Part shown: positions 1 to 64,000 of the stretch, in pieces | Numbering within the stretch: position 1 is the stretch's first letter | How the letters are laid out: each line of letters begins with the position of its first letter | Origin: Rhodohalobacter sp. 614A | Lineage (GTDB): Bacteria > Bacteroidota > Rhodothermia > Balneolales > Balneolaceae | Direction of reading: 5' to 3' | DNA: 64,000 bases | Assembly: GCF_021462415.1 (NCBI RefSeq) | Contig: NZ_JAKEDS010000002.1 | Coordinates: 434,001 to 498,000 of the forward strand | Translations under genes and position numbers: made by a program | Notes under the pieces: generated by a model | The model's input: the letters and a program-made list of their open reading frames with translations, nothing else | Databases searched by the model: none | What the model was told of the DNA's origin: nothing

Positions 1-1
1 G

Positions 2-373
2 CGCAAGCGAATGCGTCGTGAGCGCGAACAAACATTCCAATCGGCACGCGAAGCTGCTCTGGATGCTTTCCTTCCTATTAATGATGACCTGATTCGAACA
101 CTTCAGGCCATGAAAGAAAATGATGCGGATCAATCGTACGTAGAGGGTGTGCAACTCATTGCCAATAAATTTGAAGATGTGCTGGAAAAGCACAACGTCA
201 AACGAATTGATGAAACCGGGGTTCCTTTCGATGTAGATTTTCATGATGCAATGCTGAGGCAAAAAGCGGAAGATGATTCGATTGAAAGCGGAACCGTTTT
301 ACAGGTTTTAGAGAATGGTTACCGAATCGGGGACAAGACACTTCGGCACGCAAAAGTAATTGTAAGCGAATAA
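2..373 (+). CDS. grpE: GrpE nucleotide exchange factor, 5' end cut off by the window
   Basis: C-terminal part of GrpE, the exchange factor that releases ADP from DnaK in the cytoplasmic Hsp70 cycle. The reading frame is open to the left edge (the residues before the first Met read RKR, as in the usual N-Y-x-K-R coiled coil of GrpE), so the true start lies outside the window and about 120 residues remain. The segment has the end of the long helix, the four-helix region and the C-terminal beta domain with the family-typical V-x-x-V-x-x-x-G-Y and a V-K-V-like ending (AKVIVSE). The gene stops 10 bases before dnaJ, the usual grpE-dnaJ operon order. Confidence 0.9.
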
Positions 374-383
374 TAATTCATTT

Positions 384-1547
384 ATGTCAAAACGCGACTA
401 CTACGAAGTATTAGGTGTAGATAAGAATGCCAGCGAGCAGGAACTGAAAAAGGCCTATCGAAAACTGGCGATGAAGTACCATCCTGACCGGAATAAAGAT
501 GATGAAGATGCGGAAAGGAAATTTAAAGAAGCTTCCGAAGCATATGAGGTACTTCGTGATCCGGAAAAAAGACAACGATATGATCAGTTTGGCCATTCCG
601 GAATGAATGGCGGCGGATTTGGCGGTGGTGCGTCAGATTTTGGAAATGCTAATTTCGAAGATATTTTCAGCCATTTCAGTGATATTTTTGGAGCCGATAT
701 ATTTGGCGGCGGTGCAGCTCGCGGACAAAGCCGCAGAAGACGTGGAAGCGGCCGTCCCGGATCGGATATGAAACTCCGCGTTGCACTCACGCTTGAAGAG
801 ATTGCCGAAGGTGTTGAGAAAACGCTGAAAGTAAAAAAGCATATCAAGTGCGATTCTTGTAGCGGGACCGGCGCTGAGACAGAATCAGATTTTGAAACCT
901 GCCCGAGATGTAATGGAGTCGGTGAAATTCGTCAGGTTTCTCGAACAATGTTTGGTCAGTTTGTAAACGTACAACCGTGTCCAACCTGCCAGGGTGAAGG
1001 AAAAATTATCAAGAATAAATGCAGCAAATGCGGTGGTGAAGGAAGATATAAGAGTGATGAAAAAATCAAAGTAAATATCCCTTCAGGTGTAGCAAATGGA
1101 AATTACATTACCTTGAGGCGTCAGGGAAATGCCGGCATTCGGGGTGGCGAACCCGGCGATCTTATTGTATTGATCGAAGAGAAAGAGCATGAACATTTTG
1201 AGCGGGATGGCAATGACATCTATTACGACCTTCTCGTGAGCATTCCCGATGCTATTCTCGGAACGGAAGTAGAAGTGCCCACACTAAAAGGAAAGGCAAA
1301 AGTTAAGATTGAGCCGGGAACTCAACCCGGCAAACTGCTTCGAATGAGGGAACGTGGAATCAAAGGCCTGAACAATTCCGGAATTGGTGACCAGTTTATA
1401 AGGATGAATGTCTACATTCCCAAAGATTTAACGGGTGAGGAGAAAAAACACATAGAGGCCATTCGTGGTGAAGAACACTTCGATCCCAAAAGTGCTCAGG
1501 AACGTGAAAAAAGCTTCTTCTCGAAAATAAAAGACGTGTTTAATTGA
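384..1547 (+). CDS. dnaJ: Chaperone protein DnaJ (type I Hsp40)
   Basis: Cytoplasmic co-chaperone that delivers unfolded substrates to DnaK and stimulates its ATPase. All type I parts are visible in 387 residues: J domain at 1-70 with the HPD motif at 33-35, a Gly/Phe-rich linker at about 72-110, four zinc-binding CxxCxGxG repeats at about 156-225 ([32 protein letters not shown]), then the two C-terminal substrate-binding beta domains. Length matches the family. It starts 10 bases after grpE and is very probably in the same transcript; heat-shock control would be expected, but the promoter lies outside the window. Confidence 0.97.
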
Positions 1548-1554
1548 TTTTTTT

Positions 1555-1580
1555 AGAGGGTGACGGAAATTGTCACCTCT
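1555..1580. other. Hairpin between dnaJ and rmuC
   Basis: AGAGGGTGAC and GTCACCTCT form a 9-10 bp stem with one bulged G around a 7-base loop, 7 bases after the dnaJ stop. No T-run follows on either strand (the T-run lies before it), so it is not a standard intrinsic terminator. It may still slow transcription or protect the dnaJ mRNA 3' end. Confidence 0.45.
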
Positions 1581-1617
1581 GCATTGTATGTTTGGCTAAA
1601 CAAATCAAACGTCTGTT

Positions 1618-2931
1618 ATGGAAACAACTGTAATTCTGAGTGCACTTATTTTTTTCGCAATTGGCTTTGCACTGGCTTTTTTTATCGGGAAATCCAAACA
1701 AAGCCGGCTTGAGGAGAGAAACGCAAATCTTTCCCAAACGGCTGAACTCAGCGAATCAAAATTAATCCGCGAAACTGAACGGGCAAATCAGGCCGAAAAA
1801 GAATTTACCAGGCTTAAAGCAGAGTATGCTCATCTTGAAGAGAAACTCTCCGAACAGAAACAGCAACTGCGGGAATTACAGGAGCAGTTTCGCACGGAAT
1901 TCAAAAACCTGGCGAATGACATTCTGGAAGAAAAATCGAAGAAGTTTACAGAACAGAATAAAGAGAAGCTGGATCAACTACTGAAGCCGCTCGGCGAAAA
2001 GATCTCGGAGTTTCAGAAGAGGGTTGAGGAAAGTCATAAAGAAGATATTAAAGGAAGAAGTGCTCTTGATCAACATTTGAGAATGCTCCAGGAGATGAAT
2101 CAAAAAATGAGTGAGGAGGCAAAGAACCTCACGAAAGCACTGAAAGGAGATACCAAAAAACAGGGGAATTGGGGAGAGGTCATCTTACAAAGAATCCTGG
2201 AAAGATCTGGTTTGAAAAAAGGATCGGAGTATGAAACGCAACACAGTACCACGATGGAGGACGGAAGGCGTCTTCAGCCGGATGTGATTGTAAAACTGCC
2301 GGATGAAAAACGGTTGATCATCGATTCGAAAGTTTCTCTGACTGCGTATGAAAAATATTCATCGACGGAAGAGCTTGACGAACAGGCAACTTATTTGAGA
2401 CAGCATATTCAATCTCTCAGAAGCCATGTAAGAAATTTAAGTACAAAGAGTTACGACCAAATTCATGGTTTCAATAGTCCCGATTTTGTGCTTTTATTTA
2501 TCCCCATTGAACCTGCATTTGGCCTGGCTATGCAGAATGATCCTGATCTTTATAATGAAGCATTTGATAGGAATATTATTATTGTGAGCCCAACCACACT
2601 GCTGGCAACCCTTGCAACCATCGAAAACGTTTGGAAGCAGGAATATCAAAATAGAAATGCGATGGAAATCGCGAAAAGAGGTGGGCTTTTATACGATAAA
2701 TTTGTCGGTTTTGTAGAGAACCTAGAAGATGTTGGGAAGCGAATTCGGCAGACAAACGAATCGTATGAATCTGCGATGAAACAGTTGTCAACGGGTGCTG
2801 GAAATCTTGTAGGTCAGGCGGAAAAATTGAGAGAGCTTGGAGCAAATGCTTCAAAAAAATTGTCGGGAGATTTAACGGATCGTGCTTTGGAGTCCGGTAA
2901 TAATGATCAGGAAAGGGAAGAGCTAATCTGA
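1618..2931 (+). CDS. rmuC: DNA recombination protein RmuC homologue
   Basis: RmuC family protein (437 aa). Homologues limit recombination at inverted repeats and carry a nuclease-like core of the PD-(D/E)XK fold. Visible parts: an N-terminal membrane helix at about residues 3-22, a long charged coiled coil at about 30-110, then the conserved core with the family-typical N-W-G-E ([15 protein letters not shown]), a LQPDV-x-x-x-LP segment, the I-I-D-S-K-V-S-L motif and the [10 protein letters not shown] motif. The exact cellular role remains unclear even in E. coli. It runs tail-to-tail with the next gene, overlapping it by 9 bases. Confidence 0.93.
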
Positions 2932-3804
2932 AGTTGAGTACGGATTGACAAGAGCAGCCAATTTATATCCATTGTGATTAGAGATTGCCGTGTACCAGTT
3001 ATTCTCCCAATTCCAGGAAACCACATGATATCCGTCAATTTCAGCGACATAAAAATCATCTGATTTCTTGCATTTTTTTACGGCTTCGTTGTCTCTTTTA
3101 AGTACGGAATTGGATTCAACTTTATTCAGATCAAACGTGAATACGTAAATCGTTTCTCCCATTTCCGGTTGTACATACTCAAGCAGCGGGGTGTTAAACT
3201 GGTCAATGAAATCAGAGAAAACAATTCCTGCAAATTGTGCGCCTTCAATATCAGGAATGGTGAGATCGATATTGTGATTTTTAGCCAGGTAAGCTTCTGC
3301 CTCTGCAATGGATGAGGTTTTATAATGCGGTTCAATAACGGTTCCGGATGTTGTTACAAAATGTTCAGCAGCCATCTGCTCCACGATGATCTTATTCACA
3401 TTCCTGTTCATCCCGGTGTTTTCAAGAACCTGTACGGTAATCAGTGAAAAGATAATTACCACCGCAGCAGCAGATAAATATCGAATGATTTGTCCTGAGT
3501 AGCCGCTTAAAGAAAAAGAAGGAATTTCGAATTTGTTCCTGGTAGCTTCACATTCAAGATCTAAAAGTTCGGGGTTTTCTTTTTGGATAGCTCCATGAAT
3601 ACGTTCCAAAAGATCATCCGAGGCTTTTTTCTTAGGAAGGCAAGCCAGCGCTTTTTTTAAATTGAGTACTTTTTGATACTCCATGGCTATATCAGGATGA
3701 TCTCTGAGAAATCTGAAGAAAGCTTTTCTTTCCCTGTCGCTTGCTTCTCCGTCAGCAACCGCATGTAAAAGAGCCTGAGCTTGTTTGCGGGTTAAATCAT
3801 ACAT
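2923..3804 (-). CDS. Probable membrane anti-sigma-factor-like protein
   Basis: Unassigned 293-residue protein. The N-terminal ~95 residues are charged and helical and resemble the cytoplasmic domain of anti-sigma factors (acidic DGEAS-like start, helical bundle), but without the His-Cys-Cys zinc motif. One membrane helix lies at about residues 107-126 ([19 protein letters not shown]), followed by a roughly 165-residue domain predicted outside the cytoplasm with no motif I recognise. No sigma factor gene adjoins it, so the anti-sigma idea rests on layout only. The 3' end overlaps rmuC by 9 bases in convergent orientation. No Shine-Dalgarno is seen before the ATG. Confidence 0.6.
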
Positions 3805-3959
3805 TGGGCGCGCGTGCTTTACTTATTTTGTGATCCTAAGCCCGAAGGTCGAGTTGAATTTCTCTAATCTATAATTGATGAACAATTAGCATTTTCCAAT
3901 CATTCACGGCCAAGAGGGAAAAATATCTATATAAATAACTAATAAACAATCACTTTTGA

Positions 3960-4649
3960 TTAAGCATCAATTTTAAAAGAACTCCATGGCAAGTCTAAGG
4001 GAGTTTTGGCTTTTATGCGAATCTCTTTTTTAAGAGTAGGATGTTCAAATGCAAGTTCCACCGCATGCAGCGAGAGGGCACCGTTTCCTTTTGAACCATA
4101 TTTTTTATCATTCAAAATTGGATACCCCTGATTAGCAAACTGTACTCGTATCTGATGGGGGCGACCGGTGATTAGTGCAATCCTCACCAAGGATAGATTC
4201 TTTTGAGTTTCTACCGTTTGGTAAACCAGTTCAGCTTTTTTTGCTTTTTTATTTTTGGAAGAGACAACCGATACAACATTGGTTTTTTTGTCTTTCAATA
4301 GAAAATCTTGCAGCATTCCATTTTTTGGAGGGATGCCTTCAACCAAAGCCAGGTAGGTTTTCTTAACCGATCGTTTACGAATCTGTTCACTCAGACGAGA
4401 TGCGGCTTTGGATGTTTTTGCAAACAGCATTACTCCGCTCACGGGTTTATCTAGCCTGTGTAAAAGACCAAGAAAGGCATCTCCCTTTTTGTTGTACTCT
4501 CGCTTGAGGTATTCTTTACAAAGATTCAGAAGATCGGGATTCCCGGTATAATCTTCCTGGGATAGAATACCCGCCGGTTTATTTACCGCAAGAAGATGAT
4601 TGTCCTCAAAAAGAATTTCGATATCCGGATGAGTGCCGGTGGTTTTCAT
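3960..4649 (-). CDS. RluA-family pseudouridine synthase
   Basis: RNA pseudouridine synthase (229 aa) of the RluA/RluC/RluD family, turning uridine into pseudouridine in rRNA or tRNA. The catalytic motif is clear: L-L-H-R-L-D-K-P-V-S-G, with the Asp as nucleophile. Also visible are the N-terminal V-N-K-P-A-G-I-L motif and the C-terminal T-G-R-P-H-Q-I-R-V-Q-F motif. There is no N-terminal S4 domain, so it is one of the short members (TruC/RluA-like) and the RNA site cannot be told from sequence. It stands alone on the minus strand, divergent from uvrC. Confidence 0.93.
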   Translation of the reverse strand: MKTTGTHPDIEILFEDNHLLAVNKPAGILSQEDYTGNPDLLNLCKEYLKREYNKKGDAFLGLLHRLDKPVSGVMLFAKTSKAASRLSEQIRKRSVKKTYLALVEGIPPKNGMLQDFLLKDKKTNVVSVVSSKNKKAKKAELVYQTVETQKNLSLVRIALITGRPHQIRVQFANQGYPILNDKKYGSKGNGALSLHAVELAFEHPTLKKEIRIKAKTPLDLPWSSFKIDA

Positions 4650-4729
4650 GTCTACAGTTATTTATCATTGCAATATCATTGAAAGATAAGGGTTAAATTA
4701 CTCTGCTGTAACTATTCCATTTGATTCAC

Positions 4730-6568
4730 ATGCCGATAACGCTCGAAGAAAAAATTGCTCATTTACCAACCAGTCCCGGTGTTTATCAATTTAAAGACAA
4801 CAGGGGGAGTTACCTTTATGTTGGAAAGGCCAAGCGGCTAAGGAATCGTGTGCGTTCCTATTTCCAGGATTCGAGTAATCATGACGGACGAATCCGGGTC
4901 ATGGTAAATAAGATTGAGGATGTGGAAGTTATCGTAACAGATTCGGAAGCAGAAGCCTTAATCCTGGAAAATACGCTGATTAAACGCCATCAACCCCGCT
5001 ACAATATTATGTATCGGGATGATAAATCCTATCCTTACATCTGTATCACTCCGGGCGAACGTCCGCGTGTTTTTCCAACCCGAACCGTGATAAAAGACGG
5101 GAGCAAATATTTTGGTCCGTATGATCATGTAGGCCATATGAGGAGAATGCTCGAAACCATCCGCAAAACTTTCGATCTTTGTACATGTGCTGTATCTCCG
5201 AAGTTGATAGATAAATCCAAAGGCATGCCAAAGTGGCATTCGTGTTTTGATGATTATCTTCAAAATTGTTCTGGTGATTGGGATCTGGAAAGGTATCAAA
5301 CGGCTATGGAGAAAGTAGAACGACTCCTGACTGGAAAAACCGAAGGATTGATGAGAGAGATCAAAGAAGAGATGTCTATCGCTTCAGATGCATTGGAATT
5401 TGAGGAAGCTGCCCGCCTTCGTGATAGTTTACAGGCGCTTCAGAAGTACAATCAAAAAATGAAGATTGTTGATAATAAGAAAGTCAACAGGGATCTGTTT
5501 GCTCTGGAAGTGGATGAGGAATTGATGGAAGGCTGCGGAGTGCTTTTTAAAATCAGGGAAGGAAAACTGATTGGGAAATTTCACCGGTTTTTGAAGAATA
5601 TTGAAGGAATCGGCAGGGGAGATATGTTGCAGTCATTTATTGAGGATTATTATACAGGACAGTTTGCCGGCGCTATTCCTGATGAAGTATACCTGAGTGA
5701 TGAAATTGATGATATCGAACCATTGAGTGAATATCTTTGGGAAGAACATGGAAAAAAAGTGCCCATCAGAGTTCCAAAAATCGGGGAGAAACGGCAGTTT
5801 ATTGAAATGGCTATTTCTAATGCAAAACTGAAACTTGGAGAACGGAAAATTGAGAAAGCAAAAGCAGAGCGCGATCGGATTCCGCAGGCTGTTAAAGATC
5901 TAAAAGAAGCACTACGGTTAGAGCGGTTGCCCCGAAGAATTGAATGTTTTGACAACTCAAATATTCAGGGATCAGACCCCGTGGCATCCATGGTTTGTTT
6001 TGTTGATGCACAACCCCGGAAAAACGAGTATAAGCGGTTTAATATAAAGACCGTAGAGGGTCCCGATGATTTTGCATCCATGAGAGAAGTTGTAAAACGC
6101 AGATATTCACGGGTTAAAAAAGAGAAGCAGCAACCCCCGGATCTTGTTTTGATTGATGGAGGAAAAGGCCAGTTGAACGCTGCTTTGGACGCTCTCAGGG
6201 AAATCGACTTTTTAGATCATGTAGAAGTCGCTGGATTGGCGAAACGGTTGGAAGAAGTGTTTCTGCCGGGTAAATCAGATCCCGTAATGATTCCCAAAAC
6301 ATCGCCGGCTTTAAAACTTATACAGTCAGCAAGAGATGAAGCTCACAGATTTGCAATCACATTTCATCGCAGTAAAAGAGGAAAACGCACTTTAAAAACA
6401 GAATTAACCAAAATTGAGGGCATTGGAGAGAAGAGAGCGCAAGAGTTGCTAAAACACTTTGGTTCGGTAAAAAAAATAAAAACAAGCGATCTCGAAACTC
6501 TCCAACAATTTTTAGGTAAAAAAACAGGAGATGCTGTCTACAGGTATTTTGCTGAATCTGAGAGCTAA
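4730..6568 (+). CDS. uvrC: Excinuclease ABC subunit C
   Basis: Endonuclease subunit of nucleotide excision repair; makes the 3' and 5' incisions around a lesion held by UvrB. About 612 residues from the ATG chosen here. An in-frame TTG lies 9 bases upstream (4721), but the protein aligns naturally from MPITLEEKI. Visible parts: GIY-YIG nuclease domain in the first ~95 residues (GVYQF ... YLYVGKA), a UVR UvrB-binding motif at about 205-240 (ALEFEEAARLRD), the RNase H-like 5' nuclease domain with F-D-N-S-N and L-I-D-G-G-K-G-Q, and a C-terminal helix-hairpin-helix (IEGIGEKRAQELL). Monocistronic as far as can be seen. Confidence 0.97.
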   Translation: MPITLEEKIAHLPTSPGVYQFKDNRGSYLYVGKAKRLRNRVRSYFQDSSNHDGRIRVMVNKIEDVEVIVTDSEAEALILENTLIKRHQPRYNIMYRDDKSYPYICITPGERPRVFPTRTVIKDGSKYFGPYDHVGHMRRMLETIRKTFDLCTCAVSPKLIDKSKGMPKWHSCFDDYLQNCSGDWDLERYQTAMEKVERLLTGKTEGLMREIKEEMSIASDALEFEEAARLRDSLQALQKYNQKMKIVDNKKVNRDLFALEVDEELMEGCGVLFKIREGKLIGKFHRFLKNIEGIGRGDMLQSFIEDYYTGQFAGAIPDEVYLSDEIDDIEPLSEYLWEEHGKKVPIRVPKIGEKRQFIEMAISNAKLKLGERKIEKAKAERDRIPQAVKDLKEALRLERLPRRIECFDNSNIQGSDPVASMVCFVDAQPRKNEYKRFNIKTVEGPDDFASMREVVKRRYSRVKKEKQQPPDLVLIDGGKGQLNAALDALREIDFLDHVEVAGLAKRLEEVFLPGKSDPVMIPKTSPALKLIQSARDEAHRFAITFHRSKRGKRTLKTELTKIEGIGEKRAQELLKHFGSVKKIKTSDLETLQQFLGKKTGDAVYRYFAESES

Positions 6569-6669
6569 TCGTTTAACATGAAAATGTTATAGATATGTTG
6601 ATTTCAGTGTTGTAATATATACTCAGCAGTGAAAGATAAAGTGCCTGTAATAAAGTCAATCAGGAATGA

Positions 6670-6686
6670 TTGGCACGTTATATGCA
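6670..6686 (+). promoter_or_regulatory. Sigma-54-like -24/-12 promoter upstream of the ECF sigma factor gene
   Basis: The stretch TTGGCACG, four bases, then ATGCA matches the -24/-12 consensus (TGGCACG-N4-TTGCA) with one mismatch, and the invariant GG and GC are 10 bases apart as required. It lies about 90 bases before the ATG at 6778 on the same strand. No enhancer-binding site is recognised upstream, and whether this organism has RpoN cannot be told here. Confidence 0.4.
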
Positions 6687-6777
6687 GTATTTAAAACGGA
6701 AATAATGAATCGACTGAATGGCTTCATGTTGATTATTGTTTCTTAATTGAAGTAGCACTATTATAGATCCGAGAATT

Positions 6778-7413
6778 ATGAGACTTAATAACTCAGACCA
6801 CATACCGAGTAATTACGAACAAATGAAAGACCGCGAATTGGTTCATTTGTTTAGGAAGAATGACGATCAATTGGCTTTTAAAGAGCTGATGAATCGCCAC
6901 CAGGCGAAAGTGTATTCTTATATTTTCAGTATGATTCAAAATCGTGAAACGGCGAACGACATTTTCCAGGAAACCTTCACAAAGGTCATCACAAAAATGG
7001 ATGACACCTATAATGAACAAGGAAAGTGGATCGCCTGGGTTATGAGAATTGCTCATAATGCAACAATTGATCATATCAGAAAACAAAAACGATTTGTGGA
7101 CGTTACATCTTCGTATGACAAAGAATCGAAAACCGATTTTTACGACAGATTGCCAGACGAAGATGCCTTGGCTCAGGATGAAAAACTTGAGCTGGATGAA
7201 TCGACGTCCAGTTTGCTGAAGCATATATCGAATTTGCCTGAAGAACAGCGAACGGTTGTGATGTTACGTCACTATTATGAAATGCCGTTTAAAGAAATTG
7301 CCGAAATGACGGATGTATCCATCAACACGGCCTTAGGAAGAATGAGATATGCTTTGATCAATCTTCGTAAAATGTTCGATGAAGAACGTGAGAAGGAATC
7401 TAACAGTGTATGA
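6778..7413 (+). CDS. RNA polymerase ECF-type sigma factor
   Basis: Sigma-70 family factor of the ECF group (211 aa) directing RNA polymerase to a specific promoter set. Region 2 is at about residues 20-95 (FKELMNRHQAKVYSY, then D-I-F-Q-E-T-F and the -10-binding helix W-I-A-W-V-M-R-I-A-H-N). Region 4 is at about 145-200 with the LPEEQRTVVMLR start and the helix-turn-helix MPFKEIAEMTDVS. The linker between them is long and acidic. The stop overlaps the start of the next gene by 4 bases (ATGA), so the downstream membrane protein is translationally coupled and is its likely anti-sigma factor. A sigma-54-like promoter lies upstream. Confidence 0.93.
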   Translation: MRLNNSDHIPSNYEQMKDRELVHLFRKNDDQLAFKELMNRHQAKVYSYIFSMIQNRETANDIFQETFTKVITKMDDTYNEQGKWIAWVMRIAHNATIDHIRKQKRFVDVTSSYDKESKTDFYDRLPDEDALAQDEKLELDESTSSLLKHISNLPEEQRTVVMLRHYYEMPFKEIAEMTDVSINTALGRMRYALINLRKMFDEEREKESNSV

Positions 7414-7997
7414 GTACCAAGGAGAATAGAAGCATAGCTTACATATATAATGAAATGGATCCCTCGGAAAAACTCGAATTCGAGAGGGATTTGGCGAGGG
7501 ACAGCAACCTGTTGATTGAGGTTGAGTCTCTCAAAAAAATTTCAAAGAGTCTAAACCAGCTCGGACATATTGATCCACCCGATCATGTGGTACAAGCTGT
7601 TTTTGATTCGGCAAAAAACAGTTCCTCTTCATCGGGGAATAATTATTGGAGAACTTTTTTCTACTCGGCTGCGGCAATTGTGCTAATCGCCATGACTTCC
7701 GGAATTTTTATGATGGACGATCCACAGCCTGATTCAGAAAATAATCAAGCCCAATCTGCTTCCGTATCGGCAGCTCCAGTTTTTTCACAGCCTGTAAATA
7801 CCTCAGCGCCCGAAAATCTTACCCCTTGGGTTGATAAGAATGAGGTACTCTACTTCCAGGGACAAACCGGAGCCGGCAGCGAGATAGCCATTGATTCGAT
7901 AAGAAATGATAGTTTTAAAAAACTAACGCCGGTTACGGATCCTTCACTGGTCAGAACATATCAGCGCCAGTTGCAATTAACGGGCAGCCATAATTAA
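7410..7997 (+). CDS. Probable anti-sigma factor, single-pass membrane protein
   Basis: 195-residue protein coupled by a 4-base overlap to the ECF sigma factor. Layout: a charged cytoplasmic N-terminal domain of about 70 residues (MDPSEKLEFERDLARDS resembles the start of anti-sigma domains), one membrane helix at about 82-102 (FFYSAAAIVLIAMTSGIFMM), then a Gln/Ser-rich extracytoplasmic tail. No zinc-binding HxxxCxxC is present. The role as sensor and inhibitor of the upstream sigma factor is inferred from the overlap and topology. Confidence 0.7.
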   Translation: MSTKENRSIAYIYNEMDPSEKLEFERDLARDSNLLIEVESLKKISKSLNQLGHIDPPDHVVQAVFDSAKNSSSSSGNNYWRTFFYSAAAIVLIAMTSGIFMMDDPQPDSENNQAQSASVSAAPVFSQPVNTSAPENLTPWVDKNEVLYFQGQTGAGSEIAIDSIRNDSFKKLTPVTDPSLVRTYQRQLQLTGSHN

Positions 7998-8028
7998 TTC
8001 CTATTGCTCTTATAAGTAACTAATCATT

Positions 8029-8141
8029 AAGGGGTTAATAAACTTCTATTCGAAGTTTTCCACCATAGAATGTGAATAACTTCTTTTGGTTAGGTACAAG
8101 GTGAGGCTTATATTAAAATCTGTCAGAATTAATTAACCCTT
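8029..8141. other. Inverted repeats in the parA leader
   Basis: AAGGGGTTAAT (8029-8039) and ATTAACCCTT (8132-8141) can pair with one bulge, and inside them AAACTTC/GAAGTTT (8040-8046 and 8052-8058) forms a 7 bp hairpin. The right outer arm abuts the GGAG ribosome-binding site 4 bases before the parA ATG. A 9-base TGTGAATAA (8071-8079) differs by one base from a DnaA box. Whether any of this is functional is unknown. Confidence 0.25.
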
Positions 8142-8149
8142 GGAGTCGA

Positions 8150-8950
8150 ATGGGAAAAATTATATCGATTGCCAACCAAAAAGGTGGGGTTGGTAAAACA
8201 ACTTCGGCAATAAATCTTGCTGCGAGTCTCGCGGTTATCGAACATCCTACTTTAATCATTGATATTGATCCCCAAAGCAATACGACAAGCGGACTGGGCA
8301 TTGAACCTAAAAATGTCTCCAACTCCGTTTACGAAGTGATGGTTGGCGGTATTGATGTAAATGATGCCATCCGTGAAACGGAACTTCCGTACCTCGATTT
8401 GGTCCCCTCGCATATCAATCTTGTTGGAGCAGAGATTGAGATGGTTGACAGAAATGAAAGAGAACGAATTCTTTTAAAAGCTATCGAAGGCCTTCGCGAC
8501 AAGTACGATTTTATCATTTTTGATTGTCCGCCATCTCTTGGGTTATTGACAATCAATGCACTTACGGCTTCTGATTCAGTAATGATTCCTGTTCAGTGCG
8601 AGTATTTTGCCTTAGAAGGGCTTGGGCAGTTATTAAACACCATAAAGATTGTTCGTCAACATTTGAACCGGGAACTGGAAATTGAAGGGGTGTTGTTAAC
8701 AATGTATGATACACGCACCCGTTTATCAAACCAGGTAGCAGAAGAAGTAAAACGATATTTTGATGACAGGGTTTTTTCAACCATTATTGCAAGAAACATT
8801 CGTCTTGCGGAAGCTCCCAGTTTTGGAAAACCGGCTATTTTATATGATGCCTCCAGTGTTGGATCCAAGAATTATCTCTCGTTAGCCAGGGAGATCATTC
8901 ACAATAATAAGAAGTTATTTAAGTCGAGTCCTGTCTTATCTAAATCATAA
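8150..8950 (+). CDS. parA: Chromosome-partitioning ATPase ParA (Soj)
   Basis: Deviant Walker ATPase (266 aa) that binds DNA when ATP-bound and drives segregation of ParB-parS complexes. The deviant Walker A motif KGGVGKTT is at residues 11-18, Walker A' ([10 protein letters not shown]) at about 40 and Walker B ([12 protein letters not shown]) at about 120. The start is preceded by GGAG at good spacing. The gene stops 6 bases before parB, a two-gene operon that also includes the overlapping DUF5683 gene. The length is that of chromosomal Soj/ParA with no N-terminal DNA-binding extension. Confidence 0.96.
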
Positions 8951-8956
8951 CGTGAT

Positions 8957-9874
8957 ATGTCAAAAAAAGTATTAGGTAGAGGTCTTGGAGCTTTTTTCCC
9001 GGATTACGATGATGATTCGGGAGATGATGAAAACTCTCCAAAAACAAAAACGGCCGTACCTATAGAACCTGCTGATCGCGTAAATGTGGTTTTGGATATT
9101 CCAGTTGAGAATATTCGGCCGAATCCTCATCAGCCCAGAACCGATTTTAAAGAAGAAGCTCTCGAGCAACTGGCAACATCCATCAAAAAACATGGATTGA
9201 TTCAGCCTATTACGGTGAGGCATATTGGGGAAAAGCGTTTTGAACTCATAAGTGGTGAACGGCGCTTTCGGGCAACAAAGCTGGCAGGACTTCAGAATAT
9301 TCCCGCTTATATTCGCGAGGCAGATGACGAACAGATTATAGCCTTTGCGCTAATCGAGAATATTCAGAGAGAGCAGTTAAATCCGTTGGAAATTTCAATG
9401 GGGTATCAGCGACTGATTGATGAATGCGATTACACTCAAAGTGAAGTTGCGGAAAGGGTTGGTAAAAATCGATCCACGGTAACAAACATGCTGCGGCTTT
9501 TACAGCTTCCCGCATTTCTCCAGGCTGCACTCCGCGACGAAAGTATCACGACCGGGCACGCACGTGCACTTATAAATATCAAAAGTGAAAAAGATCAGGA
9601 AAAACTCCTGAAAACGATTCAGAAGAAAAATCTTTCTGTTCGGCAGACGGAAGAGCTCGTAAAATCATATGACAAAAAGAGCGAACAAAAAACCTCAAAG
9701 AAGTCTGTTTCCAAAAGCAATCCCTTTTTGGATGATGTTTCCAAACGACTGCGAAATCAGCTCAGTACCAAGGTTAACATTAAACAAAAAGGAAAAGGCG
9801 GCGAGATAAGAATTGAGTATTATTCTGATGAAGATTTAGAACGATTGATTCAATTTTTCGATGAAATGGGTTAG
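8957..9874 (+). CDS. parB: Chromosome-partitioning protein ParB (Spo0J)
   Basis: CTP-dependent DNA clamp (305 aa) that loads at parS and spreads. The N-terminal MSKKVLGRGLGA segment is typical of the ParA-stimulating tip. The ParB/CTPase domain at about 45-145 contains NPHQPR and the GERRFRA motif, followed by the helix-turn-helix (SEVAERVGKNRSTVTNMLRLL) at about 170-195 and a C-terminal dimer domain. It lies 6 bases after parA and overlaps the next gene by 14 bases. No parS site was recognised in the window by eye. Confidence 0.96.
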   Translation: MSKKVLGRGLGAFFPDYDDDSGDDENSPKTKTAVPIEPADRVNVVLDIPVENIRPNPHQPRTDFKEEALEQLATSIKKHGLIQPITVRHIGEKRFELISGERRFRATKLAGLQNIPAYIREADDEQIIAFALIENIQREQLNPLEISMGYQRLIDECDYTQSEVAERVGKNRSTVTNMLRLLQLPAFLQAALRDESITTGHARALINIKSEKDQEKLLKTIQKKNLSVRQTEELVKSYDKKSEQKTSKKSVSKSNPFLDDVSKRLRNQLSTKVNIKQKGKGGEIRIEYYSDEDLERLIQFFDEMG

Positions 9875-10490
9875 TTTCTGTCTCTTTCTTTTAGCCAATC
9901 TTTTTTTTTCGGATGGTTTTGCCCAACATACAATCCTGCATAATGATTTTTCGCTCCTCGAAAATCGCCTTGAACAATCATATTTTTTAGAATTTGAACA
10001 GCAGGATACTACTCAGACTACTAGAATTGAGTATCCAAGTCCAAAATCTGTACTGTACAAATCACTGATTATACCCGGTTGGGGACAAGTAGTAAACCGT
10101 CAGATTTGGAAAGTTCCAATTATATATGGAATGTTTGCCGGTGTAGGCGTTTACACATTCTATCTGAATGATCAGTACAAAGATTATCGGGCAGCATATT
10201 ACAACGAAACCCATGATGATATGCAATTCGGCCCCACACCTGAACGTCTTGTCGGGGTAAATGTCAATCAGTTACAATCCACCAGGAATAGCTATCGAAA
10301 TCAACGGGATTTTATGTTTGTTGTAATGGGGCTGGCGTACGGATTGAATGCATTGGATGCTTACATATTTGCCCATATGCGCAGTTTTGATGTTTCCGAT
10401 GATTTAAGTGCAAAAACTATTATTCAACCAACATTAATCGCTGAAGGACGGCCGGGAGTTCGGGTTACATTTTCACTAAACAAAAAATGA
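9861..10490 (+). CDS. DUF5683 family protein, probably envelope-associated
   Basis: 209-residue protein with an N-terminal signal peptide (FCLFLLANLFFSDGFAQ) and the DUF5683 pattern: a Pro-rich start (KSVLYKSLIIPGWGQ), N-R-Q-I-W-K-V-P-I-I-Y hydrophobic segments, and a second hydrophobic stretch near residue 155. In Bacteroidota and relatives this domain is commonly encoded just after parB, as here, where its start lies 14 bases inside parB. The function is not known; an envelope location is inferred from the signal peptide and hydrophobic segments. Confidence 0.8.
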   Translation: MKWVSFCLFLLANLFFSDGFAQHTILHNDFSLLENRLEQSYFLEFEQQDTTQTTRIEYPSPKSVLYKSLIIPGWGQVVNRQIWKVPIIYGMFAGVGVYTFYLNDQYKDYRAAYYNETHDDMQFGPTPERLVGVNVNQLQSTRNSYRNQRDFMFVVMGLAYGLNALDAYIFAHMRSFDVSDDLSAKTIIQPTLIAEGRPGVRVTFSLNKK

Positions 10491-10493
10491 GAT

Positions 10494-11204
10494 ATGAAAC
10501 CACACAAAGTTTTTTCCAATAATATTGATGCCGACAGGTACGAATCAGAAAGCAGCAGAAGCCTGTGGAGTATTTTCAAAATAATGGGAGAGTTTGTGGA
10601 CGGTTACGAAACGCTTCTCAAAGTGGGGCCGTGCATCTCTATTTTTGGTTCAGCGAGGGTTAAGCCGGGATCGAAATACTATGAGTTAGCGGTACAGGCT
10701 GCGGCTTCTATTTCGGAAAATGGGTTCGGTGTCATTACCGGAGGGGGGCCCGGTATCATGGAAGCTGCTAATAAAGGAGCTTATAGCAAGAATGGAAAAT
10801 CTGTAGGGTTGGGAATTGATTTACCCAAAGAACAGGGAGTGAATCGTTACGTGTCTCCAAACTATGTTATCAATTTCCGTTACTTTTTTGTTCGAAAAGT
10901 AATGTTTGTAAAATATGCGCAGGGATTTATTGTACTTCCCGGAGGATTTGGAACATTAGACGAACTTTTTGAGACAATCACCTTGATTCAAACCGAAAAA
11001 ATCATGAAAATTCCCATAGTGCTTATAGGTACAGAATATTGGCAGGGGTTAATCGATTGGATTAAGGACAAACTTGTACAAAACGGCTACATTCATGAAA
11101 ATGATTTGGATCTTTTCTATTTAACGAATGATGTAGATGAGGCTGTGAAGCATATCTGTGATTTTTATGAAGATAAAGAACCAAAACCCAATTTTTCGTA
11201 CTAG
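10494..11204 (+). CDS. LOG-family (TIGR00730) Rossmann-fold protein
   Basis: 236-residue member of the lysine-decarboxylase-like/LOG family. Characterised members are nucleoside 5'-monophosphate phosphoribohydrolases releasing cytokinin bases; bacterial members with other roles exist. The two hallmark motifs are present: GGGPGIMEAANKGA at about 84-97 and PGGFGTLDELFE at about 149-160, which form the active site. It starts 3 bases after the DUF5683 gene and is probably cotranscribed with parAB. The substrate cannot be told from sequence. Confidence 0.88.
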   Translation: MKPHKVFSNNIDADRYESESSRSLWSIFKIMGEFVDGYETLLKVGPCISIFGSARVKPGSKYYELAVQAAASISENGFGVITGGGPGIMEAANKGAYSKNGKSVGLGIDLPKEQGVNRYVSPNYVINFRYFFVRKVMFVKYAQGFIVLPGGFGTLDELFETITLIQTEKIMKIPIVLIGTEYWQGLIDWIKDKLVQNGYIHENDLDLFYLTNDVDEAVKHICDFYEDKEPKPNFSY

Positions 11205-11323
11205 GAACTTTTAGAATTAATCCCCGTTTAAATTTTTAGAATTTAATTAATGATTTTGTATTTATAATTTCGTTAAGTTATTCGCGTTTATTCGGAAGGA
11301 AACAAAACAAAACTATATTTAGC

Positions 11324-12355
11324 ATGAAATCTATTAAAATTATACTATCACAATGCCTGGCACTTTTAATGATGTTGGGTTTCGCAGAACTGACAATGGC
11401 TCAGGATGAAGCCAGGGCTGAGGCTATCCAGATTTATAACTCGGCCCAGGAAATGGCAGGGCAAAATGAATTTGACGAAGCCATTACTCTTTACAGAGAT
11501 GCTTTGAGTATTTCACGCGAAAACGATCTAACGGACATTACAGATCTTATTGAAGATCGACTTCCAAAAATTTATGCCAGCAAAGCTTCAAATGCATACC
11601 GAACATTCCAGAGCGAAAGAACGCTTGCTTCAATAGACGCAGCGATTGCTGCTTTTGAAGAATCCGGAGAAGTAGCCAATGAGTTTGGTGATGATCAGGT
11701 TGTACAACAGGCCAACGGTGCCATTCCGCAATTGCATTATGTTCGCTCAATCCTGAATTTCCGACAGGAAAATTATGATCAGGCTTTGGCCGATTTGGAC
11801 ACAGCTATCGAAATGAACGGAAATTATGCTGCAGCTCATTATCAAAAAGCTGTGGTTATGAAAAATATGAGTCCGGCTGATGTAGAAGCGTGGCTTGCAC
11901 AATACGATACCGCTATTCAAGTAGCCCAGCAAACAAACGATTCAAAAACGCTGGAGAATGCTACCAATGGTGCCAGAGATGAGTTGATTTTCCGTGCTGT
12001 TAATCTTTCTGAAGAAAGACAATTTGGCCCTGCTGTTGAACTTTTGAACAGAGCTGAACAATATGATGATTCTGCCTATGAAGTTCATTACCGATTGGCA
12101 GAAGTTGCCAACAAGCGAGGGAATTGGTCAAACGCGGAAACTGAAGCTCGCGAAGCTCTTGAACTCCATAATGGTGGTGTAGCTGACAAAGCCAAGATTT
12201 ATTTTGAGCTTGGAACAGCTCTTAAAGGACAAGGAGAATTCGAAAACGCATGCTCAGCTTTTGAAGATGCACGTTATGGTGACTTTACAGAACCGGCAAA
12301 CCATGAACTTCAATTTGAATTGAAGTGTGAAGGCCATACTGCTGCCGGAAGATAG
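11324..12355 (+). CDS. Secreted tetratricopeptide-repeat protein
   Basis: 343 residues with a signal peptide (about 1-26, ending TMAQ) and several TPR-like helical pairs: residues ~28-60 (A-x-x-I-Y-N-S-A-Q), ~140-180 (Y-D-Q-A-L-A-D-L-D-T-A-I) and ~230-320 (G-N-W-S-N-A-E-T-E-A-R-E-A-L). TPR proteins act as protein-protein scaffolds; the partner is unknown. Located in the periplasm or outer envelope by its signal. It is a single-gene unit ending at a strong terminator. Confidence 0.8.
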   Translation: MKSIKIILSQCLALLMMLGFAELTMAQDEARAEAIQIYNSAQEMAGQNEFDEAITLYRDALSISRENDLTDITDLIEDRLPKIYASKASNAYRTFQSERTLASIDAAIAAFEESGEVANEFGDDQVVQQANGAIPQLHYVRSILNFRQENYDQALADLDTAIEMNGNYAAAHYQKAVVMKNMSPADVEAWLAQYDTAIQVAQQTNDSKTLENATNGARDELIFRAVNLSEERQFGPAVELLNRAEQYDDSAYEVHYRLAEVANKRGNWSNAETEAREALELHNGGVADKAKIYFELGTALKGQGEFENACSAFEDARYGDFTEPANHELQFELKCEGHTAAGR

Positions 12356-12377
12356 TGTTACAATATAGTTTTTGAAG

Positions 12378-12413
12378 AAAAGCCGTTCCGAAACCCGGAG
12401 CGGCTTTTTTTTT
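12378..12413 (+). terminator. Intrinsic terminator after the TPR gene
   Basis: A GC-rich stem (AAGCCG ... TCCG with CGGA ... CGGCTT) around a short loop is followed by a run of nine T, about 25 bases after the stop at 12355. This is a textbook rho-independent terminator and separates the TPR gene from transketolase. Confidence 0.9.
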
Positions 12414-12492
12414 GCTGTTTCATTTTTCCCTTGGCCCGAACTTAACTATCTTTTTATTTTGAAATACATATAAAACAACCTGTAATTTTTTC

Positions 12493-14496
12493 ATGTCTAC
12501 AACAAAATCTCTCGATCAAGCCTGTGTAAATACTATTCGTGGTTTAGCAATGGATGCCGTTCAAAAAGCAAATTCCGGACATCCCGGAATGCCGATGGGA
12601 ATGGCTGATGTAGCGTATGTTCTTTGGACAAAATTCCTGAAGCATCACCCCAAAAATCCGCGTTGGTTTGATCGTGACAGATTTATTCTTTCGGCCGGCC
12701 ACGGTTCGATGCTGCTTTACTCCTTACTCCATCTGACCGGGTATGATGTTCCGATCGAAGAAGTCAAAAATTTTCGCCAGCTGGGCAGCATCACGCCGGG
12801 TCATCCGGAATTCGGCTTAACACCGGGTGTAGAAACTACAACCGGCCCACTGGGACAAGGATTTGGAACCGGAGTTGGAATGGCCATAGCGGAAGCTTTT
12901 ATGTCCGCCATGTTTAATAAAAATCAGTTCAACCTGGTTGATCATTATACTTATGCTATTGTTAGTGACGGCGATTTAATGGAAGGAATTTCTCATGAAT
13001 CTGCGTCTCTTGCAGGACATCTTAAGCTTGGGAAGCTGATCTATCTCTACGATTCAAATAAAATTTCGATTGAAGGATCCACAGATTTAGCTTTTACTGA
13101 CGATACGAAGAAACGATTTGAAGCTTATGGATGGGATGTCCAGGTGGTAGATGGCCATAATCACGAAGAGATTGAAGAAGTCATTAAAAATGCTCAGAAA
13201 ACAGATACCCCATCGCTGATTGAATGCAAAACAAAAATCGGTTTTGGAAGTCCCAATAAAGAAGGTACGTCAGATTCTCATGGTGCTCCTTTGGGGGAAG
13301 AAGAGATCAAGATAACCAAAGAGAAATTAGGGTTGGATCCGAATGAAAAATTCCAGGTGAGCGACGCAGTATATACCAAAATGAGAGAAGTCCTTGAAAA
13401 GGGGGCTGAATGGGAAGGTCAGTGGAAAGAAAAACTGGACGAGTATGAAAAAGTGTATCCCGTGGACGGGGCTTCTTTCAAGAAGTTTGTCTCCAGGGAA
13501 ATGCCCAAGAATTGGGATGAAATTCTTCCCGCTTTTGAAACAGATGCAAAAGGAATGGCCACCCGAAAGGCTTCGGGGAAAGTTTTAAACAGCCTTGGTA
13601 AACATATTTTAAACTTGCTGGGTGGATCAGCGGATTTGGCAGGCAGCAATAATACCGAACTTGAAAACGAATCGTCATTTAGTGCTACAAACCGGCTTGG
13701 AAGAAATTTCCATTACGGAGTTCGCGAACACGGAATGGCAGCAGCTTTGAATGGATTGGCACTTCATGGAGGTGTGATTCCTTATGGAGGCACGTTTCTT
13801 GTTTTTTCTGATTACAACAAGCCGTCGATTCGAATTGCAGCACTTTCAGAAATTCCTTCTATTTTTGTTTTTACACATGATAGCATTGGTTTGGGTGAAG
13901 ACGGTCCAACCCATCAACCCATCGAGCATCTCGCTGCACTGAGAGCCACGCCGAATGTGCATGTAATACGACCTGCTGATGCCAATGAAACGGCTGTTGC
14001 CTGGAAGTATGCAATTGAGCGTGAGCATGGTCCGTCTCTACTGGTACTCACACGGCAATCTTTGCCTACCTTGGATCGGGAAAAATACGGTGATGTTTTG
14101 GGCACGGAGAAAGGTGCGTATATCCTCAAAAAAGAAAGTGGTGAAACACCCGATTTAATTTTAATGTCTACAGGGTCGGAAGTACACCTTGCATTGCAGG
14201 CCGCTGAGAAACTGGAAGAGAATGGAACCTCAGTCAGGGTTGTGAGCATGCCATGTATCGAGAGCTTCAAGGAGCAATCCGATGATTACCGAAACAGCGT
14301 CTTGCCATCAGAAGTGAAGAACCGTATATCCATTGAAGCAGCAACAACATTAGGCTGGCACAGATGGGTTGGGAGCGAAGGAATTGCCATCGGGATTGAC
14401 CGGTTCGGGACTTCGGCACCTTACGAAGAAGCTTATGAGGATTTAGGATTAACTGTTGAACGTATCATCAAAGACGCTGAAAGTTTACTTTCTTAG
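12493..14496 (+). CDS. tkt: Transketolase
   Basis: Thiamine-diphosphate enzyme of the pentose phosphate pathway moving two-carbon ketol units between sugar phosphates (667 aa, full length). Visible: an N-terminal TPP-binding domain with [10 protein letters not shown], the G-D-G-D-L-M-E-G metal/TPP motif at about 154-161, a pyrimidine domain with the catalytic-Glu segment V-R-E-H-G-M-A-A-A, and a C-terminal domain. The stop codon overlaps the stop of the convergent phosphatase gene by 3 bases. A terminator isolates it from the upstream gene. Confidence 0.96.
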
Positions 14497-15650
14497 GAAA
14501 GCTCTTTGGGCGGTTCATTTTTATGAATTGTGGTGAAGGTAATGTCGTCGATTGGTTTTTCATCACCGATAAACAACTCGATTGATGAACGAATTTTCTG
14601 AGTGATTGTCTTCGCATGAAGAGATCCGTAAATGGAGAGAATTCCATCAAGTCGGTCTTCACCATATTCCTCATTTTTATCATTCCGCGCTTCAATCAAA
14701 CCGTCGGTGTAGAGAAGCAAACTATCGCCGGGTTCGAAAAGGAATTTTTTCTCTTGTAATTTTTTTCCAAGGGCTTTTGTACTGGTCATTCCCAAAGCGA
14801 ATCCATCTGTATCAAGACGAAAGGTGGCATCATGTTTTTTGCTGTAAATAATAGGGATGTTATGCCCGGCGCGTGAGAAGAGAAAATGATCTTCTCCGTG
14901 TGGGAAAAAAGCGGCACAAGCGGTCACAAATGTCTTATCTCTTTTGTTTGATTTGACATAGTTGTTGAGCTCCATGAACAACTCTTTGGGATTCGGCTCA
15001 AGTTTTTTAATCAACAAGTGAACCAGCGCCTGAATTCTCACCATATACAGGGCAGCACTCATTCCTTTTCCGGAAACATCTGCAATGATAATGTACGTGC
15101 CTTTTTCCGACTCAACGATATCAATGTAATCTCCGCCAACTTCCTGGGCGGTGGCAGCAAAGGAATAGGCTTCCAGTTGATTAATTCTGGCATTAGACGG
15201 AGGCAGAAGGCTAAGCTGGATCTCCCTTGCAAAATCGAGTTCTTTTTGCACATCTGATTTTTCAAGAAGTTCAATCAAAAGAATCAACAAAATACCCGTA
15301 AAGGAGAGGGGAAGAAACAATGGATGAATGAGGAAACCAGATAATCCGATCAGAGAAAAAATATAATGCGCCAGGAAACTTACAACTGAGATTCCAAAAA
15401 CCAGCCGGCGCACGGGATTTAACCGTTTTGTGAGCGAAGAAAGAAGGCTTAAAAACTTCTGGACAACAGGAATTCGCTCAGCCGGTACTCCGGGATTTTG
15501 CTCTTTAAGCGCGTCGTGATATAGCTGTTTAATTCGTTCGGAATCGGACTGAAACTCCTTGCCAAGTTGCTTGGAGTTCATCCCGGTTACATATTCTTCG
15601 TAAAAAGCTTTCGTGCTGTACGAAGATCTGGTTTCGTTTTTTAATCCCAT
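14493..15650 (-). CDS. SpoIIE/RsbU-type PP2C phosphatase, membrane-linked
   Basis: 385-residue serine/threonine phosphatase of the type that dephosphorylates STAS anti-anti-sigma proteins. N-terminal ~105 residues are soluble and of unknown role, two membrane helices lie at about 108-152, then a linker helix ([12 protein letters not shown]) leads into the phosphatase domain. Metal-binding motifs are intact: [30 protein letters not shown] and a C-terminal P-I-D-D-I-T-F. No partner lies beside it; STAS and kinase genes at 59.8-61.1 kb are plausible partners. Convergent with tkt, sharing the last 3 bases. Confidence 0.9.
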
Positions 15651-15762
15651 GTACGTCTGTCAATTCAAATTTATAACCAATGTTACGGATGTTTACCCCA
15701 AAAAGTTATTAATTAGGATATTGAAGCACTAAAAGTTTGTTTCCTGAAGGCCAATCGGTTTA

Positions 15763-16188
15763 TCATTCAAATGTTTTATGGGTTCTGTATACCGTTCCTT
15801 TTATTACGGCGACCAGATGATTATTCTGGTTTCTGATTTCTGCCTGGATAACTCCGGTCTTGTGTCCCATCGAGATCGTTTTTGCTGTTACGGTTAAAAC
15901 ATCACCGGGGCCGGCCTTTTTTGTAAATGATATAGAATGATCAATTGACACAGCCAGACGACCATAAGAAGCTGCTGCATAGGCAATGGCACTATCGGCA
16001 AGTGAAAAGAAGATACCGCCATGTGTAATTTGGTAGCCGTTTAGCATGTCGTCACGAACTGTACAACGTAGTTTACAAAAACCTTTTTTTACTTCAATAA
16101 CGTCAATTCCCAGCCACTGAGTGAAAGCATCCCTTTCGAGTATATAACTGACAATCTGTTCAGGAGTGGATTTTGACTTTTCATCCAT
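15763..16188 (-). CDS. PaaI-family hotdog thioesterase
   Basis: 141-residue hotdog-fold acyl-CoA thioesterase of the PaaI type, which hydrolyses hydroxyphenylacetyl-CoA and related thioesters. The signature N-G-Y-Q-I-T-H-G-G-I-F-F-S-L-A-D-S-A is present, with the Asp of the L-A-D segment as the usual catalytic acid. A GGGGGA ribosome-binding site lies 7 bases before the ATG. No other phenylacetate-pathway gene is nearby, so the natural substrate is open. Confidence 0.88.
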   Translation of the reverse strand: MDEKSKSTPEQIVSYILERDAFTQWLGIDVIEVKKGFCKLRCTVRDDMLNGYQITHGGIFFSLADSAIAYAAASYGRLAVSIDHSISFTKKAGPGDVLTVTAKTISMGHKTGVIQAEIRNQNNHLVAVIKGTVYRTHKTFE

Positions 16189-16489
16189 AAAAAATCCCCC
16201 GTGTAATTTTCTGTTTAAGAAGTTCCGGTTAAGCTTTTTGGATCTGATGCATCAAATAAATTGACTTTATGATCACAAGGAGCAACCATCTGTGAAACTC
16301 CGGTTATCACAACGCCTGCAATTGTAGAATCATCCAAAAATGACTTGGCTTATGTGAAATAAAAATGCTGCCGGAAAATAAACAAATGGAAATTAAAACC
16401 AAGATGGGGGAGGCTCTGATGAGAGAAAATAGAAACTTGTCACGCATAGATAAGTAGCACAGTAACAATCGAATTAAAACAAAGACTAA
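16189..16489. other. Intergenic region with at most a doubtful 40-codon ORF
   Basis: About 300 bases between divergent genes. On the minus strand a TTG-started frame of 40 residues (16215-16337, ending SDPKSLTGTS) lies just upstream of the thioesterase gene. Its composition looks protein-like, but it has no known match and no ribosome-binding site that I can see. It may be a gene remnant. No terminator or clear promoter was recognised. Confidence 0.25.
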
Positions 16490-17233
16490 ATGAGAGTTCT
16501 CAAAATCTATTTTCCTGTCACCGCTATAATCTTTTTTATGATGCCATTCTCGGTTTTAAATGCACAAGATGTATTTGAAGGAACCATCAATAATTATGAA
16601 AAACCTTCATCAAAAATTTTGACCGGCATGATGATGCCTTTTGAGATTGGAACAGTAGATCAGAATGGGACCTTTTCCATACCATTAGATGAAGACTTTT
16701 TAAATGTTTTGGAAGAATCAATAGAGAAAGAAAACCAAAATTCAAATGGATGGTCCACCAGTATGCTCACAACCGGAAGAATGTTTAGCTGTTCTGATGG
16801 TGATGTGGAAGTAACGAATACCGAACTCCCAATCGCAAACCTATCTACGAATGGGAGTTATATGATTGGTAATCCTGAAGAAGAAGTGGACCATGGTTAT
16901 TTTATGGCAACCAGTTCAAGCGAATTTACAGAAGCGGTCAAATCATTTGGACAAAGCGATGCCGTTCCCGGGTATTACATTGATTGGTATTATTTTGAAG
17001 AGCCGTTTTCTGTAAGCGGATCATGTGAAGTAAAAACGTATGCTATGAATCAGGAGGATTTATATATGCAAACAACCACTTACAATCTTGATTTTAAAGA
17101 GGGATGGAATCTGGTTAAGTTTGAAATATCAGATATCTATGAAGATCCGGATGGTACAAATCCTCCAATGGAAATGAGCTATTCAACAATAAATGATATT
17201 CCGGCTGAGGTGGTCTACTATTTTTTTGAATAA
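16490..17233 (+). CDS. Secreted protein of unknown function
   Basis: 247 residues with a clear signal peptide (about 1-25: a hydrophobic run ending in SVLNAQ). The rest is acidic and beta-rich. Two Cys residues (in MFSCSDGD and SGSCEVKTY) could form a disulfide. I recognise no domain. The D-Q-N-G-T-F-S-I-P-L and the E-G-W-N-L-V-K-F phrases recall the beta-sandwich modules of Bacteroidota surface proteins, but that is weak. Convergent with the next gene. Confidence 0.7.
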   Translation: MRVLKIYFPVTAIIFFMMPFSVLNAQDVFEGTINNYEKPSSKILTGMMMPFEIGTVDQNGTFSIPLDEDFLNVLEESIEKENQNSNGWSTSMLTTGRMFSCSDGDVEVTNTELPIANLSTNGSYMIGNPEEEVDHGYFMATSSSEFTEAVKSFGQSDAVPGYYIDWYYFEEPFSVSGSCEVKTYAMNQEDLYMQTTTYNLDFKEGWNLVKFEISDIYEDPDGTNPPMEMSYSTINDIPAEVVYYFFE

Positions 17234-17270
17234 GTCGACTATTTAACAGCCTGAATAATTCTGATCCTTT

Positions 17271-17825
17271 TCAAGAAGATCTTTCTTTTCTATAAATGAG
17301 GGCCTGACTAAATTTCAATTCCGGATATTCTTCCGTTTCACTGTAATCCGCGTAATAATGTAAACTATCGTCAGGCTTTTTGATGATTGCAGATGAGTAT
17401 GATTTAATATTTCCGGGGCCTGCGATTTTTGCCTGATGAAAAAGTGTATCTCCTTTCACCCATGCAACTCCGGTATGTATTTCATGCTCATTTACAGTTG
17501 TAAAAGAAATATTCTTTTCAACAGGATTGTAAATATAGACGCCTTCGTATTCAGCAAATAACTGACCGGTTTTCGATGTCAGCGTATTTGCCACAGGGAT
17601 TAAAAATTGTTCATTACCTGTTTTGTACTCAAGCCGTGAGATAAATGAAGAATCTTCCGGAATGCCAATCCAGGAACCCGATATATCTTCAAAAAAAGCC
17701 AGTAACAGATTTGGATTATCAGACAAGGGCGCTTTCTCAAGAATAAAAGGATCATCCGGTTCTTCGGGAATTTGAGCCTTATATATACTCAGCATGCTTA
17801 TCAATATGAATAGGAGGTATTTCAT
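17271..17825 (-). CDS. Secreted beta-rich protein of unknown function
   Basis: 184 residues from the ATG chosen here; an in-frame TTG is 9 bases upstream, but the signal peptide (MKYLLFILISMLSIYKA) begins naturally at this Met. After the signal come an ISGSWIG motif and alternating strands with W and Y, resembling the small lipocalin-like barrels of DUF6265/THAP4-type proteins. This resemblance is tentative. It stands alone between divergent and convergent neighbours. Confidence 0.65.
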   Translation of the reverse strand: MKYLLFILISMLSIYKAQIPEEPDDPFILEKAPLSDNPNLLLAFFEDISGSWIGIPEDSSFISRLEYKTGNEQFLIPVANTLTSKTGQLFAEYEGVYIYNPVEKNISFTTVNEHEIHTGVAWVKGDTLFHQAKIAGPGNIKSYSSAIIKKPDDSLHYYADYSETEEYPELKFSQALIYRKERSS

Positions 17826-17912
17826 GCTTGTCAAAGGCTGGGTTGATATTTGACAACGTTTTAACTCAGAAACCTATCTAATCATTTTTAAGATTAAGTA
17901 CAATCTTCTTGT

Positions 17913-18605
17913 TCAGTCTTTGTGTATGAATGTGGCCACAAATCCAAATCCGGCAAAGTAAACAAGAGCAATAATTGGTCCCCAATAAAAAACAGAAGGA
18001 TAATCAGGAAAGAACCAAAGTAAGCCCGTCACAGAAATTAAAAATATGGTAGTGACGACAAGTGTTGCGGGCATCCATCTTCGGGTGAGGCTGGGATATG
18101 CAAATTTGATTGGGACAAATTGCATGATCGTAAAAATAACGATGAGAGCCGCGTTGAAACCGGAAGAAAAATCAAAAATAAAAATCAGGTAAAAAGCTAC
18201 CATATTCCACATCACCGGAAAACCTTTGAAATACAGATCGTTGGTTACCATTCCCGCTTTCCCATAGTAAATGGCGGAGGTAAGGACGATGAGTAAAGCC
18301 ATCGCTAAGCCAAGTGAATCGGGCATCAAATCTGCCTGGTAAATCATATAAGCCGGTACAACTGCATATCCGCAAAAATCAATCACAAAATCAATACTTT
18401 TGCCACTCATCGTTGGCAGAATTTCTTCCACTTTGTAACGCCGTGCAAGTGTTCCGTCCAGTCCATCAATAACCTGAGCAGCAAGCAGCCACAACATTGC
18501 TGACCGGAAATCTTTGACTCCTGTCTCGATGAGTGCCATAAAAACGGTAATAATACCACTGGCAGTAAAAATGTGTACAAACCAGGCTTTTAGTCGTGCC
18601 GCCAT
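17913..18605 (-). CDS. pcs: Phosphatidylcholine synthase
   Basis: CDP-alcohol phosphatidyltransferase (230 aa) of the Pcs type: condenses CDP-diacylglycerol with free choline to give phosphatidylcholine in the inner membrane. The family core D-G-L-D-G-T-L-A-R, then S-G-K-S-I-D-F-V-I-D, supplies the metal-binding aspartates. The N-terminal K-A-W-F-V-H-I-F-T-A-S-G and central Y-F-K-G-F-P-V-M-W-N-M-V are typical of Pcs rather than of phosphatidylserine synthase. Seven to eight hydrophobic segments. The gene is divergent from a choline-transporter-like symporter whose start is only about 65 bases away, which supports choline as substrate. Confidence 0.88.
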   Translation of the reverse strand: MAARLKAWFVHIFTASGIITVFMALIETGVKDFRSAMLWLLAAQVIDGLDGTLARRYKVEEILPTMSGKSIDFVIDFCGYAVVPAYMIYQADLMPDSLGLAMALLIVLTSAIYYGKAGMVTNDLYFKGFPVMWNMVAFYLIFIFDFSSGFNAALIVIFTIMQFVPIKFAYPSLTRRWMPATLVVTTIFLISVTGLLWFFPDYPSVFYWGPIIALVYFAGFGFVATFIHKD

Positions 18606-18669
18606 ATCTAAATTGTAATTGATTTAACTGTTATAAGTGTCCGCATATATAACTATTTTTTGCCGTAGT

Positions 18670-20247
18670 ATGAATCATCAAAATATGAAATCCAGGTTAG
18701 GATCAGCAATGCGTCCGGCATTAATGCTGATCGGTCTTCTCCTCCTTGCGGGGCTGTTGATTCATTTTTTTACAGATAATCAGTTAAGCTGGCCGGCTTA
18801 TATCTCGATGATGGTTTTCTATTCTCTGATATTTGGCCTCGGAGCCTATGCTGCACAATTACGCACAGCAAATGATAGCGACAGTTTTCTTCTGGCAGGC
18901 CGCCAACTCCCGCTTCTGCTCGCGGTTTTTACCATGAGTGCCACCTGGGTAGGAGGTGGTTATATTAATGGTACTGCAGAATACACGTACAGTTCCGGGT
19001 TGGTTTGGGTACAGGCTCCATGGGGGTATGCTATGAGCCTGATTATTGGCGGATTATTCTTTGCCAGAAAGATGCGCCGAAAGGGATACCGAACTCTCCT
19101 TGATCCACTTGAAGAAAAGTTTGGGAAACGAATTTCTGCACTTTTTTTCCTTCCGGCTCTTTCGGGAGAGGTGTTTTGGACAGCAGCTATTCTAACGGCA
19201 CTTGGTACTACTTTTGGAGCTATCGCCGGTTTGGATACATCTACAGCTATCATTTTATCGGCTCTCATCACCATTGCTTACACCGCATTGGGTGGACTCT
19301 GGGCCGTTGCTCTTACCGATTTTTTGCAGCTTATTCTTTTGCTTGTCGGACTTTCATTAACGGTTCCTTTTGCTTTGGATGCCGTTGGCGGATGGCCGGC
19401 AGCCTGGGAGCAATATCAAAATACATTTGGTGCAGCTGCCAGTTTTTTTCCATCAAGAGAAGCACTTGGAAATTATTACTGGAATTGGTGGGATTACGCA
19501 CTTTTACTCTGCTTTGGCGGTATTCCGTGGCAAGTCTACTTTCAACGTGTGCTGGCTTCGCGTGATGAAAATACTGCTGTTCGGCTTTCCGTCATTGCCG
19601 GTGTGGTATGTTTGATTGCTGCGGTACCTGCCGTTCTGATTGGAATTGCCGGTCAGACGGCTGATTGGAGTTTGCTGAATGCCCCGGCTCCGCCAGATGC
19701 CGCATCAACCCTTCCGTGGGTAATCCGATACCTGACACCGGGCTGGGTTGGAATTATCGGGCTGGGTGCTGTGACTGCGGCTGTGATGTCTTCAGCAGAT
19801 TCGTCTATTCTTTCCGCTTCATCAATGTCCGGGTGGAATGTCTATCGTCCATTATTCAAACCGAAGATCGACACCAAAAACCTGAGAAAGCTGGTCCAGC
19901 GGATGATCTGGATTATCGGAATTGCAGCCATGCTGATTGCATTGAATATTCAAAGTGTATATGAACTGTGGTTTCTTTGCAGCGATTTCGTTTATTGCCT
20001 GCTGTTTCCGGCGCTGGTTTGTGCACTCTTTGATCCCAAAGCAAATGGTGTAGGTGCTTTAGCCGGTTTTATCGTGGCCGCAATTCTTCGATTTGGCGGG
20101 GGAGATGCAACGCTTGGGATTCCGGTTCTTTTGCCGTATCCAATGATGGAAGATGGGGTTTCACTGTTTCCATTCAGAACATTGGCAATGACCTCCGGAT
20201 TAGTAACCATCATCATCGTTTCCAGAATTCGTTCTTTTTTCCGGTGA
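18670..20247 (+). CDS. Sodium:solute symporter resembling the high-affinity choline transporter (CHT/SLC5A7)
   Basis: About 525 residues with 12-13 membrane helices, sodium:solute symporter fold. Several blocks are close to the animal high-affinity choline transporter: A-T-W-V-G-G-G-Y-I-N-G-T-A-E near residue 90, G-G-I-P-W-Q-V-Y-F-Q-R-V-L, and the A-V-M-S-S-A-D-S-S-I-L-S-A-S-S-M segment. These are recalled similarities, not a search result. Start: a GTG at 18637 would add 11 residues; the ATG at 18670 is preferred, and another ATG lies at 18685. Head-to-head with pcs, so choline import for phosphatidylcholine is the likely job. Ends 3 bases from the convergent LytTR gene. Confidence 0.85.
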   Translation: MNHQNMKSRLGSAMRPALMLIGLLLLAGLLIHFFTDNQLSWPAYISMMVFYSLIFGLGAYAAQLRTANDSDSFLLAGRQLPLLLAVFTMSATWVGGGYINGTAEYTYSSGLVWVQAPWGYAMSLIIGGLFFARKMRRKGYRTLLDPLEEKFGKRISALFFLPALSGEVFWTAAILTALGTTFGAIAGLDTSTAIILSALITIAYTALGGLWAVALTDFLQLILLLVGLSLTVPFALDAVGGWPAAWEQYQNTFGAAASFFPSREALGNYYWNWWDYALLLCFGGIPWQVYFQRVLASRDENTAVRLSVIAGVVCLIAAVPAVLIGIAGQTADWSLLNAPAPPDAASTLPWVIRYLTPGWVGIIGLGAVTAAVMSSADSSILSASSMSGWNVYRPLFKPKIDTKNLRKLVQRMIWIIGIAAMLIALNIQSVYELWFLCSDFVYCLLFPALVCALFDPKANGVGALAGFIVAAILRFGGGDATLGIPVLLPYPMMEDGVSLFPFRTLAMTSGLVTIIIVSRIRSFFR

Positions 20248-20250
20248 GGA

Positions 20251-21003
20251 TTATTTCCCCTCAAGCACGGCAAGTGTACTCGATTTATATGTGCGGCTGA
20301 TCGGCAATTCAGAACCATTCACAGTTACAGAGGTCGTATTAAACGTATCAATATGATTTTGGTTGATAATGTAGGATCGGTGAATCCGGATAAACGTTTC
20401 CGGCAGATTTTCCTCAAAAGACGAAATCGTTTCGCGGGTAGTTAAGATTTGATCTTTTGTGTGAAGCTGAACATAATCACTAAGACTTTCAAGGTAAATG
20501 AGATCGTCCAATTTCACCTGGTGATTGGTTCGGTCTGCCCGAACCGCGATAAACTCCGTTTTCAGGGATTCTTTCTCTTCCATTAATTGCTGCACTTTGA
20601 ATTCATTATTCTTCACCCGCCTGAAGAGGAGGTAAAATGCCTTGATCAATACAATCAGATAAACCGAAAACCCAAGCGCGAATATATTTGTCATCATCGG
20701 GTCCAGTTCGTTGTAATTATAATTTGCGAGAATGATGAACGATATCAAAACCACAATCATCTCTAGGTAAAGAGAAACGATGACGGTGTACATAGTATAG
20801 ATGGAGAACCGAACGTACTTTCGTTCGAGTAAAAATTTTGGTACCAGGTAATAATTGAAAAAGTAAGAAGTGGCCATCGCAACCGGAAGAAGGAAGGTGA
20901 CGAAGTAAAAGCTTTGGGTGTAATTTTCATAGCTGTTTCCAAAGCTGACGACCAGTATGGAACCAGCTAATATCCAAAAAAGTATATGTTTACCTGCGTG
21001 CAT
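20251..21003 (-). CDS. Membrane-bound LytTR-type transcription regulator
   Basis: 250 residues: four hydrophobic helices in the first ~120 residues, a short coiled coil (KNNEFKVQQLMEEKESLKTE) and a LytTR DNA-binding domain at about 150-250, with L-I-Y-L-E-S-L-S-D-Y-V, the T-R-E-T-I-S-S-F-E segment and F-I-R-I-H-R-S-Y-I-I-N. There is no receiver domain, so a signal would be sensed directly through the membrane part. It is divergent from the MotA/ExbB-like gene across a region with large inverted repeats, a plausible target site. Confidence 0.88.
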   Translation of the reverse strand: MHAGKHILFWILAGSILVVSFGNSYENYTQSFYFVTFLLPVAMATSYFFNYYLVPKFLLERKYVRFSIYTMYTVIVSLYLEMIVVLISFIILANYNYNELDPMMTNIFALGFSVYLIVLIKAFYLLFRRVKNNEFKVQQLMEEKESLKTEFIAVRADRTNHQVKLDDLIYLESLSDYVQLHTKDQILTTRETISSFEENLPETFIRIHRSYIINQNHIDTFNTTSVTVNGSELPISRTYKSSTLAVLEGK

Positions 21004-21028
21004 CGTTTTTGACTAAAAATCCTGAATA

Positions 21029-21124
21029 GTTCACAGAAATCCATCTTTTATCGACGAACTACATCTTTAGCAGGGGTTTCTACCTTGCTGAAAAGTGCTT
21101 GCTAAAGATACATTTCTTGTGAAC
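21029..21124. other. Nested inverted repeats between the LytTR and MotA/ExbB-like genes
   Basis: Outer arms GTTCACAGAAAT (21029-21040) and ATTTCTTGTGAAC (21112-21124) pair with one bulge. Inner arms ATCTTTAGCA (21063-21072) and TGCTAAAGAT (21100-21109) pair perfectly over 10 bp. The innermost part (GCAGG ... CCTTGC) can fold further. Together they make an almost 100-base hairpin in the divergent intergenic space. It could be a regulator-binding region or a structured leader RNA. Confidence 0.5.
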
Positions 21125-21149
21125 ATTAAATTTAAAACAGGTGAAAATT

Positions 21150-21509
21150 ATGCTTGATCTATTTTATGAAGGCGGACCACTTTTTATGGGTATTTTAACG
21201 ATTATTTTGATCGCTTTAATTGCAACAGCAGTTTATTCATTCATTGGAACCAAAAAAGGAAGTTCCGGAGCGAAATCAATTTCGTTAGTAAAAGAGATTG
21301 GAATTTTTGGATTGGTCGTCGGTATTCTCGGTCAATTGATAGGTCTTGTTCAAGCCTTTGATGCCATTGAGCGTGCCGTAGATGTCTCCCCGGCTTTATT
21401 GGCCCACGGACTGAAAATTTCCATGATTACAACCCTTTACGGGATGATCATCTTTTTGATTGCCTGGCTTCTTTACATTGGTTTAAAAGTAAAAATAGAT
21501 AGAGAGTAA
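21150..21509 (+). CDS. Short MotA/TolQ/ExbB-like membrane protein
   Basis: 119 residues from the ATG chosen, with three hydrophobic helices (about 9-28, 47-67 and 88-110). The glycine-rich I-F-G-L-V-V-G-I-L-G-Q-L-I-G-L and the A-H-G-L-K-I-S-M-I-T-T-L-Y-G segment resemble the conserved core of MotA/TolQ/ExbB proton channels, but the cytoplasmic domain is missing. A GTG at 21141 is also in frame, yet AGGTG sits at the right distance to serve the ATG at 21150. No ExbD or TolR partner is adjacent. Divergent from the LytTR regulator. Confidence 0.75.
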   Translation: MLDLFYEGGPLFMGILTIILIALIATAVYSFIGTKKGSSGAKSISLVKEIGIFGLVVGILGQLIGLVQAFDAIERAVDVSPALLAHGLKISMITTLYGMIIFLIAWLLYIGLKVKIDRE

Positions 21510-21632
21510 AAACAGTAACTTATTTTCAACTTTTCTATCCAGTCAATCTTTGACCAGCTAAATGATATTAAGATCAAGAGACGGTATTTGGATCTCATAT
21601 CTACTCATCAATCACACTGTTTATAAAAAACT

Positions 21633-22949
21633 ATGGAAAAAATCCTGGCAGTTTTAGCACTTGTTTTATGTTGTATTCCGTCCCTATTGGAAGCTCAGCC
21701 TTGGGTTCAGGAATTAGATTCTGTATTACTTACCCTTACCGAGCAGGAGATGTTCAACGGGCAGGTATTGCTCGTCGAGAAAGACGAGATTGTATTCTAT
21801 AACGGGTATGGTTCGTATGACAACAAGCCGATTGATACAACAAGTTTATTACCCATTGCATCGGTCTCAAAATCGATTACGGCTTTCGGCATCATGATTC
21901 TCAAAGAACAGGGAAAACTTAGCTATGATGACAAGATAACCGAGTACCTGCCGGGAATGCCTTATCCAGACATTACAATCCGACAGTTGTTGAATCAAAC
22001 CAGCGGCATTCCAAATTTCTTATCAGTAGCGATTGAATATGGTGATACGACGCGGGTGATGAATCGGGTGATGAATAAGGATAGGATTTTCGAACTAATT
22101 AAAGATGTAAGTCCCACTGCAGGTAAAGCCGGCGAAAAGTTTTTTTATAACAATTCGAATTACCTGTTATGCAGAAGTATTATTGAAAGCGTTTCGGGAA
22201 TGTCCTATTCAGATTTCATGGCGCAAAACCTCTGGGAGCCCCTGGATATGAATCAAACTGAATCCGATACCAATGATTACCCGGAAGATATTCAGATCAA
22301 TACCAACAACTTTTATAATCCGGAAAGTGAAATTAATAGTACAGCAAGGGATCTTTTCCGGTTTTCACAGGCTTTAACCAACGATATCCTGGTCAGTCAG
22401 GAATCTGTTGAAGAAGCATTTTCCCAAACACGGTTGAATGATGGAACAATTAGCAATTATGGGTTGGGTTGGTACATCCGGGAAACACCTGACAATAAAT
22501 CCGTAGGACACTGGGGTGGTGGAGAATTAATTAAGTCATATTTGGAAATATATCTAACCGAAGAAAAAAAGCTGGTTATTCTCTCCGTCAACTCCACCGG
22601 CTACATCGATAAAACCTACCGGGTGATTAGAAATATCTGGGAGAATAAACCTTACGAAATTCCGACTCAGCTTAGCGAATATGATATAGATCCCAAATTA
22701 TTCCAGCAATACACAGGCCGTTATTTAACTCCTAATTTAGGTCTGCTTCATATCAGTACTGAAAACGGAAAGTTATACCTGAGGCCGGACCCTGTGCCGG
22801 GCAAGGAAGAATTGGTTCCCTCTTCAGACTCCACATTTTATTTTAGAAACCAGGATTTAGAGTGGCAGTTCTACCATAGCGGGAAGGGAGATGTTATCGG
22901 GTTTGGATTTAAGGATGACAGGAAAAACATGGGACCTAAACAGGATTAG
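21633..22949 (+). CDS. Serine hydrolase of the class C beta-lactamase family
   Basis: 438 residues: signal peptide at about 1-21 (ending LLEAQ), then a beta-lactamase/penicillin-binding-like domain with the S-x-x-K nucleophile motif S-V-S-K at about 78-81, a Y-x-N-like motif in FFYNNSNY at about 168-175, and the H-W-G-G-G segment equivalent to the KTG box. A C-terminal ~90-residue domain (Q-Q-Y-T-G-R-Y onward) is of the kind often found in esterases of this family. Members include esterases, D-aminopeptidases and PBP4*-like enzymes; substrate unknown. Ends 5 bases before the next gene, probably one operon. Confidence 0.88.
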   Translation: MEKILAVLALVLCCIPSLLEAQPWVQELDSVLLTLTEQEMFNGQVLLVEKDEIVFYNGYGSYDNKPIDTTSLLPIASVSKSITAFGIMILKEQGKLSYDDKITEYLPGMPYPDITIRQLLNQTSGIPNFLSVAIEYGDTTRVMNRVMNKDRIFELIKDVSPTAGKAGEKFFYNNSNYLLCRSIIESVSGMSYSDFMAQNLWEPLDMNQTESDTNDYPEDIQINTNNFYNPESEINSTARDLFRFSQALTNDILVSQESVEEAFSQTRLNDGTISNYGLGWYIRETPDNKSVGHWGGGELIKSYLEIYLTEEKKLVILSVNSTGYIDKTYRVIRNIWENKPYEIPTQLSEYDIDPKLFQQYTGRYLTPNLGLLHISTENGKLYLRPDPVPGKEELVPSSDSTFYFRNQDLEWQFYHSGKGDVIGFGFKDDRKNMGPKQD

Positions 22950-22954
22950 TCATT

Positions 22955-24427
22955 ATGCGATTATTTGAAATTTGTATCCTCGTTACTCTTTTTATAACGG
23001 CATGCGGCCATTTCATTAAACCTGAAAAACGGCCGAAAAGCTTGATTTATTTGCCTTTTTTTGTGCTGCTCCTGATTCTCTTGCACCTGCTGATTGAAGG
23101 GTTCAGATGGCAAATAGTGCCGGCTTATTTCCTAACATTGCTGTTTTTAATTCAGTCAGTTCGACTCATCAAACGAAAGCAAAACTTGTTCGTTTATAAC
23201 GACCGAAAATGGCTTCGGATATTGGGTGGAGTTTGTTCAATTCTTCTTTTGATCGTTTCCGGTGTGTTGGTTTCGATACTCCCCGTTTTTGATTTGCCTG
23301 AAGCCACAGGTCCATATACAGTTGGAACGACAACATTTATGCTTGAAGATTCCGATAGGGAAGAGGTCATCACCGGAAATCCCAATGACAATCGAAAGCT
23401 GATGGTACGTGCCTGGTATCCCTCTGATGATCTGTCTTCAAATGTGAAAGAGATGGAATATATGCATCCGTATGAAGCGGAGTATTTTGCAAAGAAATAT
23501 GGATTGCCGGCATTCACGTTGAATCATTTGAGACATGTTGATACAAATGTTTACGAGGATCTGATTGTTTCCGGTCAGGAATCAACATTTCCTGTTCTTC
23601 TTTTCTCTCACGGATACAAGGTTCCGCCGGCCACATATGCATCCTTTTTGAGTGAAATCGCCAGTCACGGCTACATCATTTTTGCAGTCAATTATCCCTA
23701 TCAATCGGTCGCAACGGTTTTCCCCGATGGCAATAAGGTTTCTTTTGATTACCGGTACGAATCCAGAAACTTCGAGAATGTCTGGGAACAGATTGTTGAA
23801 CTCGAAGAGAATTTTTGGGCCGCTGAGAGCGATTCTGCAAAACGGTATATTATTCGCGAAATTTCCAATCTCTATCCCAATGCAGAAATGATGCGGCAAT
23901 GGGCAGTCGACCTCTCTTTTGTGATTGATGAATTGGAAGAGATCAATTCCCAAACCAATAATCGATTTTTTGGCAAACTGAACCTTGACAAGATCGGGGC
24001 GTTTGGCCACTCGGCAGGAGGGGGCACAGCCGGACAACTGATGCTTACTGATTCAAGAGTAAAAGCCGGGATAAATTGGGACGGTGCCCAATGGGCTGAT
24101 ATGATCGACTCAACGCTTACGAAACCATTCTTGAGAATTGAAGCGGTTTACGAACCTACAAAATTTGCCCCGAATGACTTGGTCTTCCACAATGTAAACG
24201 AAGAAGTTCATTACAATGTAAAAGTTGATGGTTTTGGCCATAGCAACTTCAGCGATATTCCTTTGTTGATACCGGTTCAGGCCGTCAACCAGGCGGGAGA
24301 TATGGATCCCATTCGGGCGATTGAATTGATCAACGAATACTCGATCACTTTTTTTGATAAATATCTTCGTGATGATCAGGGAATTGAAGTAACCGATTTG
24401 AATCAAAAATATCCTGAAGTGGAGTAG
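22955..24427 (+). CDS. Alpha/beta hydrolase of the PAF-acetylhydrolase type with N-terminal membrane helices
   Basis: 490 residues. Three to four hydrophobic helices fill the first ~110 residues; the rest is an alpha/beta hydrolase resembling platelet-activating-factor acetylhydrolase isoform II and the dienelactone-hydrolase/PET-hydrolase group. Visible: L-F-S-H-G-Y oxyanion region near 210, the nucleophile elbow G-H-S-A-G-G near 350, and a late H in GFGHSNF as the likely catalytic histidine. It probably acts on esters or lipids at the outer face of the inner membrane. Five bases after the serine hydrolase gene. Confidence 0.83.
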   Translation: MRLFEICILVTLFITACGHFIKPEKRPKSLIYLPFFVLLLILLHLLIEGFRWQIVPAYFLTLLFLIQSVRLIKRKQNLFVYNDRKWLRILGGVCSILLLIVSGVLVSILPVFDLPEATGPYTVGTTTFMLEDSDREEVITGNPNDNRKLMVRAWYPSDDLSSNVKEMEYMHPYEAEYFAKKYGLPAFTLNHLRHVDTNVYEDLIVSGQESTFPVLLFSHGYKVPPATYASFLSEIASHGYIIFAVNYPYQSVATVFPDGNKVSFDYRYESRNFENVWEQIVELEENFWAAESDSAKRYIIREISNLYPNAEMMRQWAVDLSFVIDELEEINSQTNNRFFGKLNLDKIGAFGHSAGGGTAGQLMLTDSRVKAGINWDGAQWADMIDSTLTKPFLRIEAVYEPTKFAPNDLVFHNVNEEVHYNVKVDGFGHSNFSDIPLLIPVQAVNQAGDMDPIRAIELINEYSITFFDKYLRDDQGIEVTDLNQKYPEVE

Positions 24428-24477
24428 ATTCAAAGACTCGTAAAGTTTCAAAAGATTTAGCGGATCAAAAATCGTAT

Positions 24478-24615
24478 TTAAACCTCTTCTCTTACCCTAA
24501 TCCGATGATCTGTATTGCTCTCCAAAAATTCATCAGGAATAGGATAGCCTGCTCTTTTTTTAATGGAATTCGGAACCCGTAGATTGCTGTAATAATCAAG
24601 CCAAATAATGCTCAT
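24478..24615 (-). CDS. Possible small ORF upstream of katG
   Basis: ATG-started frame of 45 residues on the minus strand (begins MSIIWLDYYSN, ends RIRVREEV). The composition looks protein-like, but it has no recognised motif, no Shine-Dalgarno and no operon context. It may be a gene remnant. It fills most of the 280-base gap between the hydrolase and katG; nothing else is seen in that gap. Confidence 0.25.
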   Translation of the reverse strand: MSIIWLDYYSNLRVPNSIKKRAGYPIPDEFLESNTDHRIRVREEV

Positions 24616-24691
24616 AGTAAATATCAATTGGTTAGGAGCAGGTGTTTATTCATATAATGTGAGCGAAACAGGATTGGACTATTAAACATAA

Positions 24692-26950
<2,259 letters not shown>

Positions 26951-26977
26951 TTGGCTTAGAACATAGCTAAACAATCG

Positions 26978-27009
26978 AAAAGGCAGCCTGGTTACGGGCT
27001 GCCTTTTTT
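26978..27009 (+). terminator. Intrinsic terminator after katG
   Basis: GGCAGCC and GGCTGCC form a 7 bp GC-rich stem, extended by A/T pairs, around a short loop, followed by six T, 28 bases after the katG stop. Confidence 0.9.
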
Positions 27010-27103
27010 CTGTATTATTATTCAGTAAAGATTTACAGGAAAATTGATGATAAATTTCTCTCTTTTGAGAGGAGACTTTAGTTCAGTCCCTAGCCTGATC
27101 TGA

Positions 27104-27430
27104 TTATTCCGAAAACATTTCCTGCAAAACACTCAGCGTTTTATTTTGGGCAGATGAAGGAATGGTCCCCAGTTTTTTAATCAATCGCTGCTTGTCCACC
27201 GTTCGAATTTGATCCAACACAATTTGGCCTTTCTTTTTCTGAAAGGTAACCGTGACTCTTGAGGGATGATTTCTGATGGTTGATGTCATCGGGGCGATGA
27301 TGACGGTTCGGATATGCCGATTCATTTCATTGGGAGAGATCACCAAACAGGGACGGGTTTTCTTGATTTCTGAACCTTTCGTAGGATCGAGAGATATTAA
27401 CCAGACATCAAACCGTTCTACCATGTCCAC
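27104..27430 (-). CDS. mazF: MazF/PemK-family toxin endoribonuclease
   Basis: 108-residue toxin of a type II toxin-antitoxin pair; members cut mRNA at short specific sequences. Family pattern visible: R-F-D-V-W-L-I-S-L-D-P-T-x-G-S-E-I-x-K-x-R-P-C-L-V-I-S, the I-I-A-P-M-T-S-T segment, and the C-terminal G-Q-I-V-L-D-Q-I-R-T-V-D. Its start overlaps the antitoxin gene by 13 bases, the usual antitoxin-first order with translational coupling. An ATG two codons later (27424) is also possible. It lies at the edge of an accessory islet. Confidence 0.93.
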   Translation of the reverse strand: MDMVERFDVWLISLDPTKGSEIKKTRPCLVISPNEMNRHIRTVIIAPMTSTIRNHPSRVTVTFQKKKGQIVLDQIRTVDKQRLIKKLGTIPSSAQNKTLSVLQEMFSE

Positions 27431-27684
27431 TCGGTTTCATCCCATTCGCTGGATTGTTCCGTTTCTTCCTTGTCCAATAGCTCATCATCTTTTTCCTGAG
27501 CCATTTTTTCAAAGGCATCATTCCAACCATAGCGGGTTTGATCCGGTGAGCGCAAAATGATCTGATTGCCTTCAAGGATCATTTCGATTTCTTCAGAAAG
27601 CCCGGCCTCTTCAATGATCGGTTTGGGAATTCGAACGCCTTGGGAATTTCCGATGCGTATGAGTTTTGTTTTCATGGTATTCAA
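27418..27684 (-). CDS. mazE: MazE-type (AbrB/SpoVT fold) antitoxin
   Basis: 88-residue antitoxin with an N-terminal swapped-hairpin DNA-binding domain (LIRIGNSQGVRIPKPIIEEAG) and an acidic disordered C-terminal tail (rich in E, D and W) that would wrap the MazF dimer. It would also repress its own operon; a perfect 10 bp palindrome lies 11 bases upstream of the start. It overlaps the toxin gene by 13 bases. Confidence 0.93.
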   Translation of the reverse strand: MNTMKTKLIRIGNSQGVRIPKPIIEEAGLSEEIEMILEGNQIILRSPDQTRYGWNDAFEKMAQEKDDELLDKEETEQSSEWDETEWTW

Positions 27685-27695
27685 TTTTGATATAA

Positions 27696-27705
27696 TGTAA
27701 TTACA
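27696..27705. promoter_or_regulatory. Palindrome in the mazEF promoter region, probable operator
   Basis: TGTAATTACA is a perfect 10 bp palindrome, flanked by TATAA-like sequence, directly upstream of the antitoxin ATG. MazE-MazF complexes autoregulate at such sites; the role here is inferred from position. Confidence 0.5.
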
Positions 27706-27842
27706 ATATAAGTACTTTAAAAGGTATCCGAAACCAACGGTTTCAAGTAATTTTGGTAAAATGATGGGACGAGGTTTAAGCCATTCTTAGTTAAACTCAG
27801 AATCTCCAATTGATTTCAAGATTCAAAAAAAAGTCAATGAAT

Positions 27843-28280
27843 CTATTTTTCTTTTCGAGTGATTTCAATCCCTTCAATATCAAAAATCCTCTCAGGTAAA
27901 TTATCTCCCATAAAAAAATTGGGTCCAGAGAAATCTGCATAAATGCGGCCGCCACAGGTCTTGTGTATTAAACCCGTTCTGACTGGGGTACCTGTTCTAG
28001 GTCGTTCAGGATCTGGTTCTACATGTGGAATAACATCGAAATTATGGCTGCCGCAGCTTAGGCAATGTGCGGGAGATTTTCGTTTCCTAAATAGTTCATT
28101 TCTCTGTTCGTCTGATAGAATTTCTACAGGAACAATAGAATTACAGCCATAGCAGATACCTGTACTACGGCTTAAAGGAATTAATTTTCCATTGATCTTA
28201 TAGTTGAAACCTCCCCAAGAGGAGAAAGTAGACCCACTTAAGTCGCATTTTGTACAAGTATATTTGATAGGAATTGGCAC
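27843..28280 (-). CDS. Zinc-ribbon protein of unknown function
   Basis: 145 residues carrying three CxxC pairs (C-T-K-C near residue 9, C-Y-G-C near 43, C-L-S-C near 73) and a fourth Cys in HKTCGGRIY near 107, so one or two zinc-ribbon-like folds are likely. No enzyme motif. It lies 10 bases downstream of the cyclase-like gene on the same strand and could be cotranscribed with it. Visibly AT-rich, like the rest of this islet. Confidence 0.65.
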   Translation of the reverse strand: MPIPIKYTCTKCDLSGSTFSSWGGFNYKINGKLIPLSRSTGICYGCNSIVPVEILSDEQRNELFRKRKSPAHCLSCGSHNFDVIPHVEPDPERPRTGTPVRTGLIHKTCGGRIYADFSGPNFFMGDNLPERIFDIEGIEITRKEK

Positions 28281-28290
28281 AGGTTCATTA

Positions 28291-29025
28291 TTAGTTATTT
28301 AAGATAAATGTTCTTAAAAAATCCGTGGTGTTTTTGAGTTTTCTCTTTGCTGAGCGGCTACTTGTAGATTTTTTATAGTTATTAAAATTTGTTTCAATAC
28401 TACTACAATAATTTTCATAAGAATCATTGTTCAATGAACCCGCTATAAGACGAAGTGCATATTCTAGCTTCTTTTGATTATTTCTGTATGGCACCTCGTA
28501 TTCAATGCAAAATCTTGATAGATAATCCTCGATCTCTATGTCGTTTCTTTTTAAATAAGATATTATACTCTCGTTAATGACAGTACCTGCCCAATCCAAT
28601 GATTCAGCATTAGAATATGCTTCGATTAGTCCCTTCCCAAAAACTGAATTTACAGTTAATGAGTGCATTGATTCATTGAGACAATATAATTCACCGTGTA
28701 CCAAACTCCCTCTTACAGGGAAAAAGAATAGATTAGTTCTGGCATTAAAAGTAAATGAAATTTTCAGTATCTCTTCTAGCGCAGTTACCGAATCATCATT
28801 ACTCCAGAAAATAATCGTATCTGAAAAGTTTAAACAATTTATATCTGTTCCCGATGTATCTGGAATAAAACCACCTTTTGTTTCAGTAAGCTTCCCGGAT
28901 GCCATTGCATTCCCAATCTCTCTAAGATTGTTTCCAATAATAAATTTTTGTTTATCCATACTATTATTTAGAATGAAATCTTTAAATCCTAAATAATCAA
29001 AATAGGCAACGAATTTTTTTTCCAC
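28291..29025 (-). CDS. Protein with the layout of class III nucleotidyl cyclases
   Basis: 244 residues, GTG start at 29025. The motifs follow the order of class III adenylyl/guanylyl cyclases: F-D-Y-L-G-F with Asp10 at the first metal position, N-F-S-D-T-I-I-F with Asp69 at the second, R105-G-S-L-V-H-G111 like the R-x-G-x-x-x-G block, then F-G-K-G-L-I-E-A-Y-S-N-A-E and A-G-T-V-I-N-E-S. It has no receptor, HAMP or receiver domain. Proteins of this compact kind occur in mobile and defence-rich regions. Whether it is an active cyclase is unknown. It lies 10 bases upstream of the zinc-ribbon gene. Confidence 0.6.
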   Translation of the reverse strand: MEKKFVAYFDYLGFKDFILNNSMDKQKFIIGNNLREIGNAMASGKLTETKGGFIPDTSGTDINCLNFSDTIIFWSNDDSVTALEEILKISFTFNARTNLFFFPVRGSLVHGELYCLNESMHSLTVNSVFGKGLIEAYSNAESLDWAGTVINESIISYLKRNDIEIEDYLSRFCIEYEVPYRNNQKKLEYALRLIAGSLNNDSYENYCSSIETNFNNYKKSTSSRSAKRKLKNTTDFLRTFILNN

Positions 29026-29057
29026 TATTGAAATTTTCCGGTTATTGTCACGAATTA

Positions 29058-29486
29058 TTATGTGAAAATGCTATCTGAGTTATAAACTTCTCCGTCACAA
29101 GTAAAGTAATAGCCGAAACCTAATCTTTTCTTTATTTGAACCAGACCAAGGTTATTTCTGAATTGTATAGGATATTCCTTTGGAGTAGTAGTTAGTATTA
29201 ATTCACCATTTCTGTTTAAATATTCAAATTTGTTATTCCCACGATTAGTACTTGCTAAAGCAACACCGTACTTAAATCGTTCTGCATATTCATACTTACA
29301 TTCAGAAATGATTTGGCCAGATCTACTTATATATCCATATTTTTCTCCGTCAGTATATACAGCAATACCATTGTAGAAATTCGAACAGATAGAAAATTTA
29401 GTTGAAATTTTACAGTTTATAATTTCATCGAAATTTGTATTAACAATCATTGCTTTATCTTTTGTTTCAATAAAATCAGTACCCAT
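29058..29486 (-). CDS. WG-repeat fragment, C-terminal part of the broken gene
   Basis: 142 residues from the first ATG, but the frame is open back to the A-run at 29500-29507 and continues the repeats of the upstream fragment (N-E-T-F-F-M-G-T-D then K-Y-G-Y-I-S-R-S-G and F-E-Y-L-N-R-N-G). It overlaps the upstream fragment by 40 bases in another frame. Unlikely to be a separate gene. Confidence 0.5.
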   Translation of the reverse strand: MGTDFIETKDKAMIVNTNFDEIINCKISTKFSICSNFYNGIAVYTDGEKYGYISRSGQIISECKYEYAERFKYGVALASTNRGNNKFEYLNRNGELILTTTPKEYPIQFRNNLGLVQIKKRLGFGYYFTCDGEVYNSDSIFT

Positions 29487-30118
29487 AAAGAATGTTTCGT
29501 TTTTTTTAAGTGTGAATCGAACACAATATTTCCACTTTTGTCTATATAGTTTTGATTTCCCGAATTAGTATTACCTGGCATTTTAATTACTGCAAAACCA
29601 CTTGAAAATATCTCAGCACTTTCAAAATCAAAATCACGAATCAAATTTCCTTCTTTATCAATATAACTATACATATACCAAGATAACCCATTACCAGAAT
29701 CCCTGTTTGCGACTAAACTGAGTCCTTCAGAATATGGATAGACAATATCGAAGGTAACGTCGGTTAATTTTGTATCATTAAAGTGAATGAACCCTTTTGT
29801 TATTTTATTATCAAATAGATTTCTATCATCGTAGTAATTTCCGATATTTTTTTTAGGTGAATAATCAACAATACCCTCTGATAGGAAACCAAGATGAGCG
29901 TATTTAAATGGTAATATTTGTTCTCCGTTTTTATCTATTGAACCGAATTGTAAGTAGAAACCTGGTCCCATCCAGCCGAGTTCTTGTTCAGTCTTAATAG
30001 CTACTGAAGCCCATCCGGCGTTTAAGTCTCTACATGAATCATATTTAAAGGGAGTGATAAAGTCGCCTTTCTCATTTAAGTAAGCCCACTTATTGGAATT
30101 ATTTTTTACTCGTGCCAA
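29447..30118 (-). CDS. WG-repeat fragment, middle part of the broken gene
   Basis: 223 residues counted from a TTG, with WG-type repeats (W-A-Y-L-N-E-K-G, Y-S-Y-I-D-K-E-G-N, Q-N-Y-I-D-K-S-G-N). The same frame is open upstream to about 30364 and encodes further repeat (F-Q-K-D-G-K-W-G-Y, then N-P-F-K-D-G-L-A-R-V), so the TTG is not the true start. The last residues after D-S-H-L-K-K are out-of-frame readthrough past the A-run. Confidence 0.55.
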   Translation of the reverse strand: MARVKNNSNKWAYLNEKGDFITPFKYDSCRDLNAGWASVAIKTEQELGWMGPGFYLQFGSIDKNGEQILPFKYAHLGFLSEGIVDYSPKKNIGNYYDDRNLFDNKITKGFIHFNDTKLTDVTFDIVYPYSEGLSLVANRDSGNGLSWYMYSYIDKEGNLIRDFDFESAEIFSSGFAVIKMPGNTNSGNQNYIDKSGNIVFDSHLKKTKHSLWVLILLKQKIKQ

Positions 30119-30324
30119 TCCATCCTTAAATGGGTTTGCGTCTGTATAGATTGGATCTATAACAATAAATTTTTCTGAATTGCAATATCCCCATTTACCG
30201 TCTTTTTGAAAGGGGATTAATAAAGGTTTTTGAAAATTTTCAGAATCAATATCAACTTGCTCATAATAATTTTTTTTAATGTCAAGGATAAGTGAATGTG
30301 AATTATTAGAAGAGATTGAATTTT

Positions 30325-30741
30325 TTATTGAATCAAATCTAGATTCGTATGAATCAGTATAGATTTATTTTCATCCTTATCAATAATAAATATACTTTCA
30401 TTATTATATAAGTTTGCTTTGTTTGTCCAATTATAACTTCCATAGATCAGAGTTTCCCCATCAATCAGTGCAAATTTTTCATGATTTAACTTTTCCTTAT
30501 TTTTGTTGAAAATAACTTTACAACCAAGTCTTTCTAATCCTTCAAAGAGCTTTTTAAGTTTATTATTGACTTTATCATCTTCGATAATTAATTCAATATC
30601 TATACCTCTACTCTCAGCAGAATATAATGATTGAAGTAATTCAACTGACGTGAACCAAGGAACACTTATTTTAATCCATTTTTTTGCTTGATTTATTTCT
30701 GAGATAATTGATTGCTCAATATTTTCAAAAATGGTTTTCAT
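30325..30741 (-). CDS. Phospholipase D-like domain, N-terminal part of the broken gene
   Basis: 138 residues forming one PLD/HKD nuclease-like half: start F-E-N-I-E-Q-S-I-I-S-E-I-N-x-A-K-K-W-I-K-I-S-V-P-W-F-T, and the catalytic block H-E-K-F-A-L-I-D followed by G-S-Y-N-W-T. A single HKD motif implies a dimeric active site. The final ~12 residues are probably out of frame; in the -1 frame the sequence continues as Y-T-D-S-Y-E-S-R-F-D, typical of the helix that closes such domains. By family, DNA/RNA nuclease or phosphodiesterase activity is possible. Confidence 0.7.
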   Translation of the reverse strand: MKTIFENIEQSIISEINQAKKWIKISVPWFTSVELLQSLYSAESRGIDIELIIEDDKVNNKLKKLFEGLERLGCKVIFNKNKEKLNHEKFALIDGETLIYGSYNWTNKANLYNNESIFIIDKDENKSILIHTNLDLIQ

Positions 30742-30953
30742 TTTGGAAGCATTTCAATTGAAACTGCACTTATCTTAAAATAGAAAAACAGTTTATTTAA
30801 GGTTGAATGACTCTAACGACATTCTATTATAATTTAAAGCCACTCTTAGCACAAATCTGATTTAAATATTTTCGCTTGAATTCCCAATCGCACATCCCCA
30901 CCAAATTTCATAGTTTCCATAAATAAACAATTTTCGAAAACCAAGGAGTGATG

Positions 30954-32618
30954 ATGAATCGATTTTTAAGACTATTTGTGGCAATCCTTTTTTTAGGCTT
31001 AGCCTTTCTACTTTCGGGATGTGGCAATAATAATCAGATGGAAGAATCGTCAGCGGCAGAAGGAGGGATGACCATCGAAGACCGTCTCGACCAATACACC
31101 ACGTTTGAGCTGAATACGGATATCAGTGAATTCACCCAGAACCAGAGAGACATGCTCTCACTTTTGATTGACGCCGCCCAGGCTATGGACGACGTTTTTT
31201 GGGAAGAAGCGTATGGATATCACAACGAATTGCTGGAAGAAATTGATGATTCCGATCTCTGGGAGTTTGTGGAAATTAATTATGGTCCGTGGGACCGGTT
31301 AAACGGGGACGAAGCGTTCATCGACAGTGTGGGGGCGAAGCCACTTGGTGCGAATTTCTATCCTGTGGACATGACCAAAGAAGAGTTTGAAGCATGGGAT
31401 TCCGAAGACAAAGACGATCTCTATACACTGGTTCGAAGGGACCGCGACGGAAATTTGATGACGGTTCCCTATCACGAAGAGTTCAAAGAACAGCATGAAC
31501 TTGCGGCTGATAAATTAAGAGAAGCTGCGGCGTTGGCTGGAAATCCCGGCCTTGAAAAATACCTGTATGCCCGGGCAGAAGCACTTCTGACGGACGAATA
31601 CCAGGAGAGCGACATGGCCTGGCTGGATATGAAAACCAATCAAATTGATATCGTGATTGGCCCGATTGAAACGTATGAAGATCAACTCTACGGTTACAAA
31701 GCTGCCCACGAAGCGTACGTGCTGGTTAAAGATATGGAGTGGAGTGACCGTCTTTCCAAATATGCCGAAGTGCTGCCTGTTTTACAGCGTGGTTTGCCGG
31801 TTCCGGATGAGTACAAGCAGGAAGAACCCGGTGCCGATTCTGACCTGAATGCGTATGACGTGATTTATTACGCGGGCGACAGCAACGCCGGTTCCAAAAC
31901 TATCGCTATCAACTTGCCGAATGACGAAGAAGTTCAGCTCGAAAAAGGAACGCGTCGGCTCCAGTTAAAAAATGCGATGCGTGCGAAGTACGACAAGATC
32001 CTGGTGGATATTGCCGATATGCTGATCGTGGAAGAGCAGCAGGAACACCTCACATTTGATGCCTTTTTTGCCAACACGATGTTTCATGAAGTGGCACACG
32101 GATTGGGAATCAAGAATACTATTAATGGAAACGGAACGGTTCGCGAAGCCCTCCGAGAACACGCATCAGCCCTCGAAGAAGGCAAAGCCGATGTTCTTGG
32201 GTTGTATATGATTTCCGAGCTCCGCAAAGACGGAACAGTAACAGACGGCGTCATTGAAGATAATTACACGACGTTTGTAGCCAGTATTTTTCGGTCGATC
32301 CGGTTCGGAACCAGCAGCGCTCACGGACGTGCCAACCTGATCCGTTTCAACTACTTCGTAGAAAATGGCGCCATTGCCTACGATGAAGACCAGGAAGCCT
32401 GGCGTGTAGACTATGACAAAATTCCTGAAGTAACCGATTCTTTATCAAACCGAATTCTCACTTTCCAGGGAGATGGTGATTATGAAGGCGTTGCCAATTT
32501 CGTAGAAGAGTACGGACAGGTCAGCCCGCAATTGCAAAATTCGCTCGACCGTCTCGCCAATGCCGGCATCCCCACAGATATTGTGTTTGAGCAGGGTAAA
32601 GAAGTGTTAGGGCTTTAG
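30954..32618 (+). CDS. Lipoprotein zinc hydrolase of the M49 (dipeptidyl peptidase III) type
   Basis: About 554 residues from the ATG at 30954, chosen because AAGGAG lies 5 bases before it; GTG 30948 and ATG 30951 are too close. The lipobox L-S-G-C near residue 24 marks a lipoprotein. The zinc site is H-E-V-A-H at about 378-382 with a second motif E-E-G-K-A-D at about 408-413, matching M49 in order and spacing but with the five-residue HExxH instead of the six-residue HExxGH of most dipeptidyl peptidases III. Length fits the shorter bacterial group. Likely a peptidase facing the periplasm. Stands alone. Confidence 0.78.
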   Translation: MNRFLRLFVAILFLGLAFLLSGCGNNNQMEESSAAEGGMTIEDRLDQYTTFELNTDISEFTQNQRDMLSLLIDAAQAMDDVFWEEAYGYHNELLEEIDDSDLWEFVEINYGPWDRLNGDEAFIDSVGAKPLGANFYPVDMTKEEFEAWDSEDKDDLYTLVRRDRDGNLMTVPYHEEFKEQHELAADKLREAAALAGNPGLEKYLYARAEALLTDEYQESDMAWLDMKTNQIDIVIGPIETYEDQLYGYKAAHEAYVLVKDMEWSDRLSKYAEVLPVLQRGLPVPDEYKQEEPGADSDLNAYDVIYYAGDSNAGSKTIAINLPNDEEVQLEKGTRRLQLKNAMRAKYDKILVDIADMLIVEEQQEHLTFDAFFANTMFHEVAHGLGIKNTINGNGTVREALREHASALEEGKADVLGLYMISELRKDGTVTDGVIEDNYTTFVASIFRSIRFGTSSAHGRANLIRFNYFVENGAIAYDEDQEAWRVDYDKIPEVTDSLSNRILTFQGDGDYEGVANFVEEYGQVSPQLQNSLDRLANAGIPTDIVFEQGKEVLGL

Positions 32619-32649
32619 GGAACAGAGAAACAGGTTGATTTATGAAACT

Positions 32650-32675
32650 CGTTCCGAAGGTCCTCCTTCGGAACG
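32650..32675. repeat. Dispersed hairpin repeat, copy 1
   Basis: Perfect 11 bp arms CGTTCCGAAGG and CCTTCGGAACG with loop TCCT. It is followed at 32684-32696 by a second small hairpin GAAGC-TCT-GCTTC and, to about 32772, by further related inverted sequence (GGAAGCGGAGCTTCC and AGAGCTTTGAAACGAG). The same core recurs at 36089 and, inverted, at 56280. It sits in the gap between two convergent genes. Confidence 0.75.
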
Positions 32676-32782
32676 GTCCAATGAAGCTCTGCTTCTATTC
32701 ACAGGAACTGGATTCAAGTGAAAGGAAGCGGAGCTTCCGGGAGGCGTTCCAAAACAGAGCTTTGAAACGAGTACGCTTAACC

Positions 32783-33268
32783 TTATTCCATCGTAGCGCC
32801 ACTGGCAACTTCGCGATAGAGTTTCCAGCCGTCGCCCTGATTTCGGAAAATCATGATATATGTATCGGGTAATTCTACAGGTTCGCTTTGGCCCTCTGGC
32901 GTGTAATAAGAAACCGTACTACCCATCTCAAATGCCCATTCATTATTGATCACTTCAATCTCATTGGGTGTAATTGATAAGGAGTCGTAGGGCAGGGGAC
33001 CTTGTGCTTGTGCTTTCATGTCCATCCAACCTTCTGACGCTGGCAAGACCATGATCGTGCCTTCTGTCATCATAGATCCCAGAGTTGCCATATCACGGGT
33101 TTTAACGGCTTGCATGAAGTTATTTCTCATTTCATTAATATCAGCTATAACAGCTTCGCGGTCAACGGTTCCTTGCATATTTGCAGCATCTTCAGAGGGA
33201 GAATCGCAGGAAAGGAAAGTGAGGATAATGATCGATAAGAATGTCAGATTGGTATAGTTAGTTTTCAT
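32783..33268 (-). CDS. Lipoprotein with a DUF4440/NTF2-like domain
   Basis: 161 residues. Signal with lipobox (FLSIIILTFLSC, Cys at about 21), then an NTF2-like cone-shaped domain of the DUF4440/SnoaL group: D-I-N-E-M-R-N-N-F-M-Q-A-V-K-T-R-D start, a T-I-M-V-L-P segment, and a final R-N-Q-G-D-G-W-K-L-Y-R-E strand. Such domains bind small ligands or act as steroid-isomerase-like enzymes; the role is unknown. Transcribed toward the repeat element at 32650-32772. Confidence 0.8.
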   Translation of the reverse strand: MKTNYTNLTFLSIIILTFLSCDSPSEDAANMQGTVDREAVIADINEMRNNFMQAVKTRDMATLGSMMTEGTIMVLPASEGWMDMKAQAQGPLPYDSLSITPNEIEVINNEWAFEMGSTVSYYTPEGQSEPVELPDTYIMIFRNQGDGWKLYREVASGATME

Positions 33269-33416
33269 GAAGTTTCCCTTTATCAGATTTTAAATTTTGA
33301 TAAGCCAATTAAATAAAATCTGTTGGAATAAAAAAAATTTATCTGTAAGTGGAATAAAATCAGATAAATGGAAGCGATTTTTGGAATGGGTAAACAAAGA
33401 AACTGATCAACCGATT

Positions 33417-33481
33417 AACCGAGAAACAGAAAAAGTTAATGAGCTAAATTTTACACTTTAAAATTAATCTGTTTCTCGGTT
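33417..33481. repeat. Perfect 14 bp inverted repeat
   Basis: AACCGAGAAACAGA (33417-33430) and TCTGTTTCTCGGTT (33468-33481) are exact reverse complements separated by 37 AT-rich bases, between the DUF4440 lipoprotein and the permease gene. Similar GAAACAGAGAAA text recurs at about 32620 and 36010. The right arm ends about 20 bases after the permease stop, so it could act as a weak terminator or be a remnant of a small element. Confidence 0.45.
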
Positions 33482-33503
33482 CCTCTATTTCTCTGTTTAA
33501 TTT

Positions 33504-35891
33504 TTATTCGCTTCGCAAGCTATTTACTGGATTTTCTGTTGCGGCTCTGTATGTTTGAATGCTCACCGTCAAGGCTGCGATTAACATGGAAAGGATTAAT
33601 GCTGCCAGGAATGGGTAGAAATCCAGATCGATTCGGTACCTGAAATTGGCCAGCCATTCTCGCAGAAAGTACCAGGCAATTGGCAGACTGATGATGTTAG
33701 AAAGCAAAATCCATTTCAGGAAATCTTTGCTCAGTAATAAGCTGATTCCACCGGTAGTAGAACCCAGCACTTTTCGGATTCCGATCTCTTTTCTACGCTG
33801 TTGAACTGTAAATACAGATAATATAAACAGTCCGATTGCTGCAATGGCTATTGCCAGAAGAGAAAAGTGACGGATCATTTGCGAGAGAGTTTGTTCGGTA
33901 TTGTACTGCTGGGCAAAGGATTCATCCAGAAAATCGAATTCAAATGAGCGATTGGTAAGAAATGATTTCCAGACATTTTCAATCTCTGATAAAGTGGAAT
34001 TTAGATTTTGGGTATCCAGTTTTATGGATAGGGTTGGAAGTGCGCGTGAGTAAAACATAATCAGCGGTTCCACTTCATGGCGGACCGTTGCAAAATGGAA
34101 ATCCCCGACAACACCCACAATGCTCAGGGTGGTTGGATTGTCGCTGGTGGCTCCAAATGTTACAGTTTTATCAGTGCCTGTATCCCACCCGAGCATTCGC
34201 AAAAAAGCCTGGTTAACCAGTACAGAATTCCCGGAATCGGCATATTGAGTTGAAAAATTACGTCCCTCAAACATTTCAATTCCCATCGTTGGGATATAAG
34301 TGTCATTGATATTTGTCACGCTTGTGATGATGTTTTCTTCGGAAGAGATTCCTTCAGGGGTTACTCCGGATCGCCCGTACTGAGAACCTATCTGCTGAGA
34401 AGAAGCTCCAACAAAAAGAACGCCCGGGATGTTTGACAACTCCTGATAAAAGGTCTCGGCATTCTCAGGATTTGCGAACTGGCCGGCATTGAGTGTGATA
34501 ATCTGATCCCGTTCGTATCCTAAATCAGCATTAAAAATGAAGTCCATTTGCTGGTAAACCACCATTGTTCCGGCAAGAAGTGCAATAGAAATTACAAATT
34601 GCAAAACCACGAGCGAATGGCGCAGGAGAGAACCCTTTGAACTTGATGAGAATGTTCCTTTTAAAACGGAAGATGGATTGAATGACGAGAGAACTGCGGC
34701 CGGGTATAGTCCTGAAAGGACTCCAATCAAAAGAATTCCTGTGATTGAAAGCCCGATAAATTCTGGAGTCAGCAGCCAGTTCATTTCGGCATAACGGCTG
34801 TAAACATCATTCAAAACCGGGATAGAACTATACACCAATACAATAGAGGCAGCAAATGCCAGGAATACCATAAAAATGGATTCAACAAGATGTTGAGCAA
34901 TAAGCTGGCTTCGGACACCGCCAACGACTTTTCGCAACCCAATCTCTTTTGCCCGGGAAGCGGAACGGGCGGTCACCAGGTTTACGTAGTTGAAACAGGC
35001 GAGAATCAAAACCATAAAAGCAATGGCAGACATGATATACACATTGCTGATATCACTTTTTCGATTGTTCAGATCAAACAGAATATCCGAAGAGTTCAGG
35101 TGGACATCCGAAAGGGGAATGAATGTTGGGAAGAACATTTCATAGCCGCCGTTGTTTGTGGCGATTTCCATCAGTCGGTCGGCATATGCTTCCGTATCCC
35201 GGGGCCGGTCGAAAAGCACATAAGTCTGAAAACTGATAGAACTCCACGATTGCAGAAACTGGGCAAATCCGTCTTGTCCTTCACCTGGAACCATTGCCTG
35301 TAGCATCTCAAACTGGAAATGCGAACTTGGCGGCACGTCTTCCATTACTCCAACCACTTCAAGCAGATTTCCCTGTTGGTTTTCAATTGTATGGCCGATG
35401 ACATTATTACTCCCAAACACACGGTGTGCAAATCCTTCGGTAACTACGATGGTACCCGGTCTTGTGAGGACATCATCATAGGTTCTCTGAAGCAGTTCAA
35501 AATCAAAAATTTTAAAGAAAGAATTTTCCGTCAGGTAGGAAGTCTGAACCAGGTAGTTTTCATTATTGTAGCGAATGGTTGATTCTCCCTGGTTCGAAAT
35601 GCGGACCGTTTCTTCAACTTCGGGCAGATTTTCTTTCATGGCTTCGGCAAGGGCCGGATAAGAAACGCCCACTCTTTGAGAAGAAACACCCCGGGCTTTA
35701 TCTACAGTTACAACCCGCGCAATTCGGTCGTACTTTGAGTTGAATTGATTGAAGCTGAGATCCTCCCAAACATAGAGTCCAAGAATGATAAATGCTGAAA
35801 TTCCCAGGACCAATCCAATAAGATTTACACCGGTGTATGTTTTGTGTTTGGTTAGATTTCTCCACGAGGTGAGGAGGTAGTTTTTAAACAT
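33504..35891 (-). CDS. FtsX/MacB-type ABC transporter permease
   Basis: 795-residue inner-membrane permease with two MacB-like periplasmic domains and two FtsX domains, as in the long single-chain permeases of Bacteroidota. The start is typical (S-W-R-N-L-T-K-H-K-T-Y-T-G-V-N-L-I-G-L). FtsX motifs follow: A-R-S-A-S-R-A-K-E-I-G-L-R-K-V-V-G near residue 305 and Q-Q-R-R-K-E-I-G-I-R-K-V-L-G near 690. Homologues work with an ATPase to export lipoproteins, peptides or drugs. No ATPase gene is adjacent, so it would share one encoded elsewhere or be an orphan. Confidence 0.9.
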   Translation of the reverse strand: MFKNYLLTSWRNLTKHKTYTGVNLIGLVLGISAFIILGLYVWEDLSFNQFNSKYDRIARVVTVDKARGVSSQRVGVSYPALAEAMKENLPEVEETVRISNQGESTIRYNNENYLVQTSYLTENSFFKIFDFELLQRTYDDVLTRPGTIVVTEGFAHRVFGSNNVIGHTIENQQGNLLEVVGVMEDVPPSSHFQFEMLQAMVPGEGQDGFAQFLQSWSSISFQTYVLFDRPRDTEAYADRLMEIATNNGGYEMFFPTFIPLSDVHLNSSDILFDLNNRKSDISNVYIMSAIAFMVLILACFNYVNLVTARSASRAKEIGLRKVVGGVRSQLIAQHLVESIFMVFLAFAASIVLVYSSIPVLNDVYSRYAEMNWLLTPEFIGLSITGILLIGVLSGLYPAAVLSSFNPSSVLKGTFSSSSKGSLLRHSLVVLQFVISIALLAGTMVVYQQMDFIFNADLGYERDQIITLNAGQFANPENAETFYQELSNIPGVLFVGASSQQIGSQYGRSGVTPEGISSEENIITSVTNINDTYIPTMGIEMFEGRNFSTQYADSGNSVLVNQAFLRMLGWDTGTDKTVTFGATSDNPTTLSIVGVVGDFHFATVRHEVEPLIMFYSRALPTLSIKLDTQNLNSTLSEIENVWKSFLTNRSFEFDFLDESFAQQYNTEQTLSQMIRHFSLLAIAIAAIGLFILSVFTVQQRRKEIGIRKVLGSTTGGISLLLSKDFLKWILLSNIISLPIAWYFLREWLANFRYRIDLDFYPFLAALILSMLIAALTVSIQTYRAATENPVNSLRSE

Positions 35892-36393
35892 GCTGGAGTG
35901 GTTTTAGATTATTAAAAGAGATGCCCGATTTTTGAACACTGCCTGTCTCTACGGTGGAAAAATTGCATAGTTTCGGTAAGGACGAGACAGTGAGGAAAAA
36001 AGGTTTAATGAAACAGAGAAATGGGTAAACCAATAAACTGAATAAAGATAAAGTTTTCGAGTCAGTTGCCAGACTCAAACGTTTTACCCGTTCCGAAGGT
36101 CCTCCTTCGGAACGCACCCCTGAATCTCTCCTTCTACTCAAACAAGATAGAACCTAATCAAAGCAGAGTGTACTTGAGGCAGAATGAATTCTCTGAAAAG
36201 CCAAGGGTAACATTTGATTTTTTTATTAACAAGTTAGGGGTTAATATCTAAATACTTTGCACTTATAAATAAACTCACCTTATAAATAGTGGGTTTTTAG
36301 CAGATGATTTAAAAAATCTCACTTGACAAAATCATTCGTTTTGAATAGCGTTGTTCTGTTATTCCCCATCAACTCATCACAGGAGGCAAAAAG
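35892..36393. other. 500-base intergenic region holding repeat copy 2 and a short direct repeat
   Basis: No convincing gene. It contains the dispersed hairpin repeat at 36089-36114, decayed related text after it, and two direct copies of CTTATAAATA (36262-36271 and 36279-36288). A TTGACA (36323-36328) with a poor -10 could promote the 36394 gene. AGGAGG at 36381-36386 is that gene's ribosome-binding site. Confidence 0.4.
36089..36114. repeat. Dispersed hairpin repeat, copy 2
   Basis: Identical 26-base core to copy 1: arms CGTTCCGAAGG and CCTTCGGAACG around TCCT. The right flank (ATCTCTCCTTCTACTCA) is a mutated version of the AAGCTCTGCTTCTATTCA that follows copy 1. Confidence 0.75.
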
Positions 36394-37119
36394 ATGACAG
36401 AATCGCGGCTGAATCTTAATCTTTTCACCAAAGTTCAGGATGATATCGAAAAACGGCAATACATTATCCTGGCAGAACTCAAAAAAATCTCCGGCGAATT
36501 TCAATATTATAAAATCTATCCGCATTTAAGCGGACTCGTTGAAATTCGCAGAACACTGCAGGATGTGATTGACCGGCTGGCTGATCTGAGAAGTAAATTT
36601 CCGAAACGAATAGGAAAAATCGACTGGGTAAACCGAACGATTGAACACGAAGTGGTCTTTGTGGACGGAACCGATTTGAAAGCTGTTGAGGATCTCATTA
36701 CATGGGCACTGCCAAAAATCGACAAAGTAATTCATGAAGGCATCGCCATTCACGATTATGTTGAGAAAGAACTATCGGTTGAACATGTTGGCATTCTGCC
36801 CAATTACCGGGATGAGGGCTACTTTTTTGTACCGGATAACCAGGAATTGAAGCTGAATCTTTTTCGGTTTGAGGTATCCATTTTTCAAAGTGCGGAAGAC
36901 CAGTTTCGTTCTTTGAAAACAAAGTTTTTGAAGGCTCTTGAACAGGGAAGAGCACACCTTTCGCCGGGTTCTATTAAACTGGAACTCATTCGCCAGGAAA
37001 GAGAACTGCCAAACCCCGCAACTTACGCATTTGATACGCGCCTGGATTTTCCCTTTGCTCACACCATTCTACCCGTTGCAAAAAGGAAACTGATGCAGAC
37101 GATAACAACTCAGTCTTGA
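36394..37119 (+). CDS. Conserved-looking protein of unknown function
   Basis: 241 residues, soluble, no signal peptide and no membrane helix. The N-terminal ~45 residues (LNLFTKVQDDIEKRQYIILAELK) look helical, followed by mixed alpha/beta sequence. I recognise no domain or catalytic motif. Translation is well supported: AGGAGG lies 7 bases before the ATG, one of the strongest ribosome-binding sites in the window. The gene ends at the left inverted repeat of the four-helix-bundle element. Confidence 0.7.
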   Translation: MTESRLNLNLFTKVQDDIEKRQYIILAELKKISGEFQYYKIYPHLSGLVEIRRTLQDVIDRLADLRSKFPKRIGKIDWVNRTIEHEVVFVDGTDLKAVEDLITWALPKIDKVIHEGIAIHDYVEKELSVEHVGILPNYRDEGYFFVPDNQELKLNLFRFEVSIFQSAEDQFRSLKTKFLKALEQGRAHLSPGSIKLELIRQERELPNPATYAFDTRLDFPFAHTILPVAKRKLMQTITTQS

Positions 37120-37124
37120 GTGGT

Positions 37125-37604
37125 GAGTCCTGAGTCGTGAGGTTTTCTAAAATATTTCTCTTTGTAAGGTATTTTGAGTTTGTGGCTCTTACAAGTATAA
37201 ACGCTAGTTAATATCAAAGAGTAATGGATAATTTTAGGAACCTTATTGTATGGAAACGGACAGTTGATCTTGCTACTCTGATTTATAAGGAAACATTAAA
37301 TTTTCCAAAATCGGAGTTATATGGATTGACTTCACAAATAAGGAGAGCGGCTGTTTCTATCAGTTCAAATATTGCTGAGGGAGCGGGTAGAAGATCAAAA
37401 AGGGAGTTTGCGAACTTTCTGAGTATTTCATATGGATCAGCATGTGAGTTGGAAACTCAACTCTTAATCGCCAAAAATCTAGGATATGTAAAAAAAGATG
37501 ATTTCAAAATCCTCTTTTCTGAAATCGACGAAATCCAAAAAATGCTCTACTCTCTTGGAAAGAAGCAAAAATCCTGAGCCCAAAAACTCACGACTCATGA
37601 CTCT
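37125..37604. repeat. Imperfect inverted repeats flanking the four-helix-bundle gene
   Basis: Left arm 37125-37146 (GAGTCCTGAGTCGTGAGG-TTTT) and right arm 37584-37604, whose reverse complement reads GAGTCATGAGTCGTGAGTTTT. They differ by one mismatch and one extra G. The arms enclose only the gene at 37224-37577, so the unit is about 480 bases. This mirrors the stem-flanked intervening sequences of 23S rRNA that carry the same protein family. Confidence 0.65.
37224..37577 (+). CDS. Four-helix-bundle protein (23S rRNA intervening-sequence type)
   Basis: 117 residues of the S23/IVP family: F-R-N-L-I-V-W-K-R-T-V-D-L start, the core T-S-Q-I-R-R-A-A-V-S-I-S-S-N-I-A-E-G-A-G-R, then F-L-S-I-S-Y-G-S-A-C-E-L-E-T-Q-L. 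Members are encoded inside 23S rRNA intervening sequences and as stand-alone genes; homologues also serve as the Avd accessory of diversity-generating retroelements. No reverse transcriptase is present here. The positively charged bundle suggests nucleic-acid binding. Enclosed by inverted repeats. Confidence 0.92.
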   Translation: MDNFRNLIVWKRTVDLATLIYKETLNFPKSELYGLTSQIRRAAVSISSNIAEGAGRRSKREFANFLSISYGSACELETQLLIAKNLGYVKKDDFKILFSEIDEIQKMLYSLGKKQKS

Positions 37605-37614
37605 GTCCTCTTGA

Positions 37615-39648
37615 TTAATATTTCTCAAACCAGCCCAAAATATACGCCACTTTTCGTATCAAATTGCTCGGGGTAGAGGCGATGGAGTGAGAGGAGTCCG
37701 AGATTTTTACCAATGCGGAAGGGACGCCCTGTAATTTTAATGCCTGGTAGAATTGCTCACTTTCGCTTACAGGTGTTCTGTAATCATACTCCCCAACCAA
37801 AAGCATTGTAGGAGTTGTAACATTTCCGACATATGAAATGGGAGAGCGTTCGAGATATTGTTCGGGATCATCCCAGGGATATTCAGAAAACCAGTACTTG
37901 TTGAAAAATGGATAACCATCTGATGTGAGGACAAAACTGTACCAGTTAATGACCGGTTTTGCTACAACGGCTGCTGCAAATCGGTCGGTGTGACCAACCG
38001 CCCAGGAACTCAAAACTCCACCGCCACTTCCCCCGGTGATATACAGTTTTTCCTCATCGATATATCCCTGGCCAACTACATAATCTACGGCATCCATTAA
38101 GTCGTTATAATCTTCGCTGGGATAATTGAGATTAATATAGGAAGCGAAATCGCTTGAGTAACTGGTGCTTCCACGCGGATTTGTATACACAACCACAAAC
38201 CCTTTTGCCGCCATCAATTGTAACTCCGGCGTGAAACGTGCGCCATAATTGGTGTAAGGGCCGCCGTGAATTTCAAGAATCATCGGGTATTTTTTATTGG
38301 GATCAAAATCCGGTGGAGTGATAATCCAGCCCTGAACTTCAAAATCATCGACGGATGAATCCACCCAAAATTCGGTGGTTTCACCCAATTGTTTGGATGA
38401 GAGAAATACCTCGTTCAGATTGGTGATTTGAGTAACAGCCATCCGGGTTGGATAATGGCCCACCGCGAGTTCCGTTGGCCGGTCAGTGGCTCCTGAAGTA
38501 ATTGCAAATCGTCCATTCTCAGCAACCGAATAAGATCCGCCACCATAAGGCCGCCCGATACTGGATGTTCCAAGATTGGAGACAAGAGTAGAAATATCTC
38601 CATTCAAACGAATATTCCCGACTTTGGTATTTCCTTCTTCGTCATATAAAAAGAAGAGTGAACGGCTGTCACCGGCCCAGGTAATATTCCCGATATCCAC
38701 TCCTAAATCATCAGAGATCTTTTGAAGGTTTGATCCGTCTCTGTTCATGATATATAAATCCGTCAGTTGATAGCCAACAAATTCATCTTCATAACCTGTG
38801 TAGGCAATGTACTGGCCATCGGGTGAAATTTTTGGATTGCTATGCGGTCCTCGTTTATCCGTGATTTGGTTCAGCTCTCCGGATGTAATATCCATTTCAA
38901 AAATTTGTTCGTTGTTTGGATCAAGATCAGCGTTGCCTGTACGATCTGCCGTAAACAAAATGCTTTCTCCGTCGGGCGTCCAGGATGGTGAAGAGTGATT
39001 GTAATTCCCCCCGGTTAATTTTCGGGGTGCGCCTCCTTCTGCAGAAACCATATAAATATGAGAATAAGTCTCCTCAAGTACTTCAAAACGGCCATCGGCT
39101 TTAAATTGAACATAGTCGATCACTGTTGCTCCATCGGCCCATTTTGCTCCTTTTGGAGGCGAAGGGAGGTTGGCGATCTGAGGTTTGTCGGACGGAAGTC
39201 TCATCGTGAAAAGTAATTTGGTTCCGTCTGGTGACCACTGCAAATTTCCGGGACTGTGAGTGAGGTTGGTGATTGACGAAGTTACACCACGGTCCATCCA
39301 TCGTACAAAAATCTGGCTGGATCCTTCTTCAGATGAGGTGTAGGCTATCTTTGATCCGTCGGGTGACCAGGTTGGTGTTCCATAGGATGATTTGCCGGAG
39401 GTCAGCGGTTCGTGCTCATCCCCGCTAAAAGAGATACTCCATAAATTTGTATACCGGCGATCCGTCATTACATCAAACTGATGGCGAACATAAATAATGG
39501 TATTTCCATCAGGTGAAATCTGGGGATTGTCTACAAACTGAAGATCATAAACATCCAGATAATCAAAATTGGTTTTTTGGGCTTGAATTTCCTGGTTTAG
39601 TGAAAGTAAAAAAAGAGGGATGAGAAGGAATATTAAATGTTTTTTCAT
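37615..39648 (-). CDS. S9-family peptidase (prolyl oligopeptidase type), secreted
   Basis: 677 residues with a signal peptide (about 1-23), an N-terminal beta-propeller of WD40/TolB-like blades (S-P-D-G-x-x-I-x-Y repeated: ISPDGNTIIYV, WSPDGSKIAYTS, WTPDGESILFT), and a C-terminal alpha/beta hydrolase domain at about 430-677. Catalytic triad candidates are Ser in G-G-S-G-G-G, Asp in G-E-Y-D-Y-R-T-P, and His in S-S-H-S. This is the layout of dipeptidyl/acylaminoacyl peptidases acting on exported peptides. It stands alone on the minus strand. Confidence 0.92.
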   Translation of the reverse strand: MKKHLIFLLIPLFLLSLNQEIQAQKTNFDYLDVYDLQFVDNPQISPDGNTIIYVRHQFDVMTDRRYTNLWSISFSGDEHEPLTSGKSSYGTPTWSPDGSKIAYTSSEEGSSQIFVRWMDRGVTSSITNLTHSPGNLQWSPDGTKLLFTMRLPSDKPQIANLPSPPKGAKWADGATVIDYVQFKADGRFEVLEETYSHIYMVSAEGGAPRKLTGGNYNHSSPSWTPDGESILFTADRTGNADLDPNNEQIFEMDITSGELNQITDKRGPHSNPKISPDGQYIAYTGYEDEFVGYQLTDLYIMNRDGSNLQKISDDLGVDIGNITWAGDSRSLFFLYDEEGNTKVGNIRLNGDISTLVSNLGTSSIGRPYGGGSYSVAENGRFAITSGATDRPTELAVGHYPTRMAVTQITNLNEVFLSSKQLGETTEFWVDSSVDDFEVQGWIITPPDFDPNKKYPMILEIHGGPYTNYGARFTPELQLMAAKGFVVVYTNPRGSTSYSSDFASYINLNYPSEDYNDLMDAVDYVVGQGYIDEEKLYITGGSGGGVLSSWAVGHTDRFAAAVVAKPVINWYSFVLTSDGYPFFNKYWFSEYPWDDPEQYLERSPISYVGNVTTPTMLLVGEYDYRTPVSESEQFYQALKLQGVPSALVKISDSSHSIASTPSNLIRKVAYILGWFEKY

Positions 39649-39700
39649 CAGGAAAAGTAAGCTTTAGATTTTGGAATTTTGATATGGGAAAGGGTATCCG

Positions 39701-40555
39701 CTATGGAGTCATAAAAAGCGGCGAATCTGTTTTTGTAATCAATTCGTGGGTGGTGGAACCAAATGTGAGGCGCTTAATGGCAGATACGGCATGTGCACCA
39801 AGTACGATAAGATCTGCCCCGATTTCTTTTCGTCGTTTCAAGATAGCCTCGCTTATTTTATCACCAGCCATAAATTTCTGAGTTACATTCTTAAAATCGT
39901 GTTCGAGCAGGTAATCATTGGCAAAATCAAGAATCGTTTCTGATGAAGATTCGGAATCGTCATTGTCTGTTTTAGAAATATGCAGGAGTTCGATTTCCAA
40001 ATCCTTTCCAAAAGGAGAGAGGTGGGCAAAGCTTTTCAGGGATCGGGATGCCGGGCGACTTCCATCAAATGCAATCAGCACTTTATGAACTTCCTCAAAA
40101 TGATGGGTGACAATCAACGTTGGCGAAACCCCGTTTTTAACAACCTGGGCAAGAGTTTTGGTCTCCTGTTTTGGTTCATTGTAGAAAAAGTGTGAATCGC
40201 GCCCTACAACTAACAGGTCGTGGTATTTCATTCCTTCGATGATCCGGTCATACGATGCACCTTCCTGGGTGATAGCGGTATAACGGACTCCTGATTTTTC
40301 AACACTGCTTTCAAATTTTTCAAGCAACCTTCCAGCTACATTCCGGCTGTTGTCTGTTAGTTCTTCCCAGAGATTTCGTGCATGGTGTGTCTGATCGGGA
40401 TCGCCAATGATTCCGGTCGGATAAATATTGCTTGTGTCCACCACGGCAAGTCCGGTAACCGAAGCGTCATTTCGTTCAGCCAGTGAAATGGCGTATTGAG
40501 TAGCGATAGGAGTGTCTTCGTCGGGGTCGAGTGCTATGAGTATGCGCTTAATCAT
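39701..40555 (-). CDS. Universal stress protein with two UspA domains
   Basis: 284 residues made of two tandem UspA domains (about 1-140 and 145-284). Each has the R-I-L-I-A-L-D / K-V-L-I-A-F-D-G-S start. The second ends with the ATP-binding pattern G-A-D-L-I-V-L-G-A-H plus F-G-S-T-T-H-E-L, and the first has the related D-L-L-V-V-G-R-D. Cytoplasmic, ATP-binding, stress-related by family; the target is unknown. It is divergent from the sodium symporter pair, next to which Usp genes are often found. Confidence 0.9.
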   Translation of the reverse strand: MIKRILIALDPDEDTPIATQYAISLAERNDASVTGLAVVDTSNIYPTGIIGDPDQTHHARNLWEELTDNSRNVAGRLLEKFESSVEKSGVRYTAITQEGASYDRIIEGMKYHDLLVVGRDSHFFYNEPKQETKTLAQVVKNGVSPTLIVTHHFEEVHKVLIAFDGSRPASRSLKSFAHLSPFGKDLEIELLHISKTDNDDSESSSETILDFANDYLLEHDFKNVTQKFMAGDKISEAILKRRKEIGADLIVLGAHAVSAIKRLTFGSTTHELITKTDSPLFMTP

Positions 40556-40794
40556 TCGAGTAATTTTTTTTGATTTTATATTCGCAATGTATCAAGAGAG
40601 AGGCTAAAAGGAAATATGTATTCATGGATCAGAAGAGAGTGTTTGGATGTGTGTTTGCTACTATATGATGTACAATAAAACACTTACAACCAACTACAGT
40701 CAAAACAGAATTTTCGCGGTACTGCAGAAATCATTATAATCATCTGAACCATAACGGCTAACAAACTACCAAAACATCTTGCTCATTTTCTGCC

Positions 40795-41091
40795 ATGAAT
40801 GAAAAAGCCAAAGCATACTGGAAAGAAAACCTGAGATTGCTCACCATTCTACTTGTGATATGGTTTCTTGTCTCTTTCGGGTTCGGAATTATATGGGTTG
40901 ATCCGTTAAATACGATTCGATTGGGAGGATTTCAATTAGGTTTCTGGTTCGCTCAGCAAGGCTCTCAGTACGTGTTTGTCATCCTGATTTTTATATATGT
41001 CTACCAAATGAACAAACTGGATAAGAAATTTAAATTCGATGAAGTTGACGACGAACATTCTTCAGATCAGCCTCAAACGGAGGTGCATTAA
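40795..41091 (+). CDS. DUF4212 small subunit of a sodium:solute symporter
   Basis: 98 residues with two membrane helices (about 15-34 and 52-72) and the family pattern K-A-Y-W-K-E-N-L-R-L, I-I-W-V-D-P-L-N, F-W-F-A-Q-Q-G-S-Q-Y-V-F-V. It is always found with the larger symporter protein of the next gene; the stop and start codons share one base (TAATG), giving coupled translation. The role is presumed to be stability or gating of the large subunit. Confidence 0.93.
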   Translation: MNEKAKAYWKENLRLLTILLVIWFLVSFGFGIIWVDPLNTIRLGGFQLGFWFAQQGSQYVFVILIFIYVYQMNKLDKKFKFDEVDDEHSSDQPQTEVH

Positions 41092-42797
41092 TGAGTATTC
41101 AAGTCTGGACCTTCATCATTGTCGGGGTTACGTTTGCGCTATATATTGGGATCGCGGTTTGGTCCCGAGTGGCCTCTACCAGTGATTTTTACATTGCCGG
41201 TGGGCGGGTTCACCCCGTAGCCAATGGCATGGCAACAGCCGCCGACTGGATGTCGGCCGCATCATTTATTTCCATGGCCGGCCTGATTGCTTTTCTCGGT
41301 TATGACGGATCTGTATACCTGATGGGATGGACCGGCGGGTATGTGCTTTTGGCGTTGTTATTAGCCCCATATCTGAGAAAATTCGGAAAATTCACCGTGC
41401 CCGATTTTGTGGGTGACCGATATTATTCAAGCACGGCGCGGGTTGTGGCAATTCTTTGTGCCATCTTTATCTCGTTCACCTATGTAGCCGGGCAGATGCG
41501 GGGCGTTGGTATTGTTTTTTCACGATTTCTGGATGTGGGAATCACAAGCGGTGTTTTGATTGGAATGGTGATCGTTTTCTTCTATGCGGTTTTGGGAGGA
41601 ATGAAAGGGATTACCTACACACAGGTCGCACAATATTGCGTGTTGATATTTGCCTATCTTGTGCCGGTTATTTTTGTCTCGATTTTGATGACCGGAAACC
41701 CGATTCCCCAGCTCGGATTTGGTGGAACGTTGGCTGACGAACCGGGTGTTTTTCTTTTGGACAGGCTGGATGGGTTGATGACTGAACTTGGTTTTACGGC
41801 TTATACGGACGGCACGAAACCTCCAATTGATGTCTTTTTTATAACCGCCGCTCTGATGGTTGGAACTGCCGGACTTCCCCATGTGATCATACGGTTTTTT
41901 ACCGTCCCAAAAGTAAAAGACGCCCGGATTTCTGCCGGATATGCTCTCATTTTTATTGTCGCCCTCTATAGTACCGCACCTGCGGTAGCTGCCTTTGTGA
42001 AAGCAAATTTGATTAACGATATCAGTAATGTTGAATATACCGAAGCGCCCGAATGGTTCCACAACTGGGAGACTACGGGTTTGCTTCAGTTTGAGGATGC
42101 CAACAATGATGGTCGCATTCAATATCACGCCGACCCGGAAATAAACGAATTGACAATTGACCGGGATATTATGGTTCTTGCAAGTCCGGAAATTGCAAAT
42201 CTGCCGAATTGGGTTGTAGGGTTGGTCGCCGCTGGCGGACTGGCAGCAGCACTTTCAACCGCTGCGGGTTTGTTGCTTGTACTCGCTACATCCATAGCCC
42301 ACGATCTTTTCAAACGAACGTTGATTCCCACGATGAAGGAGAAAACGGAGTTGATTGTCGCGCGGGTAACTGTGTTCTTTACGGTTTTAGTGGCCGGGTA
42401 TTTCGGTATTAACCCCCCGGGATTTGTAGCCCAGACTGTAGCCTTTGCATTTGGTCTGGCAGCAGCCTCATTCTTCCCGGCTATTTTGATGGGAATTTTC
42501 TTCAAGCGAATGAATAAGGAGGGCGCAATTGCCGGGATGGCTGCCGGAATTATATTTACGGCTGCTTACATTATTTATTTCACCTTCATCAATCCGGAAC
42601 TCAATAATGTGGATCATTGGTGGTTTGGAATTTCGCCGGAGGGTATCGGGACTTTAGGGATGATTTTAAACTTTGTAGTTGCAATAACAGTCATGAAGTT
42701 CACAAAGAAACCACCTCAGGAAATCCAGGATTTGGTGGAAGATATTCGTATTCCGAGACAAATGAGAGCGTCGGATAAGGAAGATTCTTCTGATTAG
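41091..42797 (+). CDS. Sodium:solute symporter large subunit (VC_2705 family)
   Basis: 568 residues with about 13 membrane helices, sodium:solute symporter fold, partner of DUF4212. Characteristic blocks: D-F-Y-I-A-G-G-R-V-H-P, A-A-D-W-M-S-A-A-S-F-I-S-M-A-G, and G-G-L-A-A-A-L-S-T-A-A-G-L-L-L-V. The family is annotated as transporting acetate or related short acids, but the solute is not certain. A soluble insertion at about 305-365 contains D-A-N-N-D-G-R-I, which looks like a calcium-binding loop. GGAGG lies 7 bases before the ATG. Confidence 0.92.
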   Translation: MSIQVWTFIIVGVTFALYIGIAVWSRVASTSDFYIAGGRVHPVANGMATAADWMSAASFISMAGLIAFLGYDGSVYLMGWTGGYVLLALLLAPYLRKFGKFTVPDFVGDRYYSSTARVVAILCAIFISFTYVAGQMRGVGIVFSRFLDVGITSGVLIGMVIVFFYAVLGGMKGITYTQVAQYCVLIFAYLVPVIFVSILMTGNPIPQLGFGGTLADEPGVFLLDRLDGLMTELGFTAYTDGTKPPIDVFFITAALMVGTAGLPHVIIRFFTVPKVKDARISAGYALIFIVALYSTAPAVAAFVKANLINDISNVEYTEAPEWFHNWETTGLLQFEDANNDGRIQYHADPEINELTIDRDIMVLASPEIANLPNWVVGLVAAGGLAAALSTAAGLLLVLATSIAHDLFKRTLIPTMKEKTELIVARVTVFFTVLVAGYFGINPPGFVAQTVAFAFGLAAASFFPAILMGIFFKRMNKEGAIAGMAAGIIFTAAYIIYFTFINPELNNVDHWWFGISPEGIGTLGMILNFVVAITVMKFTKKPPQEIQDLVEDIRIPRQMRASDKEDSSD

Positions 42798-42832
42798 GCA
42801 CCTGCTCAAAGTTATAAAAGTCATTATGACCG

Positions 42833-43009
42833 TGACAATCTCCACAGTCGGGGATTGCCACGCTACGTTCCACTCCGCTCGCAATGACTTCGTCAACGTA
42901 ATAAACGTCATCGCGAACGGAGTGAAGCGATCTCCAAGCGGTGCTTCTACAAAGCTTAAATCATGAATTGGGAGATTGCCGCGGTCGCAAGCTCCCTCGC
43001 TGATGACAG
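42833..43009. repeat. Cluster of three related intergenic repeat units
   Basis: Between the symporter and E1 genes lie three versions of one sequence type: 42854-42889 (GATTGCCACG ... CTCGCAATGAC), its inverted partner 42907-42935 (GTCATCGCGAACGGAGTGAA ... CGATCTCC), and 42971-43009 (GAGATTGCCGCGGTCGCAAG ... GATGACAG). Units of this kind (GTCATTGCGAG-type) are scattered between genes in many Bacteroidota genomes. The first two can fold together into a long hairpin. Confidence 0.7.
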
Positions 43010-43032
43010 AAAAAAAATAATTAGCTTAGCTG

Positions 43033-45036
43033 TCAGTATTCTATCAACCGATTCAACGTCTCTTTCAATCTATATTTAGCTAAATAACCCCGTTCCATAT
43101 TTTTGTTGAATGGGACGGGCGTATGAAGAGAAGAACAGCGCATGACCGGAGCATCCAGAAATTTAAAACCTCTTTCCATAATTCCGGATGAAATTTCACT
43201 CATCGGGCCAAGAATTTCAGAGGGTTCCTGAAGCAGTAAAACTTTGTTGGTTTTTTGAACGGAATGGAGAATGGTTTCCCAGTCGATCGGTGCAAGAGAT
43301 CTCAAATCAATAACTTCAAGATCAATTCCTATTTTAGCATACATGTCGGCAATTTCTTCTGCCCAATGAACCCCCAATCCATAAGTGATGATGGAAATAT
43401 CCGATCCTTCACGAACTACATTCGCTTTTTCGAGATCTATCCGTTTGCACTGATCAGGAGTTGTTGATTTGATACTTCTGTAAAGCCGCTTGTGTTCAAA
43501 AAAGAGAACGGGATTTGGATCATACAAAGCCGTGTATAACATATTTTGTGCATCCTCAACAGAAGACGGAACCAAAATTCTCAGCCCGGGATGTTGCATA
43601 AACCAACCCTCGGGGCTTTGAGAGTGAAACGGACCTGCGCCGACATCTCCTCCATGAGGAGCACGAATGGTGATGTTCAAATCCGGTAACCATCGGTAGC
43701 GGCTTTTGGCGAGGTTGTTGATGATCTGGTTGAATCCGCATGAAATAAAATCTGCAAACTGCATTTCTACCAATGGCTTAAAGCCTTCAACAGCCAGACC
43801 GATCGCTGCCCCGATTGCCCCTGATTCAATGATCGGTGTGTTTCGAATTCGATCTTTTCCAAATTCCTCAACAAAACCTTCGGTCGCCTTAAAAACTCCG
43901 CCGTATTCAGCAATATCCTGTCCAAAAAGAATGAAGGAATCGTCTTCTGTAAAGGCCTGTTTTTGGGCAAGATGAATGGCATCAATAAATCGTTTTTCCG
44001 AGGATTTCCCATCCTTTGATGTTGAACCTTTTGTCGGTTTGGGTTGAGGAGAAAGGCCAGCCCGTTTGAGTTCTTTTTCAACCTCAAAAACCGGTTCATC
44101 TGCATGAAGGGCTTGCTGTAAATCGTCTTCAAAAGTTCCGCGGATCTCATCCCTAATATCCTCAAGCCGCTTTTTGCTTTTCGAATGAGTATTCTCACGC
44201 ATCCAGTTTTCAAATCTGAGAATGGGATCTTTTTCTTTCCACTTTTCAAACTCTCCGTCGGGTACGTAAAACGTTCCAGATGCTTCTTCATGCCCGCGCA
44301 TACGAAAGGTCATGGCTTCAATCAAAACGGGTGTTCCATTCAAAGCAGATTTTCGGGCTTCCTGAACGGCATCCTGAACCGCAAAGAAGTCGTTACCGTC
44401 AACTTGCATTCCTTTTAAGCCGTAGCCTGCAGCACGATCCACGAGGTTTTCGCAGGCATACTGTTCAGCAACAGGTGTGGAAAGGCCGTATCCGTTATTT
44501 TCAATCATAAAAATGACCGGCAATTTCCAGACAGCGGCAAGGTTCAGCGCTTCGTGAAAATCGCCTTCGCTTGTGGCTCCGTCACCGCAAAAACTTATGG
44601 CAACCTGGTTGGAGCCTTTCAATTTTTGAGCCAGGGCAATGCCATCTGCTACCGGCATGGTGGTGGCAAGATGGGAGATCATCCCGAATATTTTATGCTC
44701 AACGGAACCAAAATGAAAAGAGCGGTCGCGTCCGCCGGTAAATCCGTCCGCCTTCCCCAAAAGTTGACAAAACAGTTTGTAGATAGGTACGCCGCGTGTT
44801 GTAAAAACACCAAGATTGCGGTGCATGGGAAGAATATAATCGTTCTTGTCGAGCGTGAGGGCAGTGGCAACGGAAATTGCTTCCTGACCAATTCCTGAAA
44901 ACCATTTGCTGATTTTATTTTGCCGAAGCAGGTTAAGCATCCGTTCCTCAATGAGCCGGGGAAGCAGAAGTGCTTTATAGATTTTTTCAGCTTCGGATTT
45001 TGTCAGTTTTTTATCAGTTTGGATCACACAGGACAA
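43033..45036 (-). CDS. 2-oxoacid dehydrogenase E1, alpha and beta subunits fused
   Basis: 667-residue TPP enzyme that decarboxylates 2-oxoacids (branched-chain or pyruvate) and passes the acyl group to lipoyl-E2. Residues 1-~320 are the alpha half with the TPP motif G-D-G-A-T-S-E-G ... E-N-N. A short Pro/Ser-rich linker (SPQPKPTKGSTSKDGKS) leads to the beta half (~350-667) with F-G-Q-D-I-A-E-Y-G-G-V-F-K and the P-H-G-G-D-V-G-A-G-P-F-H-S-Q loop. E2 and E3 are not adjacent. The start is uncertain: TTG at 45036 or GTG at 45027, no ATG nearby. Confidence 0.92.
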   Translation of the reverse strand: MSCVIQTDKKLTKSEAEKIYKALLLPRLIEERMLNLLRQNKISKWFSGIGQEAISVATALTLDKNDYILPMHRNLGVFTTRGVPIYKLFCQLLGKADGFTGGRDRSFHFGSVEHKIFGMISHLATTMPVADGIALAQKLKGSNQVAISFCGDGATSEGDFHEALNLAAVWKLPVIFMIENNGYGLSTPVAEQYACENLVDRAAGYGLKGMQVDGNDFFAVQDAVQEARKSALNGTPVLIEAMTFRMRGHEEASGTFYVPDGEFEKWKEKDPILRFENWMRENTHSKSKKRLEDIRDEIRGTFEDDLQQALHADEPVFEVEKELKRAGLSPQPKPTKGSTSKDGKSSEKRFIDAIHLAQKQAFTEDDSFILFGQDIAEYGGVFKATEGFVEEFGKDRIRNTPIIESGAIGAAIGLAVEGFKPLVEMQFADFISCGFNQIINNLAKSRYRWLPDLNITIRAPHGGDVGAGPFHSQSPEGWFMQHPGLRILVPSSVEDAQNMLYTALYDPNPVLFFEHKRLYRSIKSTTPDQCKRIDLEKANVVREGSDISIITYGLGVHWAEEIADMYAKIGIDLEVIDLRSLAPIDWETILHSVQKTNKVLLLQEPSEILGPMSEISSGIMERGFKFLDAPVMRCSSLHTPVPFNKNMERGYLAKYRLKETLNRLIEY

Positions 45037-45082
45037 GATTTATTGAAAAATTTGACAGGTTCACCTCCCTAATTTGGAAGTA

Positions 45083-46057
45083 TTACCACCCCAACAGATA
45101 CGCAAAAATAAGCGGAGCTACAATGGTAGCATCAGATTCGATAATAAATTTTGGTGTATCAATTCCGAGTTTTCCCCAGGTAATCTTTTCGTTGGGTACC
45201 GCACCAGAATATGAGCCATAGCTGGTTGTAGAATCACTGATTTGACAGAAATAGGACCAGAGCGGCGTGTCTTTTAAACCGAGATCCTGTTCCATCATCG
45301 GGACGACACAGATGGGAAAATCACCGGCAATACCGCCTCCAATCTGAAAAAATCCTACTCCATTCTGTGAATTTTTTTGATACCAATCGGTAAGCATCAT
45401 CATATATTCAATCCCTGACTTCATGGCCATCGGACTGGTTTCACCTTCAATACAATGTGATGCAAAAAAATTACCGCACGTGGAATCTTCCCAGCCGGGT
45501 ACAATAATCGGAATATTTTTTTTGGCGGCCGCCATCAGCCATGAATCATCAGGATCAATCTGGTAACTGCCTTTCAAATCGCCACTTAAAAGTAAATCAT
45601 AGAAGTACTCATGAGGGAGATATCGCTCATTTTCTTCCGTTGCTTTTACCCATCGTTTTACCAGGTGATCTTCTATCCGGCGCATCGCTTCTTCTTCAGG
45701 AATACACGTATCAGTAACACGATTAAAATGTCCTTCCAAAAGTTCCTGTTCATCCTGTGGGCTCAGATCGCGATAATTCGGAATTCGCTTGTAGTGATTG
45801 TGCGCAACAAGATTAAACACATCTTCTTCAAGATTGGCTCCCGTACAGGTGATGATATGAACCTTATCCTGGCGAATCATCTCTGCAAGAGACAATCCAA
45901 GCTCGCCGGAACTCATGGCACCGGCCAGGGTGATCATCATTTTTGCACCGGAATTGAGTTGATCTTCGTAAGCTTTGGCGGCATCAACGAGGGAGGCTGC
46001 ATTAAAATGGCGAAAATGGTGAGTGATAAAGTTGGATACGGGTCCTTTTTTACTCAT
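45083..46057 (-). CDS. Deoxyhypusine-synthase-like protein
   Basis: 324 residues of the deoxyhypusine synthase family. Bacteria have no eIF5A, and characterised bacterial homologues act on small polyamines, for example as homospermidine synthase. The NAD-binding block T-L-A-G-A-M-S-S-G-E-L-G and the T-G-A-N-L-E-E-D segment are present. The catalytic lysine of the family is kept (Lys296 in I-T-W-G-K-L), as is the D-A-T-I-V-A-P-L end. It lies about 70 bases downstream of the arginine decarboxylase gene on the same strand, so polyamine metabolism is the likely role. Confidence 0.87.
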   Translation of the reverse strand: MSKKGPVSNFITHHFRHFNAASLVDAAKAYEDQLNSGAKMMITLAGAMSSGELGLSLAEMIRQDKVHIITCTGANLEEDVFNLVAHNHYKRIPNYRDLSPQDEQELLEGHFNRVTDTCIPEEEAMRRIEDHLVKRWVKATEENERYLPHEYFYDLLLSGDLKGSYQIDPDDSWLMAAAKKNIPIIVPGWEDSTCGNFFASHCIEGETSPMAMKSGIEYMMMLTDWYQKNSQNGVGFFQIGGGIAGDFPICVVPMMEQDLGLKDTPLWSYFCQISDSTTSYGSYSGAVPNEKITWGKLGIDTPKFIIESDATIVAPLIFAYLLGW

Positions 46058-46128
46058 CTGATTATGATTTTTGGCTTAATAATTGAGTAAGATTGTTGTT
46101 TAATTTGCAACAAGAGAGGGATTCATGA

Positions 46129-47535
46129 TCAGTCATGATATCCTAAAATTTCAAGCATTTTATCTACCGTTTGCTCATCACGATAAAGATAATCAAACAT
46201 ATTTCCATCCTCATCAATATCCACAACAACATGCTTGGGAGAAGGAATCAGACAGTGTTTGATGCCTCCATACCCGCTAATCGAATCCTGGTAAGCACCG
46301 GTGTGGAAAAACCCTATGTACAGCGGTTCCTGATCATCGTCCGAATAGACCGGAAGCAGCACTTGCTGATTCAATTCTTCAGAATTGTAGTAATCGGAAT
46401 GATCACAACTGATTCCGCCGATATTAATTCTTTTATACTGATTCTCCCATTTGTTAACAGGCAGAAGAATGAATTTTTCATTGATAGACCATGCATCGGG
46501 GATGGTATTCATCAAACTGTTATTAACCAGGTACCAGAGCTCGGTGTCGTTTTGCTGTTTTTGTTCCAGAACCTGAAAAATTACGGCTCCGCTTTCTCCA
46601 ACGGTATATTTACCAAATTCAGTAAAAATATCGGGTTCTTCAATCCCGGCATCCGCACAAGTGTCTTTGATGTTCAGGACCAGTTCCTGAACCATGTATT
46701 CAAAATCGTAATTAAAATTGAGGCTATTTTGAATCGGAAAGCCACCGCCAATGTTTAATGCAGAAACTGTTGGCACCAACTTCTTGATGGATGTAAAAAG
46801 CGCCAGGGCTTTTTTGAACTCATTCCAATAATACATGTTGTCGGTTATACCGGAATCCACAAAAAAATGAACCATCACAAGTTCGAAACGGTCATCGCCA
46901 ATAATTTTCTCATTGATAAAATCAAGAAGCTCTCGTTTGTTAATCCCCATCCGTGAGGTGTAATAGGCCGCCTGCGGATCTTCCTCAATACAGATTCGAA
47001 CACCAATTTTAATTTTTTGGTCCGTCTGCAGCATCTTCAACTTTTCCAGTTCACGCATGTTATCCAAAACGGTTATGGAATTTGAAAACCCATCATTAAT
47101 CAACCTGCCTATTTTCTTGACATAGTTATCCGTTTTATAACCGTTGTGAACAATCGTTCTTTGTTTGTCAAGTTTTCCCTGGTTATACAGATTTTCGATT
47201 AAATCGATATCAAACGAAGAGGACGTTTCCAGCGAGACTTTTTCTTTAAGCGCTTTGCTTACTACATGATTGAAGTGGCAGCATTTTGTGCAGTAACAAA
47301 ATTCATATCGGCCAGAATAGTTGTTCTGGCTGATCGCATTATTAAACAGTTTTCTGGCAGTCTGTATTTTTTCTTTGATGTCGGGCAGATAGGTAAGCCT
47401 GAATGGCGTCCCGTATTTTTCAATCAGTTTGGAGAGGTCTACGTCATTGAAACTCAGGTTCCCATTGATCAGGTCGAAACCGTTTTGAGGGAAATCGTAG
47501 GTCTGATCAATGAGCTCGTAATACGAATTTTTCAT
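46129..47535 (-). CDS. speA: Arginine decarboxylase, short Bacteroidota type
   Basis: 468-residue PLP enzyme of fold III (alanine-racemase barrel), similar to the short arginine decarboxylases of Bacteroidota that make agmatine. The PLP lysine is Lys84 in F-C-Y-C-T-K. Other marks are L-N-I-G-G-G-F-P-I for the phosphate site, F-T-E-F-G-K-Y-T-V-G, and the C-terminal C-D-H-S-D-Y-Y and H-T-G-A-Y-Q dimer-interface residues. A diaminopimelate or carboxynorspermidine decarboxylase is less likely from these blocks. No agmatinase or agmatine deiminase gene is adjacent. Confidence 0.85.
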   Translation of the reverse strand: MKNSYYELIDQTYDFPQNGFDLINGNLSFNDVDLSKLIEKYGTPFRLTYLPDIKEKIQTARKLFNNAISQNNYSGRYEFCYCTKCCHFNHVVSKALKEKVSLETSSSFDIDLIENLYNQGKLDKQRTIVHNGYKTDNYVKKIGRLINDGFSNSITVLDNMRELEKLKMLQTDQKIKIGVRICIEEDPQAAYYTSRMGINKRELLDFINEKIIGDDRFELVMVHFFVDSGITDNMYYWNEFKKALALFTSIKKLVPTVSALNIGGGFPIQNSLNFNYDFEYMVQELVLNIKDTCADAGIEEPDIFTEFGKYTVGESGAVIFQVLEQKQQNDTELWYLVNNSLMNTIPDAWSINEKFILLPVNKWENQYKRINIGGISCDHSDYYNSEELNQQVLLPVYSDDDQEPLYIGFFHTGAYQDSISGYGGIKHCLIPSPKHVVVDIDEDGNMFDYLYRDEQTVDKMLEILGYHD

Positions 47536-47765
47536 TAATGCTTAATAGGGTAGGGTTATGAAAATTTTGGGTAATAATGTATGAATTTGTACTCTTTTTT
47601 CTTCTCATTTATTTTCATCAGAAAAAATGAATTCGATAATCCTATCTTCAGGATTAACAACAAAATAATGAACTTCATCGGTCACTAAAATTCATGGTGA
47701 TTGAGATTTAACCTGATATTAAATGAGAAGTTTTGAGTCTCTCAGTTTCTTTTTTTAATCAAAAG

Positions 47766-49337
47766 TTACTCTTCTAACGTAGGGACAATGCGGTGTTTTG
47801 TTCCTTGTTCGTATGCATAGGCAATTTCAAGTAGTACGGGCTCACTCCAGGCACGCCCAAAAATGGAAAGTCCAACCGGCAGTCCTTCGATATTTCCCAT
47901 AGGGACAGTGATGATTGGATATCCTGCTCTTGCAGATGGTGAGCTTGAAGAAAGTGAAAAATTGTCTCCCAAAATGAGATCGGTTTTCCAGGCTGGTGAA
48001 CCGGTGGGAGAGATAATGGCATCGAGATTGTGTTCGTCCATCACACGATCAATTCCATTTTCCCTGCTTTCAGTAAGCATTCGTTCAAGTGCTTCTTTAT
48101 ACTCTTCTGAATCGAGATTTCCTTTTTCCGATGCGGAGATGATGAGGCTTCGATCAAACCGTTCGGTTTCGATAGATTCATTTTGTGTAAGCTCAGCCAG
48201 TTCTTCAATACTGGAAACCGGTGCATCTTCTCCAAGCGAGGCAAAATATTTATTCAATCCGTCTTTGAATTCATACAGAAGAACCTGGAAGGCATCTCCG
48301 CCAATATTTTCTTTTGAGATTTGGTCCATTTCAATTACAGTTGCGCCCTGTTCTTTAAAATAATTAACAGCCTCATTCATCAACGTATCCACCCGAAAAT
48401 GATTTCCCATCGGGCCTGTGTAGAAGCCAATTCTCTTTCCCTCAAGCCCGGACTCATTTAAAAATCGGGTGTAATCTTCATACCGGTTTTCATCGCTGGT
48501 TTCAGTCAGTGCGTCATTTGGATCAGTTGCTGCTAAAGCTCCCAAGAGAATCGCAGCATCGCGTACGGTTCTTACCATAGGACCGGCGCTGTCTGTGTGA
48601 TAAGAAATCGGGATAATTCCATCCCGGCTCCATAAACCCACAGTCGGTTTCAACCCAACAATTCCATTTGCATTCGACGGGCAAACAATCGATCCATTCG
48701 TTTCTGTTCCAATTGTGATTGTTGCCAGATTTGCAGAAGCAGCCACTCCGGAACCCGAACTGGAACCGCATGGATTCCGTGTTGTGTCATACGGATTATT
48801 TGTCTGTCCACCCAAACCGCTCCATCCACTTGAGGAGAAATCGCTGTGAAAATTGGCCCACTCACTCAGGTTTGCTTTTCCAAGAATGACGGCACCCTGT
48901 TCTCTGAGTTTTTGGACGATGAAAGCATCATTCGGCGGAATTGATCCTTCCATAAATCTTGATCCGGCTGTGGTTGGCATGTCGGCCGTATCGATATTGT
49001 CCTTCAAAATGATTGGAATTCCATGAAGTACACCTCTTGAATTGCCATTCTGTAATTCTTGATCAAGTTGTTCGGCTGTTGAAATGGCATCAGGATTTAT
49101 ATAAATGATGGAGTTCAACTCAGGACCTGATTGATCAATTTTTTCGATTCGGTCGAGGTAAGCCTGGACAACTTCCCTGATCGTGAATTCCCCATTTTCA
49201 TATCCCGTCCGGAGTTCATTAATCGTGACTTCTTCAAACCGGAAATGTTCAGAAGCACGTTCGTTGGTTGGCTCGGATTGATTACATCCGAGAAGGATCA
49301 TAAATAGAAGCGGAAAAACGATTTTGGTAACTTTCAT
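47766..49337 (-). CDS. Amidase-signature lipoprotein
   Basis: 523 residues. Lipobox L-L-G-C (Cys at about 18), then an amidase-signature enzyme: catalytic Lys in I-P-I-I-L-K-D-N-I-D, the cis-Ser and nucleophile Ser in G-S-S-S-G-S-G and the G-T-E-T-N-G-S-I-V-C-P-S block. The mature protein would sit in the periplasm, anchored by lipid, unlike GatA or most cytosolic amidases. Substrate unknown (amides, nitrogen scavenging). It is divergent from the alkyltransferase-like gene with starts about 58 bases apart. Confidence 0.92.
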   Translation of the reverse strand: MKVTKIVFPLLFMILLGCNQSEPTNERASEHFRFEEVTINELRTGYENGEFTIREVVQAYLDRIEKIDQSGPELNSIIYINPDAISTAEQLDQELQNGNSRGVLHGIPIILKDNIDTADMPTTAGSRFMEGSIPPNDAFIVQKLREQGAVILGKANLSEWANFHSDFSSSGWSGLGGQTNNPYDTTRNPCGSSSGSGVAASANLATITIGTETNGSIVCPSNANGIVGLKPTVGLWSRDGIIPISYHTDSAGPMVRTVRDAAILLGALAATDPNDALTETSDENRYEDYTRFLNESGLEGKRIGFYTGPMGNHFRVDTLMNEAVNYFKEQGATVIEMDQISKENIGGDAFQVLLYEFKDGLNKYFASLGEDAPVSSIEELAELTQNESIETERFDRSLIISASEKGNLDSEEYKEALERMLTESRENGIDRVMDEHNLDAIISPTGSPAWKTDLILGDNFSLSSSSPSARAGYPIITVPMGNIEGLPVGLSIFGRAWSEPVLLEIAYAYEQGTKHRIVPTLEE

Positions 49338-49394
49338 AGAAATTGAAATGAGCTATATTGAATGGAATCAGATAGAAGAATATAGAAAAAACAG

Positions 49395-49727
49395 ATGAAG
49401 CGAGAAGATTTCTATGAGCGGGTGTATGAGGTTGTTGCAGAAATTCCTGTTGGATGTGTAACCACATATGGTGCTATTGCCGGACACCTCGGTGTTCGTT
49501 CAGGTGCCAGAATGGTTGGATATGCACTGAATAATCTCATATCAAAAGAAGGAGAGCATTACCCTGCACATCGGGTGGTGAATCGACTTGGCCAGTTAAC
49601 CGGTCGGGGTCATTTCCCCGACGATTCCATGAGGGAGCGACTTGAACAGGAGGGAGTGGAATTTACCGAAGATTATACGGTGGATATTGAGAAACATTTC
49701 TGGGATCCGGATGAGCATCTTCGATAA
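49395..49727 (+). CDS. Alkyltransferase-like protein (MGMT fold, no acceptor cysteine)
   Basis: 110 residues equal to the DNA-binding domain of O6-alkylguanine-DNA alkyltransferase. The helix-turn-helix with arginine finger is clear (T-T-Y-G-A-I-A-G-H-L-G ... G-A-R-M-V-G-Y-A-L). The acceptor motif PCHRV reads P-A-H-R-V-V, with Ala58 in place of cysteine, so it cannot accept the alkyl group. ATL proteins of this kind bind alkylated guanine and hand it to nucleotide excision repair. The UvrC in this window would serve that route. Confidence 0.9.
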   Translation: MKREDFYERVYEVVAEIPVGCVTTYGAIAGHLGVRSGARMVGYALNNLISKEGEHYPAHRVVNRLGQLTGRGHFPDDSMRERLEQEGVEFTEDYTVDIEKHFWDPDEHLR

Positions 49728-49768
49728 GAAAGTTATCTGATGGCCTGGATTTTTTCAATCAGCAGCGG

Positions 49769-49948
49769 TTAAGCGTGTTTCCTGTTTTTTGTAAAACTTG
49801 TGAACAATAGAAAACCAGCTAAACCGGCAATCATTAAACCGATCATTAAAGCAAGAATAAACCCGAGTGTGCTCCATTCAATGATTCCAAGAAGAGCAAC
49901 GACGATTAAAATCAAAGACAGAAAGAAAAGTAGTTTGACAAGTTTCAT
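49769..49948 (-). CDS. Small two-helix membrane protein
   Basis: 59 residues, ATG to TAA, begins MKLVKLLFF and ends FTKNRKHA. Two hydrophobic helices (about 4-20 and 29-50) are joined by G-I-I-E-W-S, and a positively charged tail follows; the pattern resembles LapA/DUF1049-like small proteins. No Shine-Dalgarno. It lies between the convergent alkyltransferase-like gene and the YfcC transporter and is the only gene-like content of that gap. Confidence 0.55.
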   Translation of the reverse strand: MKLVKLLFFLSLILIVVALLGIIEWSTLGFILALMIGLMIAGLAGFLLFTSFTKNRKHA

Positions 49949-50085
49949 GCGTTGAAGGATTAGGTTTGAGTTTTCACATTCAATACCTCACTACAAATGC
50001 GCACAACATTTTGCCTGAACTTACTTCTTTTTTTGAAGTAACTCAATACACCTATATCTATGTGAATCAGTTGGTTAAGATGCTT

Positions 50086-51456
50086 TTATGAATAACCAAT
50101 CCAAACCGCGATGGCGATAGCCACTGCACAGATAACAAGCAGTTTTATCATCAAGGGATAGATAAACCGGAACCAACGTTCGTAGGGAATGTTGGCCAGT
50201 CCGAGAATTCCCATTAAAACGGCGTTTGTGGGTACAATCATATTCATTAAACCATCCCCCAGTTGATAGCATAAAACGGCAACCTGTCGGGAAACGCCAA
50301 CGATGTCGCCGATGGGGGCCATCAACGGCATGGTTACAAAAGCCTGTCCGCTTCCAGAAGGAATGAAGAAATTCAAAATACTTTGGACGAATAACATGCC
50401 AACGGCAGCAATTTCAGCCCCGGCATAGGAGAGGGGAGTTGCGAGTCCATTAACGACCGTATGCAAGATTTGGGCGTCTTCCATCAGCAGGGCGATGGAT
50501 CGTGCCAATCCGATCAGCAACGCTGTACCGGTTAATTCAGCAGCTCCTTTTGAGAAAACGGAAGCGGTATCGTTCACTCCCAATCCACCGATGATTCCTG
50601 CAATGATGGCGAGGGCAAAAAAGATGGCGCCAAGTTCAATGATATACCAGTGCCACAGCCATATGCCGATAATCACCAATACAAGCGCAATAAGTGTAAT
50701 GCCCAGTACGAGTATTTTTTTTGTATCCATTGCAGGATAGCTCATGTTTTCATGTTCATCTTGCTCAATTCCTTTCATTAAACTGGACTCGGGATCTTTC
50801 TGGACCCGTTTTGCATACGACCAGACATGATGAAATCCGACCACGAGTAACGGAACTGCCAAAATCAGGCGATACCACATTCCGGACGTTGGGGTGAGTT
50901 CTGCAATATCCTGCGCGATAAGAAGTGTAAATGGATTGAGGACGGCAACCCCATATCCAATTCCGTAACCCACCACCATTGTGCCGATAGCAGTGATGGC
51001 ATCCAGGTTCAGTGCGATGCATAATGAAACCAGTATAATCGCAAAAGGAATGTATTCTTCGGCCATTCCTAAAGTGGCGGATGCGGCTGCAAATGCTATC
51101 ATCATAAGAAAAAGAAGAGGGCCGGGTTGATTGCCAAATGTATTAAGAATTTTTCCAAGCAACGCATCAATCGCCCCGGTTTGGCGAATTACAGCCAGCG
51201 ATCCGCCAATAATCAAAACGAAAAAGATAATTCCCTGTGCATCCGCGAATGCTCTTGGAACCACTGTGAATAGAGATGTAACCGGTAAATACTCTTTGTC
51301 CGGTATGGTATCAAATGAGTTGGGGACCACCACTTCCCGACCGGCTTCATTTTCAAACGTTTCAAAATGTCCCGAGGGAACAATCCATGTGAGGATTAAT
51401 GCAGCAACCATCAGAAAGAACAGAAGGGCGAGAGTGTGAGGAACTTTAAATTTCAA
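50086..51456 (-). CDS. YfcC-family membrane transporter
   Basis: 456 residues with 11-12 membrane helices, member of the YfcC/DcuC-like (C4-dicarboxylate anaerobic carrier) group. Marks: P-H-T-L-A-L-L-F start, T-W-I-V-P-S-G-x-F, the F-V-L-I-I-G-G-S-L-A-V-I-x-x-T-G-A-I-D block, and the late F-F-I-P-S-G-S-G-Q-A-F-V-T-M-P. The solute is unknown for most members (amino acids, peptides and acids have been proposed). No metabolic genes adjoin it that would hint at the solute. Confidence 0.87.
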   Translation of the reverse strand: MKFKVPHTLALLFFLMVAALILTWIVPSGHFETFENEAGREVVVPNSFDTIPDKEYLPVTSLFTVVPRAFADAQGIIFFVLIIGGSLAVIRQTGAIDALLGKILNTFGNQPGPLLFLMMIAFAAASATLGMAEEYIPFAIILVSLCIALNLDAITAIGTMVVGYGIGYGVAVLNPFTLLIAQDIAELTPTSGMWYRLILAVPLLVVGFHHVWSYAKRVQKDPESSLMKGIEQDEHENMSYPAMDTKKILVLGITLIALVLVIIGIWLWHWYIIELGAIFFALAIIAGIIGGLGVNDTASVFSKGAAELTGTALLIGLARSIALLMEDAQILHTVVNGLATPLSYAGAEIAAVGMLFVQSILNFFIPSGSGQAFVTMPLMAPIGDIVGVSRQVAVLCYQLGDGLMNMIVPTNAVLMGILGLANIPYERWFRFIYPLMIKLLVICAVAIAIAVWIGYS

Positions 51457-51761
51457 TAGAAGATGGATTGGTTAAGATTCTCACGAATGATACTAATTAT
51501 GAATCAAACATTTGAGAAATATCAATCCACGATATTTTACTTGAAATTCCCCTCCCACGGGGTAATGGGAGGGGATCCACCTCTCTTGCAGCTAAATAAC
51601 AAATCGGTCAGGTTATGATGAGTTGTATCATCGTAACTTTAAAATGTTTCCAGATTAAATCTTTTTGATCAGAGAAAAGACAGATGTGAAAATGAAGCTG
51701 AAATTAAATCGTTCAACTTCTCTTTTATCAAATGAAACGGCAGTCTAATGAAGGAGAGTGA
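51457..51761. other. 300-base intergenic region with one strong hairpin
   Basis: No gene seen. At 51549-51574 CCCCTCCCA and TGGGAGGGG form a perfect 9 bp GC-rich stem around an 8-base loop; no T-run follows on either strand. GC-rich hairpins of this text occur between genes in Bacteroidota and may be another dispersed repeat. The remainder is AT-rich and featureless. Confidence 0.5.
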
Positions 51762-52385
51762 TTAATTAGACTTATCGGATTTTTTGTTCCGATTTTTTGA
51801 TCTCTTGAAGTCCTCATTTTTCAGCGGATCCCAAATTTTATTCTTGGAATCTTTGTCACGTGTGAGGGGAGCAACCAATACATCAAAAACCTCTTCCGGC
51901 AATTTGGTGTATTGTGCGGTTACCTGTTCAGCGGCTACATCAAAGTGCCACTCAATTCTCTTGGCAAATACTTCTTCCAGGTTTTTGATAGCTTCTTCAT
52001 CTTCTTCATTATTCGTACTCAACGTGCGAAGGGCCTGGATGATTTCCTGTTGCCCCAGAAGTAAAGCTTCCATCAGCGCTTTATTGGTGATTACCGTATT
52101 CAACAAAACCTTGAGAATCTGCTGATTCTGTAGAATTTTTTGGAGGGGATGATCCGGTGATTCGATCTCTTTTTTCTCAACCCGTTCCGGTAAATCATAG
52201 ACGCCACGGTGAACACGAACAATCAAGCCCATGCTGGTCATTTCAGAAAGGCCACTCCGGGCATTATTGTAATCCAAACCGGTTTTCTCAACAATATCCT
52301 GGATTTGCATCTCTTCGCCGGCTTTATCTAAAACTTCAATAATTTTAGCTCGACGTGGTGATATAGAATTGCGCTTCGTACTCAT
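51762..52385 (-). CDS. Winged-helix DNA-binding protein of unknown target
   Basis: 207 residues. The first ~70 form a winged helix: R-R-A-K-I-I-E-V-L-D, then Q-I-Q-D-I-V-E-K-T-G-L-D-Y-N-N-A-R-S-G-L-S-E-M-style recognition helix, and wing L-I-V-R-V-H-R-G-V-Y-D-L. A helical middle (~85-150) with a Glu-rich stretch may mediate dimerisation, and the C-terminus is very basic (KRSKNRNKKSDKS). Transcription control or nucleoid binding is plausible; I do not recognise the family. Confidence 0.7.
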   Translation of the reverse strand: MSTKRNSISPRRAKIIEVLDKAGEEMQIQDIVEKTGLDYNNARSGLSEMTSMGLIVRVHRGVYDLPERVEKKEIESPDHPLQKILQNQQILKVLLNTVITNKALMEALLLGQQEIIQALRTLSTNNEEDEEAIKNLEEVFAKRIEWHFDVAAEQVTAQYTKLPEEVFDVLVAPLTRDKDSKNKIWDPLKNEDFKRSKNRNKKSDKSN

Positions 52386-52599
52386 AAAAAAATGGTTTAA
52401 CTGAATATTGACCAGATCGAGAAATATTACATACTATAGTAGATTCTTTTTAGATGATTTGCAAATACATAGCTGCTTAAACAACGAACGAAAACCGGCT
52501 TTCATTCATCGTCCAAATTATTGATCGAAACTTTCCTTCATGTCCATCAAATTGATTTGTATTTTGGCAGTGAACCAACGTTGACAAAACACATTTTGA

Positions 52600-53487
52600 A
52601 TGAAGTATATTGGAGGACATGTCAGTGCCGCAGGTGGTGTTGCAAATGCACCCATTCGGGCACATGAAATCGGGGCGACCGGTTTTGCACTTTTTACAAA
52701 AAATCAACGCCAGTGGACCGCCAAACCGTTAACAGAAGAAGATATTATCGGGTTTAAGCAAGCTTGTAAAGCCCACAATTACCCGATAGAAGCGGTGATG
52801 CCTCACGATAGTTATTTGATTAATCTCGGGCATCCCGAAAAGGCTGGATTGAAAAAATCGAAAGATGCGTTTCTGGATGAACTGCAAAGATGCGAACAAC
52901 TGGGAATACAAAAGCTGAATTTCCATCCGGGGAGTCACCTGAAAAAGATCAGTGAAAAAGAGTGCATTAAAGTGATTGCAGATTCAATCAATGAAGCACT
53001 CGATCAGACCTCTTTTGTAAAAGCTGTCATCGAAAATACGGCTGGCCAGGGAACCAACATGGGCTACCGATTTGAGCATCTTGCAGAGATGATTGAACGG
53101 GTTGATCAAAAAGAACGGGTTGGAGTTTGTATTGATACGGCTCACGCTTTTGCCGCCGGTTATGATGTTTCGACTGAAGACGGTTTTGAAGATACTTTTC
53201 ATCAGTTTGAACAAATTGTAGGTTTCAACAAATTGATGGGGATGCATTTGAATGATTCCAAGAAAGCGCTGGGATCCAAAGTTGATCGCCACGAAAGCTT
53301 GGGTGACGGCCTGATCGGGTGGACTCCTTTTAAAATGATTATGAAAGATTCCCGGTTTGATGGAATCCCGCTCATTCTTGAAACACCTAATATGGAGAGA
53401 TGGGCAGAGGAGATCGAACAATTACGAACCTGGGCCGGTGATACAATTCATCCCACAATTTCAGAAAAAGAAAATATTTCCAAATAA
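52600..53487 (+). CDS. nfo: Endonuclease IV (AP endonuclease)
   Basis: 295-residue zinc AP endonuclease of base-excision repair, cutting 5' to abasic sites and removing blocked 3' ends. Metal-ligand motifs are present in order: G-G-H-V-S-A-A-G-G at the N-terminus, L-N-F-H-P-G-S-H near 107, V-I-E-N-T-A-G-Q-G near 145, [13 protein letters not shown] near 180, M-H-L-N-D-S-K near 215, and R-H-E-S-L-G-D-G near 230. Length fits. polA follows after 9 bases, so the two repair genes form an operon. Confidence 0.96.
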
Positions 53488-53496
53488 AATTCAACG

Positions 53497-56250
53497 ATGT
53501 CAAAAAAGAAACTCTTTCTACTCGACGGAATGGCGCTTGCATACCGGGCACATTTCGCATTTATCAATAGCCGGCTAAAAAACTCGGAGGGAATTCCGAC
53601 CGGGCCAATTCTTGGTTTTGCAAATACGGTGGAAAAGATGCTCGAGGAGGACAAGCCCACGCACATCGCCGTGGCCTGGGATACGCATGAACCGACTTTC
53701 CGCCACAAAATGGATGAGGAGTACAAAGCCAATCGTCCGCCGCAACCGGAAGAACTGAAAGTTGGCATTCCTCTGATGAAAGAGATGTTAAAGGCGTGGG
53801 GAATTCCCTGTATTGAACAACACGGGTATGAAGCGGATGACATTATCGGGACAATTGCAAACGGTGCCAATGCCGATGACGTGGACGTGATGTTGGTGAC
53901 GCCGGACAAAGATTTTATGCAGCTCGTTCATGATCACATTAAAATGATGAAACCCGATAACAAGGACGGCGGTTTCAATATTATCGATCGGGAAGGGGTG
54001 AAAGATTATTTCGGAGTTTATCCTGAACAAGTTATTGATGTGCTGGCGATGATTGGAGATACATCCGATAATATCCCGGGCGTTCCGGGTATCGGCAAAA
54101 AAGGCGCTCCAAAGTTAATTAAAAAATATGGTTCGCTGGCAGCGGCCATTCAGGACGCTCCCAACATTTCAGGAAAGAGGGCGCGTGAAGGTCTGACGGA
54201 ATTTGCCGACCAGGCACTTTTAGCCAAGGAGATGGTCACAATCAAAACAGATGTGCCGGATGTTGAAGATTGGGAGAAGCTGGAGTGGAAAGGACCGGAT
54301 AACAAGAAATTGGGCCTTTTCTTCAAAAGAATGGAATTTCGAACATTAACGCGAAAATATTTGGGTGAACAAGGTCCGGTTGCTGAAAAAAGCGGTGACC
54401 AGGTTGACTTGTTCGGCTCGTTTAAAGAAGAGGCGCCCAAACAGGAATTGGATGAAGAGAAGGTTAACTATGAGTTGATAAACACTATTGAGAAGTTGAA
54501 AAAAGTTGTACAGATCTTTCAGGACAAGAGCGAATTCTGCTTTGATACGGAAACGGATGGGCCCGATCCGGTGATCGCCAATTTAGTTGGAATTGCACTT
54601 TCAGCTATGCCTGGTTCAGGGTATTACGTTCCGGTGAACGTAGAAGGCGGACTTGATGAAAGGGAAGTGATAGATATTATTCGCCCGGTTTTTGAGAATC
54701 CCGATTCCATTAAAATTGCCCATAATTACAAGTTCGATTATTTGATTTTATCGCGGGCGGGAATTGATATCAAAGGAAAAGCATTTGATACGATGGTTGC
54801 GGCTTATCTTGTGGATGCTACTCAGAAATTGAAAATGGACGAACTTTCCAAGGGATTGCTGAATTACAAACCGGTTCCGATTGAAGAGCTGATCGGGAAA
54901 GGGAAAGCTCAAAAGTCGATGGCAGATTTGAGTCCGGATGATGTGTATTTGTACGCCTGCGAAGATGCGGATATTACTCTTCGATTGCATGAAATTTTAA
55001 GTAAACAGCTTAAGAAAGATGAGTTGGAAGAGATCGCCTTCAACGTGGATTTTCCCCTGATGGAAGTGCTGGCTGATATGGAGTATAAAGGTGTTAAGCT
55101 GGATACGGAGATGCTCGCCGGGTTTTCTAAAGAGCTGGAAAGTGATTTGTTGGAGCTTGAAAAAGAGATTTATGAAAAAGCAGGAGAGGAATTCAACATA
55201 AATTCACCTCAACAGTTGGGTGTGATTTTGTTTGAAAAGCTGGAGTTGCCCGCAGGAAAAAAAACCAAAACCGGTCAGTATTCAACGGCAGAATCGGTAT
55301 TGACGAATCTTGCAGCGAAGTACGAAATGCCAAGTTTGATTCTGGATTACCGGCAGTTGACGAAACTGAAATCAACTTATGTGGATGCTCTTCCGGCGCT
55401 GATAAAACCGGAAACCGGTCGCGTGCATACGGATTTTAACCAAAGTGTAGCGGCAACGGGACGATTGGCCTCCTCTAATCCAAACCTTCAAAATATCCCG
55501 ATTCGAACCGAACGTGGTCGGGAAATCCGAAAGGCGTTTATTGCTGAAGAAGGATATAAGTTGATGTCTGCTGATTATTCCCAGGTTGAGCTTCGGGTGA
55601 TTGCGCATATCGCCCAAGACCAGGCGATGATCGAGGCGTTTATTAATGACGAGGATATTCATTCCAGAACCGCAAAGGAGATTTTCAGCCTTGATTCGAT
55701 TGACGAAGTAACACCCGATCACCGGCGAAAAGCCAAGGAAGTGAATTTTGGGATTCCGTATGGTGTGAGTGCGTACGGATTGGCCTCTCGCTTGGGAATT
55801 GAGAACAGTGAAGGAAAAGAAATGATCGATCAGTATTTCGAGCGGTTTCCAAAAATTCTGACTTACATTAATGATACAAAGGCTTTTGCACGCGAACATG
55901 GCTATGTAAAAACCATGATGGGCCGGCGGCGGTATATTCCGGATATCAAATCGGGCAACTGGAATGTGCGCGGATTTGCCGAGCGAGTCGCGATCAATAT
56001 GCCGATCCAGGGAACAGCGGCTGATATTATTAAACTGGCAATGATCAACATTCACAACTGGCTGGAAGAAAACCAGAAACAGAGCCGAATGCTGCTACAG
56101 GTACATGATGAGTTGGTGTTTGAAATCCACGAAAGCGAATTGGATGAAGTGCCGGCAAAAATCCAAGAGTTAATGGAATCGGCAGTGGATCTTGTTGTTC
56201 CATTGAAAGTAGATACCGGAATTGGCGAGAATTGGTTGGAAGCTCATTAG
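53497..56250 (+). CDS. polA: DNA polymerase I
   Basis: 917 residues, all three domains. 5' nuclease at about 1-300 (F-L-L-D-G-M-A-L-A-Y-R, then G-Y-E-A-D-D-I-I-G-T and T-P-D-K-D). 3'-5' exonuclease at about 325-520 with intact ligands: F-D-T-E-T-D-G, H-N-Y-K-F-D and Y-A-C-E-D-A-D, so proofreading is expected. Polymerase domain with motif A (S-A-D-Y-S-Q-V-E-L-R), motif B (R-R-K-A-K-E-V-N-F-G, Phe selecting dNTP over ddNTP) and motif C (V-H-D-E-L-V-F). Nine bases after nfo. Confidence 0.97.
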   Translation: MSKKKLFLLDGMALAYRAHFAFINSRLKNSEGIPTGPILGFANTVEKMLEEDKPTHIAVAWDTHEPTFRHKMDEEYKANRPPQPEELKVGIPLMKEMLKAWGIPCIEQHGYEADDIIGTIANGANADDVDVMLVTPDKDFMQLVHDHIKMMKPDNKDGGFNIIDREGVKDYFGVYPEQVIDVLAMIGDTSDNIPGVPGIGKKGAPKLIKKYGSLAAAIQDAPNISGKRAREGLTEFADQALLAKEMVTIKTDVPDVEDWEKLEWKGPDNKKLGLFFKRMEFRTLTRKYLGEQGPVAEKSGDQVDLFGSFKEEAPKQELDEEKVNYELINTIEKLKKVVQIFQDKSEFCFDTETDGPDPVIANLVGIALSAMPGSGYYVPVNVEGGLDEREVIDIIRPVFENPDSIKIAHNYKFDYLILSRAGIDIKGKAFDTMVAAYLVDATQKLKMDELSKGLLNYKPVPIEELIGKGKAQKSMADLSPDDVYLYACEDADITLRLHEILSKQLKKDELEEIAFNVDFPLMEVLADMEYKGVKLDTEMLAGFSKELESDLLELEKEIYEKAGEEFNINSPQQLGVILFEKLELPAGKKTKTGQYSTAESVLTNLAAKYEMPSLILDYRQLTKLKSTYVDALPALIKPETGRVHTDFNQSVAATGRLASSNPNLQNIPIRTERGREIRKAFIAEEGYKLMSADYSQVELRVIAHIAQDQAMIEAFINDEDIHSRTAKEIFSLDSIDEVTPDHRRKAKEVNFGIPYGVSAYGLASRLGIENSEGKEMIDQYFERFPKILTYINDTKAFAREHGYVKTMMGRRRYIPDIKSGNWNVRGFAERVAINMPIQGTAADIIKLAMINIHNWLEENQKQSRMLLQVHDELVFEIHESELDEVPAKIQELMESAVDLVVPLKVDTGIGENWLEAH

Positions 56251-56279
56251 GAGATTCGTGAAGCAGAGCTTTGGGGAGG

Positions 56280-56305
56280 CGTTTCGAAGGAGGACCTTCG
56301 GAACG
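56280..56305. repeat. Dispersed hairpin repeat, copy 3 (inverted)
   Basis: CGTTTCGAAGG-AGGA-CCTTCGGAACG is the reverse complement of copies 1 and 2 with one base change that makes a mismatch in the stem. Upstream GAAGCAGAGCTTTGGGGAGG matches, inverted, the flank of copy 1. It follows the polA stop by 29 bases. Confidence 0.7.
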
Positions 56306-56363
56306 AGTTTTGCTGAAAACAGAGTCCCTTTTTAAATCCAATTACTTCTACTTGTCACCTACT

Positions 56364-56388
56364 TGTTCCGAAGCTCTGCTTCGGAACA
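56364..56388. repeat. Variant hairpin of the same repeat family
   Basis: Perfect 11 bp arms TGTTCCGAAGC and GCTTCGGAACA with loop TCT. It combines the outer part of the main repeat (TTCCGAAG) with the AAGC-TCT-GCTT loop of the flanking small hairpin, and lies at the end of the region between convergent polA and the next gene. Confidence 0.65.
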
Positions 56389-56408
56389 CACACCTTGGAA
56401 GCTCAGCT

Positions 56409-56900
56409 TCAATCGTAACTTTCAGAATCCTTCAATAATTTCTCACCGGTTTCCAGGTAGTGATTCATCGATTTCTCCCACCACTTCATGGATCTACAGA
56501 AATCGTCTTTTAACTGATTTTCGATATAGAAATTCGCTTCATCACTCAGTGCCGTGTATTGATAGCGGATGTGAACGTTCGTCAGTTCATCGGCAACTTT
56601 CTCAAGATCGATATTGATACGGATCACATTTTCTCCGGGTGACACCCTGAGGAATTCAATTTTATAATCCATTGGGTCGTATTGAGTGACATGCCAGACG
56701 GTTTCATGCTCGCCATGATGTGGCGTGGTAAAAACACAATCCTTCTCAATCAATCCGGATGCGGAATGGATCATTTTACAGTTCCATCCATCAAGCCAGT
56801 CGTTTTCCCGAACCGGACAAAGAAGCGGAAAAACTTCATCCACACTCCCTTTATTTGACTGGATGTAACAAAACGTTTTTTGTTTTCCCTGGAATGACAT
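56409..56900 (-). CDS. SRPBCC (START-like) domain protein
   Basis: 163 residues with the START/polyketide-cyclase-like fold: an early V-D-E-V-F-P-L-L-C-P-V-R-E-N-D-W-L-D-G-W segment, alternating strands with C-V-F-T-T-P-H and E-T-V-W-H-V-T-Q-Y-D, and a long C-terminal helix (M-K-W-W-E-K-S-M-N-H-Y-L). Such pockets bind hydrophobic ligands; the ligand is unknown. It is transcribed with the DUF3303 gene upstream at a spacing of about 70 bases. Confidence 0.75.
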   Translation of the reverse strand: MSFQGKQKTFCYIQSNKGSVDEVFPLLCPVRENDWLDGWNCKMIHSASGLIEKDCVFTTPHHGEHETVWHVTQYDPMDYKIEFLRVSPGENVIRINIDLEKVADELTNVHIRYQYTALSDEANFYIENQLKDDFCRSMKWWEKSMNHYLETGEKLLKDSESYD

Positions 56901-56969
56901 AGCTCATTCAATTAGATATTGGAATGTATAAAATTTCGGGAAAAAATATGTCAGAATAAGAGTTGGGAT

Positions 56970-57236
56970 TTAGGACAAGGCTTTATTTTTCGCCTCTTCT
57001 GAAGAAATCACCGGTACAATTTTAAACTCCATTACATCGTCCCAGTTTGAGATCCACTGGTGAATTTTTTCTTCGGAATCCGTTTCCATTACCTGGTAGC
57101 ATTTTTCCATGTTCTCATCAATCCAGCTATGGATATAGGTGAGCCCTTCCGGTTGCATGCGTCCTTTCTCTTCAAGTCGTTTGTAAATCTCATTGACTTG
57201 TCCCGGTTTGAAAGTTTCAATGATCATGTATGTCAT
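56970..57236 (-). CDS. DUF3303-family protein
   Basis: 88 residues from the ATG at 57236; AGAGGAG lies just 4 bases upstream and fixes this start over an in-frame TTG at 57284. Ferredoxin-like small fold: M-T-Y-M-I-I-E-T-F strand, E-K-G-R-M-Q-P-E-G-L loop, C-Y-Q-V-M-E-T-D strand, and the I-H-Q-W-I-S-N-W-D-D-V-M-E-F-K-I-V-P-V end typical of DUF3303/YciI-like proteins. No known function. Confidence 0.8.
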   Translation of the reverse strand: MTYMIIETFKPGQVNEIYKRLEEKGRMQPEGLTYIHSWIDENMEKCYQVMETDSEEKIHQWISNWDDVMEFKIVPVISSEEAKNKALS

Positions 57237-57368
57237 GTTTCTCCTCTTGTCAGTGTGTTTTTTTAAATGTACAAATCCATTCAATTTTAGGCTGATTTTT
57301 TAAGATTTATCGAGCATTCGCTTTCTCATGTTTGTATTTTTAAAGAAAGAGAATTTTTAGAGAGTACT

Positions 57369-58361
57369 ATGAGAAGTTTAAACAGACGGGCAAAGATCAC
57401 GGGGACCGGTTCTTATCTTCCAAGTAAAACCATTAAAAACAGTGATCTTCATGTTGAATTTGCATCGAAAGATTCCTGGATTCAGAAGAACCTGGGAATA
57501 AAGGAAAGAAGAATTGCTGATCCCTCTGAGGCGACCAGTGACCTTGCAGCTAAAGCTGGGCAACGCGCAATAGAAAGTGCAGGCCTCACCCCACCGGATA
57601 TCGATCTTATTATAGTAGCGACAACTACACCAGACCGGCCGGCACCATCCACGGCCTGTATTGTCCAGGAAAAAATCGGAGCGTTTAATGCCGCCGCGTT
57701 TGATTTGGCAGCGGTTTGTTCGGGTTTTTTATATGGAATGACGGTTGCCAACCAGTTTATAGCCACTAAAATGTACGAGCATATTTTGGTGATTGGAGTA
57801 GATGTTTTCTCGCGCATTACGGATTGGGAGAGAAGAGATTGTATTTTTTTCGGAGATGGTGCAGGGGCCGCTGTTTTTTCACCGGCGGGAGATTCTGAAG
57901 GATTTTTGAACTTTCGGCTTCATGCAGATGGCCGGGGAAAGTTTCACTTTACGATTCCGGCTGGGGGATCCGAAATACCGGCAACACCAGAGACACTCGA
58001 TAAGCGGCTTCACTTTTTTGAAATGAACGGACGAGCTGTTTATGAAACGGCCACAAAAGTCCTTCCGGAGGTGATTCTTGAAGTTTTGGACGATGCCCAT
58101 TTAACGGTTGATGACATCAAACTTGTGATTCCCCATCAACCCAGCATTAAAGTTTTGAAAGAAGTGGCGAGAATCATCAACATGCCTTTTGAAAAAGTAA
58201 TGACCAATATGGCACATTATGCGAACACTTCCGGCGGTACGATTCCCATATTGCTTGACGAAGTCGTGCGGGCCGGTAAGATCAACAAAGGCGATCTGAT
58301 CCTGTTTGCAGCTGTAGGAAGCGGCTGGACCTGGGGCGCTTCCATTCTGAAATGGGCTTAA
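57369..58361 (+). CDS. fabH: Beta-ketoacyl-ACP synthase III
   Basis: 330-residue condensing enzyme that starts fatty-acid synthesis from acyl-CoA and malonyl-ACP. The triad is complete: Cys117 in A-A-V-C-S-G-F, His256 in P-H-Q-P-S, and Asn286 in Y-A-N-T-S-G-G. Also the typical N-terminal I-T-G-T-G-S-Y-L-P and C-terminal G-S-G-W-T-W-G-A. It is not in a fab cluster, so it may be a second FabH or a FabH-like enzyme with another acyl primer; Bacteroidota-type genomes often have several. Confidence 0.93.
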   Translation: MRSLNRRAKITGTGSYLPSKTIKNSDLHVEFASKDSWIQKNLGIKERRIADPSEATSDLAAKAGQRAIESAGLTPPDIDLIIVATTTPDRPAPSTACIVQEKIGAFNAAAFDLAAVCSGFLYGMTVANQFIATKMYEHILVIGVDVFSRITDWERRDCIFFGDGAGAAVFSPAGDSEGFLNFRLHADGRGKFHFTIPAGGSEIPATPETLDKRLHFFEMNGRAVYETATKVLPEVILEVLDDAHLTVDDIKLVIPHQPSIKVLKEVARIINMPFEKVMTNMAHYANTSGGTIPILLDEVVRAGKINKGDLILFAAVGSGWTWGASILKWA

Positions 58362-58391
58362 AAATTACACAATGATCAATTGAGAAGAGTG

Positions 58392-58447
58392 TGTCATATT
58401 GAGCGCAATTCCGAGTTTTTTTCACTCAGAATGAAGTCGAAATATGA
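58392..58447. repeat. Decayed intergenic repeat
   Basis: TGTCATATTGAG ... and ... CTCAGAATGAAGTCGAAATATGA flank a T-rich centre; the ends TCATATT and AATATGA are reverse complements. The text resembles the GTCATACTGAG ... GTCGAAGTATGA elements scattered between genes in Bacteroidota. It fills the 180-base gap after fabH, where nothing else is recognised. Confidence 0.4.
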
Positions 58448-58545
58448 GTTTTCAGTTTCGCACCGATTTAAAACTGTCAATGTTGCGGCATGAGCAAGTC
58501 TTTCACTCGCATCTTTTTTTTAGAAAGAAAACTTTGCATTCGAAT

Positions 58546-58965
58546 TCATTTCTCAATTTTAAATTTAAGCAGTTTCTGAAAGTCCACAATGAAGGAATTA
58601 TCCTTTACGATCATTGAGACGCCGCGTCCCTCGGCATATTTTCTGGCTTTAGATAACTCCTTTTTCAAATTTTCGCTGATGTCAGATTCAAGAATTTTAG
58701 AAACAGTTTTTTCTCCAAAGACAAATGAAGCTCTAAAAAAGCCATCGTAGATAATGATAAAAAACAGGTTCCTCTTTTTGAGGAATGTCTTCAATATCCA
58801 TCCGTTTTTTGGGCCATAAAATTTCCACTCCTCAACTGTTTCTCCGGCTATTTTTTTGACTGTTTCCCGAAGTTCCAGAAGAGGCGTATAAGCCTGTTTT
58901 AGTTTTTCCCTGATTTGAACTTCATCAGGTGTAATATTTTTCTCATGAAATGCACTTTCTGTCAT
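58546..58965 (-). CDS. DUF3788-type protein
   Basis: 139 residues. AGGAGG lies 7 bases before the ATG. The pattern E-E-W-K-F-Y-G-P-K-N-G-W-I-L-K, then K-R-N-L-F-F-I-I-I-Y-D-G-F-F-R-A-S-F-V-F-G, matches DUF3788 (a YdhG/YjbR-like fold). Function unknown. Cytoplasmic, single gene, with no related neighbours. Confidence 0.75.
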   Translation of the reverse strand: MTESAFHEKNITPDEVQIREKLKQAYTPLLELRETVKKIAGETVEEWKFYGPKNGWILKTFLKKRNLFFIIIYDGFFRASFVFGEKTVSKILESDISENLKKELSKARKYAEGRGVSMIVKDNSFIVDFQKLLKFKIEK

Positions 58966-59194
58966 GATAAACCTCCTGATTTTTAAGTTTGAATACAGAC
59001 TCCTCTATGAAACATAAATAGCTGAGTAGTCAAATCAAATAGAAATTCTTAACTCTGTTTTTGATGAATGCTCAGAATCAGGCTTATCAAGAAACCAGGA
59101 CAAACTCTGTCCGTTAATATTTTTTGAATGAATTTTATTTTCCTTCGCAACGTAAAAAAATCCAAATACAAAGCAGATCCAAAGAATGGTTTTC

Positions 59195-59755
59195 TTACTC
59201 AATATCGAGATTATATTTTTCCAGGAGGCCGGGTAATCCATTGAGGGAAAATTTGGCTTTATTGATATTGTTGATGACAGGATCAATAGAAAAATTATAC
59301 GATGACTTGAAGTCGGCTTTCTTAAGATTTGTGTTTCTGAAAATGGCCTGATGAAGATCGCAATTCGCAAAATTACAATCTGAAAGATTGGTTTCGGTAA
59401 AATCCACCTCTTTAAGATTACAATCCAGAAAAGAAATGTCTTTGGGATTTATTTGGTAGAAAGAGGAGAGGCTCAGGTTGCAGCCGTGGAAATGGATAGA
59501 GAAAAGAAATTCATTGCAATCTTCAAAGCGTAATCCCACCAGTTTACAATTTTGGAAGGCAACTTCATTGAAAAATACATCATATAACCTGGATGAGCTG
59601 AAATCACAATTTTCAAATTCACATTCAATGAAATGGATTCCCGTAAGATCCGAATTTGGTAAAATGCAGTTAACAAACCGGCAACTTTCGTAGTCGCCGG
59701 CATCCATTTTTTTTAGCCCTTTAAAGGTTTGATCTGCGAAATATGAAGCCGACAT
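59195..59755 (-). CDS. Pentapeptide-repeat protein
   Basis: 186 residues. From about residue 25 to 160 nearly every fifth position is F or L within A/C/S-x-F/L-x-x units (C-E-F-E-N, C-D-F-S-S, C-N-L-K-E, V-D-F-T-E, C-N-F-A-N, A-I-F-R-N, A-D-F-K-S), giving a right-handed quadrilateral helix. The two-block layout with a break near residue 75-95 recalls Qnr/MfpA proteins that mimic DNA and shield gyrase, but similarity by eye does not establish that role. No signal peptide. Confidence 0.85.
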   Translation of the reverse strand: MSASYFADQTFKGLKKMDAGDYESCRFVNCILPNSDLTGIHFIECEFENCDFSSSRLYDVFFNEVAFQNCKLVGLRFEDCNEFLFSIHFHGCNLSLSSFYQINPKDISFLDCNLKEVDFTETNLSDCNFANCDLHQAIFRNTNLKKADFKSSYNFSIDPVINNINKAKFSLNGLPGLLEKYNLDIE

Positions 59756-59812
59756 GCGGGAGTGGGTGCTTCTTCAAACAATATCAATTGTCGTTCTATT
59801 TGAAAGAGTAGC

Positions 59813-60157
59813 TTATTCTTTATTATAAGCCTCAAGTGCGGCATCAAGGCTCGTATGATGATCAAATACAGTATTCAACTGAGAAACCATCAACAAACTG
59901 GAAATCCGTTTGTCGGCATTACACAATTTAATGTCGCCATCATTTTTTCGAACAGTATTCAATCCACCGATGAGTATTCCAAGACCGGATGAGTTCATGA
60001 ACTTCACATTTTCAAGATTGATAATAATCTTTTTCTTGCCTTCATCAATCAATTTATGGATTTCATTAGAGAAGGTTTCGGCGTCCGGTCCGCCCATAAT
60101 TCTTCCTTTTAAATCAATGACTACACAATTGTACTTTTCAGATATGCTATAATTCAT
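59813..60157 (-). CDS. STAS-domain anti-sigma-factor antagonist
   Basis: 114 residues of the SpoIIAA/RsbV type. The phosphorylation segment K-F-M-N-S-S-G-L-G has the expected serine at 57. It is regulated by phosphorylation by an RsbW/SpoIIAB-type kinase and dephosphorylation by a PP2C phosphatase. It is divergent from the kinase gene at 60360 with about 200 bases between; with the second STAS protein it makes a partner-switching set. Confidence 0.92.
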   Translation of the reverse strand: MNYSISEKYNCVVIDLKGRIMGGPDAETFSNEIHKLIDEGKKKIIINLENVKFMNSSGLGILIGGLNTVRKNDGDIKLCNADKRISSLLMVSQLNTVFDHHTSLDAALEAYNKE

Positions 60158-60359
60158 GGTCCCCTAAATTTAGTGGTTTATTGGTGGAGGAAAATTACAA
60201 TTTAAATTATTAAAAGCTAATAATAGTTCGACATTAAATATTCATATTGAATCAAAAAAACCAATTATAATATTATAAGAAAGTAGTTTGATATGAATTT
60301 TCTTTTATATTGGCGAATAAATTGATGTGGATGATTTTAAATGATCATTAATTCATTTG

Positions 60360-60764
60360 ATGAAAAGTGAAAAAACTTTTACCAGAAGCATTAATGAATT
60401 AGAAAATATTTTCAGTTTCCTGGAAGTTAATGGAGAGAGATTTCATATGAATGAAAGGAACCTTCATGATCTTGAACTTTCGGTTGAAGAAATTTTCACA
60501 AATATGGTTCGTCATAATTCGAGCTCCAACCAGGCTATTGAAATATCGATAGAGCTTGATGACGGACAGATTTTAACTTGCTTAACTGATCACGAAGACA
60601 CGCCTTTTGATTTTACTCAACTCGGTGAGATTGATTTTGAAGAATATATAGCCAAAAAAAAATCCGGCGGCTTAGGAATTTTTCTTGTGAAAGAATTGAT
60701 GGATGAAGTGAGATTTGAACACCTGAACGGGAAGTCGAAAATCACAATAATAAAAAAAGCTTGA
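60360..60764 (+). CDS. RsbW/SpoIIAB-type anti-sigma kinase
   Basis: 134 residues from the ATG at 60360 (a TTG at 60357 is adjacent). GHKL ATPase of the serine-kinase anti-sigma group: N-box E-L-S-V-E-E-I-F-T-N-M-V-R-H, G1-like D-H-E-D-T-P-F-D-F, and G2 K-K-S-G-G-L-G-I-F-L-V-K-E-L-M-D. It would phosphorylate one or both STAS proteins and bind a sigma factor or another output. It is followed after 8 bases by a STAS gene, so the pair is an operon. Confidence 0.92.
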   Translation: MKSEKTFTRSINELENIFSFLEVNGERFHMNERNLHDLELSVEEIFTNMVRHNSSSNQAIEISIELDDGQILTCLTDHEDTPFDFTQLGEIDFEEYIAKKKSGGLGIFLVKELMDEVRFEHLNGKSKITIIKKA

Positions 60765-60772
60765 GGTTTTAA

Positions 60773-61057
60773 ATGCTTACTATCGAAAAAAAGAGTGCGA
60801 ATGAACTGAAGTTTATTGGCCGTTTAGATGCAAGCCAGGTAGAAAAAGCTGCAAACCATCTTTCAAAAAAAGAAGAGACGATTACGATAGATATGTCGGA
60901 CCTAGATTACATTTCCAGTATGGGATTGAGCATTTTGGTTAATACCTATAAGCGGTTGAGTGAAAACGGACACTCAGTTAAATTAAAGCACTTGAATAAT
61001 CACGTAAGAGCCGTTTTTAAATATACCCGCCTCGACCAGGTTTTTATTATTGAATAG
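60773..61057 (+). CDS. Second STAS-domain anti-sigma-factor antagonist
   Basis: 94 residues of STAS fold (L-T-I-E-K-K-S-A-N-E-L-K-F-I-G-R-L-D-A start). The phospho-acceptor segment reads D-Y-I-S-S-M-G-L, with Ser49 aligned to the usual site. Cotranscribed with the kinase gene. Having two STAS proteins around one kinase suggests two inputs competing for it. Confidence 0.9.
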   Translation: MLTIEKKSANELKFIGRLDASQVEKAANHLSKKEETITIDMSDLDYISSMGLSILVNTYKRLSENGHSVKLKHLNNHVRAVFKYTRLDQVFIIE

Positions 61058-61138
61058 TTCTAAATTTATTCAGTTTTTTAGATACTTTATTTCAGATATT
61101 TTTGATTAGGGGTCTTCGGTAATTAATAAATAAGGTGA

Positions 61139-61669
61139 ATGGTCAGGGCAAGTGATAATGAACTTGTAGAGCAGTGTTTACAGGGTGATAATGGGGCATT
61201 TAATGAATTGGTTGAGCGGTATCAGTTAACGATGTACAGGACTGCTTTGTCTATCGTGAAGAATCCGGAGGTAGCCAAGGATGTTACTCAGGATGGATTC
61301 ATAAAATCGTGGGAAAAGCTTGGTACATTTGATCCTGAGTATAAATTTTATAGTTGGCTGTATAGGATCATTGTCAACGAGGCTTTAAACAAAGTTCGGC
61401 AGAATCAAACTTTTGAAAGCATCTCCAATCAAAAAACCGCCGGCACTACACCTTTTAAACAATTAGTACAGAAAGAAGAAAACCGTCAACTCTATGAAGC
61501 GATTGAATCACTTTCCCCAGAGTTTAGTGCGGTCATTTTTTTAAGACATTTTGAAGAGTTGAGCTACCGGGATATTGCCGAAGTTCTGGAGATTGAAGAG
61601 AAGACGGTAAAGTCGCGACTTTATGGGGGAAGAATGAAACTCCGGGAAAGTCTATTTGTAGATCGTTAG
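61139..61669 (+). CDS. RNA polymerase ECF-type sigma factor
   Basis: 176 residues, compact ECF factor. Region 2 at about 10-80 (F-N-E-L-V-E-R-Y-Q, then D-V-T-Q-D-G-F and F-Y-S-W-L-Y-R-I-I-V-N). Region 4 at about 115-170 (L-S-P-E-F-S-A-V-I-F-L-R-H-F-E-E-L-S-Y-R-D-I-A-E-V-L-style helix-turn-helix, then T-V-K-S-R-L). The start is preceded by AAGG. It lies 80 bases after the partner-switch operon and 135 bases before a small anti-sigma-like gene; either could control it. Confidence 0.92.
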   Translation: MVRASDNELVEQCLQGDNGAFNELVERYQLTMYRTALSIVKNPEVAKDVTQDGFIKSWEKLGTFDPEYKFYSWLYRIIVNEALNKVRQNQTFESISNQKTAGTTPFKQLVQKEENRQLYEAIESLSPEFSAVIFLRHFEELSYRDIAEVLEIEEKTVKSRLYGGRMKLRESLFVDR

Positions 61670-61804
61670 GGTAGAATCTTATGCGAACCAAGAAAATTTT
61701 AAAAACTTACCAACTTTTTTGGTTGTGATGTGTAATTAAAGTAAAACAGTTTGTTGAAATTGTATCTCTGTTGGTTTTGAGGATACAATTATAATGGCGC
61801 AGCA

Positions 61805-62059
61805 ATGGAAAATAAGATTATAGAATTAATTCAGGCAGAGATTGACAGTGAGAATTCTCCTGAAGAAAGTAAGAAACTTGAATCGATTCTTAATAATAAT
61901 GAAGAGGCTCAATCTCTACATCATGATCTGCTGGAAATCTCTGAGAAGATGAAAGATCTAAAATCAGAATTTGAGCTCCCGGAGGGAATTTCGATGCATA
62001 TAAGTAAGGAAATAGCAAAAAAACCAAAAACCGGTGAACTAAAAAATTTGGCAAGTTAA
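61805..62059 (+). CDS. Small acidic protein, possible soluble anti-sigma factor
   Basis: 84 residues, very acidic, helical (I-Q-A-E-I-D-S-E-N-S-P-E-E-S-K-K-L-E-S-I-L-N-N-N-E-E-A-style). It resembles the N-terminal domain of membrane anti-sigma factors without the zinc motif or membrane helix. Placement right after the ECF sigma gene supports such a role; nothing else does. It ends before a terminator at 62192. Confidence 0.55.
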   Translation: MENKIIELIQAEIDSENSPEESKKLESILNNNEEAQSLHHDLLEISEKMKDLKSEFELPEGISMHISKEIAKKPKTGELKNLAS

Positions 62060-62191
62060 CGGCTAATCCAGCTTTTCATAAGCTGATTACCCGCAGTGGT
62101 TCTGATATTGAAAAAAACTAGGTCGATATGTGATCGGTGGTTAACAAGCCGGTCACTCTTTTTCTTGAAAATAATAGTTGAGCAAAAAGAC

Positions 62192-62226
62192 AAAAATGTC
62201 TCAGTGATATGAGGCATTTTTCTATT
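62192..62226 (+). terminator. Intrinsic terminator
   Basis: AAAAATGTCTCA and TGAGGCATTTTT form a 12 bp stem with one G-T pair around GTGATA. The T-run forms the end of the stem and is followed by CTATTT. It lies about 130 bases after the small acidic gene and could work in both directions. Confidence 0.65.
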
Positions 62227-62348
62227 TAAAGGATCTGATATTCAGGCAAGTGAATTTTTTTCGGTCTGTGGGAGACCTCATTTTTAAACGTGGTTTATAC
62301 TCGCCCCGTTTAAAAATTGAACTGAGAAGATTGATAGCACTTTATGAT

Positions 62349-63263
62349 TCAGGAGTCCGGCAGTGTTTCCAGAATACTGAGATAGGAATTGTACCTCTCG
62401 GGATCGATTTTTCCTTCATCAAACGCTTCAATTACACCACAAGACGGCTCGTGATAGTGCGTACAATTATAATATTTACAACCCTGTCTAGGTTCAATCA
62501 TCTCAGGAAAGTAAAGAGACAATTCACTTTTATCGATATTAACAATTCCAAACTCGCGAATGCCGGGAGTATCCACAATATAACCGCCGGTTGTTAGTGG
62601 AACCAGTTTGGCAAATGTAGTGGTGTGTTTGCCTTTGTTAGAGTAAGCGGAAACGGCATTCACTTTTAAATCCAGTTGAGGATCTATAGCATTTAATAAG
62701 CTGGTTTTCCCCACACCGGATGGACCAATAAAGACGGATACTTGTCCTTTCAACTCCTCTGAAAGCCTTTCTAATGAGTCTTCATCATCTTTTGAGGTGA
62801 TAAGGAATTCATATCCCAAATCCCGGTATAAGTTTTTCAAATCCTCCAGGAATCTGTTGTCTTTATGATTGGCAAGATCGTTTTTATTTATAATAATTCC
62901 GGCGGGAACTTCATACGCTTCACAGGTCACCAAAAAACGATCGATAAAACCGGGTTTTAACTTTGGCTGTTTGATACTTTGAACAACCCACGCTCTGTCG
63001 ACATTTGAAACGAGTATTTGTTCGCCCCGGCGGCCATGGGTAGCCTGCCTGGGAATGTAATTTTCTCTCTCCTTGATTTCCTTTATGGTGCCGGCACCGT
63101 CTTTTTCAATCTCAACATTTACAAGATCGCCAACAGCAATGGGATTGGTCACTTCGCCGGTATCGAGGCGGAATTTGCCAGGCAACCGGCAATCCACAGT
63201 TTTTCCGTTTAGAGAAACTTTATACCATTTGCCGGTAGACTGAATAACACGACCTTCCTTCAC
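62349..63263 (-). CDS. rsgA: Ribosome small-subunit-dependent GTPase A
   Basis: 304-residue circularly permuted GTPase assisting late 30S assembly. The order of G motifs shows the permutation: N-K-N-D (G4) near 123, then the P-loop G-P-S-G-V-G-K-T-S (G1) near 178, then D-T-P-G (G3) near 230. An N-terminal OB domain and a C-terminal zinc site (C-K-Y-Y-N-C-T-H-Y-H-E-P-S-C) complete the protein. The start is GTG at 63263; no ATG is in frame nearby. Single gene on the minus strand. Confidence 0.96.
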   Translation of the reverse strand: MKEGRVIQSTGKWYKVSLNGKTVDCRLPGKFRLDTGEVTNPIAVGDLVNVEIEKDGAGTIKEIKERENYIPRQATHGRRGEQILVSNVDRAWVVQSIKQPKLKPGFIDRFLVTCEAYEVPAGIIINKNDLANHKDNRFLEDLKNLYRDLGYEFLITSKDDEDSLERLSEELKGQVSVFIGPSGVGKTSLLNAIDPQLDLKVNAVSAYSNKGKHTTTFAKLVPLTTGGYIVDTPGIREFGIVNIDKSELSLYFPEMIEPRQGCKYYNCTHYHEPSCGVIEAFDEGKIDPERYNSYLSILETLPDS

Positions 63264-63326
63264 ATTGCTTGTGTCAAGATTAATAAATTTTTAGCAGTGC
63301 AATTTAAAATATAAGCACAAAATAAA

Positions 63327-63358
63327 GAAGCCATCCTTTAAGGTTAAAGGATGGCTTC
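63327..63358 (-). terminator. Intrinsic terminator of the DJ-1/PfpI gene
   Basis: GAAGCCATCCTTTAA and TTAAAGGATGGCTTC are perfect 15 bp arms, and on the minus strand the stem is followed by TTTATTTT, 24 bases after the stop of the upstream gene. Confidence 0.88.
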
Positions 63359-63381
63359 GTAATGATCGTAATCTTTAAAAA

Positions 63382-63951
63382 TTAATTGGGAGCGAGTTCT
63401 TCATGAACGCCTTCCCGAAACTCCTCAATCATTTTATCATTAAATGCAGGAATGTCATCAGGATTTCGGCTGGTGGTTAATCCCTGATCAACCACAACTT
63501 CTTCGTCCACCCAATTCACACCGGCATTAATCAGGTCGGTTTTAATAGATGGATAGGAAGTCATTTTCCGGCCATCCAGCTCTTTCGTTTCAATCAGGAT
63601 TTGTGGTCCATGACAAATAGCTGCTATGGGTTTGCCGGCATGTAAAAAACCGGTAACAAACTGAATAGCCTTTTTATTCATTCGTAACTGGTCGGGATTT
63701 AATACCCCACCAGGCAGCAAAAGATTATCAAAATCTTCAGCCTTCGCTTCGTCCAGATTTACATCAACTTCGTATTCATCGCCCCAGTTTGTATGATCCC
63801 ATGCTTTTATGGTTCCACTTTCGGGAGCGACAATAAAAGTCTCCGCACCAGCCTTTTCCAAAGCTTTTTTCGGTTCGGTCAGTTCTACTTCTTCAAATCC
63901 ATCGGTTGCTAAAATGGCAATTTTTTTACCTTTAAGTTCTTCAGTACTCAT
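63382..63951 (-). CDS. DJ-1/PfpI family protein (type 1 glutamine amidotransferase-like)
   Basis: 189 residues of the PfpI/YhbO/DJ-1 group, linked to stress protection and glyoxalase or deglycase activity. The nucleophile elbow A-I-C-H-G-P-Q is at about 112-118 with the catalytic Cys and His. The conserved Glu lies in the G-F-E-E-V-E-L-T-E-P region, and D-G-R-K-M-T-S-Y-P-S is typical. Substrate unproven. It is a single-gene unit with its own terminator. Confidence 0.93.
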   Translation of the reverse strand: MSTEELKGKKIAILATDGFEEVELTEPKKALEKAGAETFIVAPESGTIKAWDHTNWGDEYEVDVNLDEAKAEDFDNLLLPGGVLNPDQLRMNKKAIQFVTGFLHAGKPIAAICHGPQILIETKELDGRKMTSYPSIKTDLINAGVNWVDEEVVVDQGLTTSRNPDDIPAFNDKMIEEFREGVHEELAPN

Positions 63952-64000
63952 GATTACGAATAGTTTTAGTTCTCATTTTATCTTGTATTTATTTAAAGAA

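Follow-up and report, generated by a model that had tools for sequence, protein, structure and literature searches.

The window, a stretch of 64,000 nucleotides from the 4.69 Mb, 99% complete genome of Rhodohalobacter sp. 614A, a member of the Balneolaceae, carries two genes in head-to-head orientation. A pcs homologue, recognized by NCBIfam Pcs models, Pfam CDP-OH_P_transf and an alignment of 12 relatives, occupies positions 17913–18605 of the minus strand and is predicted to encode a CDP-diacylglycerol-choline O-phosphatidyltransferase (phosphatidylcholine synthase, Pcs) of 230 aa. It is faced on the plus strand (18670–20247) by a gene whose product, according to its matches to bacterial sfCHT and human CHT1 and to phylogenetic trees, is a predicted CHT-type Na+:choline symporter of the SLC5/SSS family. 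An ORF check returned both reading frames at these coordinates. The longest symporter ORF (536 aa) begins with GTG at 18637, which would leave a gap of 31 bases to pcs, but the ATG at 18670 (525 aa) is invariant across four related pairs and comes after a conserved non-coding block. We therefore preferred a divergent spacer of 64 bases (18606–18669), the presumed site of both promoters, in line with the about 65 bases given in an earlier note on this DNA. The non-coding block, GCATATATAACTATTTTTTGC, spans 21 bases (18643–18663). It is identical in three Rhodohalobacter pairs, despite only 70% Pcs protein identity among them, and shows 2 mismatches in the pair of a Great Salt Lake MAG (L055), compared to a minimum of 7 mismatches in shuffled sequence. 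When searched for in all CHT loci, the block was present in these four closest pairs only and absent from more distant ones. Its conservation suggests that it is a candidate promoter or operator within the spacer. An Rfam search yielded no RNA element, and scans for sigma-70 promoters and terminators gave no more signal than shuffled sequence.

The product of 17913–18605 contains a Pfam CDP-OH_P_transf domain, and its five best NCBIfam matches were all models of phosphatidylcholine synthase (1.9e-47 to 3.3e-38), while PssA matched far more weakly (5e-11). The protein remained below the strict equivalog cut-offs of all five models (162 bits versus a cut-off of 350), as did its Bacteroidota relatives. 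As their names indicate (Agro, Ps, Brdy, Leg, Borr), the models were each built for a single bacterial group, so that these scores exclude membership of those five subfamilies rather than a Pcs enzyme as such. The catalytic motif of CDP-alcohol phosphotransferases, D47-x2-D50-G51-x2-A54-R55-x12-G68-x3-D72-x3-D76, was read from the sequence at 18378–18467 (minus strand), and its residues are invariant or nearly so in the alignment of 12 relatives. Its 12 residues between AR and G match the spacing given for Pcs in a review (PMC3972451). The window protein hence shares the CDP-OH-PT family and a motif of the DX2DGX2ARX12G type with the Pcs enzymes of rhizobia, Agrobacterium, Pseudomonas, Legionella and Borrelia, but differs from them in falling below the curated cut-offs and in belonging to a Bacteroidota branch of the family. 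The earlier assignment to a Pcs-type phosphatidyltransferase was thus borne out by the best family match and by the catalytic spacing, and we infer phosphatidylcholine (PC) to be the product. We also considered a housekeeping PssA, which was ruled out by the weaker match and by a separate PssA encoded elsewhere in the host genome. A second type of Pcs, only about 30% identical, occurs in other Balneolaceae (L041–L050) with no CHT gene beside it; two tested members scored best with the Borrelia and Legionella Pcs models.

The symporter carries a Pfam SSF domain. Its closest solved structures were bacterial sfCHT from Salimicrobium flavidum (PDB 9rws, E = 7e-187) and human CHT1 (SLC5A7; E = 1e-113), followed at a distance by vSGLT (6e-18). 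Sequence identity amounted to 57% with sfCHT in the aligned region and to 45% with human CHT1 over 499 residues. sfCHT (PDB 9rws/9rwt) is a Na+-dependent choline transporter inhibited by hemicholinium-3 (HC-3) (PMC13220886), and we transferred the residue roles from this study to the window protein by alignment (numbering of the 536-aa ORF; all codons on the plus strand). The unwound TM3 segment A102-T103-W104-V105 (18940–18951), which combines Na+-site residues with a choline-site tryptophan, aligns to A97, T98, W99 and V100 of sfCHT and to A60–V63 of the human protein. Further choline-site positions are W181 (19177–19179; sfCHT W176, human W141), W298 in TM8, encoded together with the cytoplasmic gate pair Q303-R304 at 19528–19548 (sfCHT numbers identical), and W445, which also belongs to the extracellular gate (19969–19971; sfCHT W445, human W406). 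The aromatic choline cage (W104, Y131, W181, W298, W445), the Na+ site (A102, T103, V105, Q231) and the gate residues R89, Q303 and R304 are complete and all match sfCHT, and the same Trp/Tyr cage is present in human CHT1. In 14 other SSS proteins, the five aromatic residues were not kept as a set. One difference was found at the cytoplasmic site, where S307 of sfCHT is replaced by alanine, a residue common to about half of the CHTs.

Phylogenetic analysis agreed with these assignments. In an IQ-TREE reconstruction, 43 CHT rows, including sfCHT and human CHT1, were split with 100/100 support from five other SSS proteins (PutP, PanF and three paralogues from the host genome), and FastTree with 14 other SSS proteins recovered the same division. 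The window protein therefore belongs to the CHT/SLC5A7 type; it groups with human CHT1 and sfCHT rather than with symporters for proline, pantothenate or sugars (vSGLT and SGLT1 were compared by score only). The likeness to CHT/SLC5A7 described in the earlier note proved to be real, as judged from the structure matches and the residue alignment, which rule out a mistaken resemblance. PutP and PanF as identities of the symporter were likewise discarded, given that the respective NCBIfam models scored far below cut-off and that the protein lies outside both groups in the trees. Choline specificity and Na+ coupling are predicted from the conserved residues. More than a dozen SSS genes were counted in the host genome (17 matches, with one gene split in two), and another SSS symporter gene outside the CHT clade is located in the window at 41091–42794 (plus strand).

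To what extent the two genes travel together was surveyed at several scales. A scan of genome contigs provided 80 named CHT loci, which without exception belong to Bacteroidota and Balneolota; loci from related genomes were added to these. Pcs was present in 51 of the resulting 90 CHT loci, in 50 of them divergently and mostly with short gaps, a pairing rate that is biased upward because the 80 loci are the best matches to the query; the set also includes a few near-duplicates (L051/L122, L112/L124). Where at least 3 kb of upstream sequence was available, 35 of 62 loci had pcs. It was by far the commonest CHT neighbour, any other family reaching at most about 10 of the 90 loci, and the remaining flanking genes varied from locus to locus. 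An even draw of 150 genomes from one order contained CHT in 16, with Pcs within 1.5 kb in six. These six close loci displayed three gene orders (two divergent, one tandem before, three tandem after), and such variation in how the same two genes are arranged speaks for a functional link and against synteny by descent. Among 394 evenly drawn genomes of the phylum, CHT was detected in seven and Pcs in 25; Pcs occurred in all seven CHT genomes versus 18 of the 387 without CHT (Fisher 1.7e-9, a test that ignores relatedness). Moreover, the distances of paired Pcs and CHT proteins were correlated (Mantel r = 0.66, 0 of 2000 shuffles). The pairing is thus unlikely to be accidental. It is kept in relatives, among them R. 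sulfatireducens (L053), and far beyond, and the situation that would have spoken against the earlier proposal, pcs without CHT in all relatives, was not seen. Balneolaceae with Pcs and without CHT do exist, indicating that CHT is not the sole way to supply Pcs; among the neighbours of stand-alone Pcs genes checked in other Balneolaceae, there was no alternative choline transporter.

Twenty-eight CHT genomes had no adjacent Pcs. Pcs was encoded elsewhere in 20 of them and not found in the remaining eight, of which six carried betA and/or betB next to CHT, one was a contig-end relative of such a locus and one was a Lewinella MAG. The betA/betB route converts choline to betaine. These genes adjoin CHT in Algoriphagus, Echinicola, Marinilabilia, Arenibacter and some Rhodohalobacter, and a plasmid-borne CHT of Priestia megaterium (55% identical) has betB and a gene for an iron-containing alcohol dehydrogenase as neighbours. 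The CHT family is therefore not tied to Pcs alone, and the gene orders imply a choline importer, yet not one dedicated to Pcs. At the same time, the recurrent partners are all choline-consuming enzymes, which lends independent support to choline as the substrate. Together with the fully conserved choline cage, this makes it very improbable that the window symporter carries another quaternary or zwitterionic compound (glycine betaine, carnitine, ethanolamine) and stands beside pcs by coincidence, even though choline is a predicted substrate and S307A alters one residue of the cytoplasmic site.

The betaine-type neighbourhoods bear more directly on the idea of a general choline importer that serves osmoprotection or catabolism via betaine, its place beside pcs being secondary. 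The several genera with CHT beside betA/betB and the Priestia plasmid fit this idea, and osmoadaptation has been proposed for sfCHT (PMC13220886). In the host genome, however, BetA and BetB had no match, so that it lacks this route to betaine; as choline kinase had no match either, Pcs is the only choline sink recognized there. Moreover, the betA-bearing and the pair-bearing Rhodohalobacter are different sets of genomes. We consequently consider a primary role in betaine supply improbable for the window gene and favour the supply of choline to Pcs. A BCCT transporter encoded elsewhere in the host genome could import choline too. BCCT-family genes were also noticed just upstream of CHT genes that lack an adjacent pcs in Neolewinella/Lewinella (L118, L122, L128, L129). 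In Algoriphagus and one Saprospiraceae MAG (L112, L124, L130 and L126), a gene for a small mechanosensitive channel of the MscS type lies divergently beside CHT, fitting an osmotic-stress context.

Within Rhodohalobacter, the pair shows a history of its own. CHT and Pcs of the pair-bearing genomes (the window, G005 and G015) group with those of the Great Salt Lake MAG and of Phaeodactylibacter (Saprospiria), and each of these Rhodohalobacter genomes yielded a single Pcs. Other members of the genus possess a CHT from a different clade (63–64% identical), which in G007, G016 and G019 lies beside betA; their Pcs, encoded elsewhere in the genome, is likewise a different one (28–32% identical). The simplest reading is that the pcs–CHT cassette reached the pair-bearing Rhodohalobacter as a unit by lateral transfer. 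That the closest pairs probably stem from one transfer, grouping with Saprospiria pairs and not with other Rhodohalobacter, could also mean that adjacency reflects nothing but shared ancestry or joint transfer. Against this stand the persistence of the pair while the surrounding genes are scrambled and the existence of several gene orders; in addition, the tree demands at least three changes of the pairing label, which also reappears within a bet clade. We thus give an explanation without functional linkage very little credence.

Functional linkage of the two genes leads to the following model. The CHT-type symporter would take environmental choline into the cell on the Na+ gradient, and the adjacent membrane enzyme Pcs would join it with CDP-diacylglycerol to yield PC and CMP. 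One short divergent spacer could provide a single promoter region that sets both choline uptake and use, and co-regulation of the two genes is accordingly predicted. A compact module producing PC from environmental choline, as the earlier note had proposed, is supported by family membership, functional residues and conserved linkage, and we regard Na+-driven choline import feeding Pcs as very probable, with transport and lipid product deduced from the gene sequences. In some genera of the Balneolaceae, PC is among the major polar lipids (PMC5167729); a literature search for PC in Rhodohalobacter returned nothing useful.

Bacterial CHTs (PMC13220886) and Pcs are each already known, while the papers searched contained no report of a conserved pcs–CHT coupling. 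The structural study of sfCHT from 2026, which gives no gene context, describes the physiological role of CHTs in prokaryotes as unclear (PMC13220886). Here, the window gene is tied to pcs, and gene order offers two concrete roles for bacterial CHTs, with pcs pointing to lipid synthesis and betA/betB to betaine synthesis. As Rhodohalobacter has both contexts in related species, the role is directly testable. In Agrobacterium, Sinorhizobium and Brucella, imported choline feeds Pcs by the ChoXWV–Pcs route (PMC3972451, PMC8371380). ChoXWV is an ATP-driven ABC importer, whereas the window system would represent a single-gene, Na+-driven choline supply adjacent to pcs, in contrast to the ABC importers known in rhizobia and Brucella. 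The arrangement of a choline importer beside choline-using genes also resembles BetT/BCCT with bet operons; BCCT, however, is a separate transporter family, and some CHTs take its place beside betA/betB.

The earlier note had further expected the pair to be informative about the origin of the animal transporter, which found no support. Human CHT1, a neuronal protein that feeds acetylcholine synthesis, formed a long branch with no particular closeness to the window protein; it grouped with the Priestia (Bacillota) sequence at 97/63, which is not robust. Constraining it inside the clade of the window protein was not rejected (AU p = 0.094), a placement neither favoured nor excluded, and the AU tests, which had a single animal sequence and two from Bacillota to draw on, placed human CHT1 neither inside nor outside the Bacteroidota CHTs. 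A wider scenario, in which animal CHT1 arose from within a bacterial CHT radiation already paired with choline-consuming enzymes, and pcs–cht cassettes moved between phylum-level lineages as ready-made choline-to-PC units, would be speculative and is rather unlikely.

Two further genes near the pair were noted. The gene at 20251–21003 (minus strand), directly convergent with the CHT gene, encodes a LytTR DNA-binding protein for which a membrane part is predicted; it is kept in the pair-bearing Rhodohalobacter and is a possible regulator candidate. At 22955–24424 (plus strand), 2.7 kb from the pair, lies a gene whose product contains a platelet-activating-factor acetylhydrolase isoform II domain (PF03403, 5e-22). 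This family acts upon choline phospholipids, and G005 and G015 retain the gene downstream of their pairs.
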